Assembly (NCBI GenBank): GCA_007644065.1
Contig: VJWN01000010.1
Span: forward strand, 186,001-250,000
DNA from: Margaritispora aquatica
Taxonomy: Eukaryota > Ascomycota > Leotiomycetes > Helotiales > Discinellaceae
Direction: 5' to 3'
DNA: 64,000 bases
The notes below the pieces were generated by a model, which saw only the letters and a program-made list of their open reading frames with translations, was not told the origin of the DNA and searched no databases. Each line of letters starts with the position of its first letter. The stretch's first letter is position 1. Both the position numbers and the translations under genes were made by a program. Positions 1 through 64,000 of this stretch are shown in pieces.

Positions 1-362
1 ATGGCATTTGACATAAACAACCAGAACATTCATGCTCAATCATTTTGTTTGTTGCTTTCAAAGCACTTAGTTTGTGATTCAACTAACTTAACAAACACAT
101 TAAAGTAATCGTTATTGGAAATAAATGATGTAAAATAAACATCACAACAATGATGTTGAATGAAAGAGCAAATTTCATGCACGAAAATCACTTACGCAAT
201 ATGCTTCTCAAAAGGATCACAAATCATCAACATTGTAAGCAACATATGTACAGCTTCATTTTTGCGTCAATATATACACCACAGAAATGCTCAGCATCCA
301 GCTTGCAAGAATATAAAATATATGCAGAGAAGTTATCCTTCATCAAGGTTCCACGACAGCAC

Positions 363-1256
363 TTAAGCACCCGAAATGTAAGTACCAGCAGCAATAGCAG
401 CGGTAATAGCGGCCTTGGGGGCAATGTATGCAGTGACAGCAGTGCCAACCTTGCTAGCCTTGATAAGTCCAGCAACCACTATTTCAAATGTCAGTTCACT
501 ATACTCGCACAAAACAGAGCTCCAAAGTTCAACTTACTGTTACCAAAGACAACACCACCTGCTGGGCTCAAGTGCGTATAATCGGTCGAAATACGGTTAT
601 ACTTAATACCATTTGTCTCTCCAATAGAGTTCAAGTACTTCATGCTGGCCTTGTTGAGATCGATATAAGCGATACCCAGCTCCGTGGCAACGGCCAGGGT
701 AGCAGCGACAACCTCGACCAAATCGGGGTTGATGACGCCGTTCTTGTACTTGCGGCGTGAGAGGGAGGTGGTCATGATGGGGACACCGCCGGCGGCGATG
801 ACAGCGTTGGCCATAGACTTGAGGTTCGCAGTGTATTGTGCGATGGTGAGGACTTTTTGGTCGTTGTGTCCAAACTGCTTCCGGTCAGTTTTCACTCGCA
901 CTTCCGGCATCCTTGAACTCAAACTAAGAAGTGAGAAAATGGGGTAAACAAACCTGGATCGTAACATAAGGCGTGTAGCTCGCCTTCTTGCTGTTCACCG
1001 CCGCAATGACAGTTGCCCAATCACCACCGCTGACGAAAGTGGCAGTCGTAGCACCGTTATGTCCATAGTTTGTACCAATAGCACCTCCAGTCAAGGTAGC
1101 GAGGAATCCATCACCCCATCCACCTCCAGATCCAGATGGCGTAGCAGTGGTAGAGTCGCCTGCGAGGAGAAAAGCGGGAGGTTTGGTGGCGCGCTCAACT
1201 GGTGAGGCGGATACGAGCGCCAGGCCGGCGAGGAGGAGGGAGGATGTGAATTTCAT
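363..1256 (-). CDS. Secreted rhamnogalacturonan acetylesterase (SGNH hydrolase, CE12-like)
   Basis: Predicted to remove acetyl groups from rhamnogalacturonan I of pectin outside the cell. Three exons join in frame to 251 aa: 1256-954, 874-538 and 478-363, with GT donors and AG acceptors. Residues 1-18 form a signal peptide (MKFTSSLLLAGLALVSAS). The SGNH blocks are visible: GDST with nucleophile Ser35, GHND at about 103-106 after the first junction, and DYTH with Asp199 and His202 as the remaining triad. The third exon gives a small Ala-rich C-terminus ending TYISGA. Length fits the fungal family (about 230-260 aa). It is first in the window and transcribed away from the next gene. The SGNH fold is certain; the pectin substrate is inferred from overall resemblance to fungal CE12 enzymes. 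Confidence 0.9.
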
Positions 1257-2549
1257 TTTGAGGTTTTGGAAACGAACGAATATTTACAGGATGAAGAAAA
1301 GAAGGAGAACAGAAACAGTGCCGAGTGAAATCGAAACTCCAACCGGCAGTCGTGCATCATTTATACACACCCGGCGGAGTGGAACCTCGTCGTATCCGGA
1401 CATCATGCACCCCATACATTTCTCTCTGCACGCTCTCTATCCGGATCAACCATAACTCAAAAGAGATTCCACCTCTCTTTGCCCTTCGTTGTGCTCCACC
1501 TAAATCGGAAGTTCGTCCCATATGAAGAAACTGAAAATCTGGTTGAAACGTTAAGCGAGGCTTGGGGAGAGGTGATTGGTGGAGAGATAGAGTTGGGGCG
1601 GTAGATCTAGATTGAGGGGTAAGGTTAATATATTGCTTGCAACTTTCCTGTAACTTGCATGCTGAAGCGACGGGAAAACCCTTGGAGAGGAGGAAGATTT
1701 GCCGGCATTTGCTTTCTCTGGTGGTCACTGGTGGTCACTGGTCAGGGGGATAAATTGGGATTGTTTGCGAGTCAGCTGAGATGATTTGTGTTGTTTGAAG
1801 TTCCTAATATTGACTGCGGTCATAAGGAAGCTTGTTCGATGGGCTTTGATGAAAACCAGCTTCGGTCCCGAGAGAGGTTGAGGAAGTGAAGGAAAAAAGA
1901 AAATTCAAGGTCACATGATTTGTTTTTGTGGTTAAATGTTTCATCCACGCACTCTGAGCTGAGCTGACTGAGCTGAAAAGCTGGGATCAATACATTCGGA
2001 CGCTAATAAAGTAGCGAAGAGCTACTCGTAATCCAGAAGCGGACAGCCAAGTAAGCAAGCTTTGATACATGATCAGAAATCTTCCGCTAGTAACTCACGA
2101 CACTAGTAAACTCTGCACTTGTTTTCTTCTTGGAGACAGGCTCTGGTACACTCGGTACTCATTCGGAATTGTAAAAGTAGAAAGCGATTGTAAATATTAC
2201 TGACGAAAAGACCTAATTCATCTCGACCTAGTAATAACTTTTCGAAAAATTGATGAGTGTGGACAATCATGATTGTGACAAGCGGCCACCAATACCCGCA
2301 CAATAAGTGATTTGTATCAATGCGATATTTTCAGATCCAAATTCAACCGTATCAAATGGCTAGGCAAGATATCTCATGACTTCGTAATCATTACGTCCTT
2401 TCCCTCATCTTACAAGCAAACCTCAGGCTAAACTTCCATCACTCCACCAATCAATCTCTTACTCTTTTCAGCCTCCTTCTCATCCTCACTCCTCACCCCC
2501 TCTTCCTCCTTTACTAGTCTCTTCTCCTTCGCTTCCAAACAGAAGGATA
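1257..2549. other. Intergenic region, promoter side of the acetylesterase
   Basis: No convincing gene. Short open frames here lack splice context or protein character. A tandem duplication of a 12-nt unit (TGGTGGTCACTGG-like) sits at 1719-1742. The palindrome ATCCGGAT occurs near 1438. The rest is AT-rich spacer and the 3' flank of the next gene. Confidence 0.6.
1359..1365 (-). promoter_or_regulatory. TATA-like box of the acetylesterase gene
   Basis: TATAAAT on the minus strand lies about 103 nt upstream of the acetylesterase ATG, a reasonable fungal TATA position for an inducible secreted-enzyme gene. Position and motif are the only support. Confidence 0.4.
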
Positions 2550-5500
2550 CTACCCCCTTCCAGCCCTCTCTCTATCCGCTTTGCTCGACTCATAGAAAGC
2601 AGGCACGGCCATCCCCCTCACATGATCCAGTTCGCGCGTAGACATCCTTCCCGCCTTAACTTCGCGTGCAGCGAAGTGGATGAATCTGTTTTTGCGCGCG
2701 AGAGCAGAGGCTGTTTGTTGGGGTGTGAGGTCGTTGGCAAGGGTTGGGTGTAAGTTTTGATGGGTGTGATGGTGGGAGGTGAGGGATTTTGAGGGAGCAT
2801 TCAAGGGTGGTGATGGTGATGGATTTGGAATGTCGGTCTGTGGTAAAGTTGTGGGAGGCAGTGATTTTGAATGGATCGAGGATTGGGAGGATAAAGGGGG
2901 AGGTGGTGAGGATGAGGGTGGGAGATGTGTAGAATTTGATGTTAGACTTGGACTTTTGGTTTGGGAGAGAAGAGGAGGCGGTGGCGCTAATGGTGGATAA
3001 GGGGAAACGTATTCGGTTTGCATTTGTAAGGGTAGTTTTGACAGCAAAGGATTGTCGTGGTGAGTGATGGCATAGGTGTTGGAGTTTGATTCATGTTGAT
3101 ACAGGTTAGACTTCATTTGTGCCTGACTACGTGACTTCGTGAATCCGTTAATCTCAAGACTGGCATCTTTGACTGATTGGAGGCTCGAATCTGATTCGGT
3201 TGTTGGGTTTAGTAGACTTGAGTTAGTAGTCGAGGGTATTGCTTGAGATTTAAATTGTGATAATCGTTGTGGCTGTGGGTGAGAGTGTGTCTGGTTTTCG
3301 TGTATTGTTGGCTTTGGTGGTATGTCGTTGGGAAGAGGTAGGATAAGTAGAGACGCTTCGGGTTGTGGTTTCTGTGCGTCTGGTTTTGATGCCGAATCTA
3401 GATTTGGCTGTAAGAGAGGCTCCAGTATGGTCGATGGTGAGGCTGATGATTGGTGTTGATTTTGCATTGTACTTGAAGTATGGGTTTTAGGATCTGAACA
3501 TGAATCTGCAATAATTCCTAAATTCCGGTTTGAAGAGCTGTGGTTCGATTTTATTGACGTCGTTTCAGGTGTGCTGCTCAAATGTGAGTTCGAAATGTTT
3601 GAGAAGAACATCAGAGACGTCCTTGGTCCAACTACATCAGTGGTGCAGTGAGTAAGACACGAACGCAGGAATATCACATCGCCTGGCAAGAAACTGAGCT
3701 TCAGTCCAAGATCTGGGAGGCACAAGTCACCACCTGTAAAAGATCCATGACAGACCAAGCCAACCCAGTCATCTTTGCCATCCCCTCGTTCTTTAAATTG
3801 CTCTGTTTGCATGTTGATCTCACAGCTTAAACCTTCAAAACACTGCGTATTCGAGAACTTGTTCTCATGCCTGTGTCGTTCACTGCAAGTAGATCGATAT
3901 GTGCACTATACTTGGCATGCTTCTCCTTATCAATAGCCTCGAGCCAGAGAGACATCACTTGTTGCAACGGCGCCAGATCCGACAATAGACGAAGGCGCAT
4001 GCCGATATCTCCAGCTGGAGTTCGAAGGATGTCCTTTGAGAGCGCCCACGGTCCAGTGATTTCAGGTGCGTAAATCGTAGAAGGAATTGGCTGGCATGCA
4101 AATTTGAAAACACCACAGTCTTGATCTTTGATATCCCAATAGTCTTTGAGCTTTTCGTATTGCAGGATGGGATAACTTCTAGGCCGTGATGCCCGAACAC
4201 GGCGAATACGGATACGTTCAAGTGCAGAGTAGATGTGAGCTTGTAGTGAGTGAAAGTCTGACTTAGAGGAAGAAAATACTTCATCAATTCCTGAGTTAAG
4301 CTTGACAAGCATGCTATTGCCATCTATGTCTTTCAGATGCACAGATCGTTGTTCCGAATTGTATGGGATTCGCTTAGTAGACCCACCAGCCTCAGCCGCA
4401 TCATCAGTGTTCTGTCGTAAGTTTGACAGAGAGTGCCTCTCGTCCTGAATCACAGTAATTGGTACCGATGAGAGGCATCTCCGCGAATATTCGCGAATAT
4501 TCGGTAATTCTGCCCATTCGTGTCGAGTATACGGCTTTTGGCGTCCAGAGATTTCGACATCTGTAGAACACTCAGCTAGTACCAGATATTGTTAGAGTTA
4601 GGAATGGATTACTGTTGCTCCGTGTCCAATCATTGATCTTCTGCCAAATGGCATCTTTCTCAGGCCGAGAAATTATGTCAACTTGTGCGATTGCTTCCTG
4701 ACATGTCTTCGCCGCTTGACTGAGTTCTTCGTCAGAAGGTCCCGACAATTGTGTTTCGTTTGGCTTGCCTTGAGCTGCATCCGTTCCAATACCACTGACA
4801 ATATCCAATTCATAGTCATCACTCTCATCGGATATCTCTGAAGATGAATCCGGAATCTTGGAGCGTAGAGTCGGATTTGATTTTGGAAGTTTTTTGCTAC
4901 CATCAACGATTGCGTGTTGATCTTTAGCTTTCTGATTTGCCCAGGCTTCTTCAACTTGATAGAGAACTTCTGGAGTTTCATTAGAGGTCCGTTGGATTGG
5001 TTGTACATATGATGCAGGCAATTCCTGTGTCTTGATAACTTGTTTACTTGGAGCATACTTCATATTGTTTTCATCTACCAAAGCCAACACATTAGGAGGT
5101 AAAGGGCCGGTCCTTCGAAATTGCTTGTTGACACGGGCTTTCGTTGGTGCAGAAGGAAGAGTCCCTGCTCCTGGGATGACTGATGCATCTGACGAAAAGC
5201 TATCTTCTATTATAGTTTGTCTTGTTAGATCCGATGGAGTATCCTCTATTACCGGTCTTGACACCGGATTGCTTCGATAACCTCCTCCAATTTTCCGCCG
5301 AACACGAGGAACAGGTGGTAACCACTCCTCAGTTCCACCACTGGACTCTTCGTCGTCTGCTGGTCGCTTCGCAGGGACAACAACAGCCGCCGCTGGCTTT
5401 GAGACTGTTCTCAGCGGTGGTTCTTGAACCCGCCTGGTATTCCAGCTAGGGATGACCTTTCTTTTAGAAGTCCTGCAAACTTTGGGTGTTGGCGGTGTCT

Positions 5501-5990
5501 TTGATTGTCGCGGTCTGCTCGAAATTTCAACGATAGCCACTTTCCGAGCTGAAGGCATATCAGTTTCGATTGTATTGTATACAGAATAGTATTCATTGAT
5601 GTAATCGTCAAAACTCTCGGTTTCTTGAGTCTGGTCGCTTTTAGACCTCTGTTTGGAGTACCCTTGGCAGCTATCTGATTGCCAAGTGGTATGAGCATTC
5701 GCAGTATTGATTGCATGGGTTGAGCGTTCGCCTATTGAGTTTTGAATCTCACATTTTCTTCGGGCAGGATTTTTCTGCATGAACCTCCCATTATTGTCCC
5801 TCGCAACCGACTGGGCTACAGGTTTGGAACTCCTTTTCTCTTGTTCTTTGACTCGCTCAATGGCCTTTTCGGCCACGTCTTTCTCTCTCGCTACCATACG
5901 CGCTTTTCCCATCTCCTCGAGAGCATGGGCAAAAGCCTTAGCAAAAGCCGTGATCATCTCGAAAGGGTCGTCAGTCATAGCGGAAGCCAT
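2550..5990 (-). CDS. Long protein with a C-proximal 2-oxoglutarate/Fe(II) oxygenase-like core
   Basis: Exon 1 runs 5990-4613 (ATG at 5990). A 52-nt intron (4612-4561) joins in frame to exon 2 from 4560, which is open to 3830. The last part, in a different frame open from 3905 to the stop at 2550, holds the recognisable core. That core has GGDLCLPDLG, then PGDVIFLRS, a His (LTHC) and RTSLMFFS. This is the second half of a double-stranded beta-helix dioxygenase domain resembling fungal TET/JBP-like 2OG-Fe(II) proteins. The expected HxD motif would fall just upstream, where FKE is read. The N-terminal ~470 aa are charged and low in complexity; the last ~330 aa are Ser/Pro-rich. The junction at about 3830-3905 is unresolved: a 41- or 71-nt intron would restore frame, or the gene is frameshifted. 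Substrate unknown. Confidence 0.6.
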
Positions 5991-6798
5991 TTTATCGTTT
6001 CAACAGTGTTTGCTTAATCAGCGACGAGGTTCAAGGGCGTTTTCATACGCCTCGTAGCTCTCAGACTCGTCTTAAACTTCTTATAAATCAGAAACAGGAT
6101 GAAAAAGTTACCATAATTATTGCGAAGACACTTTTCTTGCATCAACAATCCAACAATAGATTGGTACCTACCTCGTCCGAATCCGGACATCATGACCTGA
6201 ATGCAAATGACACAAAGACAACTTTGTCCACATCATCTTGGCGTTTGAGATATCACGGCGGCGACTCGGTGAAAAGTAACACATTAGAGTCATGGCGAGA
6301 TATCGGCTTATTGTTGAGTGTCTTCGATGTACGAGTTAAGATGAAGAGGCAGAAGAAAATATGCTCAAGTCGGAAGTCGGACATCAACAGTATTTGTCCC
6401 GTGAGTCTTGGCGCGTCTCGCTAAGATTAAGCGGATACGAATCTCAAAACGACAACACTTTATCTTTGAATTTATATAAATGCACTAAAGTGCTTACCCG
6501 TAAGACTGCCTCCTTTTAGAAGTCTTTGAAAATCTATGCTTGAATTGGTAACTAGTGCTTCGTGTCTTGGCTAACACCACATGAGCTCCACCAAAAGTCG
6601 AATATTGCAAAATTAAAATTTCGTATGAAAATTTTTCAAATTTGCAAAACTCTGTAAAATACACCCAATGTACTTCAATCCGTAAAAACAGCCAGGAGGC
6701 ATCAAAAACAAGCCTCGTAACTTGATACAAACACCAAAACAATCTCGATTTATAACAATGTCCATCCACAAAGCAAAAGAGAGAAAAAAATAAGATCT
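5991..6798. other. Intergenic region upstream of the oxygenase-like gene
   Basis: No gene recognised. The stretch lies between the start of the oxygenase-like gene and a tRNA-Ile gene, so it probably contains that gene's promoter. An open frame at 6137-6424 has no family resemblance. Confidence 0.5.
6784..6790 (-). terminator. Pol III terminator of tRNA-Ile
   Basis: A run of seven T on the minus strand starts 8 nt beyond the tRNA 3' end, the usual RNA polymerase III stop signal. Confidence 0.7.
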
Positions 6799-6884
6799 TG
6801 ATCACTACGAGGGTCGAACTCGCGACCTTGGCGTAACTCATTTGAATATTAGCACCACGCTCTAACCAACTGAGCTAAGCGATC
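6799..6884 (-). tRNA. tRNA-Ile (anticodon AAU) with a 12-nt intron
   Basis: On the minus strand a full cloverleaf can be drawn. The 7-bp acceptor stem is GATCGCT/AGTGATC with one G-U pair. The D arm contains TAGCTCAGTTGGTTAGAGC, matching box A. The anticodon stem TGGTG/CGCCA closes loop CTAATAA, and the T arm carries GTTCGAC (box B). The 12-nt intron TTCAAATGAGTT follows position 37, the canonical nuclear site. The anticodon AAU is read through inosine for isoleucine codons. CCA is not encoded, as expected in eukaryotes. Confidence 0.93.
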
Positions 6885-7143
6885 TTAGTTGACTGATTCA
6901 TGTCTAAGCCAACGGATTTTGGATACTTGTCTGCTTGGAAAGGGTGCGCAAGAGTCATGCCTACAGGCAAGCTAAGTGACTCAGAGGCCTGTGAAACAAA
7001 TATCACCTACCCAGCTTAGTCTTGTCTAAAAAATCATCTTATTGCAAGTATTTATTTAAACGCTTAAATGGACAAGCTGCTATTTATTTCATCGCGCAAC
7101 TTGAATCTCTTGCGTTTACAAATAAAGTACTGGATAATACTCG

Positions 7144-7171
7144 TTGATGTTTGATGTTTGATGTTTGATGG
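7144..7171. repeat. Short TGATGTT tandem repeat
   Basis: About four copies of the 7-nt unit TGATGTT lie between the two tRNA genes. No gene overlaps it. Confidence 0.7.
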
Positions 7172-7600
7172 ATTAAAACAAGCGAAAGCCATACAATATA
7201 CTCTACAACCAGCATAATACATATATCTCTCATGGTAAAGGCACAGCTCTTTAGATAACCGATCAACTTTTTCAACAACGGAGTATCTAAGTTATCATTA
7301 TCCAATACAGATTGCTTCCCACCACTTCTCTAATCAGAAAAAAACAAAACATGAAACCCCGGGTTCGTTCAACCCGATCTAAACCCGCCTCCTCTTTTTT
7401 CTTTTCAAAACAAAAAAAAGAAACCATCTGCTTTCTGTATAAGATCTCACTTATATCCCTACCTTTCATTCTCCATCTACTACTTTACTTCCTCCAAACA
7501 CCCATCCATACAAAAACAAACACACCTCACAACCCCTAACCGCCAAAAATCCAGCCTATATTCAAGCCCCGTTCTCAAAATCTCAAACTGCAAAAAAGGG

Positions 7601-7608
7601 AAAAAAAA
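7601..7608 (-). terminator. Pol III terminator of tRNA-Tyr
   Basis: Eight T on the minus strand lie 12 nt past the tRNA 3' end, with a second run of six T at 7592-7597 as a likely back-up stop. Confidence 0.7.
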
Positions 7609-7620
7609 GAATCAAGAAAT

Positions 7621-7708
7621 TCTCCCAGACGTGAATCGAACACGTGACCTTCAGGTATACAATTATCAATTACAGCCCGACGCCATAAACCAACTAGACT
7701 ACCGGGAG
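7621..7708 (-). tRNA. tRNA-Tyr (anticodon GUA) with a 13-nt intron
   Basis: The minus strand folds as a cloverleaf with acceptor stem CTCCCGG/CTGGGAG; the C1-G72 pair is characteristic of eukaryotic tRNA-Tyr. The anticodon stem TCGGG/CCTGA closes a loop CTGTAA-A. A 13-nt intron (TTGATAATTGTAT) follows position 37, and eukaryotic tRNA-Tyr genes normally carry introns. The T arm contains GTTCGATT. The discriminator base is A. Confidence 0.93.
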
Positions 7709-8211
7709 TTTTTAGTTTTCTTGACTGTGATTGGTTGGCGGACCAGGGAACGGTTGGATATTTGAATATCGGATGTGGGTTCTTAGGGTAAAGGATAGTG
7801 AGATAGGGGATAGATAAGTGGGAGTATATATCAGGCTGAAAAGCTAGTGGGTTTCCATAGTAGGCTCGATAGTAGCTATGCAAAAAGCATGTGGTGCTTT
7901 AACCAATATTAGAAGTTCTCGCTTGTGGTGAAATGTCATACACATTACTCGAAGCCTACAAGAGAAAAGTTTTCGGGTACATCTGACATTCAATTCCATG
8001 CATTTCATTTACAATGCAAATGCCACCTATCTGTCTAAGGTAGCCAACAGCAAGAAGCATCTAAAGCATTGATCTGATGTCCTCTCCCCGACCGCAAACT
8101 CCACCCTAAACTCCAATCTATGAACGCCCTTCCCTAACCAGCCTAACTACCTGCCTATGCATGCTTGTACCAATTTCGCCACCTACGCCTACCACCGTCA
8201 CTTTGAACAAA
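7709..8211. other. Intergenic region between tRNA-Tyr and UFD1
   Basis: Nothing recognised besides a pyrimidine-rich stretch around 8215-8330 that overlaps the UFD1 3' coding end. It should hold the 3' UTR of UFD1. Confidence 0.5.
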
Positions 8212-9507
8212 TCAAACCTTCCTTCCATCCAGCCGCCTCCCCACATCCTTCTTCACAACAGGAGGAGTCACTACCCCTCCCATCTCCTCATCAGGCTTCT
8301 CTTCTTTCCCCTTACCCTTCCCTTTGTCACCTCTCAGCGTCTGACCTTGCCCTGCGAAATGTGGTTGTAGTGCATTGGCATTCTCTCGTTCCTTATCCGC
8401 TTCTGTCTTGACGGGCTTGATCTCATATCCAAAGAAGAGCTTGTTATTTGCTAGTCTCAGCGGTTGCGGGCCATTTGTGCGTCGAATCACGGTAGGTGGA
8501 GGATTGGAGCTCTGCCCCGCAACAGGCGTAGAAGGTTTAGGCGTAGGTGCCTTGCTACCTTTCTTCGAGACGAGTTTGTGGCCACCAAGGAGGAAATTAG
8601 AGGAAACAGCTTTCTGTCCCGCGAGTGCAGAGGTAGCTGAAGGCGCAATAGCGTCGTAATTAATAGCTTGTGCCATCGTGCTTTGATTGTGTAGCGTTCC
8701 TCCTGCAGGTAAACCTCCCAACGAGCGAGGCGTTGAAGTGCCACTTGTCCGCTCAGGCTCAACATATCCGATAGGTGCGGCGAAATCAACCTCGACATCT
8801 GTTTCTACCATGCTGACTCCCATTTTCCCTGTCTCGGGCTTTACTTCCAGCACGGCTACATCGTATATTGTGTCGTTGTAGGAGAAGGAAAAGACATCGC
8901 CACGGGTGAGGGTTGAGAACTGGCGGAAGGCTTTCTCGAGCACGGCTTTAGGATCACTGATGTCGAGGAATTTCTTGTCTTGTGGTTGGAGCTTGACGAG
9001 CTTTGCGGAGGGTAAATCGGTTGACTTGACTTGTACTAGGTCCCCAGTATCGAGGAGGAGAGTTTGCATCATCTAGACGCATATCTGTTAGCACTTCCCC
9101 ACAAAGCTTAGAAACAAGACATACCCAGGAAGGCAAATAAATCTTGCCCTCTTCTGCCACGAACTCCAACACACCCGCATGTGTTGTCACGCCCGCTTGT
9201 CCATTTGTGAGCTCAAAGAGCATAGGATATGTGATATGCAATCTAGTGAGCCTATCCAACGCCGAGGGAGGCATAAGGATCTTTCCACCAAAGTTCATCT
9301 CGGACTTGTCTGTTCCACCATACAGCACAACAGGGTAGCAGCGGAAGTATTCATCGAATCGTTTGGGAGGACCTCCTCGCATGCCTCCACGCTGCATCAT
9401 CTGGTACATGGCCATCGGGTCATTGTCGTCGTAGTATCCTCCTCCGTAAGACTGTGGGTGCGGATGTCAGTATTTGTAGCTTTGGAAGCTGGAGAGCAAC
9501 TTGCCAT
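8212..9507 (-). CDS. UFD1: Ubiquitin fusion degradation protein 1
   Basis: Ufd1 pairs with Npl4 as substrate-recruiting cofactor of Cdc48/p97 in ER-associated and other ubiquitin-dependent degradation. The three-part model gives 396 aa. Exon 1 is only the ATG (9507-9505), followed by a 53-nt GC-AG intron (9504-9452, donor GCAAGT). Exon 2 is 9451-9125 and exon 3 is 9072-8212, joined through a GTATGT...TAG intron so that YLPSW runs into MMQTLLL. The UFD1 double-psi barrel is clear: FDEYFRCYP, GGKILMPPSALDRL, ITYPMLFEL, GKIYLPSWMMQ and LPSAKLVKLQPQ. The C-terminal third is low complexity with basic patches. It is head to head with the LIN1-like gene, start codons about 290 nt apart. Without the GC-AG intron, no in-frame start would join SYGGGYY. 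The family call is secure; the first intron is inferred. Confidence 0.93.
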
Positions 9508-9797
9508 TTTGAAGAAAGTAGTATGTTTGATCTGGGGAAAAGTGAGTGGAGGTGGAAATGTGGAAAGAAGCTTGTGGTTTATGGATGGAGCTTGAGGTTC
9601 TGCGGGCTGCTGTAGAAAGATGACGTTCTCGCCTGTGCCTGGCGGCGTGGTGGGGGAGTTCACTTCACTTCTCCAGACCACTACCGACAACATCAATAAA
9701 TCCATTCACCAACCCCACTAACATTCACAATCCGAAACCACCAGATCTTTATCCCACCACCCCATGGTCTCACTCTCATTTCGGCAATACGATTAAA
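9508..9797. promoter_or_regulatory. Shared head-to-head promoter region, UFD1 / LIN1-like
   Basis: About 290 nt separate the two divergent start codons, so both promoters must share or abut in this space. No single factor site stands out. Confidence 0.5.
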
Positions 9798-11255
9798 ATG
9801 TCCTCACGGTACTCTGCCGCACGCCCAAAACGGGCCGGCGAGCAGTTTGCACGCACGCATCACGCCGAAACCGAAGACGGCCCCTCCAAGAAACCAAAAT
9901 TCGACGTCCGGAACCCCAGTGCCCTTGCCCCCGATGCCCCAGAAGAAGATGCCGTGCTTGAAGCAGATGTGATTGGCGCGTCTGGGATTGCTACGAAGCG
10001 GGGGGCTGTGAATCTAGATGGCTACGATAGTGATTCAGACAATGAGGGCTTCGATGCGAGGGCAGAAGAGAGGGCAAAGGCAAAGAAGGGGAAGGGAGAT
10101 GTGAGTCTTGCGGAGCAGCTGGATGGGTATGGGAAGCCTGCGAATGGGAAGGGTGCGGTTGACGAGGATGATGAGGATGAGGATATGTTTGGGGATTTGG
10201 AGGAGGAGGATGAAGATGAAGCAGCTGCGCCAAAGACGGGCAAGAAAGACAAATCGGTCCGCTTCCTTTCCACGGATGAAATAGAAGGCCAAGTTCAATC
10301 CTCCACCTCAGGCGGTCACATATCCTCCAACTTCGCGCTCGATCCAAACGGCAAGCTCTCCACCCACGCCATGGACGATGCAGTCTCGAGCGATGACGAA
10401 GAAGACGCTATCCTCGCCGCACAAGAAGAGGGCATCGATGAGGAAGTCGGAGCTGGAGGCCTAAAAAGGAACGCACCCAAAGTCGACGCATTCAACATGA
10501 AAGCGGAGCAAGAAGAAGGGCGATTCGATGCGGCCGGGAATTTCGTGCGGAAAGCAGGAGATCCAGATGCACGACACGACGTTTGGCTGGAGGGTGTAAG
10601 CAAGAAAGAGATGCGTAAAGCAGCCGAGGCCCACGAGAAGCGAGAAGCAGAGCTCCGACAACGACGGCTCGACGACGACGCCATGCTGCTGCCTGACATA
10701 CTAACAACGCTCATTGTGCGGTTAGAGAAAGGCGAGACTGTGCTTGAGGCTCTAGCGAGACTGGGGAAGGGCCAGACGAAAACGAAGAAGATCCCAAAGT
10801 GGAAGCTCAAGAAGATGAATAAGGACGCTATGGACGTGGACGCTGGTAAAGAGGCCGAGGATCCAGCGCAGGTTAGGATCAGGGAGGCCGTGAATGCGAT
10901 TACAGGCGCAGCGGACCAGTTGCTCACGAGGGGTCAAACAGAGATTTACGAGCAAGAACGGGAGATGCTAATCAGGCAGTACAGGCGAGAGACAGGCGAG
11001 GAATGGGTCGAGCCTCCTGTTGCTGATGTTGAAGAAGAAGCCGAAGAAGAGAAAGGCAAGGGAAAAGCGACAGCAAAGAAGATGTGGGAATACAGATGGA
11101 TCGACGGGCGGGACGGAGGCGCAAAACAGGGACCGTTTGAAGGCGGGCTCATGGAGCAGTGGGCTGAGGCGGGGTATTTTGGGGAGGGAGTTGAATTTCG
11201 GAGGGTGGGTGGGGTGGGGGAAGGGGAGTGGTCAAGGGTTGTAGATTTTGTGTGA
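9798..11255 (+). CDS. LIN1: GYF-domain protein, LIN1/CD2BP2 homologue (U5 snRNP-associated)
   Basis: Single-exon 485-aa protein. The N-terminus is basic (SSRYSAARPKRAGEQ), followed by long acidic tracts and FDVRNPSAL. The middle holds the CD2BP2/Lin1 signature with INGFD-like acidic segments, GRFDAAGNFVRK and a helical region ending DAMLLPDI. The C-terminus (about 425-480) is a GYF domain: MWEYRWID, QGPFEGGLMEQW and AGYF, which normally binds proline-rich ligands. The yeast and human homologues associate with the U5 snRNP (Prp8/Prp6 side) and leave before activation of the spliceosome. Length is larger than yeast Lin1 (340 aa) because of the acidic linkers. Start chosen at the first ATG after the short head-to-head spacer. 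Confidence 0.9.
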   Translation: MSSRYSAARPKRAGEQFARTHHAETEDGPSKKPKFDVRNPSALAPDAPEEDAVLEADVIGASGIATKRGAVNLDGYDSDSDNEGFDARAEERAKAKKGKGDVSLAEQLDGYGKPANGKGAVDEDDEDEDMFGDLEEEDEDEAAAPKTGKKDKSVRFLSTDEIEGQVQSSTSGGHISSNFALDPNGKLSTHAMDDAVSSDDEEDAILAAQEEGIDEEVGAGGLKRNAPKVDAFNMKAEQEEGRFDAAGNFVRKAGDPDARHDVWLEGVSKKEMRKAAEAHEKREAELRQRRLDDDAMLLPDILTTLIVRLEKGETVLEALARLGKGQTKTKKIPKWKLKKMNKDAMDVDAGKEAEDPAQVRIREAVNAITGAADQLLTRGQTEIYEQEREMLIRQYRRETGEEWVEPPVADVEEEAEEEKGKGKATAKKMWEYRWIDGRDGGAKQGPFEGGLMEQWAEAGYFGEGVEFRRVGGVGEGEWSRVVDFV

Positions 11256-12125
11256 TTTTTCATCACTTGTGGTCATTATGATGGCGAAGATTCAGGTCGT
11301 GAAGGTGGTGAGGATTGCGTGATGAAAAATACCCACCCCACCCACCTACCTACATAAAAATGATACCCAGAGGAAAAGGAAAGGACAGGCATGTAAAAAG
11401 GCGTTAACGAATCAGAAAAATGGAAACTGTAAATAAGCATGGAAATGAGCATGAAAAATTGAAAAAGTACATATAGGCTAGCGGTAGGAGTACATATGGA
11501 GCGAGGTAAATACCGTAGGGGGTTATAAAGGTATAAAAAGGAATAAAGGAGTAAGGTATTTGATTGTTCTTAAACGAGGACTTAAGTCCTACCTACCTAG
11601 CTAGCTAGTGTCTAGGATATAAAATAAATCTTCGAGTTCTATTTGCGTGTTTTTGCGTGTATTTTTTTTCTTTTGTCATGTCTCATCTCATGGAAAAATA
11701 CATGTGCATGAGAGAGAGTCTTGCTTATACCTCGGAAGTGATGGGGTTTGAATATATTTACCTACCTTTAGCATTTAAGGAGGTAGGTAACACGACGGTA
11801 AGGGTACTACCACGCTAAGTAGGTAGACTGTACGTTTGCTCAATAAATACTGCCTCTTGGCTTTATTCTCACCTCCATGGCTCTCTCCAGTACGCCAGAG
11901 AGACCTAAACTTTTTAAATTACTCATACATCGATCTGCCTGTCTGTCTGTTTGTGGGTAATGCATCAGACGGGGGGAAAAAAACACATCGCATGCCTGCC
12001 TACCCACCAGCCAGTCTTAACTGTCCCAAACGCCATTATCGTCCCATTCCTGTGCGTGCGTACGTACATATACCCTCTCTTTCTCACTTTCCGTGCTCAA
12101 TCAAACCAAAACTGACATGTACGTA
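11256..12125. other. Convergent intergenic region LIN1-like / RVB2
   Basis: No gene. It contains islands of the motif TACCT and its complement AGGTA: 11586-11606 with CTAGCTAGCTAG, 11757-11790 and 11815-11826. Both flanking genes end here, so the 3' UTRs probably occupy most of it. Confidence 0.6.
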
Positions 12126-15270
<3,145 letters not shown>

Positions 15271-18200
15271 ATGGTCTACCATTCCCCTCGCAGTTACACC
15301 CCTTCTCCTCCTCGAGGTCCAAGACACGCAAGCCATTCAGAATACCGAGACAACCGCCCTCGAGAACCCGAACGAAGAGAAGGCTGGGCCAACGAGAGAT
15401 ATATGAACCAAGAATATACACGTCCGCGATCGAGATCACGCTCACGTTCCCGCTCACCAGCATATTCCCCACGACTCTTCCGAGAAAGACTGAATGGCAA
15501 TAGACAAGAACCCCAAGAGAAAGCAATGGGTCGACACCAGTGGAATAATTACCGACCCGATTACATATCAAACAAGACCTCTAAACCGGAAAAGCGAAGT
15601 AAGTATGATCGAGGTAAGGTGAATCGAGGTCACTTTAAGGTCATGAATCACAATTTGAACTTCAGACAATCAATCACAATAGATGGCCCATAGCGCAATA
15701 TCTAACAATATCTAGTATCTACTGGTCCCCAGAATTCACGAACCGCGAGCCCGACCAACACAACCTTGCAACCTCCACTGCTAGCTACCTCTTCAAAGGG
15801 TGACCCTATCCAAGAATCCAGAAAATCGGATCTCGCACGAAAAATGTCTAAGGATATAAACTCGGGCCCATATATAGACAACTCGAGAGTGGAGATGATT
15901 AATCGTGAAGCTAATGCGAAAAAAACTACCTTCTCTAAATCTCCTGGTGCTAATCCAGTATCAGGCGAGGCTCAGATCAGCTCTACTTCACCTTCGAATC
16001 CACCACAAGAAGTTCTTCCATCGACATTCATGTCAGATAACTGTGCGATACAGAGCCCAGCTGCTTCGCTGGAAGAATTGATAGATCCTGCAGAGAGCTT
16101 AGGCTTAATCACTAGAAACCTTGTTGAGATAGGGGCAACTTATGCTGCTCTCAAGGATGAATTGAGAAAAGCCGAAAAATTATTCCAGAAGCGAAAATTG
16201 GAGTACGAGAAATCACAGTTACATCACGAGCGGTATCCTGACATCAAGGAGCACCAAGGGGCAAGTAGGGGAGAGGCTGAAAAAGCCGTTTTGGCAGCTA
16301 AAGCCTCACTTAAAAAGCAAGATGCCGTTTTTGGGACTCTTGCCTCAAAAATTGCGAAGGAATCTTTGCCTCGAATTATATCCAAAGCTTCAGGAGGTGG
16401 AGTGGACCGTGAACAGTTTGAGCGGATGGAGAAGACATGCTCGGGGTTTGAACTATTGCTGAAAAAACAAAATGAGATGATTTTAGCTCTTCAGAAAGAC
16501 AAGGAAGAGGCCATCAACTTATATCAAAAGGAAAGCCAGGAGCAAGCCAAGCGCGTTGAAGACCAGGTTGAAGCAAAAGTCAATGCGGCGAATCAACGTC
16601 TTCAAGATCACTTTAAAGCAGACCAGCAAAGTCTTCAAAATCAGTTCAAAGCAGACCTTGAAATGCTGAAAACCCAAACCTCCGAGATGATGTTGCAAAA
16701 ACAGCAAACTATAAGTAGGCTTGAGAAGGATTTGGTAGACACTAAGCAAGGCGCCATTGAGCTTGCTAGCAAACTGAATTTACTTGCTCTAAAGATAGAT
16801 GGACATAGAGAGCACATTGATACTTTAGCCAACAGAACAGGAGACTTAGGTAATATTAGAGATGATCTGAAGCTGTTGAGAGATTTCTCCAAGGAGATAA
16901 CCCCTCAATTCAACCTTTTGTGGACCGAGCAGAAACAGATAAGCTCCAGGGTTGCAGACTACGAAGCAACACAGCAGACCGTCAGGGAGTTAGGAGAGAA
17001 CCTGAAGTCCATTCAACGACGGCCAGACAACTTAGAAGCCAGGCTTCAAGACCTTGACATATTGACCCCTCGAACTACCCCTGCCACACCGAAAAAAGAG
17101 TTAAAGTTACTGAGCGAGCGAGTTACATGTGTTGAAACCCCATCGCGAAATCTGACGCCGAAATTGACCAACACCCAGCTAGCAATGGCAGCAGCGGCCG
17201 ATGCTTCAACCGTGTCACGATTGGAAGCTTTGGAGCAGAAGGAATCGACAAGAGCAGAGGATGTGGCGCATTTGAAAGAAAAAATTGAAGAAGTTGTTGC
17301 TACAACCCACGGAACAGTTTCTAAAGAGGATGCACAAAAAGCCACCGACAACATTTCGGACCTTCAAGCTCGTGTCAATGCTCTTGAGCGCGGTCCCTCC
17401 AGCGAAGACTCATCTACGGCAACCAATTTGGCTGCTGTGGAAGGGTCAGTTGCACATTTGAAAAACGAGGTTGAAATCCTTAGAATAACTCAAGATAGTT
17501 TCCCGGATGCTATCGGCGATGTTGTTAAATACGGTATCAAAGACATAACCAGCGATTTCAACAAACGACTGGAATCATTCCGAATCGAATTGGGTGTAGC
17601 CAAATCGGATGTCGATGGTCTCAAAGCAGCGCATGGGAGTCTCCATCACGAGAATAAAAGCACAGCCGCACTCGTTTCGTCGCTTGAGGATAAAGTGGCA
17701 GTCATGAATCAGCAGTTTGATGCTACAAATGGTATTGAGGCTAGGTTGAAGTTAGCTTGGCAAGGTTCTAACCAGCATTTTGCTGGCTTGCTGAACCAAG
17801 AGCTCGGTGGATTTAGAGCCGAGTTGCAAGGCCTTACTCATTCGTGTACCAGCCTGATGTCTCGTGTTGACAATATCAATACCAAAGATATGAGCATCAT
17901 GATGCTTGGACAGCTTACGGAAATGTATCCAACCCTACACGAAACGCAAGCGGCCATCGCTGGATTTCAATCCTCCCTGGAAACGGTACAAAAGCAACTC
18001 AACAATCAACATCTAAACCATCCTAACGCACTTCAAGAGCACTCGTTACAAGATCTCCGGGACGAAATAAAAGTTTTCTACCAGAAAATCGCGGATTTGG
18101 GGAACACTATCACCAAAATTAGTGTTGCTACTTCCACTGCAACCGAGTCTGGCCTGGTTGAGTTGCAAGGAAAACTAGAGCAATTGCAAGCCGACATCGC

Positions 18201-18753
18201 AAAAGAACAGAGCAACAGTATAGCTGGAGTTTTGGAGGCTGTGGACGACAAGCTCGCTAGCATTAAAACTCATTATACTAGCGGCCTGGGTGAGACAGTC
18301 AAAACTCACACAGCGCAGATCGAACGCCTGAACAATCAGTTTCGACTCGCACAATCAGAACTCAAACCATCAGCAACACCGCCAGTAGAGGGTTTCCAGC
18401 TTCGAGGTCAAGCGCAGAAAGTTAGAACTGTTCAGATAACTTCAAACACAGCACCACGTCAAAGTGGCTCGGCGGCGCGCCCAAATAATTCAAGACAACC
18501 CAGTGCTCAATCAATTCGTCCCAGTCATCCACCAAGCAATGCCAATCGGCCATCTGAAAATGGCCAGAGGGGATCCAGCCATAAGCGCAAAGGCCTCGCC
18601 ACAGCAAGCCCCGTCTCAAACCACGTGGAGCAGCGAAAGAAGCCACGCATCAAGCCCATCCCAGATACAGAGGACGAAGATCCGGATTTCGATCCCGAGA
18701 ATGAGATTCCTGCGCCAGGACTGGATAGTGAGGAGGATGACGACGATGAGTGA
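15271..18753 (+). CDS. Large coiled-coil protein with an N-terminal RS segment (unrecognised)
   Basis: Two exons, 15271-15598 and 15716-18753, join through a 117-nt intron (GTAAGT...CTAG) in phase 1, giving 1,121 aa. I do not recognise the family. Residues 1-110 are Arg/Ser/Pro-rich with a short RSRSRSRSRSP run like splicing-factor tails. About residues 230-1000 are long heptad-patterned helices (LEALEQKEST, AHLKEKIEEVV, LEDKVAVMNQQ), predicting an extended parallel coiled coil. The C-terminus is basic (SHKRKG, EQRKKPRIKP) and then strongly acidic, ending in a Glu/Asp run. This suggests a nuclear scaffold; no catalytic motif is visible. A myosin/SMC origin is unlikely because no head or ATPase is present. 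Confidence 0.75.
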
Positions 18754-18924
18754 GTACTTTTGGTGTACGGGTGGTGAACAACGAATCCTTTCTTTCCTCG
18801 ATACACGCATACACACATACATTTTTTAAACTTGTCGATGAGGTACTGATTGGGCTTTGTTCTATGTTAAGCATCAATGAGATCATTGATTTGACAAGCT
18901 CATGACTTGGTGTCTTCTTTGTCG

Positions 18925-18928
<4 letters not shown>

Positions 18929-18955
<27 letters not shown>
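18929..18955. repeat. (CTG)9 microsatellite
   Basis: Nine uninterrupted CTG triplets lie 175 nt after the stop codon of the coiled-coil gene, probably in its 3' UTR or just beyond. Confidence 0.9.
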
Positions 18956-19611
18956 GACAGTCGCTCTATTCGTGCTCTTTGCTCTTGCTCTTCCGCCATC
19001 TGTGGGCATAATCTGGGTTGGTGCTGGTACGTAGCCCTACTATCATGGCTCGCAGATGGAGAGACAATACTACTACTGCTCTCCAGTTACGAATTTCACG
19101 GTCAACAGAACATATTTGTACATTATGATAATCAAAACCGTAGCTAGATAGCTAGGTAGCTCGTGGCATACATACATCCACGCATGTATAGATGGCGAAA
19201 AATGCAAAAAAGCAAGGTCTTGGGAGTTTATGAGTTTTATCTTTGGTGCTCTTTTTTTTTTAAATAAAAAAAAACTCTTGTAGGTATCTAGCTGGGTGGA
19301 TGGTTTGATTGTAATTTATAGATGGAATGAATTGAGATGAAATGGATAAGATGAGATAAGATGGGGTGAAATGGAGGAAACGGAGGGAAATGGGAGGAAT
19401 GAAATGGGAGGAAATGATTAGTGGCTTGCGCTGTCTGTTAGATGTTTAGATATCAGATCTTAGATGTTATCGTTAGCGTAATCATTAGCGCGAGATTTTT
19501 TTGCTTTTTTTGTTTCCGTCTTTTCTTTTGTTCTCATTCTTTTTTTTTATTTGCTTTTTTATATCTTAGTTAGCTAACTGATACCCAATACCCAACCAAG
19601 TTCGCTGTTTG

Positions 19612-19635
19612 CTCTCTCTCTCTCTCTCTCTCTCT
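19612..19635. repeat. (CT)12 microsatellite
   Basis: Twelve perfect CT dinucleotides begin the pyrimidine-rich half of the region. Confidence 0.9.
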
Positions 19636-19649
19636 TAATTTCAGCTTCT

Positions 19650-19745
19650 TACCTCTCTCGCTTACTTTCTCGCTTACTTCCCTTGCTTCCCTCACTTCCC
19701 TTACTTCCCTCGCTTCCCTTGCTTCCCTTGCTTCCCTTACTTCCG
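19650..19745. repeat. Degenerate 10-nt CTTCCCT(T/C)GC tandem array
   Basis: Roughly nine copies of a 10-nt unit (CTTCCCTTGC and variants with CTCAC, TTAC, CTCGC) run head to tail. All are polypyrimidine on the plus strand. Confidence 0.8.
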
Positions 19746-20014
19746 TGTGTATGCAATGTATGTATAATAAGCGATATCGGGATTTTAGGAGCGAATTTCT
19801 TGATACCTGAGTCTTGAACCTAGAATCTAGAATCTAAAACCTTAAATTCAGAACCTAGAACCTGGAACCTATCTTTCTTTACCTTCCTCTTTGTTCCCTT
19901 TTCCCCTCTTTTATACTTTTTATACCTTTTGAACTTTTTTGTAAGATTGCCATATAGTCTTACAGTCCTCAGTCTTACAGTCTTACTTATCTTCTGCCCA
20001 TCCAGCTGTCTGGC

Positions 20015-20186
20015 ATATCCACGTCTTCTTATACATCCACGTCTTCTTGGATATCCGCGTCTTCTACCTATCCGCGTCTTCTACCTATCCACATCTTCTT
20101 GCATATCCACATCTTCTTGCATATCCGCGTCTCTTTGGATATCCGCGTCTTCTTGGATATCCGCGTCTTCTTGTATATCCGCGTTT
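20015..20186. repeat. 18-bp minisatellite
   Basis: About ten copies of a 17-18 nt unit, consensus ATATCCGCGTCTTCTTGG, with A/G changes at CCGCG/CCACA. There are no unique spacers, so it is a tandem minisatellite and not a CRISPR array. On the minus strand it stays open and reads as a hexapeptide repeat DIQEDA. Confidence 0.85.
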
Positions 20187-20460
20187 CCGTTTCTTGCATA
20201 TCTATATAAGAATGAAAATGAAAAAATGAAAAATGAAAATGAGAAATGAAAATTTAGTAGTGTTGTGGTGGGTCCGTGGTTTCGTGGAGTGTGGAGTGTT
20301 GTCAGAACGGTCATTAAGCTTAACCATTGCGCCATACCAAAAGGTAGAATGATTTCGATTACTCGAAATCAGCTTAATAACTATATCATATGTCATTAAC
20401 CCTTGACAAGTGTGGAATGTGTGTGAGTAGGTGTGTGTAGGTGGGCGCCAGGTGGATGGA

Positions 20461-20486
20461 TGAGTGAGTGAGTGAGTGAGTGAGTG
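20461..20486. repeat. (TGAG)6 microsatellite
   Basis: Six and a half tandem TGAG units, directly followed by GTG-rich sequence. Confidence 0.85.
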
Positions 20487-20937
20487 GGTATATAGGTGAG
20501 TAAGGTATATAAGTTAATAACTTAGTACGTATAGTAAAAAATGCAAAAGTAGACAATGAGTAGAGAGTAGGTGGGGGCTATCTATGTAATAATAGCTAGC
20601 TAAGTGGTAGTTAGGTTAAGCGATAGTTTTTTAAAAGGTAAATAAATAAGTAAGATCTCAAAAGAAGTTGCCCTTAATGAACGGATAAAATATAAAAGTA
20701 TAACCATACCAAAGAAAACACAGATTCTTTATGGAAGTTTTTGAAAGCCTTATTTATGTTCATCGATAAGATAAAGCGAAACCGAATACAACAACGTGAT
20801 TTGAATCCAAATCCAAAAATGAAATTTATACTTAAGCCCAAGTCTAAATCTAAATATAAACCCTAAAACACCTCCATCTCCGCCCAGCTGTCTCTAGTCC
20901 TTTTTCTTCCACGCAAACTAACCGAAAGCTCAGAACC

Positions 20938-20962
20938 CAGACCCCCAGACCCCCAGACCCCC
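20938..20962. repeat. (AGACCCCC)3 repeat
   Basis: Three tandem 8-nt units with C5 runs. The opposite strand has three closely spaced G5 runs. Confidence 0.8.
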
Positions 20963-21189
20963 AAAAATCCAAACTCGTAACTCCAAGCTAAACAAGCCCT
21001 GGAAGAACTCCTGAGATCCATCTTCTCCATCCTTCTTCATTTCCACCCTCTCCAACCCGGTTTCTTCCTTTTCACCCCCCTTCCCTCTCTTTCGCTATAT
21101 CACAAACACAACACTCGCAAACGCATATTCGTCCCCCATCCCATCCCATCCCATCCTTATTTCCTTCTTGCTACTCCAACACATGAGGA

Positions 21190-22545
21190 TCATGAAACAT
21201 GCGGTATAAAAGATGCCCAAGTCGCCACCAGCGCCGAGGGCGGAAGAAAAAACAACAAGCGAAACATTTCTACCAGGAGAAAAAGACGGCACAGTATGTA
21301 AAGTGCAAGCATAATAACAGAGACTAAGTTCTCGGTTTCTCTTTTAATCATGATCCTTTTAATCGATTCAGAAACATGGTCTTCCAAAGACCTCGCTATC
21401 AATGCCAAAAATGCAAATAAAATAAATGCACTTGTACAAAAAGCGCTTGATACGATCCATAATATTCTTTCAACCTGCGAAGGGAACTGAAAGCCAATAG
21501 CACAGAGATGAATTCCACCAAAGATAACACTTGAGATGAAAATCGAGAGAATTTCTGCTGATGAATCATCGATTGGGGCAAATACATTTGAAACAAGCAG
21601 AGGCTCGGTTGAAGACGAAGCCACAATATTATCAATGTAAATGAGCTCTGAAAAATCTAGAATAAGGAAGTTTTTACGATGAGAAACATTTACAATATTT
21701 TGAATTGCCTCCGGCAACGGCCCAGCAAAGGAGGCCAAAGTCCATGGTACACCTACACTCTTTGGCTTCTCCCAATTCAAGATGTAAATTACTAGAGCAC
21801 AGCTGGCGAATGCGATGGTCGCGATTTCAAGATGAGATATCGCAAGATGGTAGCATGCCCGAGCAATTGTCTGAACCACTAGCCAAGAGATTTGTGACAT
21901 GGCAATGACACGCACGAACCAATCGCTCTTGGACTTGTCAAGTATCTCTTCTTGGCTAACGTAGGGCAGAACACTGAGCAAGCCAGTCCTTCGGAGCTCT
22001 AGTATCTCGTGGGCAAGTAGAGTGAAAATTTGAGACTTGCCCGTGTTATCTGCTTCGAGCTCTGGAAATTCTCTGAGCTCAATCCCATCCTGGCTGGTAG
22101 TAATTGTGTCAGTCGACACTTTCATGGCGCTTATTTCTTTTGACCAAGCAGTCGTATTGGCCAGTCTTTGTGGTTCGTAAGTTCTGATCACAAATCCGCC
22201 CATGTTAGCAAAAAGCGAATGCGTTATTGTCCATGGCACGCCATCTGCGAGTGCGCAATTTTGAAGCTCTTTCAGGTGCCTCTTTCCTGCACTCAGACTC
22301 AGAGCATCCTTCATGACGACATATTCTGGCGCAATGAGTGTGACGAGCATCCATTTCGTAGTGCCCCATCCCCTTTTAAAGGCCCATCTAATGGCTCCTG
22401 TCCACCCAGGAAACCGACCCTCCCTCTGCTCAGGCACATTGAGGTGTTGCACAGTCCAAGTGCATGCGAAAATCACAAAGAGGCAGCCCCAAAAGATATC
22501 AAGAGCACTGCGTGTCGCAAGTGCGGGATCAGGCTCTGCTGACAT
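21190..22545 (-). CDS. Fungal multi-spanning membrane protein (family unnamed)
   Basis: Single exon, 451 aa from the ATG at 22545; a longer reading from TTG at 22560 is not needed. The first helix (ALDIFWGCLFVIFACTW) is followed by TVQHLNVPEQ and then WAFKRGWGTTKWMLVTLIAPEY. This pattern recurs in a large family of uncharacterised fungal membrane proteins. Further hydrophobic segments lie at about 225-250, 320-345, 360-385 and 410-445, giving six to seven helices. A soluble acidic loop sits between the first and second groups. No catalytic or transport motif is seen. The family look is familiar but the function is unknown to me. It is convergent with the coiled-coil gene. Confidence 0.8.
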   Translation of the reverse strand: MSAEPDPALATRSALDIFWGCLFVIFACTWTVQHLNVPEQREGRFPGWTGAIRWAFKRGWGTTKWMLVTLIAPEYVVMKDALSLSAGKRHLKELQNCALADGVPWTITHSLFANMGGFVIRTYEPQRLANTTAWSKEISAMKVSTDTITTSQDGIELREFPELEADNTGKSQIFTLLAHEILELRRTGLLSVLPYVSQEEILDKSKSDWFVRVIAMSQISWLVVQTIARACYHLAISHLEIATIAFASCALVIYILNWEKPKSVGVPWTLASFAGPLPEAIQNIVNVSHRKNFLILDFSELIYIDNIVASSSTEPLLVSNVFAPIDDSSAEILSIFISSVIFGGIHLCAIGFQFPSQVERILWIVSSAFCTSAFILFAFLALIARSLEDHVSESIKRIMIKRETENLVSVIMLALYILCRLFLLVEMFRLLFFLPPSALVATWASFIPHVS

Positions 22546-23878
22546 TCCTCTACTTCGCAAAGTTTTGACGATTTGGACTCTCAGTTGTAATTGTAGTTGT
22601 ATTTGTCATTGGAGGTATGGGTATTGACTAGTCGATGAGGTATCGTGGTGATGGAGAAATTCAGGATATATGAATGCTGTTCTTGGTGGGCAAGCGCAAA
22701 GTGTGATGCAAGAGCCGCAAGGCGCTGCGCTTCAGCTACGGAGGTGTTTCTTTAGATGCTGGTCTTCTATTCGGGACGTTTCTAATCATGATTTCTATCG
22801 TGACCAATCAGGCATGGTATGAAGAAGAATTGGCGTATGTTGGTGGAGGCAGTGCACGTCAAGGGTATTGTCGTGGATGGATGGAGGACCACGATGCGAG
22901 GCCAGAGACACGGGAAAGTTGCAGGATTCTCGCCCAAATACTTGTTTTTTATCGTGGTAAATATATGTTTATAGAATGAAATGGCAAGATAGGTAAGTGC
23001 TCAAGATAAATATACCTTGGCTAAATATTGTATAACCGATCACATGAGTTGTGTCTAAGATACATAAGGTAAGTATCTACTTGTTAGGAAATATCAGCTG
23101 GGCACCTAAGTACATATAGCACAAGCAAAAGACGTACCTATCACGCATCGCCATCCTTCACCACAGCATACTCTCAAACGAATGAGTGTTATGCAATCTA
23201 AGCCTCCATTACACCTCAAGAGTTCAACAGCCTCTAGCTCAACAAAACGACGAGGTAAAGTCCTATCCACTACCAATAGGATCACCCAACAGGCAGCTAA
23301 CTAACGAGGACAAGCAATAAGAAATGCTTGCATAGGTATGTACAAAAAGCAATTAAAAGATATATATTTCTTCTTCTCTAATGACCACTTCACATCGACA
23401 ACCACCACAACTCAAAAGTCACATGCCCAAGACTTTTCTCTCTTTTGACTGCACTATGAGCAGAAGTCGTGCTTATGTATGCATCACAGATAAGTAACAA
23501 GAGAGTATAAGGTAGGATGATGCACCTAGTTTGATTTGATTTGATGTTTTCTTCTTCTGTGTGATTACCCACCTACATACTCATACAACAAATCAGCATG
23601 CTTTGTCTCATCGCCTTTAATATTGCTAGAGAAGCAAAGCGACCTTCAAGACAATGTCATGCCGATGCTTATGTACTAGCGCTATTGTGCACTACAGTCC
23701 ATTCTGAAAGGTGGATATGCTAGGCCTCGAGATCAGGTCGAGTGACTCTCATGAAGGTCGATTATCCATAAATATTGTAGTTCTTATCCTCTATCGAGAG
23801 CACCATAATACAGCAATACCAAACACAGCTCTTACAAACAACCTTAAGCTCTCACCTCAACCTAAACCAACACTCCCC
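22546..23878. other. Intergenic region
   Basis: Promoter side of the membrane-protein gene and 3' side of the RSP-repeat gene. No recognised gene; small open frames only. Confidence 0.5.
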
Positions 23879-26095
23879 TTAAAACGCAGCACCACCCACT
23901 CCCTCACCAGCCAACATCCTAACGTGGCGTTCACTCAGCTCAGTCCTCAATGCCATCTGCGAAGCCTCTCGTCTCAATTTCTCCCACTGCTTCAAACTGA
24001 CCCTCAATTTCTCCTGCTTGGCATTCAGTTCCTCCCTGAGCGCGTCAGCTTCCTCTTCCTTCCTCTTTAGTCTCTGCGCCGTCTCGTTGGTCATGCCCGA
24101 TGCCGTGGGGTCGATCCTGCCACCTGGAATCAAGGGCGGCATGTTTGCTGTTGCGGGGTGAGGACGCGGTCCGTTGTTGACGGGTGCAGCGGTAGCACGA
24201 GGGTAGATGGAGGAAGAGTGTTGGAGGATTGGAGGACGGGTCGGGACACCTGCGCGAGGTCCAGTGGGAATTGCTGTTACTGTTGCAGCCTGTGCGGCAG
24301 GGCCAGTCGGCACGGTCGGTGTAGTATTGTTGATACTGTTGTTAGAAGAGGAGATGGGAATGGATGCTGGTGTGAGAGATGGCGATGGTGAAGCTGTAGG
24401 TCTAGAAACAGACGGACTACGACGTGGGATCACGACTTGTTGCTGTTGCTGTTGTTGCACCGCGGCAGCAGGACGAGTAGGAGGTGCAGAGCCCCAAGAT
24501 GAAGTATCTGGTCTGCTGGTGCGATCGTTGCCGAATGAGCCTCTTACACCACCACCGCGCATGCCAAAGCCTGAGCCACGAGCTGAGGGAACATAGCCTC
24601 GAGGCCCTGAAGGTGGGACGACAGGACCTGAGTTCTCTGCACGCTGCAGGCTGGAAGAGGTGGTTTGTGCGGACGGCGCTGTGAAATTCCGACTGCCGCT
24701 AGGGCCGGTAGGTGGTGCACGGAAGTTGGCTGGCCCACGAGGTGGAGAACGGGGTACTTGTGGGGGACGAGCTGGGGATTTGGGAGCGTTGCGGATTGGA
24801 GATTTAAGCGTTGAACGAACTGGAGACCTGGCTGTTTGGCGAATTGGAGAACGGGGAGCCTGACGGATTGGAGATCTTGGAGCTTGACGGACAGGAGAGC
24901 GTGGAGCTCGATGAATTGGAGAACGCACACTTGGGCGAATAGGTGATCGTGGAGCTTGCCGAGCAGGGGATCTTGGTGCAGATCTAAGAGGAGACCTAGG
25001 TGCTTGTCTTGCAGGAGATCTTGGAGCTGAACGAACTGGAGATCTGGCAGTACGTGCAGGGGATCTTGTAGGAGGATGGACCGGAGACCTCGGGGCTTGA
25101 CGGACAGGAGAACGCTCTCTTGGTGTAGAACGTGTCGATTCCTTCTCTCTGATTGCAAGATGCGCCTGAGCAGCAGGTGAGCGTTCGCGCTCACGCACAG
25201 CTGGTGAACGAGGCTGCGTATCGCGGGTAACATTCTGTGTCAGATGGAGCCGATCAGGATGGATAGGAGGAGATGAACGACGTGATGTATTTCCAGATGT
25301 GCGACCAGATGAGCGTTCGGATTCCCGAGGAGCGGGAGAAGGTGAGCGACGACGCCAGCTTCCTGCGTTGGGTCCAACCATGCGATTATCTCGGCGGTCA
25401 GGACTACGACTTCGTGGACGATATCCTCTTGAAGCAGCTGGTGGTGGTGATCTGCGGTGTATCGGGGACCTGGCACGATTCAAAGGACGATTACGATCGA
25501 ATGGGGATCTGGATCTTCTTCTGCTTGGTATTAGTGTTGGTCACCATATGCTTCTGGAGACAAACCTTTCGTCTCTCCTCAATGGTGATCTTGGTCGACG
25601 ATCATCATCTCTTCGAGGTGAAAATCTTCTCATGGGGCTTCTTGCACGCATCGGAGTTCTAGCACGTCCACGCCAGCTGTCCCGGGGTGGAGTACGCTCT
25701 CTGCGCATTGGTGTTCTTGATCTACGGCGAGGTGGTGATCGATTCCTGGGATTTGGGTGCCAGCTATCAGTCGCGATGGGAGACCTTGGCCTGTCTCGTC
25801 TTGGAGATCTATCGCGATCTGGACGAAATGATCTGGAGTGAGTTATCAGCTTCAGGTACCGGCATTTAATTCGGAGCAAAACAATATGATAGAGTGTGAA
25901 TCCTGTCAGTGGCGTGTTCTGGGTAATGAAGTGGTTTTGCGGCGAAGCGATCTTGCGAAAAAGGTGAATTTTTTAATGAAGTATATTAAGCTAGGCCAGA
26001 TCTCCCTGATGAGTACAAGAAACGTGACAAACATACTCTGATCTTTGCGGAGAACGTAGACGAGCAGCTGGCCGATAAGATTCGCCAGCTCCCAT
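23879..26095 (-). CDS. RS/RSP-octapeptide repeat nuclear-type protein
   Basis: Exons 26095-26037, 25832-25566 and 25520-23879 give 655 aa. The first exon (MGAGESYRPAARLRSPQRS) joins across a 204-nt intron with donor GTATGT and acceptor CTCCAG. The second intron is 45 nt with branch ACTAAT. Residues 20-130 are Arg/Ser/Pro-rich (RDRSPRRDRPRSP). Residues ~220-350 are about 15 copies of an octapeptide RSPxRxAP. A Gly/Arg segment (GFGMRGGGVRGSFGN), a Gln run and a Pro/Ala-rich stretch follow. The last 90 residues form a charged coiled coil (RLKRKEEEADALREEL ... ELSERHVRMLAGEG). This composition is typical of splicing or nuclear-speckle matrix proteins; the precise family is unknown. There is no RRM. 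The upstream neighbour ends only 108 nt before its ATG. Confidence 0.78.
24748..25110 (-). repeat. Coding 24-nt repeat (RSPxRxAP units)
   Basis: Fifteen tandem units of eight residues (one of seven), each beginning RSP or KSP, inside the RS protein. Every unit offers an SP site for proline-directed or SR-type kinases. Confidence 0.85.
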
Positions 26096-26203
26096 TCTCG
26101 TTACTTCGCCCTCTCCTCTGTGCAGCATTAGTATATGATGCAGTTTACAACTTGAATAAAATAAAACAGTCCCAAATAATCCAACAATCCCACGCCATGA
26201 TAT

Positions 26204-26707
26204 CTAAAATCTAATGTGTGTAAGAAAAAATAACCGATGCTCCAAGAGCTCATGAATGGCTTTGTTGTCCGCAGGTTTGTCCGATTCTGTTTTGAATGGA
26301 GACCGACTCATGTCCAAGAGAGCTTGACCAGCACACAGCTCTTTAGCACTCCACTGCGAAGGGTGACGAGCGTGAAGTGGCACTTCATGATTAGGAAAGA
26401 GTGGAGCCCAGGCAGTCCCAGGTAATGTTGCTTCCGAAGCCTGCGAATCATCATCAGAGGCCAGAGACTCCTCCACCTCAGCAGCAGTTACACCACTTCT
26501 AGTAGGCACATTCTCCTTCTTGGTAACTGAGCGTCGCTTCGAGACTTGTTTAGATAGAGTCTGTGACTTTTTGCAATCGTCACATCGAGAGAAAAAATCC
26601 ACCTTTGTCTTAGGAGCTCCTCTGACAGAGCCCTTAACGGAGCAGCGCTGCGGGTTGCCTTTTGGGCAACGATTGCACAGTACGACGAGTTCTTGAGTCT
26701 TAGCCAT
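26204..26707 (-). CDS. Small protein with CxxC pairs (unrecognised)
   Basis: 167 aa from the ATG at 26707; the longer reading to 26821 starts without ATG and is not preferred. Near the N-terminus CNRC, a Cys six residues later, and CDDC are spaced like a zinc ribbon. A Lys/Arg-rich segment (KQVSKRRSVTKK) and an acidic Ser-rich stretch follow. The C-terminal half contains WSAKELCAGQALLDM, an amphipathic helix. No family recognised. It lies in tandem with the RS-repeat gene. Confidence 0.6.
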   Translation of the reverse strand: MAKTQELVVLCNRCPKGNPQRCSVKGSVRGAPKTKVDFFSRCDDCKKSQTLSKQVSKRRSVTKKENVPTRSGVTAAEVEESLASDDDSQASEATLPGTAWAPLFPNHEVPLHARHPSQWSAKELCAGQALLDMSRSPFKTESDKPADNKAIHELLEHRLFFLTHIRF

Positions 26708-26817
26708 TCTCGCTGTGGTTTTGTAAGTGGACTGAATGAATGGGTGGATCACCGGTTCATGCTTACATAGATAAGTGCTTAACAGCCCTGAAAGGGTTTT
26801 GTGGTATTGAGGTTTGA

Positions 26818-27540
26818 TCAAAAGCTCAGATCACATTCAAAATTGACAATCACCTCAAGCGTTGATAACTCCACTTGATTTTGGTGAGTAAGATGACAAG
26901 GATTCGCAGGAACATAATTGCTTATATCTTTCCTAGCCAGCGTGAATTGGGGTTTAAACTGATAGACGGTGCTAGTGGTGGTAGCCAGTTTATTTTCCAA
27001 TGTGCTAGCACTGGCGCGCCAAGATATATATATCTGACGTAGAAGAGTAGCCATACTCTCTAGTGGCTGAACCGTCGAAGACTCTGATATCATATAGAGC
27101 GAAGTAAGGAGTATGGAGATATTCGAAAGACCCGTTGGGATGGAGAGATTGGCCAGAATGCGGCGGGGACATTTGGGCACATTAAGTGATCAAGGTCAAA
27201 TCCGTAGCATTGAATCCTCATCCCAACTCTTCTCATGTAACGATGTCATGAGCTCATTGTAGAGAGTTTGTGACCTTCCAACGTGCTCTGTGGGGTTCAT
27301 CTTCCATGTCCTCACTTTCAACTCCGTAGTCCATATGTGCCGTCCTCCATTATTAGAAGTAGCACTTGTTCTAGTTGCCAGCCTGCTTCTCTCGCTGAAT
27401 TGATACTTGAGGCCATAGGTGATCGCATTCTCATGCAATGTGCAAAATAGTTTCCAGGTCCAAGGCTGGGTCTAAGTCGAGGTCCAGTTCCGGTGAAGCT
27501 GTTGCGGGATACTAGTCGTCTCATCCATATCGCCCAAACG
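26818..27540 (-). other. Possible spliced gene or gene relic
   Basis: Two minus-strand frames, 27438-27196 (extended upstream to an acceptor CTTAG near 27474) and 27180-26818, have protein-like composition. The first reads PWTWKLFCTLHENA, then LKYQFSERS, IWTTELKV and VGRSQTLYNELM. This order weakly recalls the alpha-beta-beta-beta-alpha layout of a dsRNA-binding domain. An ATG exon (MRRL) could join through a 41-nt intron, but I cannot link the two frames with good splice sites. It may be a lineage-specific gene, a relic or chance. Confidence 0.25.
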
Positions 27541-28698
27541 ATCCCATACGATATATCCCAAGAAATCGCGCGACAATTTCCCCAATAGCATGCCCAAACA
27601 ACAGAACAACCGACTGCAAAAGAAATATTCCAAGCAGACTAACCTTCGATCTCCCCGACCACGATCTCTATCCATCTTGCCTGAGGTAAGGTATCTCTCC
27701 TTTCTGGTTGTCCCGGATTGGTCGAGCAGAGTAATTCTCAGGCGCAAAATCTACAGCGGATACGTATACGCGTGGTTCGTGATGGTTTACTGGGTGCTTC
27801 TTCGATATAAGGTAGGTTTGGTATTTCGACGTTCTTGACAGTCCCCAAAATTATTCTACATTCAGACGGCGACACGATGATCCAGCCGCGACGCCGCGTC
27901 TAAGCGCGACATGCCTGTACGCAAGGCACTTAAACGCGCTAGGATTTTGTTAGTGTCAGATCGCCACGTGCATATTTTTCATCATAAAGTCCCAGTCTTT
28001 GGGAGGTTTCTCTCCACTCATGCAGTCATTCCTTGCTTACTTGAGGTAAGCCACTAGGTACGCCTTATAAGACAGTCATGGTTTGACTTAGGTTGCGAGA
28101 AGTAATCTACATACGCTAAATAACTACCTAAGCTCACTTCAAACTTGGTAATTCCACAACGAGAGAAGATATAAAGAACCCGATAACAAAAATATCAACA
28201 CGATTGGATCTCTCTTTTATACTTTCTTTTTGGTTTATTGCGTATTACTTAGTTATCTGGTGTAGGCTACACCTACGGTCACTACGTGCCTGATATAGGG
28301 TAACTTATTCCAAGATCATCATAAAGAAAGGGATTTGGAGTTCACGACTGGGGGCGAGTGAAGGGCTGCGAATAGATACCTGAGAGCTTACCTAATATAG
28401 CGAGAGAAACTACCTTAGATAAGCTAAATTAGTAAGATACCCAATTAACACTAACTAACCACGAAATGAAATCATAGTTAGCATTCCAAGTTAACTTATA
28501 ACATATGAGTTCATTGTGGTTATATTTGGTATGCCATCGGGTCACATATAAATTAGCAATAGCTAACGTAGGCCTAAAGAAATAAAACGAGGTGGATCCT
28601 TGACGGATGATTTCTGATATTACATCTAATCAAATACACAATGACCCTGAGTTATGTCGAGTGCCAGTAACGCCACTAATGCTTCCCTCAACCCTAGC
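27541..28698. other. Intergenic region
   Basis: No gene recognised. AT-rich, with several TACCT/AGGTA words at 28046-28136 and 28380-28440. Confidence 0.5.
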
Positions 28699-30510
28699 CT
28701 AGAACCTGTACGATCTTTCACGCTTTTCACCTTTCTTCTCCTCGTCGCGCTTCTGCCTCTTTCGACTCTCTTGTGCAATCATGTCACTCAAATCTTCTTC
28801 AAAGCCCCATGGTCCCTTTTCTTGCTGCTTCTGCTGCTCAAACCTGCGCTTGACCTCTTCCTTGCTAATGCCATCTTCCGACAGCAAAGAGTCGGGATCC
28901 AGAGCAACATCAACATCTCCAGGCTTCTTTCTCTTTCTTGTGTCGTCTTCCTGTCCAAGAATAGGTAGATTCGTTGGGTTCTGTGCGCCGCGGACATCGT
29001 AGGCTCGGTCACCTCCAAAGAATCCCTCAGCTCGGATTTGTCGCTCAGGGATGACAGTATATGCTGATCTGGGGTGAGTCGACTCTTCGGTTTCGGTTCC
29101 TCGTTTTTGTTTTCGAAGATCAAAGTCTCCGCCAACACTCATGTCACCTGGATATTCGGAAGGGACTGTAGATGCCATTCCTCCTGGTGTTTCTAGCCCA
29201 CTAGGTGTTTGTAGACCAGCACCAATATCCTCTTCATCGCCCTCATCTTCCTCCTCCTCATCACTCTCTTCTTCCTCGGACTCTTCTTCTGGTGCTTGCA
29301 ATTCACCCCATAGTGATCGCTCGACTGGCTCCCCAGCTTGAGTGTTGACTTGAGGTTGTAGGACACCAAAGATATCACCTCCATAAAGTGGCCTGTTGAA
29401 TTCATCAACGGGAGGTTTTCCATAGCCACCAGGATGAAAGCCCCACGCACCACCTGGAGGTGGAGGCGCATTCAAGCCAGGGATCTTGAGCGAAGGATAT
29501 GAAGGAGGTGGGCCAAATCTCTGTTGATTGATCAGCCATGGAGGTGGTGCTCCTGGGGGAATATTCAGAGCCTCTTTCAAATCATCACTCAGCTCGCCAG
29601 GACGCAGGTGTCGTAGGTTTGTCTCGTACTCCTTTCCCTCGTAGTAAACCTCACCATAGCGCGTTAGTTCTGGCTTTGTCTGAAACCTGAAGAAGGCTTC
29701 ATACAGCTTTTGATAATCAATATCCAATTTGCCCATCTTTGGCTGAACTCTCTCCCTCTGCTTTTGTTTCAAGCTTGCAGACTCTTGTTTCTCTAAAACC
29801 GCATCTCGCATCTCCGCAATGCCTGTATCCTGAATAAACTTTGGTAGAGAAAACGGAGCTTTCTCAACACCTCGCTTGGATGACAAGTATTCCCTCTTGA
29901 GTGACCAATGTGTTGGTACAGGTACGACGTTTCGGTAAGATTTGATGTGAACAAGTAGACGCGGGTCTGAAGCTGATGTGTCGGTCCATTCAACCAGCTC
30001 TGGCTTGTTAACCAAAGCCTTCAATTCCGCAACGGACAACTTATCGCGCTCCTTCCGCTTCTTCTTGGAGAGCTTTGGTTCTTTGTCTGCTTCTTCATCC
30101 TCGTCTGGAATAAGATCATCGTCGTTATACAACACTTCGCCCTTGTCCCCAGAAACTGCCTCAGTTCCAGCCTCATCCTCATCTTTGCTGGCTCCGAATC
30201 GCTCCATGATTCCCTTGAACATCTCGAAATTTGGATCATCTTCACTGATTCCTGCAACGTCAATTCCAAAGTCTGATGGTTCTTCTTCCTGCTCCTTTAC
30301 TACCACAGGCGCGGTGGTAGGTACTTTGACAGCTTCCGGCTCATGCTCTGGTTCAGGAGTTGGAGTGACCTGTTTGAATGTGAGTACATACGTTTGCAAA
30401 CACTCTCTAACTCTACTAACCTGCGCTTGCGCCTTCTTCTGCTCCTTCTTTTTCGCCCGTCTCATCTGGTTCTTCGACATCTTTGGAGCCATTGTCACAG
30501 CTGAGGGCAT
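28699..30510 (-). CDS. CUS1: Splicing factor 3B subunit 2 (SAP145/Cus1)
   Basis: U2 snRNP SF3b subunit that clamps the branch-site region and contacts SF3B4. Exons 30510-30421 and 30369-28699 give 586 aa. The N-terminus is basic (SKNQMRRAKKKEQKK), followed by acidic linkers. The DUF382 core is evident: WTDTSASDPRLLVHIKSYRN, VPVPTHWSLKREYL and KFIQDTGI. The PSP domain follows: LRPGELSDDLKEAL, IPPGAPPPWLINQQRFGPPP and YPSLKIPGLN. An acidic tail and a basic end complete it. The 51-nt intron is a multiple of three without a stop, so an unspliced form would stay in frame. Start set at MPSAVTMAPK; in-frame coding extends upstream to 30651, so an earlier start is possible. Head to head with the transporter gene. 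Confidence 0.95.
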   Translation of the reverse strand: MPSAVTMAPKMSKNQMRRAKKKEQKKAQAQVSRVRECLQTYVLTFKQVTPTPEPEHEPEAVKVPTTAPVVVKEQEEEPSDFGIDVAGISEDDPNFEMFKGIMERFGASKDEDEAGTEAVSGDKGEVLYNDDDLIPDEDEEADKEPKLSKKKRKERDKLSVAELKALVNKPELVEWTDTSASDPRLLVHIKSYRNVVPVPTHWSLKREYLSSKRGVEKAPFSLPKFIQDTGIAEMRDAVLEKQESASLKQKQRERVQPKMGKLDIDYQKLYEAFFRFQTKPELTRYGEVYYEGKEYETNLRHLRPGELSDDLKEALNIPPGAPPPWLINQQRFGPPPSYPSLKIPGLNAPPPPGGAWGFHPGGYGKPPVDEFNRPLYGGDIFGVLQPQVNTQAGEPVERSLWGELQAPEEESEEEESDEEEEDEGDEEDIGAGLQTPSGLETPGGMASTVPSEYPGDMSVGGDFDLRKQKRGTETEESTHPRSAYTVIPERQIRAEGFFGGDRAYDVRGAQNPTNLPILGQEDDTRKRKKPGDVDVALDPDSLLSEDGISKEEVKRRFEQQKQQEKGPWGFEEDLSDMIAQESRKRQKRDEEKKGEKRERSYRF

Positions 30511-30832
30511 GGTGCCCTGGTTGTTTCTACTATTCCGCAGGATTTTAGAGTATGTGCTGTAACTATGTTTACAAGAAGTTATAAGTGCTGCAGTCGGATG
30601 CAATCGATTATAGAATTCGCGGCGCGTTGGTGGATTGAATTTTGATGGCAAGCATCACCAAAGTTTCAAGGTCGCGCTTTTAGGCTGCGGAACTTCCCGC
30701 CATTTTTCCAGATGACAGACTCACAGTCTGGGGACTGAACTCGTATCGACATCAGAACCAAAAAAAAACCGCCCACCACAACATCACACTTTCTACGGTC
30801 ACTTCAATACCTACTGATTCAAGCTTTTCGAA
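30511..30832. promoter_or_regulatory. Head-to-head promoter region, SF3B2 / SLY41-like
   Basis: 322 nt lie between divergent start codons. An A8 run at 30760-30768 could be nucleosome-excluding. No specific factor site is assigned. Confidence 0.45.
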
Positions 30833-32619
30833 ATGTCGCGGTAAGAAATTCGATGCCTCTTTGGCCACACATCTTCTTACAGTAACACAATGCCTCACTC
30901 AACTCGAAATCCGTCACCTGGCGGCATCCCCAGCTTCAAATTCCCCAATGATTCCAAATCAACTCTCCGCACGTCAATGGAGAAGTTCCCAGATATCGTG
31001 GAATCTCCAATTGGGTTATCGCCGTATCCCCCGAGTCCCAAAGCCCCAACCGCGCCAGTAGATCGGTGGCAGCCTCGAAGAGATAGTGCGTTAAGGGGAT
31101 CAAACTGGACGGGACAATCAAGTACAGCAGGAGGACATGGGCGGCAGAAGAGTTTGAGCGACGCCTTCAGGACAATAAGGACGAGGAGGGCAAGCGTTAG
31201 TGCCAATGTACACGAGATAGGAGATGCTTTAAAGGCGCCGGTCTCGCCCAAATTAATTGTATGTAGTTCTATCAGCAGAGATTGTCTCCTGCTAATCCGA
31301 TATAGATTCTTTGCATCGTATGGTACTTCTCCAGTGCTCTCACAAACACTTCCTCAAAATCAATCCTCAATGCTTTTCCAAAACCTGCGACTCTCACACT
31401 CATACAATTTGGCTTTGTAGCCTTTTTCTGTCTCTTCTTCTCCTGGCTGGCATCAGTGTTTCCAGGTCTTCAGACTCAGATACCTGCTTTGCGGCACAAG
31501 ATTAGATACCCGACTCGCGATGTCATTAAAACCACTCTGCCATTGGCAGCTTTCCAAATCGGAGGCCATTTATTATCCTCTACTGCGACTGCCAAAATAC
31601 CTGTCTCTCTGGTACATACTATCAAAGGCCTTTCGCCGCTATTCACAGTGGTGGCATATCGAGTCATATTTGATATCCGATACCCAATTGCGACATATTT
31701 ATCGCTGATTCCTCTTACTCTTGGTGTTATGCTTGCCTGCTCGGCAGAGTTCAGGGGAAACATCCTTGGCATCTTGTATGCATTTCTAGCGGCTATAATA
31801 TTCGTCACACAAAATATCTTCTCAAAACGATTGTTCAACGAAGCAGCGATCGCTGAATCATCAGGAACCCCAAGCCGAAAATTGGACAAATTGAACTTGC
31901 TATGCTACTCTTCTGGCATGGCCTTTGTTCTAACAGCTCCAATCTGGTTCTGGTCAGAAGGAACAGGCCTGATCAGCGACTTTTTCCATGACGGAAGTAT
32001 AGATCTAGTAGAAGGTCATCCTTTGTCGCCAACATTTGATCATGGGCGTTTGGCTCTAGAATTTGTGTTCAACGGCACATTCCACTTCGGCCAAAACATC
32101 ATTGCATTTGTTTTGCTATCAATGGTTTCACCAGTGACATATTCCGTGGCATCTTTGATTAAGCGTGTCTTCGTTGTTGTCATTGCTATTATCTGGTTCC
32201 AAAACTCGACTACCAAAATCCAAGGATTTGGCATCGCACTAACTTTCTTCGGCTTATATTTGTACGATAGAACAAGCGAGAGTAGCAAAGCAGATCGGAA
32301 AGCCAAGATGATGGATATCAAAGAAGAGCCTCTCCTCCCACTCTCAGACCTGGCAGGCAATCTATCAAGGAAAAGCACGCCAGCGTTCGAGGCGTCACCA
32401 GTAAGAGGCTATACGAATGGGTACGCTCTGCCTGTCAGCTCGGACGACAAGAAATCCGACGATCCAGGCGGCCGCGTTGGACGAACAAGAGGAGCCAGCA
32501 ATGCGACGTGGTTGCCGCCTGGAACAAGGCAAGAAGACACGTGGCATCGGCGTGAACTCAGTGCTCATTCAATGAGCAACGGCCTGCCTGGCGTTGGGTT
32601 GAATGGATTTTTACCTTGA
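30833..32619 (+). CDS. SLY41-like triose-phosphate/nucleotide-sugar transporter family protein
   Basis: Exons 30833-30840, 30883-31260 and 31308-32619 give 565 aa. The 8-nt first exon (ATGTCGCG|GTAAGA) joins in frame to NTMPHSTRN. If the 42-nt first intron is not real, the ATG at 30890 is the start. Residues ~1-125 are a cytosolic, Ser/Pro/Arg-rich extension. The TPT domain follows, with roughly ten membrane helices: VWYFSSALTNTSSKSIL, FPKPATLTLIQF, KIPVSLVHTIKGLSPLFTV, the VTYSVASLIKRVFVVV helix and FGIALTFFGLYLY. KGLSP and the KRVFVVV Lys-Arg pair are hallmarks of the plastid-type TPT/SLY41 branch. Yeast Sly41 is an ER/Golgi multicopy suppressor of Ypt1 loss. The substrate is not deducible. 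Confidence 0.9.
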
Positions 32620-34099
32620 TATCGATTGGCGCGCTTGGGAATTTGGGATAGATGGAATTGTGAATATCATAGATAGAAGCAAACGCACCTCGGTTGCATG
32701 CTCGGATGGCGTTTTGGATTTATGGGATATCACATCATCGATGAGGTGTATGATAGGCGCTGCGATACTGGTGTTTTTGTGGCTATAACGATATGAAGTG
32801 GATGGCTTCATTGTACTTGATCATTTTGTTCACTTTAAATCATGATACTGTCTTGATTTCTCCACAGCTTGACTTTTCTTCTCTCTGTACCAAACTTCGG
32901 AGGCTCGACTTGAGCTATTTATTGCTCCATTTGTTCTTTTTGCTGAGTCACGCCATCCAGCAGCAGGATGAGCATGCATACTCACGACCAGATGGGGTTT
33001 GCACTGTCTAACTGTGCACATTATGAGACACTGTAACCACTTGGCCATTAGAGTTTAATATTTATCTACTATTCAGTCAAAATCTCATACTAAGCTTCAA
33101 AACGAGACACTTTCAAGTTAGCTATATGGATTAAGTGATAATTTCTATAGTCGATCACTTCGATGCTGGTCAAATTCGTCTTCGTCAAAGGCCAAAACCT
33201 AACTGCTATGCAGATATCCAGGTATCGCAAGTAACTGGGGGAGACTTCTTCTAGATATTCTACTCGTATAATTTTCCAATGTGTATGATATCTAAGCACA
33301 TTCTGAGCTGTGAACTCTACGTTCTTAATCATTCATGTTTTCGTTTCGACGGTGACGAATCTTGACAGCCTTGCTTATCATTCAACTCGTTTGGCAGTCT
33401 TTCCAGAAGGAAGTCCCAAAATCTCCTTACTGCCCCCAAAATGCCTGTTTCAAAAGCTCTACGTCATCTCATGAGCTTCCATCAGATCGAGCTCAGAATC
33501 AAGCTGGAGTCTTACCGCACTCTGTTGCTGAGCATGACGCATGGTGATTTGCGTCCTTGGAGAGCCCCACTAGTCGGCATTGTGGAGATTATTGTAAATC
33601 ATTGATTTACATGAAAAATCACTTCAAATTCTCATTATATCGATTTGACAGTAATTATCTCTAAAATTTCAACCCGTGATGTCGAGTTTGCTACCAATGT
33701 GATTGCAGGATAATGGCACAGCGATGGACTTCAAATACCTCGTAAATCTCGAAAATTCTACCTCTCTCAGGACAACTTACACACTTAAGCAAAGTTCATG
33801 ACACCCAGATCCAATAAGCAACTTAATTTAACAGAAGATAGCCTAAGTGTATTTTTAAAGCGTGGAAAATCTAGATAGCTCCCCGTGCATTCTAAATTTT
33901 CTGGACTACACGTTAGTACTCACTGGTATACAATTAGCATTTCACTCAAATGACAGACCAGATTCAACAACACCAGTGCTAAATAGAGTTAAGAACTTAA
34001 ACAATGGGAATACTCCTACAATATCTGGATAATACACAGATATACACCCCGCCTTATTAACATTAACTTCCCCTCCTTCCCGGCCTCAATGATATGACT
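32620..34099. other. Intergenic region
   Basis: Convergent spacer of 1.5 kb between the transporter and the Cys-rich protein. AT-rich; nothing recognised. Confidence 0.5.
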
Positions 34100-34786
34100 T
34101 CAAATCCAAAAGAACAACCATCTCCTAACCCAACAACACTTCTTCTTCCTCAATACCGACTTACCCGCTCTTGCATCCCTCAGTGCTTCCGCTCTGGCAG
34201 CCTCCGAGCGTGCAGTCATATCACCATCCCTCTCGATATCCTCCCATACCGTATCTCGAGTCTCCATTGTGGTCAAAGATAGAGCTTGCTGCTTCACTTC
34301 TGTCTCCTTGAGAAACGAGCTCTCTCCTCGTTCCGCAATGGACATGACGTCTTCTGGCTCCTCTTGGTTCACCGTCGGTTTAGTCTTTGTCGTGTCCCAC
34401 CATTCAACTTCGATCTCCGTTTCATACTCATCGTCCGTCTCCTCATCTTCTTCATTACCATCTTCTGCTTCCTTAGTCTCACCCTCCTTGGCCATAACGC
34501 TGGCACTTCCGCCTCCTATAATAACAGCACCTACACTCTCCATAAGGTCCATTTGCTCAGCCTTCAGCATCAAAGTCTTGCGTCTCTCGTTCCTAACCAC
34601 CTTCTCATTCTCAGAGCACGGCGCGCACGACCTCTGTGGAGGTGGAGTCCAGGGCTCATAGAGAGGGCACTTCCGACACTTGTTCATGCCTTGCCAACCT
34701 TTCTTGATGGCTTTGTCGCATCGAATGTAGGTTTCCATAATGTCTTGCTCGCAAACGGCACATCTGTGCCAGCCGAACTTGCACAT
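34100..34786 (-). CDS. Cys-rich N-terminus, acidic protein (unrecognised)
   Basis: Single-exon 228 aa from a clear ATG. The first 60 residues hold eight cysteines including CAVC, CRKC and CAPC pairs plus His8, suggesting one or two zinc sites. A strongly acidic stretch follows (EDGNEEDEETDDEYETE), and the C-terminus is basic and hydrophobic (KSVLRKKKCCWVRRWLFFWI). The last segment could be a membrane-associating tail. No family recognised. Fungal small proteins with such N-terminal CxxC sets are common and mostly unstudied. Confidence 0.65.
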   Translation of the reverse strand: MCKFGWHRCAVCEQDIMETYIRCDKAIKKGWQGMNKCRKCPLYEPWTPPPQRSCAPCSENEKVVRNERRKTLMLKAEQMDLMESVGAVIIGGGSASVMAKEGETKEAEDGNEEDEETDDEYETEIEVEWWDTTKTKPTVNQEEPEDVMSIAERGESSFLKETEVKQQALSLTTMETRDTVWEDIERDGDMTARSEAARAEALRDARAGKSVLRKKKCCWVRRWLFFWI

Positions 34787-35470
34787 TTTGTGAGGTTTTG
34801 GATTGGCGTGGTGAGCTGGTGCAGAGCTTTTCGGTGGCGAGTTTGAGATTATGTAGATGCTGACGACGGATTCGATGGACGTGACGGGCGAGGTAGTTTC
34901 TTGATTGAAATTGGAACGTTGCAGGATATGGATTTTATGTGCCGCTGGTGTTGGTGAGATCTAGATGGCATGGCTGGAATCATGGATCTTGAACTCATGA
35001 ACGCTTAACGTTGATTCATGTGAAAGTAATCAGGGTGGTATAAGGCTATCGGCGTTCACTATTGAATCATACATTAAGTTTGAAGAATCGTGCTTAGTTT
35101 GCAGAAGAGCAACTTCATGAGTGGTGAGTGATGCTCGAACAGACTGCCGCAATTTTCAATGCTGAATTTCCATACCGGCTCTATTCCTGATTTACGCCTC
35201 CGATATTCTTGCCATCAATCTTAATCTTGGCAAACTTGCATCTTCAGATGCTGACTGAATATACAAGATTAATTCTGGTGTATCAAGAGCGGAGGCGGGA
35301 ATGGAGTCCTTGAATGATTCACCATCAGCATAAATTGACAAGGAAAGGTGTAAGTATTCTGGACGACTTTTGACAAAGTCTGATCGGAGATATTTTTATT
35401 ATGTTCAAGAGATACAAGTACATACAATCAACAAATCACTATGTACATCAACGCAATCCCCCAACCACAC
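34787..35470. other. Intergenic region
   Basis: Promoter side of the Cys-rich gene and 3' side of the next gene. Nothing recognised. Confidence 0.5.
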
Positions 35471-35916
35471 TCACAATTTCGACTTTCCTGCGGCGGCACC
35501 ACGATCCTGATCCGTCGGCTGCGAATCTGCCTTCTCAGCCTTCAAGCTGACCGGATCCCCCAGCTGACTCGGGTTCTCCTCCAACTTCTGCATAGCTTTC
35601 TGTCTCAAGGTCTGTTTTCCCCCTTTGCTATCTTTGGTATCTCCATCATCCTTTGTGGGTGCTGGGGCTGTCTTTTTTAGGTGCTCTTTCGCTGATGAGG
35701 CGCGAGAGGAAGGGGAGGAAGAGGATGAAGCACCCCGGTCCGAGGAAGTGGGCTCGCTGTCTGCGGTTTCGGCTTTGAGTGAGATGGGGTCGCCGAGTTG
35801 GGAGGGATTGGTTTCTTGGGTCTTGAGGGCGGTCTCGCGGAGTGTTGGCTTCTTCTACTTTTGAGTTAGTGAGGGATCTCAGGAGCGAGGACGGGGAAAT
35901 TGACTTGAGGTGACAT
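35471..35916 (-). CDS. 131-aa protein built from two copies of one module
   Basis: Exon 1 is 12 nt (35916-35905, MSPQ). A 50-nt intron (CTAAC branch, TAG acceptor) joins KKPTLRETALKT. The protein is two near-identical modules: TLRETALKTQETNPSQLGDP then ISLKAETADSEPTSSDRGA, and TLRQKAMQKLEENPSQLGDP then VSLKAEKADSQPTDQDRGA. A Ser/Ala/Lys-rich linker joins them. It is hydrophilic, without Cys or membrane segments, and probably partly disordered. I do not know a function. NPSQLGDPxSLKAE as a conserved core argues for a real, selected protein. It is too short and too spliced to appear as one open frame. Confidence 0.75.
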
Positions 35917-35922
35917 TTTTGG

Positions 35923-35958
35923 TAGATAATTTGTGTGCCTTACTAACAAAATTATCTA
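35923..35958. promoter_or_regulatory. Inverted GATA-site pair next to a start codon
   Basis: TAGATAATTT and AAATTATCTA form a 10-bp inverted repeat with a 16-nt spacer, each arm containing AGATAA, the HGATAR core bound by fungal GATA factors. The pair begins 7 nt upstream of the ATG of the 131-aa protein, inside its likely 5' UTR or core promoter. Confidence 0.4.
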
Positions 35959-36470
35959 TCAAAGACAAAGGGAGAGAGAAAAAGGCTGGATGGGAAAGAT
36001 TAAGTTGCGAAGGAAGTCAACACAGAGACAGTGCTATCACCTTCAGGAGACATGGAATGAGGCGAGGGGTACATTTTCACAACGCTTGTGAAGGTAAACA
36101 TAAAGCTTGTGAAAGCTCAAGATCGATGACGCGCTCGAAACTCTTGAGAGATCGTCGAGACCGAGGCTCCAAATTAGCTTCCGCTACCTCCCTAAGCGAG
36201 TGCTAAATATTAAAGGGGCCCTGCTCGCTTATTGGTCAGGCTCCACGACCATGTCTCTGGAGTTCACTTCATTGCTCATTACTGTGGTGTACAAAAGCCC
36301 TCGCTGAAGTGAAAGAAGTTTTTTTATAGCAAAGTTAGGACCATTTCCTACATCTGTCTATCATACAAGCCTCCGTCTCTATCGAAAAATTCCAATCGAC
36401 CACCTCCACAACACATCTACCAGTTACTACTCATACTTCAAGCGCCAACCATCCTCATCGCCCACGAACC
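35959..36470. other. Intergenic region
   Basis: Holds promoter sequence for the 131-aa gene and the 3' end region of the tannase gene. No gene seen. Confidence 0.5.
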
Positions 36471-38056
36471 TCAAGCAAAACATCTATAGCTTGTCGCTAG
36501 GGTTGTGTCTCCAGAGCCATCATAAACTTGCTTCTGGGGATAAGGGCAGACAGTCCTATGATTAAGCGTCCCATTCCTCTCAAAAGTCACCGGCAACGTA
36601 TCTGGCGCCGTCCCATTCTCAACCCACGAGCGCAACGCATCAAAAGTCGTGGAAGCCCATCCTCCCTCGGAGAAGTAGCAGTGGCCCATCCCTGGGACTT
36701 CAAACATCCGATAGCTGTCATGCATGTTGGGGATCGCGGCTCTGACGGCGTCGAGATAGGCTCTTGTTCCTCCTGGTGTGATTACTGCGTCAGCCTGCGA
36801 AGTAGTTAGCGCTGTTTTATTGAACAGGAAGTGAATTTAGTCACCAGGCCATGGTAGCCGACGATCTTGCCGCCTCGTGCGAAGAAAGGATTCAAGTTCG
36901 TGCTGGCTGTTGCAAGATTGGCGTATTCCTCACGAGCGACTTGGAAAAGGCGATCATACTCAGCATGTGTCATGGTAGCGAGGTTATAATCTGGGTGTTT
37001 GTCAAGAAACAGTTGAATCCAGCTCGGAATAAGATAAAGAGGAACCCCAACGCATGTCCCATTATCCGAGCAAGACGTTGTAGCCAAATTTGCAGTGAGG
37101 TCTGAACCAACAGTCATTCCATACCAAAGGAATCTTCCGTTCGAATCTACTGCACCGGACCATGTCGCGTTGACGACCAAGGCAGCAGATTCAGAGATTG
37201 TCCTTGTTGAGTTGTCACAAGTAGTGCTGGTGCCAACCAAGGAGAAGGGATCGAAATTGCAAGAATATGGGTCTGCTATCAAACCATCCACCACTCCATC
37301 ATTGCCATCACAGGCTAAGATTGCTGCAGCTGTTATGGCGTCCATTTCACAATTGTGGGGAATGGTGTCCACAAGATTCAGCACTAATTGCGGCCAGAAC
37401 AGATTTGTCAACAGTTCGTTGAAGTACACCGCAGGCGCAGACGAAGCTATACCATCGTATGCATCGGGAAAGCGTTGAGCAAGAAGGAGACCCTGACGTC
37501 CGCCCTGAGAGCAGCCACTGAAGTAGGAATACTCTGGTCCCCTGCCATAGTAGCTGTTGATGACACTCTTTCCAATGATCGCTTGGTCATTCAACGAGAT
37601 GGTCGTCAAGTCGTGAAGAAGATAGCGATTGACATTTCCCTCGCTGACCTGCGCCCATGCCGACGGATCTTCAGCGTCCCCAAGTCCCGCATCTGTCGTC
37701 ACCGTCGCGTAGCCCTCTCCAACAGCTGCGGACATGGGAAGATACGCGATGTTGAAACGTCCAGCCTGCCACCCTCCACCGCCGACAGACTGCATTCTCC
37801 CATTCCAGTTGGTGGAGGGAAGCCACGACTCAACGATGATGGTGTCGTTCTGTCCGGGGTGCGTGTAGGTGACGGTGATATTGCAGAATTCGGCGTTGCG
37901 GACTGAGGTGGTGGGTTTGTTGACGTTGACTACTTCGGAGATTTCAGCTGAGAAGTTGGTAACTAGGGAAGCGGTAAGGTCGAGAATTTGTGCGCCGAAG
38001 ACAACGGGGTATGCAATTGCTTGTGGCGAGCACAAAAAGGAGGTATTGAGAGCCAT
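36471..38056 (-). CDS. Tannase / feruloyl esterase family enzyme
   Basis: Alpha/beta-hydrolase of the tannase family (CE1-unrelated, FaeB/TanA type), hydrolysing gallate or hydroxycinnamate esters of plant material. Exons 38056-36845 and 36794-36471 give 511 aa through a 50-nt intron that restores GYHGLADAVITPGG. Family marks: WLPSTNWNGR, VGGGGWQAG, TDAGLG, and GCSQGGRQG with Cys182-Ser183. The acid is Asp406 (ADAV) and the base His442-Cys443 (GMGHC), completing the CS-D-HC arrangement in which the two Cys form a disulfide next to the triad. DALRSWVENGTAPDTL and the VCPYPQKQVYDG end are typical. Odd: no hydrophobic signal peptide precedes LCSPQAIAYP. A signal exon may be missing from my model, or export is lost. 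Confidence 0.92.
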
Positions 38057-40389
38057 ATTTGGAGATGATGAGCTTGATTGACAGAGAAGTTGGGATGAAC
38101 TGTTTGAAGACTTTCGAACTGCAACTCACATGTTTATGTAGAATATTGAATACAGGATTCCCGGTAGTACCGGGTATGATACTTCAGTTCAAGAGCTGTA
38201 CTCTAGCGGTGCAGCATCATCATGGTATGTCTTTCGGCTTTCGAATTTGAACCTCATCGGCTTTGTAGTCTACGTCCTCTTGGTACAAGCTAATCTGTAT
38301 CCTTAAGCTTGATTATCAAATTTATATAATCAAACGCAGTTCCTCTAACTTTGATGCACGAATCTTAAAGTTAAAAATCGTCCAGGTTATGTGGTACGTC
38401 AAAAGAGGCTTCATATGACAGTGACCACTGTGACTCCCAAGGACTTGGACTCTACATAGCCGGCAGTTAAATCCGAAACTTTAAAAGATAGGATAACATA
38501 GGAAAGTTTTGATTTAAATGAGTTGGATATGGCATATTTGAAGGATATATTTAGTTGCCAAGCAATGCCGAAATGTCGTCGGGGATAAGAAGCGAGGTAC
38601 CCGTGAATTTTCGGATGTTTCGAAACGACAGCATTCTTGAGTGCCGAGAAGATTGATGAAGATATGAGGTGGTCAGACGAGGGGCAGAGTTGAGTGCTAA
38701 CTCTAAAATCCTCTGGCGTCTGTCTGTGGTTAATTTACCTCTGGCGAAAGGGTGACTGCTATGCTAATTCCCCAGCCTTCCGAAGACAATTAGAACTTCT
38801 CATGAAATAAATTTAACCTCCTTTCTCAACAAGACAGAAGAGCTAGAAATCTGCTAACTGGTTGGATTGCTACTCAAACCTATTCCTCATACAATCGGTT
38901 GACAGAGCGAGCGGAAAACATGAGCCAAAGCATTACTTAGATCAATCATCAATATGCTTTGCACAGGCACATTGCCTTGTAGGTGGAAATTTGACGTCGC
39001 TAGGTATCAATCACAGCTGGATCAGTTGTAAGGGGAGATAGGAGGCACCATAACTTCATTGATGAGTCTTGATTCAGATATGCTGCATCAACGGGTGAAG
39101 AAGTTGTGCAAATGAAGTCGCAGAGCCTTTACTCTTGCTTTAGTGATTCAGTTGGAATTTATACTTGATGGTGATGTTAGTATATGCCATCTTCCACCCG
39201 GAAAATGCCATTTGTCACCATATGCTTCATCTGGATAAGATATGACAGTAAGACGCAATCCTGCTGTCATCTTCACCACTCGTTCCATTTCGATTCACAA
39301 CAATAAAACCTCAACCAGACCGAGCTTTGATATATCAAAACCATATATTCCGTGACCAAAAAGCAAAAGAAACCACAAATGATTCTGCACCAAACATCAA
39401 GTCCATCACATACACTCTTCACGCCATAATCATCTTCTCCCTCTTGCTTCCACCAAATCGATGAATATTCGAATTGATCGGGTCTCAGTAGCTTATTTAT
39501 ACTTGATTCCCTCCACCAATTCACAAATTCGATGCCAAAATGAGATCACCCAACCTTGATCGTACAACTCTCAAGTCCGCCTAGTTTGAGCCGCTTATAA
39601 GTGCTTAACCTATCATGCGAGACAGACATAGATTCCATTGTGATGAATACGCAAGTGCATTTGCGAAGCTAGGTAAATCTCAGCGACGCATTACAGTACA
39701 GTAGTACATCGAGTATTGAAATCCTCGCAATAGATACGAATACGAGCCCCATGCACCTCACCGCACCGTACACTCTCCTCCTTCCTCCTCCACTCCCTAG
39801 CCTGCCTTTCTCAACACGCTTAAATCCCAAACCCGGACATGCTTAAGTCATTCCCGCCGAGCACCATATTAACCACACACAGCACTCTCAGAAGACACGC
39901 TTGCGGCGCTTGGCGCGAAGCTGAGAAGAAAGAAAGCGGATGGTACTAGAATCCTGCCCTGTCGCAACTACCCTGTGAAAGCATGCAGCGAACCCACGTG
40001 CCCCACTTGACACGGGGTGTCTGATTCTAAGCTGCTGGGCTGGTTTGTTTTTAGGAAATGCTTTTGAGATAAGGTGAGGTGGCTGGGAGATGGATTGATT
40101 AATTGATCTTGATGTTGCTGGAATTGGGATTGAAGGAATGGGATATAGGGAGAAAAGAAAGAAGGCAAGAAGAAAGCTGGACTGCTGGTAGCTGTGCCTG
40201 CAAAGAGGAACGTCTATGCACTCATCAAGTCGGCCTCAAAAGCAGACGGAGAGAAGCAACGAAAATGGGTATACTACTGGGTATACTTCAACGCTTGAAG
40301 GCCTTCAGAACACCGCCCTAGCTAGTATAGCATCTCTATCTAGAAGAACATGAACAGACAGGAACAGAAAGAGAGGACCATGTCAGGCT
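38057..40389. other. Long intergenic region
   Basis: 2.3 kb upstream of the tannase. No gene recognised on either strand. Contains scattered ACAGTACAGT words near 39690-39710. The right end includes the 3' flank of the WW-protein gene. Confidence 0.55.
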
Positions 40390-41506
40390 CTAATCAGAAC
40401 CATATGCCTCCTCCAACTCCTCTTGATACTCCTCTCTTGCCTCCTCAAGACTTTCCCTGTCGCTGCTGCTGATGCTGTCTCCATCTGCATCATGAGTTGG
40501 GACGGGTGCAACTTGTGGGTAGTAACCACCGCCTCCTCCACCGTGGTGCTCGTCATCGTCATCTGTTTTGGTCGTTAGGTCCATGAAAAATGTGTGGGTT
40601 CCATCCCAGAATTGATATCAGGAGGATCAGTGGGTAGGAGGATTAAGTAGAGAGTGTTAAGAAAGCAAAACATACCCATAGCATTGGCAATCACAGCACC
40701 TCCAATCGCACCAACAGCCAGACCACCCGCAACACCCATCATCATCTTCTTCTTATCGGCTTTCTCTTTCTCCTTAGGGTCAACATAACCACCACTACCA
40801 CCATGTCCACTATCACCGTGCCCACTAGCGCCATGGCTATCACCGTGTCCATATTGCGAGGCACCATAACCAGCAGCCGCACCAGCAGCTCCAAATCCAG
40901 CCGCAGTACCATATCCAGGTCCAGAATCGTGGCCGCGACTGGCATCACCACCCAGCGAAGCGGATGTGGGTACAGTCCAGATTACCTTGCTGGTTGAGAC
41001 CTCGAGATAGGCCCATCGCTGGCTGGAGGGATCCCAGAGGGGGGACCAGCCTTGTGGGACGGAAGGGGTAGGTGGGAGAGTAGCGCCTTGTGGTTGTGGT
41101 GGAGGGGCACCATATTGAGCTTGAGGAGGAGGAGCGCCGTATTGGGATTGAGGGGGAGGAGGTTGGTTGTATTGCTGTTGTGGTGGTGGTGCACCGTATT
41201 GGTTTGGAGGAGGTGCGCCGTATTGATTTGGTGGAGGGGCGTTGTATTGTTGGTTGTATTGGTTTGGTGGGGGTTGTTGGTATTGTCCGTATTGTTGCTG
41301 TTGGTATTGGGCTTGTTGACCGTAGTTTTGCTGCTCGTAACCTATTAAGATATGCGTGTTAATTACGTGTAGAAATGCTACAGATAGTGAGGAGGAGAAA
41401 ATTTACCACGATGGGCGTCAACTGGCTTTTCCGGCTTCTTCTCTTCCTTCTTGTCGTCTCCCATGAGACCTTCAAAGTCCTTGGTAAGCTTCTTGAAGAA
41501 CGACAT
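40390..41506 (-). CDS. WW-domain, Gln/Pro/Tyr-rich repeat protein with Gly-zipper-like helix
   Basis: Exons 41506-41407, 41341-40676 and 40562-40390 give 312 aa; introns are 65 and 113 nt. The order is: a charged N-terminus (MSFFKKLTKDFEGLMG), tandem APPPNQYG/APPPQ repeats (about 35-120), one WW domain at about 130-158 (Trp132 or Trp136, Trp155, Pro158), a Gly/His-rich stretch (GHGDSHGASGHGDSGHGG), then MMMGVAGGLAVGAIGGAVIANAM as a glycine-zipper hydrophobic helix. The tail is acidic with EEAREEYQEELEEAYGSD. The WW domain probably binds proline motifs, possibly its own repeats. Fungal stress proteins with PPPxxYG repeats plus a Gly-zipper are known in outline; the function here is unknown. 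Confidence 0.82.
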
Positions 41507-43476
41507 AGCTGGTCTTTGTGTGTTTGACGGATAAATTGATGATGAGAAAGAATGACTTCTTGTATTTGAAGAACGAAGATAGAGGTGAAGTCAAAAAGAT
41601 ATGAAAGGTGTTCGAGGAGACGCGACTTTATGCGGGGTCCCGAGCATGCAGAGGAAGATATCGCGCAAAGTCACAAGCGAAACGAACACAGAATCATATC
41701 GAACTGAGCCACGGAGCTGAAACGCATACAAGATTGTGAATCACTCTCCTACACCCACTCGTACCCATCCATCGCCAGCCGTGCATGGTGGTTTTCCTGA
41801 GGATCCGTAACCGCCAAGAGGACACAAAAGGAAAGTGTTGATGTTCAGCCACTTGGAGGGGCATGTTGTATCCATCTGCATGGAGGGGTTCATCCTCAGC
41901 CCTCTTTGCTCCACTTCAATCTATTCATGCATAACCCCTCGTTCAGACTGTGTTTGGCAAGTTGCGACTTCGACCTTCCGATTAGACAATTGAGTAGGCA
42001 TTGCAGCACGTTGATGCTATGAGACGACTTTGTTTGTCGTTTTCATGGCTCTGTGCATCTCGACGTATCAGCAATTGCAATGATCCGAAGCGACGAAAGC
42101 ACTTTCAATCTGAAATACAATAACAAATGAATGATGTTCATCCATGGGATAAACAATCATCGCAGGATTGAACCGTTCATTCTCCAGCCGTCTGCCACAC
42201 ATCAATATAACCATGCATGCGCCATATCCATCATCTGCATCTAAGCGCCACTCACTAAAGCAGCCACTTATATCGAAAACACAAGAATTGGCAAAAGGTA
42301 CAAGAATGGAGTGCATCGAAAAACATTGGTACAGCTATTAGTGCCGGAAAAATAGCAATGCTCGGATCGCCGAAGTATTCAAAAGCAATGGAAAGTCGGG
42401 AAATAGCAGTGCCATGTCTAAAATTGTGTTCTCGACCTCATAACAAAGTCGAAGGTTGGTGTGAGAGAAGACCAGAGATTTAGTATCTTATGCTCATTTA
42501 TAAAAGATGAGAACGAAAGAATGAAACAAATATAAAATATTTTGAAGCCGTCAAGAAAGGATGAAGCTAGGAAGACGGAGACGGGGGACGGGAGCGGGAG
42601 TTGCCAAGACATCTCGGCACAGATAGCCGGACGAACTCCCACGATTGGCCACCCATTCATTGCAGCTTAGTCACGAACCCAGCCACTCATGCCGCCACGG
42701 CTGCACGGCCACTTCAGCCAAGGATAAGCCACAGCAACACGTCACAGCCAAGACATTTTGAATGTGCAACCTGGCAAGGATGTTTGAATTGAATGTCCCC
42801 AAACATCCATCATCAATCGATCATTTCCATAGGTACGTACTGTACTGTACCAAGCATGCATGCACACACTTGTACACTTGCACACTCAACACATGATGAA
42901 TACCTAGAACAGGCAGAGATATACCAAGAAATCTATTATTACCTTACCTTACCTTCCAGTACAGTACAGTATTATATTCCCAGATTCACCATGGTCTGAT
43001 CCAAGAAATTCGATGGGTGATGGCGAAAAACATGGCGTACGCCTTGCCTTGAATTCGCTTTCCTCGCTAATTACCTAGCAAGGTAGGTAAACACTCTAAA
43101 CATCAAGAAACCAAAAACCATGGCATGACTAGTGGCCGCTGTTGCTGGTACCTGACAACTTCCCTGTCATTCCACTCATCATCCACTCAATTCCATCCAT
43201 CCAGTTTCCAGAGCATCGTCATCACGCCAGCCCATACTGGCAAAGCCATGGAAATTTCTGGGAAAACCAAGGTTTTGAGAAAAAAAGGCACCAGGAGTTG
43301 TACTAAGGTAAGGCGATGGAAAGAGGTATATAGAGATGGTTTTTGCTTGTCTAGACTTCTGATTCTTTATTCTACATCAACAATAACAACATCTACTTGT
43401 CTATTACCAATTACACAACTACACTACACTCACCACCAAACAAGAACCCCCCCCCCCCCCAAACACAAATCTCAAC
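41507..43476. other. Divergent intergenic region WW protein / PMP3
   Basis: 2 kb without a recognised gene. TACCT/AGGTA islands at 42900-42960 and 43072-43090, and GTACTGTACTGTAC words at 42835-42850. The right end carries the PMP3 promoter and leader, including a C14 tract. Confidence 0.6.
43447..43460. repeat. C14 homopolymer in the PMP3 leader
   Basis: Fourteen consecutive C end 16 nt before the PMP3 ATG, so they are almost certainly transcribed in the 5' UTR. Confidence 0.85.
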
Positions 43477-43782
43477 ATGCCTTTCACCGCTTCCGATATC
43501 TTCAAGGTATGCTACGACAATCTCATGAAGCGACTCAGTATTTGAGACTAACAATACATACAGATCATTCTTGCCGTCATCCTCCCTCCTCTCGGTGTAT
43601 TCCTCGAGCGTGGCTGCGGTTCCGATCTCCTCATCAACATCCTCCTCACAATTCTCGGGTACGTATCTCATCCCACCTCACTTAACCTCACCCCACCCAG
43701 ATCTCATAAGAACATCAACTAACAAACATACAGTTTCATCCCCGGTATCATTCACGCATTATACATCATTCTCAAGTACTGA
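43477..43782 (+). CDS. PMP3: Plasma membrane proteolipid 3 (Pmp3)
   Basis: Small UPF0057 two-helix protein that stabilises plasma-membrane potential and salt tolerance. Exons 43477-43506, 43564-43658 and 43734-43782 give 57 aa with donors GTATGC and GTACGT and CAG acceptors. The sequence reads MPFTASDIFK, then IILAVILPPLGVFLERGCG, DLLINILLTILGFIPGIIHA and LYIILKY, matching the family from end to end. PPLGV and the GFIPGIIHALY block are invariant features. The gene is too fragmented for a single open frame and would be missed without splicing. Confidence 0.96.
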
Positions 43783-46700
43783 GCGGGTCTCTCTCACGCC
43801 ACAATATGAGAGAGAGTAGTCATGCATCGACATGACTGGCGCATCTGAGAAGATGATGACTTTCTAGTCTGGGAATAAAGGTGTTATTTGCTTTTTTTCG
43901 AGTCAGCGTGGACGGGATGGGATTGTACATTGTATTGATGATGGAATTTATACCCAAGACGTCTGTTACTTTAAGTACCTAATTACGAGTTAATGGCAAT
44001 ATGAGATGAAAAATTACTTCTGAACTCATCTCAACATCCACATTCGTATCACGTGCAGTGTGCTCTGATTCGTTGGGAGCAGGGAAATCTTGGTTGACAT
44101 GCTAAGTTCGAGTCATGAGAAGTATTTAAACTTTCTCTTATCTCGTGGGATCACTTTTGGTGTCTACCTACGCGCACGCAAGACGAGATATGGAAGTATG
44201 CGTGAGTAGGTCTGGTATGAACTCATTTTCTCATTGTGCTAAATGTGTTGCACAACGTAGAGTTTGAGCTCTCTTGAGATGTTCCAAGGATGTTGCAGAT
44301 GCCGCCATTGCGGTCGCAATTACTGTCGCAAACTCAAATCTCTCGGTATGATTGCTGCTATCAATAATCTACCTAGTCCTCTATCGATGATAAGCTTTCG
44401 CAGTCATTCGCTATCGATCCATCACTTGCTGCCCCGCTACTACCCACTCCCTTACCCAAGAAATTTCACGCTTTATATACGAAAACATCGGGTTATTTTC
44501 CTCCATTGTGCTTCATTGCTTCTTTTTGGTCCTTCCTGAATGAGATGAGAAAGATCAGAACATTTGTAGTTCAAAAGTTATCGACTGTGAACGTGCTTGG
44601 GTAGTCTTCTGCGCCATCTTAAGGGACATTGCCTTCATTAATTTTGAATCCGATGGACGGTTATATATACTTGGTGACTGGTTTTTTGCACCTCAATGAC
44701 TCTACCTTGCGTGTAGGAAGGAGCTTGATAAGAAATCAATCTGATAGAAGTGAAGTGCTTTCAATGGAGAGTGTCACAATAAAATTAACGACGGCTTCGA
44801 TTTCGCTATCGAATTTTGAGGATGGGAAGATGTATATATATACGTCATATCATTCTCACCTTTACTAACTATACACCTAATGGGTTCCAGAACAAAGCTT
44901 GCATGGTGCGATTGACTTGAAATCTTACTGAATAGTTGAGTTTTGAGCGGGTGCTTGGCTGAACAGTTTCGATGGTGTATCTATAGCGTGCTATGATTGA
45001 CTCAAGAATCGTGTTTTTGAAAGACACCTTAAACTCGCCCTCTCTCTAAAGCTACTTATCTGTCACTTACTCCTTCCGCTGTCAGAACAAAAACCATCCA
45101 GTATCTCCCATCTCCCAGTCCCAGGAGATTCGGTTTCTGCCCATGCGAGACACACTCATTACCACCTACTTAACAACCAAACATATTCTTCTAACCCAAA
45201 AATTACAACTTCTGTGCTGTGTTCTTTAACCAGCATATCAGTCACACTACGTCTGCGATTTGTCTTGTCTCTCTTCATGAGTTTTTACCCCAGTCAAGTT
45301 TTTTCAAGCTCAGGATTTATACCTTGCTAGACTGATAAATCAAAAATTATACTCACCTCCTTACCGCCGGGTGGAGATTTGACAAGCTTTCAATTGGGGC
45401 TGAAAGGAAAGTTGAATTGATTATCTTCCTCCATGAATGATCTCTGAAAATAAAGAAAATATAACTGTACAAGTAGATCTTAAGTTCTCGGCATCCACTT
45501 TCAACCTAAACACCACAGGAACGATGAGGAACTGTTTGAGGGAATGAATCAGCGGACAAGTCACTGTGTTATTATTCATGACTTGTAATTATGAGTGACA
45601 CGGTCGATTCTTTATGAAACGATCCTTCGATTATCTTACGAAAGACAAGGATTTCTCTGTCATAGAATGCAATTGGAGTAGCAATTCGCTGTCAATTTGT
45701 TCTGTAGGCAGTTAATCTGGTGACGTTCGATGCCTGATCAAACTGAGCCCAGCTTATTCTTGTGGCTTCGTAGTGACATCAATATCATGTGGTGTTAATG
45801 AACCCACAGATCGATTCACGTTCATGCAGAGAAAGAGGACATCCTATCTCTCTAGCTCGATAATTATAGCTGCTGGGTATCAAATTCGCTGATCAGATGG
45901 CAAGACTTATTATCTCCTTATATATACCTTTAGTTCTTTAGAGCTGTGGGATACACAGTCTCGAAGTTTTGGAGCAAGTGGTGTGGAATGAATCACAAGA
46001 TGTACTTGTCACTTGAGAACTCAGCTCTACGGTCTAGCGTTATTCACACTAAAATCAGCTTAGATGCAGATATATAAATTCCTCTTAACCCACTTCTATT
46101 CTCGTCGTGCTCAACCCCCGAAAAACTATACTTCTACTCACAATATGGGGAGTAGTGCTTCATCTTGGTGCTGTTGTCAATGAAGCGAGGACAATGGATC
46201 TACACCTCACCTGGCCATGTCACTTCTCTCCAATCTACCCATTCCACAATCTTTGGAGAAAACGAGTATCTAGAATCTCACTGCCGTCTAACACTTCAAC
46301 TCTCCTCTCATTTACAAGCTAATTTCGAATCCGAGTGATCTTTCTTCCAAACCTACAAGTGTATGCTTCAGGGCTTTTTCTCATGCCATTTGCTAGTAAA
46401 TGCAGCTGTTTTTATATCCATTTAACAGAGGTAAAGTTTTCAAGAATCCACTCTTTTGCAAAGCTTTTGCAAGACTGAGATCCTATGCTCTATGTTCCAA
46501 ATTTCCTGGTTAGACTAACGCTATACATGTGTGAGGAAGGTGAAATGATGCACTTTATAGTCTGCTTGATTAAAGGTTAGATTTGAAAGCATGCGAAGAA
46601 GGAACATATAACGTTCTCTTGAGTTCAATCAGAAGATCTTCACCACAAGGACTTTCCAAACCCTCCTCGCAATGGAATGGGATTGGAATAACTCTACCTA

Positions 46701-48179
46701 CGTTGGAACATTTACATGGGCTTGCCTTGCAAAAACAAAGGCATGGCACGAGGCCTTTATCAAATGAGCTGAAACCTTGCTTTGAAGATATTGAGGTTCT
46801 CATGGCTTGCAAAAGCCACACTTCAAATGTTCAGATACCATGTATTGCAAAACATCAAACAGGAGCAGTTTAAACACGACGCTGAATATTTGTCTACAAG
46901 GCTTTGACCTCTGCTCGAGTATCTTCTCGATGCCAACTAATATTTTATTGTCGTCGCCCAGATTGTCACGGGCTCTCGCCTCTTCACTCGAAGAGGGCGA
47001 GGGTTCTTGTGTTTGTGTAAGAAAGAAAACCGATGTGAAACCCCTTGCCCAATGAAAGACTCGTTATAGTATTGCGACTATCAAGACATCCACGGGAGCT
47101 CAGTCTTGTATTGGCTAGATAATGTCTGATCTGCTTACTAGATTCTCACAGCTCACCCAGTGATGTTTTATCTTTCCCTTGAATCGAAGCCGTACAAAGC
47201 CATAAACGATCAGAGCTGAAAACTCAATTAATGTAGTTAGTCCATAATCGTTTTCAGTTTCGATCTGTACACTCAAATACGCAAGCGAAAAATTTAGAAA
47301 GCAGAAAGACAAGAGCCCAGAACACATGAGTATAAATAATTATCTCTACCCTGCCTGAGTTCCCTGTCTGAGTTGAACGCAAGCTTTAAGACATGCAAGC
47401 GAAGCAAAGAAATGTGAGCAATGCAGAGAATAGCTAAATCGATTTCCATAGTCTCCGGTCGAGGGGAATTGTATTCTGTTTGCAGGAAAGAGTAAACAAA
47501 GACGATAGGGTCTCGAATTTGATGTTTGAGTGACCTAGCTTACGTTTATCGAAAACCACTGTCATGTACCACGTACGCACTTGCTGTGAACCCCAATTTC
47601 ATCATCACCATTGGACTTTCTAGGGATCATCGTTTTTTCTCCTGCAAAACCACCTAACATCTGAACATAAAACAGTAAGCTTGTGTCACTTTTCTAGCTT
47701 TTCCAAGACGTTCTCTTCGAGAATGGAACAAAATTGGCGGATCCAGGAGCAATGGACATCAAGTCGCTCGATCAAGAACCTCCCCTTCGGAAGCCTAAAT
47801 TTATAAAACTAGTCGAGGTTTTATCCAAAAATGCTAGAAGCAACAAAAAGCTTGGACTTCTGAAATCATAGTGTTGTGTTGTCTGAAGCGCTACAAGAAG
47901 CATTATGAATTTAACACAGCTATTCGACACCAAACAAGGGTAGCGAGCATCACAACACTTCCATGTAGACTCCTAGCGCTTGCGAAAGAGATGAGGTGCG
48001 ATTGACTCTTTACTATCACTTGGATACTTGTTGGCTTGTTCTCAAATTCACATTGCAGGGGATTATCAAACAACATAAAGCGAACATCCCAATAAATTGA
48101 AGTTCTAGTCCTCTAATACAATACAAACACATCCCAAATCTACGTACCGGATCCATCTAACATGTAAGAATCAAAATTA
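43783..48179. other. Largest gene-free stretch of the window
   Basis: 4.4 kb in which I find no protein, tRNA or repeat family on either strand. Short open frames lack splice context and conserved motifs. Composition is moderately AT-rich. It may be promoter territory, long non-coding RNA or decayed sequence. Confidence 0.55.
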
Positions 48180-49364
48180 TCATGTCTCCTCATCTGTTTC
48201 ACCTGGCGCAACCACATGGGGCTGCCGAGTGCCAAACTCACCGAACTGCTCAAAATACCTTTCGTACTCGCCGCTCTGGACCCCATCGTGTGCAATGAAA
48301 TCACCCAGACGTCGAGCATCTTGTCTACCAGCAACATCAACTATGCCAAAGACAAGACTGTCATCAACTAGATCAATTTCAGGCTTTGGTATGGTTGATC
48401 GGAGTGACGGGAATGACACATTCGGCATCACTATGATGAATGCCCGAGCATCGAGCCCCCAAGAGTAGCTTGCTCTTTCTAGCGAGGCAGTGGACAAAGC
48501 ATAATTCATTGTAGCAGGAACATCTCCAAAGCAGGCTTCCTTCGCGCAAAGAAACTCAAGACGCTCTGCTTTGGAGTCTGTATTCTCGACAAGATGAAGC
48601 AGGTCTGCTGGAGAAAGCTTCATGATGTCGCGTACCAGTCGGCGGTACTCATTGCCTGAACCCCAAGCCATCTTCTCAAGTGTAGCTGTCGGCAGGAATG
48701 TAGGCAGATATTGCTCGCGAACAATTGAGTTTGAAGGATACAAGTCTAGCTCAACTAGCTGCTCGACATGGGCGAGGAATTCGGAAAGCTGGATGTGGTC
48801 GACAGTGGAGTATGTTCGAAGCAAGCGATGACGTGGATCATCTCGCATGGCGGCAGATGGAGGATCGGGGGAGTATTGTGTGAATGTTCGAGAATGAAAG
48901 AGGTTTGTGTAGGTCCAATGATGGTAGATTGCGCCGCGTAGTCTGGTTTTCTCATGGGAACGGAGTAATCGTCGATTGTCGGAGTCATACCGCCAGCGGA
49001 GGCGAGGGTAGAGTTCTACCCAGCGTTCTGCAGTCTTTCCAAATTGTACCATCTTCTTCATGAGCTCGAGAGTTAGCTTTGGCTTGTCCCCCACTAGTGT
49101 GATCCGATCGAGGAGCAGGTTAATTCGAATCTCCGTGCCAATAGGCCTGCGACTCTTGTCTGACTCATTGCTGATAGCAAGCTTGAGAAGGGATGGAAGA
49201 GGGCTGTATGAATTATGGAGTCCTTGTTCAAGTAGATACATGCGGCGGCCGAGGAGGACGCGGTAGTTTCGTCTGGTTGTTTGTGAGAGGTGAATGACAT
49301 CCTGGAGATCCGAGTACTCGTAGATCTTCTGGAGAAGTTCGGTTGAAAGGTCGTTGATCGACAT
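48180..49364 (-). CDS. F-box protein
   Basis: Single exon, 394 aa. The N-terminal F-box is recognisable: INDLSTELLQKIYEYSDLQD with VIHLSQTTRRNYRVL completing the three-helix motif (about 3-45). It would dock Skp1 in an SCF ubiquitin ligase. The remaining ~340 residues are helical, without LRR, WD40 or Kelch repeats. They include WVELYPRLRWRYDS and an acidic C-terminus (VAPGETDEET). Ascomycetes carry many such orphan F-box proteins with variable C-terminal parts. The substrate is unknown. It stands alone between two long gene-free regions. Confidence 0.85.
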   Translation of the reverse strand: MSINDLSTELLQKIYEYSDLQDVIHLSQTTRRNYRVLLGRRMYLLEQGLHNSYSPLPSLLKLAISNESDKSRRPIGTEIRINLLLDRITLVGDKPKLTLELMKKMVQFGKTAERWVELYPRLRWRYDSDNRRLLRSHEKTRLRGAIYHHWTYTNLFHSRTFTQYSPDPPSAAMRDDPRHRLLRTYSTVDHIQLSEFLAHVEQLVELDLYPSNSIVREQYLPTFLPTATLEKMAWGSGNEYRRLVRDIMKLSPADLLHLVENTDSKAERLEFLCAKEACFGDVPATMNYALSTASLERASYSWGLDARAFIIVMPNVSFPSLRSTIPKPEIDLVDDSLVFGIVDVAGRQDARRLGDFIAHDGVQSGEYERYFEQFGEFGTRQPHVVAPGETDEET

Positions 49365-51779
49365 GTTGAAGGTTGTTTTTGTTGTTTATTGTTTCGGTAT
49401 TGTGCTTTATGATTTCAGCTGCAGTATTCATTAGTATGAGCTCATTGTGAGTCGCGTGCCAACTTACTCTTTTCTATTTGTTGTCTTGCTTCGAGCTTCG
49501 AGTGTTGATGCTCACGTTGTGTCAATTGCGATTGACCACCCAATTCCTACGAGACGTAATGTCTCTCCCTCACACCAAAGATGACTGAAAATAACAAAAT
49601 ATCGATGAAGTTATCGACAAGTACGCTGCTAGAGCGTAAACCGTGGTGGAAGCTGTAATATACAACCACCGACGGCAGGAGGATTAAAAGACCTAACTCT
49701 TGGACACCCCGTCGGTGGGGCTATAGTTGAACGGACAGAAGACATCTTTCGACGTGCTACTGAGAGTTTGAGCCAGTCGACACGGACTGGAGAGCTGTGA
49801 GTTATTCATGATTGTTGATGCTGAAGAGAGAAAAGGGAGCTTGGTCAGAACTGTACTGTTTAAATTCAGGAGGCGGGCCGTTGATCATCCGCTGTCTACA
49901 CGTGATGATCAAGCCTGGTCAGGGGCATCTTTGGTTCTAGGTTACACAACAGAATCTTTATCTTTTCCAAGATGTTTCTATAAGTTTTTCTTCCTTCCCC
50001 TCAATATCTCAGCAATATCAAGAACATAATGGTGTGCTAGAGTTCGGTGATATGGCATGAGAGAAGTCGATTGTTGCTGTGGGGGACGGCTAGCTATCGT
50101 GAGTTTTGTAAGTTATCATGCTATCCTCCACACTATCAAACGCCATTGCCAGACATGCGATCCACATGGACACCATCATTGTCAGCATCAAGAAGGCACT
50201 GAGGATTATTAGTGTTAGTGATTCACCAGCAATATTCGTACCCCTATCCAGACCCACCCTGTTAAGCGAAGCTACATTTGAACTCATATACACAATCAAA
50301 AACCATATATCAGCTTTCTTGGACATTTGAATGAAGGTGACAAGCACTGCCTGACTTAAGATATACCAGTTATCACCATTCAAATAAAGTATCTATTCCG
50401 AGAACGAAACTCAATGGCTCTTTGGAAAGTTCGTTCAACTATTTTCATTGAACTAAGCGAGAACCCTACTCGCCTTTTCCTAACCCAAATGCTGGATTTG
50501 ATGAATGTGATTTTCTTTAAGATTACAATACATATGAGCGATAAGCGATAAGACCGTCAGCAAGCTTTCTAACTAAATCCTTTAAATTTTATGCCTCAGT
50601 TTTCAGCTTTCGTACCACCACACTCTCACATTGATTCCTTCAATATTGAAAAATCCTCTCTGGATTAATGGCAGTAGTGATGTAGACTGAAATGGCCCTG
50701 CTTCATCCAAAAACAAATCTCTCGGGACTTTGAACCAGCAGAGAATGCACTTTCACCGGTGGCTTCAATAACTTTATATGACCGAAGCCAAAGCAAGAGG
50801 AAAATATATTCAAGTCTCTGGGATCACATCATTCTTACTTACCAGACCAGAAGTTCCCAATCAAACTGTTTGATTCTGTAGGTATAACAGAGCTCTCGAC
50901 TCACGGCACCTTAAATACCAAATGATTGTGCTATAGGATTCATAGAGCACTGCAAACATTGTTTACGAGACCAACTGAAACAGAACCAAATATAGTAGAT
51001 TTGGGAGTGATCAATGCTGTGAACTTGGATTATGGAGTGAAAGGGTGATATACAAATGGTATCTCACAGACCGTAGCTGGTTTACACTCTTCATAATTGG
51101 TACTCAACACCTTGAGTCAAATGTAGCCTGTTTCGGCTGCTGAATATGAGGATGAGAGTATGCCGTGATGTGCTCAAGAAGAAGCAAACTTCCCCGACAG
51201 AGATCCAGATGTAACAGCTTCACTTGAGCTCAATGGCCTGCTGAGAATCCGCTTGTGTCAAGTGAGTTGTGAAAATTCATGTCAAGGAGAACTTGGAAGC
51301 GAGGATTCTGGAGAGGATTGCTGGCTGTGATGAAGGTGGAGTTGAAAGTGAAACTGGAATCCAAAGATAAGCGACGTAAACTCATTTTCAATTCTGTAAC
51401 TTGTGTTGGAGAGAAGGTCGGATGCAAGCGAGCCTCCTCATGGGAAGAGCAATGTCAGTGGCATGGAGAGGCTCAAGTCTGCTACTGCTCATCTTGTTTG
51501 GATCAGTAATAGTGTCGTTTGTATTTTTGTTGGTATTGAGGGAATAGGCCGAGGATTGATTTACAAGCTGAAAGGTAGTGCACATCCATGCCAGTAACCA
51601 CCACAACGCACAAGTAAAATAGATCACGACTTAGGAGTATAGATCAAGACCTGGTATTCACCCTCAATTCTCAAATCTTTTCCATGCCATATCTCCCAAA
51701 CCACACACAAAACCTTTCCAAACACCAGAAACGCCTAGGCACCTTTCCGATGCAGTTTCGAATCCACTTACACGCAAAC
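49365..51779. other. Gene-poor region
   Basis: 2.4 kb with no supported gene. A 9-bp inverted repeat TTGATCATC/GATGATCAA with a 14-nt loop is at 49881-49912. A 97-residue hydrophobic frame at 50383-50090 (-) has membrane-like segments but no start context or family. Confidence 0.5.
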
Positions 51780-52832
51780 TTAAGCAAACAGCTCCGCAGT
51801 ATCAAGCTCGTCCCTCTTTGGCGCCCTCCCACCACTCGTCCTGAGTCCCAACTCTCCCTTCTTTGCCAGCCTCTCAATGCCCTGCTCAGCCCTCGCATTA
51901 TACCTGCCTGCCTTGCTCAAGCGAATCTCGCTTCTGACTTGGTTAGGGCTTACGAACTCCTTGTTCTCATAAATGATTGGTCCACCAAAACTTCCTTCCT
52001 GGATCACAATGGGCGTGAGCACAAAGCGGGGTCCAATCTCCACAAGACTGACTTCCGTGTCTTTGAAAGTTGCGCTCTTCTTCTCCTTCTTGCTTGACTC
52101 GCCTTCGGCGACGGGTACCTTGGACTTCTCGGTCTCGCTGATTTGGTAGTTGCGGATCCAGATTTTGCCGTCTGCGATGGTGAAGCCCATAACGTGGTCG
52201 ATGAACGGCTTCGCCTTCCTTGCTCCCTTAGGCACGCCGAAGATGTGGAGGAAGAGCTCTTTCAGGACGCGGAGATGTGGTTCCTTATCAAAAGAGGCGT
52301 CGAAGGAGAGAATGGGCCGGGAGCCCTTTAAACAGTTGCCTGTGAAGTGAAGCTCTTCCATTGTGTGTACTGGTCACTCATTAATATTCGTTATTGAGGT
52401 CCAACTAGTGAGCAAGACTTACAATTCTGCATGTGAAACTTGACAGTCGGTCCATTAGGAGCCTTGCTCATCCAAAGGTACAAATCCTTTCCTTTCCTCG
52501 CCTCGAAGAAAAACACATTGTTGCAATTATACAGCTCGGCCAATTCGTTCAACTGATACAATTTCGACTTCGTGTCCAGCTTCGCATCCTTCTTTCCATG
52601 CGGCAACAAAGATGCCAAATCATTCAACAGATGTCGATGTCTGTCATTAGCTCCAGTTAGCATACTCCAGATCAATCATCAAACTCCCCTCCAAGAAAAG
52701 AAAAGCTCACCTGTAAGTAATACCCCGCGAGGACAAGATCAACACCCGTTGTTTATTCCTCTTGATTCCATTCGCAGGCGCATCTTCTTTCGACCCATTG
52801 GTCTTCGATAGGGATTTGTATACAGCTGCCAT
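51780..52832 (-). CDS. BRX1: Ribosome biogenesis protein BRX1 (Brix domain)
   Basis: Nucleolar factor for 60S assembly that binds early pre-rRNA with Ebp2. Exons 52832-52711, 52640-52423 and 52369-51780 give 309 aa. Both introns (70 and 53 nt) restore known family sequence: GITYRHRHLLNDL and KFHMQNLHTMEELHF. The Brix domain spans about 32-245: QRVLILSSRGITYRHRHLL, LLPHGKKDAKLDTK, NNVFFFEARKGKDLYLW, FTGNCLKGSRPILSFD and KPFIDHVMGFTIADGKIW. A basic C-terminal tail follows. Length agrees with yeast Brx1 (291 aa). An acidic-basic insert near SETEKSKVPVAEGESS is probably a loop. Divergent from the following conserved gene. Confidence 0.96.
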
Positions 52833-53392
52833 GGTGAGAGGTTGGGATTTTGTTGTCGTCGGCGCAAAATGCAGTGATTCGAGATTCTGAACTTTTTTTC
52901 CATTATCAGCATGCGGGAGCTATCTTAGCGCAAGGCTAGCGCGGAAGTGGACTAGTGCTTTGATGCTGCAAGTTCAGCCTCGCACACTTGGTTTTCTTTT
53001 TCTAATAGAGACATGACATGCTTGAGCAGCCCACTCTGCCAATACCTTGCAACGACCCCTCATATATATATGTACTGCAACGACTTCGATGCCTTCACAA
53101 AGAAATGTTGCGCTGTGGTTATCAAAGTCTTGGCCCATTCCAATGGTAGAAGAACATTCAAGGACCCGGCTCAGCCTGGGTCCCTCCATGACGCTTCGAC
53201 TACTTTATAGCTTCACATACTATACAAACTAACACTTGAGCTACTAATATCGATAGGAAACATATCTTCTACTCCTCTCAATAACTACCCACAAGATTGC
53301 CTACTCACTTCATATCTCAGACCTCCCGGTCCTTCACAACTATCACGGTACCACCACGACCAAACCACCAACTCACTCACACCAAACAAAAA

Positions 53393-54034
53393 ATGACAAC
53401 CTTCGACACCATCCACACCACCCTCCTCGCTCACCCGGTGCCCCTTCTTCCACTTTCATCCTCATCCCCTCTCTTCCCAGACCTGACGCCCCAAATCGCC
53501 TCTCTCCTCCTCCACCCAACCCTCGAAGCCGCACTACACATCCTAAACCAAGACCTAACATCCGCACACTTCCTAGTGCGACACATGCAATCCGCACCCG
53601 CGCATGAGGGCATGTACCTTCACGGGATCCTGCACCGGATCGAGGGGGATTATGATAATGCTAGGATGTGGTATAGTGATGTCAGCGAGACGGAGGTGTA
53701 TACAGGTCTTTGGGGGGAAGAGGGTGTGGGGTGGGAGGAATGGGTTGAACTGGGAGAGGAGGGGAAGAAGGACAAAAGGAAGGATGGGGGACAGGTATTT
53801 TTGGATGAGGTGCAGAGCTTAAGAGAGGCAGGGAAGAGCAGGAGGAGTGAAAAGCAGGCAAAGCTGGAGGAAATGAGTAGGAGGGAGATAGAGCATGTTA
53901 TCAATTTTTGCGAGGACAAATTTGGAACAGAGAAGTATGATGATGCTAGCTGTGCATGGGTGAAGGATAACGAGGAAATCAGCAAAATGTCGCAGGATCA
54001 AGTCAATGGGAACTATGGTCATAGGAAATTCTAA
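53393..54034 (+). CDS. Conserved fungal protein with EGDYxNARxWY motif (function unknown)
   Basis: Single exon of 213 aa from the ATG at 53393 (context AAAAAATGAC). A longer frame back to 53297 begins without ATG. The middle is all-helical and conserved-looking: ALHILNQDLTSAHFLVRHMQ, then GMYLHGILHRIEGDYDNARM and WYSDV, in which the HxILHRxEGDYxNAxxWY signature recurs in many uncharacterised fungal proteins. The second half is Lys/Glu-rich with a likely coiled coil (SRRSEKQAKLEEMSRREIEH) and ends CAWVKDNEEISK. The motif resembles a TPR-like hairpin. I do not assign a role. Confidence 0.75.
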   Translation: MTTFDTIHTTLLAHPVPLLPLSSSSPLFPDLTPQIASLLLHPTLEAALHILNQDLTSAHFLVRHMQSAPAHEGMYLHGILHRIEGDYDNARMWYSDVSETEVYTGLWGEEGVGWEEWVELGEEGKKDKRKDGGQVFLDEVQSLREAGKSRRSEKQAKLEEMSRREIEHVINFCEDKFGTEKYDDASCAWVKDNEEISKMSQDQVNGNYGHRKF

Positions 54035-54493
54035 TTCAGTATTACAAGTAATGCATGCGTATCAATCAAAAAGACTGAAGCGCACAAATACAAAGGTAAG
54101 AAAACAACATCATTACGACAATTCCATTTGACTAAGCACCATAGTGATCGTTGCAGGCGTGAAAATTCCCATCCATCAACCTAAAGCACCAGATAACAAA
54201 ACCGAAAGGAAAATATGATAAGTAGGAAGAGTCAGTCCAGCAAATAGGGAATACCCGAGTCTAAGACCGCCTGCAGGCGTAAACCTAGACAGTCTAAGTA
54301 TGTCCATGTACGCAGAGCTAGACTGACCAGCTTCCTTCGCATCACTTCATGACTACCCATGCCATGCTCCAACCTAGACATGTATGTTATAGACGCCATG
54401 CCCATGTATCAACCATCAACCAACCGGAGTATCTTTCTTTCATCGCTCATTGTCGCCGCACCAGAATGTAGACAAGGAAAAGAGGCTAGCTTT
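54035..54493. other. Convergent spacer
   Basis: Shared 3' flank of the conserved protein and RAB11 genes. No gene recognised. Confidence 0.5.
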
Positions 54494-55362
54494 CTAGCAG
54501 CATTTGCCACCCTTGGCTGCTCCATCCTCCACAGGCTTGCTCAAGGAGATGCTGGTACCGGCTCCGAGGTTGGTTTGTTGTGAATCGCCATTGTCAAGGG
54601 CTTTCTGAGACACAATTCGGTAGATTTCTATTGCATATCAGCATTATGTTCACGATATTGATTCAGATGACATACCTGTGAGGATGTTCTGGAAGGCTAA
54701 TTCAACATTGCTGGCGTCAAGGGCTGAAGTCTCGATGAAAGAAAGGTTGTTCTCGCCTGTAACGCAATGTTAGTATGTTGTAATATCCAGACGGCGCTGG
54801 TACCGTACTTGCGAACTGCTTGGCCTCCTCTGTTGGCACCGCCCTTAGATGTCTCAAATCACTCTTGTTTCCCACCAACATGATGACAATGTTGGAATCC
54901 GCATGATCTCTCAACTCCTTCAACCATCTTGTCACATTCTCGTAGGTCTGGTGTTTGCTAATATCATATACGAGCAGGGCACCAACAGCACCTCTGTAGT
55001 AGGCAGACGTAATGGCTCGATATCTCTCTTGCCCAGCGGTATCCCAGATCTGCGCCTTGATCGTCTTTGCGTCTACCTGGATGGATCGAGTTGCGAACTC
55101 AACACCAATCGTGGACTTCGAATCGAGGTTGAACTCATTGCGGGTGAATCGACTCAACAGATTGGATTTACCAACACCAGAGTCTCCGATCAGGACGACT
55201 ATTGAAAAAGGTGTCAGTATGCAGGGGCGGTATAGGAGAGCAGGCGACCAGCGGTGGGGTCTTTCTCACCCTTGAACAGGAACTATTGGGAAACAAGAGT
55301 TAGCAGATGGAAAGAGGAAGAGATGCGATTCTTTTGCTTACATCGTACTCGTCGTTTGCCAT
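54494..55362 (-). CDS. YPT31: Rab11/Ypt31-type small GTPase
   Basis: Controls exit from the trans-Golgi and recycling endosomes. Five exons: 55362-55342, 55282-55270 (13-nt microexon, FLFK), 55198-54809, 54756-54676 and 54627-54494, giving 212 aa. All four introns are 48-71 nt with canonical ends. G motifs are intact: GDSGVGKS (16-23), switch I STIGVEF, WDTAGQE (63-69), GNKSDL and [34 protein letters not shown] is the Rab11 subfamily fingerprint, and the hypervariable tail ends KGGKCC for double geranylgeranylation. Gln68 is present, so GTP hydrolysis should be normal. The two tiny 5' exons contain the start and the beginning of beta strand 1. Confidence 0.96.
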
Positions 55363-56209
55363 GATTTCTTGTGAGAATAATTGTTGTGGAATAAGTTTGG
55401 AGTTTAGAGGCAGCAGTTTTGGTGGCAGAAGCAGATACCGAATCTCGAACAGTGTCGCAACTCGCAAGCAATGAGGCTGCTGCTTTGTCTTTGGTGAGCC
55501 CAACCCACTTGGTAATAGCGCCGAATTGGGAACAGGGGTCAGCAACGGCGGACAGCTGCCTCGCGTGGGGAATGGTTTCTTGGGGGAACTTCGATAAATA
55601 TTTCGATCAATATCAAAAAGTAAACTAGAATGTTTCTATTTTATCAGCAACAAAACATTCAAACTTGAACTCGTTATTCATCTGCTTCGCTTCTTTGATC
55701 TTCTATTCCTTCCAAGGCACAATTGATTCGTAACTGTCCTCAAGATTCACCCGCCGTTTCGAAACAACTCTGACAGCTCTCATATCAGCTCAAGAGGTCT
55801 GGGCTGCCTTAATCACGTGCGTCTGCAACTCCTCCTCCTCACCTCCCATCTGATAACTGGATTCACTGACCGTGTTTATAGCTACGGGACCTCGATATCT
55901 AAGGCAATAGTGTACTCATAGGCCCAACTCTTGAAAGAATGGTGTCTGTGATGCGCTTGTAACAGATTCAACTAATGCCCTGGGACTAAGCCTAGGCTAC
56001 CAGTGTGTGGACATCATCAATTCTCCAAAATCAGATATCAAGATCTAAGACCGGATAGCTATATATCTTCTTCAAGAAAGCTATCACAGAACATGATTCT
56101 CATTGAAATGAATAGCAGTTGAACTTGGAGACAACTCGTTTGCGTTGTTACATGCTATTGACATACTTCTTCTGTCATCCCCGTACCTGTGACTTTCTGG
56201 CTCATCACA
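55363..56209. other. Divergent intergenic region RAB11 / chromodomain gene
   Basis: About 850 nt between start codons; probably two separate promoters. Nothing specific recognised. Confidence 0.5.
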
Positions 56210-59200
56210 ATGGCCAACAATACCACGTCGACTCGAGAAGACGACGAGATCTCTTTGACATCAACAGAAAGCGAGCAATACAGTTCAGATCAAGAATTTG
56301 AGGTCAATAGGATCTTGGCAGAGAAGGTTATTCGGGGCAAGAAGTCATATCTGCTCTTGTGGGAGAACTACCCTGAGGAGAAGTCAACTTGGGAACCAGG
56401 TCAAAATATCAATGACGAAATTCTTGATGCTTGGGAGGTTCGGAAATCATTTGAAAATGAAAATCCTTCCCATGTCTTTGATGTCCCTAAATTTGAGGCT
56501 AAGCTGCAGCGATTGGCAGAGGAGAAAGCTAAGCGTCGTTCACGTCGACGAGCTGAGAGGAAGAGACGTGGTATACCAGTCTCTCCATCTGCCTCCGATG
56601 CAGATGAAGCAGACGATAGTGACTCTAGCACTGAGGCTATAGAGCGAGATGTAATAGAGGATGCACCAGCTACAAAAGCTAGCCTAAAGCGGATAAATAC
56701 CTCATCAGAAAAGGCGACCGAAACTCTAGGACTTGTCACTGGTGAAGACGGAAGAAATACAGGACAGGTTGTCGAAAGTCCTCAGAGTGCTAGTTCAGCC
56801 AAACCTAAATTGCGAGATGTGCCTGATATGGCACGATTGCAGAAACAGTCATTTAAAACTATATCAGCTGGTTCAAAAGTACCGGGAAAGGGTGTTACTA
56901 GTCCTGAGGTAAGGCTTGAATTTCTGTTTTCATCATACGTACTTCAATAATTTAAGTTAACTTAACTAAGTGTTCACAGGAATTCCCGAGAAGACTTTCA
57001 AGCTCCTCTTCAGACGTGCCACTCACAAGAGAAAAGACAGTGGCAAAGACTAGCTCCTTGTCGTCTAATGAGCCCTCCAATTTGCGGCGTCCACAAAGGA
57101 AAAACACCGTCGAATCAACCACAACAGCTACTCGAGCAAAGCCCATCTCAACAAAATCGACCCCAACTTCCACATTGCAGGGAGGACCTTCTGTAAGAGG
57201 TGCTCCCTCGACCCGAGGAGGCAGAGGCGCGACCCGAGGAGCGTCTACGATTCACAAGAACGTATTCGCTTTAAGCTCTGCTTCAAAGATCAAGCGTGGC
57301 AACCTCTTAACCAATGCAGCGGATACCACCAAAAAGCCTAAACAATTTAGCAACAAACGACTGGAGTGGAAAGCCCAAGTTCAAGCACGAGAGAAAGCAG
57401 ACGCAGCGCCTGATCTCAGTAAGTCTTCCTATTTAGTATTGTTATCTACCACCGAAGCAAGTCAAAGTTGCTTGGTATTTTTTAGCAACAGGTATCTGTT
57501 GGCTAGCTCTTGTTCATATTGGCAACATATGCTAATTGTGTGATAAGGCGCTGTTGGTGGCCTCTTCAATCCGTCGACTTCAGCCAAAGTAGATATAAGA
57601 CCTACTAGTCTCAGGAAAGCCTCCACAAATATTGGTTCTCCTTCAGATGATGGATTATTCATCAGAGATGATGATAAGGAATATGATCGTACTGTTAACG
57701 CCCCGTTTCCACGTGCAGCTCCGGCACCTCAGTATCAACAGGTAAGCTACCCCACCAATTATGCTCAGACGAGCACAACCGCAGCGATATCAACCTGGCG
57801 CCCGAAAGTTTTCTTTCCTTCTAATGTGACCTAGTCTTCATTTGTAAAGTTGATTTGTTACTACTGGGCGAGAGAACAGCGAGATTCAAATGCCCCATCA
57901 TGTCAATTGGGAACTGCGTGTAGTTTTATGCATTCATTTAAAGATGGTGCATCAATAGCACCAGCGCCAATTGGAGATGCGAGTCAAGAATCTATCTGCT
58001 TCTTTTGGCATAGGAACTACAAGGACGAGTCTCAACCGGGTTGTACCAAGGGTGACCTTTGTTCCTACTTGCACGAACTACGCCCAGGTGCTCCTGTTGC
58101 CCAACCACCCGCGGGTTTTGTCGAACGATTTAATCAGATTCGCAGAGACAGTGGAGATGATACAGTACCATTGACACAACCCCCAGTGTCACATGAAGGA
58201 AGTCGTCCATACGAAACGCGTATATCAACGTGTTATTATTGGGATCGATATTCTAGGGGAGAATCCGCACAGACATGTAATAAGTCAGCGGAAGAATGTT
58301 CATATTTTCATGAATATAAATTAGGAGCCCCAATTGCTGTTCCACCTGGTCAGCTTGGTCATTCAGTCTCACGTTTTAGAGACCCCAAGGAAAACGCCAA
58401 TTCAATCCCCTTAGGAGTTCCTCGGGGTTCTGATCGTGATCTGCAGCAAAGCGACCAGCCAGCTCAATATGGAGAAAGTTATTCGACTGAGCAAACTTCA
58501 GGCCAAGTACTACAAGGGTCTTCGGTAAAAGACATTTTGGTTCCACAACCTCAAGACGTCACTCGTCCACCATGGGATCCTAAATTTCCGTTCAATGCAA
58601 TTTGCTACATGTGGTATCACAGTAGCTGCAAATGGAATGCCGATGTCTGCAAGTACAACCATAGTAAGGATAAGCGATTGCCAATAGGACTACGGCCTGA
58701 CCTAGACACAAACCTGTCGCAACCATCTGAGGTAACTTTTCCCTCATCTAGCGAGCATACAGTCCGTACCAGTTCGTGGCAAGATTCAAGTATGAGTACT
58801 GGACAAGGCCGTCCGGCGTGGGATCCAAGCAGACCGTATGATGCAATTTGTCATTTTTACTACAATAGAAATGGAAAATGTGACAGGGGAAATTCTTGCA
58901 AATACATCCACACCTTTAGGGACGATGTACCGCTTGCTCCAGCGCCAGGTACCCAGGCTCAGACGTGTAGAGATTGGCTGGCCGCTAGGTATTGTAGATA
59001 CAAAGATACCACCTGCAAATTTGCGCATCCGCCACTGCCATCGCTGCAAGCACCGCAACCAGTACAATCGTTCCAGCCAATGAAATCATTACAGCCCATA
59101 CTGCCAATACAGTCAATACAGCCAGCACAGGTAAAACAACCAACAAAATCGAAGCCGTCGCTTTCTGACGCATTGGCAACTTTATCTCAAATTCAAGCTT

Positions 59201-61908
59201 CAGCTGAGCCAAAAGTGAAATCGGTCAAGTTCGCAGACGAGCAGTATCCAAGGGGGGAAGGACGATTAGTACCTGCACCCGTGGCTCAGGCAGAAGATCT
59301 CGATATGATGGAGGTTGATAGTCATGAGAATCAAAATCAATCTGAGCCATCTGAACAAAGATTGAACTTCGTTGCTCACGGTGCAAAACGCCATATAGAT
59401 GCAATGGGACTATCTACTGCGCCGCTTTTAGAGGAGCCAGGACAAGCCAAGCGTAACAAGATGAACATAGAAGATTATAAGCGTAGAAAGTTAGCAGAGA
59501 CGCTTGGTGTGAGAGGAAAGCAGGTCATTTTTGGGAGCCTCGAAACCAAATCACTGATGCTCGACTTTAGTGGTATCGAGGCAGGAAAACCATCTGGGTG
59601 GAGAGAATCATGGGAGAAGACTCAGAAGCTTACTTTTACTCAGATCTGCATGGCACAGGACTTCAAGTCGCAACAAGGTTTTTTCAATCGACGTAGATTA
59701 GAAGAAACACCCGGAAGCTTGATCGCTGGAGATGCAAACGACACAACAACAATCAAGGCGTTGAGCTCTGCAGCAGAAGAGCTTGGCATCAGATCAGCTG
59801 GCTTGATAGCAACAATCGATAATGCTGCTTACCAGATCGGCATATTGATATATCCGGCCAGGAAGGAGGAGTGGAGTTTCTTAGAGAGGATGTCTGACGT
59901 CCCTAGAGATGTCTGCTTGCGGTATTTCATTTTTCAATGTGACACAGAGACATCAAAGTTGCTCAACGATGACAGTTCTGCTCTCTCTATTGCTAAGCCT
60001 TATCGAATGTCTATGGTCGAGAGATTATGTGGCCTTCAACTAGGAACCTTACTGCCAGCACGGTATAAAGTTCATGATGCATACCACTTCTTTCTTCTAT
60101 TCCCTGACACAGCAAGAGAGAGCGAGGACTTTATTACGGCATGGATCAAGTCTATCAATCCTAAAAACAAGGTCCATACCAGTCGCAATCACGGCGAATG
60201 GAATCTCTTCGCCGGTCCCACCGTGAAACTTGGAGTTGCTCTCGTTCACGAATCAGCTGCAATTAATTTGGTACAAATGCCGTTGCTATATCGTGTGGTA
60301 AACGACTCCGGAAAAACTGTTTCTTTTTGGTGCATTTCTGACTCAAATACTCCGTACTCGTTGTATCCATCACGAGGCTCAACGAGAAGCTTGGAGAGTG
60401 GCAAGATTGTTACCACAAGGCTCTTTCCACGTGGGTGCGCATTCTTTGTTACTCCAAGCTTTCTCGTGGCCGAACCCCAGAAAGCATTCGATCTACTATC
60501 ATGGTTCTTAGTAGGATCGAACGGAAGGCCGGCTAAATATCTACACACCACTCCGAGATCTTGGAAGCTGGTGTGCTGCTATAAGCTTTCTGACTACCTT
60601 CTCGATGTTGCGCTTGGCAAAGCCAAGGAAAAGGAAGAATTTGAGGCTGCAAATCAGGACAAGCCTACAAAAGACCGGATGCTGAAGGAACGAGGTCTGA
60701 GTTACGATCACTGTGAGCTTAGATTCAAGCTTCATGCAATACTTGTAAAGCTTGACAATCAAGGTCTTTTGGAAGTAGCCTCTGAAGACGGATTCGAGTC
60801 TGACACAAGCGACGAGGTTGAGCGACCTTTTGTGTACGCTGACAACTTTATCGATCCTGACGATGAGGTGGCTCTGGTGAAGTGGTACGCTGGCTGGGCG
60901 GTTCGAAAACTTGACATGTTCAAGAAATTCCTCGTCGTCGGCACTGATGCAAAAAGTGCCTTACGAGCCACACGAGTGATAGAAGTACCTGTCAAGCTAC
61001 CAGTCACAAAAAGTGTGTTTAATTTCAGCATGTTGAAGAACACCAAGGAGAGTTCAAATATGTCTCAGGGGGAGAAGGCTCGCTTAGGAAGTAATCAGCA
61101 TGATACTGTTCAACCTGCGATGATATCTCAAGCACCACGGCCGCACTTAAACAATGACACTCCCATGGAAAACGGCATCGAGGACCACCAGATTCTAGCC
61201 AAAGAAATCGTCACTTTCATCCAGAAGACAGGGGCCAGCATCGACGATGCCAAGAAATTTCTCGAGCGCGCACGAAACGACGTCATCCACGCAGTGCACT
61301 TATACAATCTTGACATGGAAGTCGACGATATGATATCTCGCGAAAGCATGCCTCAAGAATCGAGCGTTCCTAGACCTGCCACTAACAACCTGCCCAAGCA
61401 TGATAGTGTGGATGAGTGGGAGAGGCCACCTTCTGTGGGTTCGAATGAGAAGATGAGAGAGAGCAATCAACGCTTTGTACCCCGCACTGTACGTCCTGCT
61501 GATAGCAGTGTCCACAACTCAACCTCTGTTCAGCCTGAACACGCATCCACGGATGATAATACACAATACCAGCATTCTAAGTCAAGACCAGACTTGGCTT
61601 CAAACAGTCAGCGTGGGAGTTTTGCCATGGACGTTGATAACTCAAGTGCAAGAGACCCGAAAGGAAAGGGGAGATGGGAGGAGAAAACTAGTGAAGTTGA
61701 GGCAGATGTCCAGGCAGAGACACAGCTGAAAACGGAATTAGCAATGGAGACGAAGGTGATTACCTACCCAGCCACGACGGAGTGGGTTCAGAAGCTCGCG
61801 AAGGAGAGGGGCTATGCTTGGGAGCATCTCTTCATTGGGTCGTATGAGAAGGTGTTTGTTCAGCTTGGAATTACGAAGGCGCCTCCGAACGAGGGGAGTG
61901 GGAGGTAA
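56210..61908 (+). CDS. Chromodomain protein with six CCCH zinc fingers and a UBA-like domain
   Basis: Four exons (56210-56908, 56980-57418, 57548-57741, 57835-61908) give 1,801 aa; all junctions restore frame. The chromodomain is at 29-80 with aromatic cage Phe30, Trp51, Tyr54 (LLLWENYPEEKSTWEP), so it should read methyl-lysine on histone tails. A basic, RG-containing linker follows. Six CCCH fingers lie at about 452-477, 499-524, 577-603, 701-720, 783-803 and 822-842. The first three have C-x14-C spacing; the last three are of common type. Residues ~620-1480 include a large folded region with ILIYPARKEEW, LFPRGCAFFVTPSFL and AFDLLSWFLVG. A UBA-like three-helix module is near 1560-1605 (TGASIDDAKKFLERA). 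Likely nuclear and RNA- or chromatin-associated; a Chp1-like silencing role is only a hypothesis. AGGTAAGT at the stop codon resembles a donor, so an extra 3' exon is possible. Confidence 0.85.
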
Positions 61909-62665
61909 GTGCGTTGGTGAGGACGGGGTTTGGGGAGGCAAGGGGTGTGAGCGAGTGGTTAGTGGTGAGATGAGAGATATATGGGGCTGTTTAATTTCTG
62001 TAAGATTATTGCGTTTCTTGTATGTACATACATACTCACCGGTCCCGAAGGTGATGGCAACGGTGTTCGGGTCGGTGTTAGCGATAAGGGAGGCATTGTC
62101 TACATTGAATCTTGGGGCACTTGGTTGGAGTACTTGGTTGATAGGTAATCAACGACTACCTAGCTACCTAACTACAGAATAGTGGCTAGTACATAATGCG
62201 ACTGAGATTGTAATTATCTCATGTTGAACATGAAAGTGCGTCGTGTGGTATAGTGTGTGCATGTTTGCCGTGGTTTTGTATCACTTTCTATGCATGGCTT
62301 CATATGTTCAGATTCTCAAGGTGTAGAGTGAGATAGTTAGGCAAAGAGACACTGTGGTGAAACGGCATGGGAAACAACGCTCGCTATATTTCATTTCGCT
62401 TCGCAGACTACCAAGCCGAAGAACAACACACGCTAACTCCTCCCCTTCCCCATCATATTCACCCATATATCAACGCCAAAATCAAGCGTAGCAAAGAGAC
62501 GCAAACGCAAACGCACCGCACTGCTCAATGCTGACGATCAGTCGAGCACAAAAACTATATACCCCTACCTGCTCCAAAGTTAAGCTCCCCATATGCTTCC
62601 ACAACCATTGTCTACCGTATCTATCCTAGCCATAGGATAGAGTTCACCTGCGCTGGGAGGAAAAG
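61909..62665. other. Convergent intergenic region
   Basis: 3' flanks of the chromodomain and prenyltransferase genes. TACCT/AGGTA words at 62143-62175 (ACTACCTAGCTACCTAACTAC). No gene recognised. Confidence 0.5.
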
Positions 62666-64000
62666 CTAGGAAGCGTATAGATAATTTGCCTTCTTTGGCC
62701 CGTCGAAACTTTCCACGCCTGCTTTTAGTCTGCTGAAACGCTCCACATCCACCTTCTTCCCCTTCGGATCACCCTCGCCATCAGTGACAGACACTCTATC
62801 TTGCAGTGTCTTGTATATCATAGGTTGGAGATACAGCGTTACCGCGACTTTGCCGCCTTTCTTCACCGCTAGGGACATGAAGGAGTGGCAGCCTGCTTCG
62901 AGAGTGTGGTTCCTGTGTGGGCTGTGAATGGAATTAGACATTGGTAAGGCATAGTCACGTACTACGAACAGTGGTTTGATCTCGTGCGGTAGAGGAAGCT
63001 AGACAGTTTTCGAGTGCCATCTTGTGACTTAAATTAAGAGTCGAGTAGTAAAAAGGAGAAAAGGAAGAGGTTAGAAAGGAAAAAAATAAGGCAAGACTCA
63101 CAAAATCTCGCCAAAATCCTCCCCATAACTCCCACATACTTCGCCAAAACCCCTCTTTCCAAACCACCCTTGCAACGCAACCGCGATCTCTTGGTCACTT
63201 TTACTACCAAACCTTGCAGGCTGGAGATACAGTTTCGGCGTCGGCAGTTTCGCGCCTGGCTTGATCTCTAATCCAAGACAAATCGACTGCGGTTTGCCAA
63301 GTCTACTGAGCAGTTCCTTGCTTTCGCGCTCATCTCTTGCAACTTCAGATTCTGTCTCACTTGCTGAGACTGATGCTGGTGAGAAGAGCAAATCGTATAA
63401 TTCCTCGATGCAACGCAGCCCGATATCGATTTCCTCCCCCGTCAGCTGACCCCGCTGCGTCCACATCTCTTTCAGGGCGCGAAGACTGGTGTGCGAATGA
63501 TACGTGTAGACTTTCACTCTCGTCTGCGCGACATCTACACAGTCCCAGCCTAGCATGTGCACTTTCTGCATTTGCTCTTCTTCTAGATCAGCATTGTACT
63601 TCTCAATCACGGAGTACGCCTCTCGCAGTCCACCATTGAAGAGGTCGTTGTCCCACGTGGAAATGATTGCGTTTGCTCGCTCGTGGGAGAGTGCACGTGC
63701 GCCTCCTGTGGCGGGACGGAGGTAGATCTTGTAGAGCAGCTGGCCGGAGCGCAGCATGTCGATGCCGGAGGCGAACCAGGGCGCGTGTGCATCTTCTGAA
63801 GAAAGGGTGATGGATGATAAAGTGGCGAGAGCGGAGTCTAGGGGGTCTGTTTTGGAGTCTGCTAGTGTCAGGTAGCTGAGTCTGGCGAGAGAAAGGATGA
63901 AGGCTTTTGGTTGGGAGCCCGTGTCGAAGGACACGCGGATGATGGAGTCGGATGCTGAGGTTGGGGATTCAACCAGATTCCATTGCATGTCGTACGGAGT
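62666..64000 (-). CDS. DMATS-type aromatic prenyltransferase, 5' end cut by the window
   Basis: ABBA-fold prenyltransferase that transfers a dimethylallyl (or longer) group to an indole or other aromatic substrate in secondary metabolism. Visible exons 64000-63102 and 62921-62666 give the last 384 aa. The 180-nt intron joins GEDFGEI to FPHRNHTLEAG. The diphosphate-shielding Lys/Tyr strands are present: YKIYLRP, RVKVYTYHS, PKLYLQPARFG and VAVTLYLQPMIY. The frame stays open through ATG 63988 to the edge (TPYDMQW), so that ATG is internal and about 60-80 N-terminal residues, including the usual catalytic Glu, lie outside. Family length is 400-460 aa. Related biosynthetic genes may follow beyond the right edge. 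The substrate cannot be read from this. Confidence 0.88.

Follow-up and report, generated by a model that had tools for sequence, protein, structure and literature searches.

Does a single fungal gene couple the reading of methylated chromatin to the binding of RNA and, if so, what kind of factor does it encode? The question is raised by a locus of Margaritispora aquatica that lies in a 64,000-nucleotide stretch of DNA (assembly GCA_007644065.1, contig VJWN01000010.1, positions 186,001 to 250,000 of the forward strand), referred to here as the window.

One gene with four exons

The four exons proposed by the sequence-only reading splice into one open frame of 1,801 residues, with a GTAAG donor at all three introns. 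The acceptor of intron 2 is AAG (57546-57547), restoring 'SAVGGLFNPS', which relatives such as P0010 read as 'SALGGLFDPS'. Models of 1,789 and 1,786 residues, obtained when only C/T-AG acceptors were allowed, were rejected since the AAG acceptor restores this conserved linker. The chromodomain does occupy a separate first exon, as might be expected if two adjoining genes had been taken as one. However, such an artefact is very improbable, given the uniform donors, a linker conserved across the intron-2 junction and the presence of both parts within one predicted protein in 12 relatives. Along the protein, the order is chromodomain, six CCCH fingers, large folded region, UBA-like unit and conserved C-terminal element, and 34 relatives align with the region at 20-52% identity, more than expected by chance. 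The features are as follows.

56210..61908, + strand: whole gene, exons 56210-56908, 56980-57418, 57548-57741 and 57835-61908
56297..56437, + strand: chromodomain, aa 30-76, with F30/W51/Y54 at cage positions
57856..57933, + strand: CCCH finger 1, C-x14-C-x5-C-x3-H, aa 452-477
57997..58074, + strand: CCCH finger 2, C-x14-C-x5-C-x3-H, aa 499-524
58231..58311, + strand: CCCH finger 3, C-x14-C-x6-C-x3-H, aa 577-603
58603..58662, + strand: CCCH finger 4, C-x7-C-x6-C-x3-H, aa 701-720
58849..58911, + strand: CCCH finger 5, C-x9-C-x5-C-x3-H, aa 783-803, the best PF00642 stretch
58966..59028, + strand: CCCH finger 6, C-x8-C-x6-C-x3-H, aa 822-842
59500..59952, + strand: SPOC-like beta barrel by predicted fold, about aa 1000-1150 (model residues 12-162)
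59998..60996, + strand: domain II/PIN-like half of a Chp1 core by predicted fold, about aa 1166-1498
61189..61344, + strand: UBA-like helical triplet, about aa 1563-1614, from model helices
61459..61575, + strand: putative decayed PYM-type Mago-binding motif, aa 1653-1691, placed collinearly with the intact version in relatives (own E 2.4, not significant)
61738..61875, + strand: C-terminal strand-helix-strand element (T-x-x-W ... W-E-H-[IL]), aa 1746-1791, from conservation and a confident model

Chromodomain and finger array

The chromodomain scores 42.8 bits against PF00385 (cut-off 25.1), and the proposed cage residues F30, W51 and Y54 align with HP1 positions that we take to form its aromatic cage. 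Its best sequence matches are CBX5 (HP1 alpha; 8uxq, the best PDB match, E 2e-8) and CBX1, with CBX7, CBX2, CBX8 and Polycomb chains weaker, and the family profile matched the Chp1 chromodomain in the PDB (2rsn, E 8.7e-11). All six CCCH motifs were recovered by motif scan, with 27.9 bits against PF00642 (cut-off 20.5); among the PDB matches listed for the family profile, the array scores highest against Yth1/CPSF30, with RBM22 lower.

A first search for relatives returned 15 chromodomain-bearing matches (called by Pfam), 12 of which have two or more CCCH motifs as well. Orthologs that always keep the two parts in separate genes, which the sequence-only reading had named as fatal to its proposal, are therefore not what is seen. 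The suggestion of an undescribed factor is only half right, because members already appear in several sources under the name 'chromo domain-containing protein 1'. A second group, to which P0033 belongs and whose named members are Sordariomycetes (e.g., P0102 from Thermothelomyces and P0119 from Neurospora tetraspora), shares the chromodomain, the core and the C-terminal element but has a different conserved stretch before the latter and lacks both the CCCH and the PYM patterns in all 119 rows (P0032-P0150).

A predicted Chp1-like core

The large region that had been left unassigned is indeed predicted to be folded, but it can be assigned, since its model matches the Chp1 core. The comparison with SPOC and PIN folds that had been proposed found both: in both structure comparisons with the first model, the S. 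pombe Chp1-Tas3 core ranked first in the PDB (3tix; E 3e-13 by Foldseek), and the matched architecture is a SPOC barrel with the domain II/PIN half after it. By predicted fold, the protein is thus akin to Chp1, and a resemblance first noted only in logic becomes anatomical because the large region has the fold of the Chp1 core. Structure-aligned identity to Chp1 is 11-16%. The superposition of the whole core is loose (rmsd 15, TM 0.18/0.30), which is what differently placed domains would give, yet is no proof of them. A second model of the same stretch, from 11 sequences, was poorer (pLDDT averaging 54.7, with the SPOC part the least confident); 3tix ranked first by VIA-align, and Foldseek gave no match at E <= 0.001, with 3tix absent among the best 50 rows. 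By sequence, no Chp1 core chain was found in the PDB in one-protein and profile searches at E <= 1 and E <= 10, nor among the best 60 of the 148 PDB chains matched by the family profile. Within the PIN half, columns E1250, D1368 and E1455 hold an acidic residue in all 35 rows compared, and nuclease activity is conceivable. Fatty-acid-binding protein rows (E 0.32-1.3, PDB sequence search at E <= 10) were taken as chance, and Ku rows among the structure matches were read as the SPOC-like barrel that Ku presumably carries, not as kinship with Ku.

The C-terminal UBA-like triplet of the sequence-only reading stands as far as three predicted helices go, but PF14555 reaches only 14.3 bits here (cut-off 21.8); relatives exceed the cut-off, with 24.7 (P0006), 46.5 (P0193) and 50.0 bits (P0184). 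In the C-terminal element, T770, W773, G782 and H787 (numbering of the modelled piece) are invariant in 11 aligned rows.

A PYM-type motif in the relatives

PYM, a partner of Y14-Mago, grips the core of the exon-junction complex, which marks spliced messages, with a Mago-binding motif. Unexpectedly, a PYM-type version of this motif is clear in 20 of 29 assessable Leotiomycete-type rows; it had gone unseen in the sequence-only reading. A PF09282 match at E <= 0.05 was obtained for 15 of 29 scanned rows, the strongest at 2.9e-9, and P0006 reaches 33.6 bits (cut-off 20.6). The M. aquatica genome encodes a separate PYM, which, used as query, picks out 22 of the 222 family rows below E 1e-3 (2e-12 for the best), and searching the P0008 motif against the PDB returned Drosophila PYM first (1rk8_C, E 0.0044; next row 0.37). 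The calls for P0028 (E 1.6e-4 only as the sum of stretches at 0.048 and 1.8) and P0024 (0.0021) are weak. The motif belongs to the PYM N-terminus and is the only part of PYM observed.

The window's protein itself has no PF09282 match, its similarity to the PYM of its own genome has an E of 2.4, and a PF09282 search of that genome at E <= 10 gave two other places and not the window's gene. In its three nearest kin the motif is weak or missing. No report of a chromodomain together with Mago binding was found in the open-licence literature.

Comparison with Chp1 and TASOR

Fission yeast Chp1, the RITS subunit that ties RNA to silent chromatin, is about half as long as the window's protein. Both have an N-terminal chromodomain and, towards the C-terminus, SPOC and then domain II/PIN in the same order (here by predicted fold), and the alignment takes in the conserved C-terminal element, with the last aligned model residues, 801 and 803, opposite Chp1 954 and 956. 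They differ in that S. pombe Chp1 carries an RRM between chromodomain and core, where the window's protein has its six fingers, and in the UBA-like unit and PYM-type remnant, both extra to the latter. No RRM turned up when exons 1 and 4 were scanned with Pfam, nor among the families matched by 29 relative rows. We took the RRM as non-defining for a Chp1-type scaffold, as TASOR is described without one. A combined search of the open-licence literature for Chp1, SPOC domain and Ascomycota found nothing.

Excerpts of PMC7532188 describe TASOR as sharing SPOC and DomII/PIN with Chp1 and as having a DUF3715 pseudo-PARP, with the chromodomain in a separate partner, MPP8. SPOC and DomII/PIN are, by predicted fold, also features of the window's protein, which has its predicted methyl-lysine reader and its finger array built in. 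DUF3715 is absent from the Pfam families of the 29 relative rows and of window exons 1 and 4.

Proposed role and alternatives

We consider it fairly probable (roughly 0.7) that the gene encodes a Chp1-type heterochromatin scaffold in its Leotiomycete form, with kinship to Chp1 judged from the modelled fold. As a scaffold, the protein would most likely serve to tie H3K9-methylated chromatin to nascent RNA in a RITS- or HUSH-like manner; that it is RNA-guided or RNA-tethered, as the sequence-only reading suggested, is something we infer. The chromodomain, from its fold and cage residues, would dock on H3K9-methylated nucleosomes, and the CCCH array, at the place of the Chp1 RRM, may hold nascent or chromatin-bound RNA. 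The modelled SPOC and domain II/PIN core could then be a platform for silencing partners (cf. Chp1-Tas3-Argonaute and TASOR-HUSH), and the outcome would be locus-bound RNA surveillance reinforcing H3K9 methylation at repeats. Across the family more widely, the PYM-type motif near the C-terminus probably recruits Mago-Y14 too, a contact presumably lost in the window's lineage.

Whether such a scaffold needs small RNAs bears on the choice between the two models. To our knowledge, HUSH works without an siRNA guide, and the scaffold might likewise read nascent transcripts directly by its fingers, independently of siRNAs and Argonaute, a possibility we hold only tentatively. A built-in predicted RNA-binding array suits direct reading, and the protein gives no hint of carrying an Argonaute hook itself, a candidate that we rejected because its two GW/WG pairs compare with 2.8 expected from composition. 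The SPOC and DomII/PIN shared by TASOR and Chp1 point the same way, and open-licence literature on Chp1/Tas3 and filamentous fungi describes, in the portions available, RITS for S. pombe only. However, the genome carries Argonaute, RdRP and Stc1 genes, and DUF3715, which sets TASOR apart from Chp1, is missing from the 29 rows as noted above. An excerpt of PMC12863538 describes Stc1 of S. pombe as linking Ago1 to the H3K9 methyltransferase complex. Pre-SET and chromo-shadow genes are also present in the genome.

The fingers might instead serve mRNA processing, as in poly(A)-site or splicing factors, the chromodomain merely placing that function on chromatin. The finger matches, best to Yth1/CPSF30 and lower to RBM22, would fit, and the PYM-type motif seen in relatives hints at mRNP proteins, but the core is predicted to fold like a silencing scaffold and the CCCH pattern is absent from all 119 rows of the second group, making this reading unlikely. 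Slightly less probable still is that the chromodomain reads H3K27me3, a mark present in filamentous fungi, so that the protein acts at facultative heterochromatin: Polycomb-type chains are only the weaker sequence matches, while the top ones, CBX5, CBX1 and, by family profile, Chp1, have chromodomains specific for H3K9 methylation.

Implications

For a Chp1-type scaffold, a core of this kind across filamentous fungi would give RITS- or HUSH-like silencing a single-protein counterpart there. The RNA-binding part varies on one core (zinc fingers or none, with an RRM in the fission yeast version), which would show which part is negotiable. It is conceivable, if doubtful, that Leotiomycete Chp1-type scaffolds are wired to splicing, with the C-terminal PYM-type motif gripping Mago-Y14 and the protein sensing or stripping exon-junction complexes on nascent transcripts. 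HUSH in mammals distinguishes host genes that are spliced from mobile elements without introns; if the idea is true, the grip on Mago-Y14 would be a built-in means to the same distinction, and the window's lineage, having lost the motif, would offer a natural comparison for loss of function. With the PYM-type motif, a link between exon-junction complexes and heterochromatin becomes open to direct test.

Gene model and domain architecture

The gene at 56210-61908 lies in a genome of 42.4 Mb (49 contigs), in which the window is C2:186001-250000; the relatives of the gene point to a Leotiomycete-like ascomycete. The model proposed in the sequence-only reading, four exons encoding 1,801 aa, was reproduced exactly as an open spliced frame, and its AAG acceptor of intron 2 is supported by relatives because it restores the conserved stretch S-A-[LV]-G-G-L-F-[DN]-P-S. 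The domain make-up of the protein and its conservation are evident. The chromodomain (aa 30-76; 42.8 bits in Pfam) has CBX5 and CBX1 as its best solved relatives by sequence, and a family profile matched the S. pombe Chp1 chromodomain at E 8.7e-11. Six CCCH motifs follow C-terminally, the first gap of fingers 1-3 being long (14 residues). With a family profile, the array resembles the fingers of Yth1/CPSF30 and, less so, those of RBM22, so that RNA binding is likely, as a prediction. In the structure model, the core shows a Chp1-like fold. The earlier observation of a chromatin reader fused to CCCH fingers is confirmed.

Four further open frames or domain matches were annotated in the window:
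12126-13277, minus strand, open frame for a TIP49/RuvB-like helicase
28699-30648, minus strand, DUF382 plus PSP (domain matches)
54717-55265, minus strand, open frame for a small GTPase of the Ras family
63098-63985, minus strand, open frame for a prenyltransferase of the tryptophan dimethylallyltransferase type (PF11991, 120 bits)

DUF382 together with PSP is the domain combination of the spliceosomal SF3b145/Cus1 family. The prenyltransferase frame lies just downstream of the chromodomain-CCCH gene and is possibly the edge of a secondary-metabolite locus.

Two types within the family

A search with the core, in which scoring was limited to the 7,989 candidates with the most words in common, matched 34 proteins, with Phialocephala, Hyaloscypha, Mollisia, Diplocarpon, Drepanopeziza, Oculimacula, Rhexocercosporidium, Stipitochalara and Xylogone among the genera named. 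A precomputed chromodomain is present in 15; 12 of these carry at least 2 CCCH motifs (2 to 11), and the other three (P0032-P0034) have none. Several of the 19 matches without a precomputed chromodomain look N-terminally truncated. The nearest named matches of P0033 are from Gnomoniopsis and Discula, and a search from this protein matched 167 proteins, the names among the best 120 including Diaporthe, Cryphonectria, Neurospora, Podospora, Colletotrichum, Trichoderma and Pyricularia. Named members supply the labels used here: Leotiomycete-type for the first group, Sordariomycete-type for the second. The CCCH pattern and the PYM pattern are each absent from all 119 rows P0032-P0150; in P0151-P0222 the PYM motif was searched throughout, and CCCH motifs in P0184 and P0193. 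The family is partly known already, several sources calling members "chromo domain-containing protein 1".

In P0032-P0034, P0063, P0098, P0105 and P0129, a conserved stretch of approximately 200 residues (P-W-[IL]-x-x-[WY]-R-P ... W-[LF]-G-G) separates the core from the C-terminal element, at the place of the Leotiomycete-type UBA-like and PYM-type parts. In P0032-P0034 it matches no Pfam family above its cut-off.

A PYM-type motif in the relatives

The most original point concerns the relatives: a PYM-type Mago-binding motif (PF09282) near the C-terminus of Leotiomycete-type proteins, decayed in the window copy. PF09282 is precomputed in 11 of the 34 core-search matches and was found at E <= 0.05 in 15 of 29 rows scanned (best 2.9e-9). 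P0006 (GKRFVPRSVRADKSVRKEIPVRPGFIPTEDVERY) scores 33.6 bits vs a cut-off of 20.6, and the PYM of the same genome as the window, L009 (GERHIPSSVRADGSKRKEIKIRPGYKPPEDVEVYKNR), scores 59 bits. Residues 1-60 of that PYM, used as query, matched 22 of 222 family rows, all Leotiomycete-type, at E < 1e-3 (best 2e-12); among 444 decoys, shuffled or reversed, the lowest E was 0.41. The Leotiomycete-type set has 33 rows (P0001-P0031, P0184 and P0193), four of them fragments that stop where the core ends. Among the remaining 29, the motif is clear in 20 (E <= 5e-6), weak in three (P0001, 7e-5; P0028, 1.6e-4; P0024, 0.0021) and unmatched by the query in six (P0002, P0003, P0012, P0025, P0027 and P0030). 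Against the PDB, the P0008 motif first matches Drosophila PYM in the Mago-Y14 structure (1rk8_C; E 0.0044), the next match being at 0.37.

By sequence, then, the motif qualifies as a real PYM-type peptide in the relatives. The window protein matches the query at E 2.4 only, yet at the collinear place (aa 1653-1691; window 61459-61575), in keeping with a decayed remnant. According to PMC6351623, Yarrowia Pym lacking this motif no longer binds Mago-Y14. In the relatives of the window protein the motif may bind Mago. An exon-junction reading of the motif is tempered, though it may hold. In Drosophila, exon-junction proteins are reported to occupy nascent transcripts even where the gene lacks introns (PMC5158136).

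For the core, a quick maximum-likelihood tree was built from 45 rows and 501 columns, with SH-aLRT as the only support measure, and rooted, by our choice, on 11 Sordariomycete-type rows. The remaining 34 rows group together (98), P0184 plus P0193 branching first. Both carry the PYM-type motif and UBA-like domains (two UBA_4 stretches, 46.5 bits in P0193 and 50 bits in P0184), and CCCH motifs are absent from both. Since P0193 keeps the conserved linker found ahead of the fingers in other rows, the motif may predate the finger array; this order is tentative because Pfam finds no chromodomain in P0184 or P0193, and both seem N-terminally incomplete. The window protein, P0001, P0002 and P0003 form a clade (support 100) in which the motif is weak in P0001 and was not found in P0002 or P0003.

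Silencing components and a putative scaffold

The core and C-terminus of the window gene have one match in the genome. Piwi is found at four places and RdRP at three loci; there is one Pre-SET, one Stc1 and one chromo shadow domain, and Mago and PYM genes are both present. The genome therefore contains pieces of the RNAi, H3K9-methylation and exon-junction machineries with which a scaffold of this kind might associate. Chromodomain matches with in-frame stops occur at C13:222400, C12:875920, C20:161253 and C18:99972, three of the four with several TAG or TAG/TAA; decayed chromodomain-bearing retroelements with RIP-like mutation would fit. The match at C18:99972 directly precedes the chromo shadow match and could alternatively represent an HP1 gene interrupted by introns.

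PMC7532188 reports SPOC and DomII/PIN as common to TASOR and Chp1. In its account RITS works through nascent transcripts of repeats and HUSH at targets that are transcribed, and the link between RNA recognition and H3K9 methylation in HUSH is left open. In the window protein, the chromodomain would read H3K9 methylation, the protein would bind RNA and the core may serve as a platform for silencing partners. We withhold the term ortholog, which would call for sequence homology of the core and for partner binding. Judged by its modelled fold, the protein counts as a new variant of the Chp1-type scaffold, one with zinc fingers.
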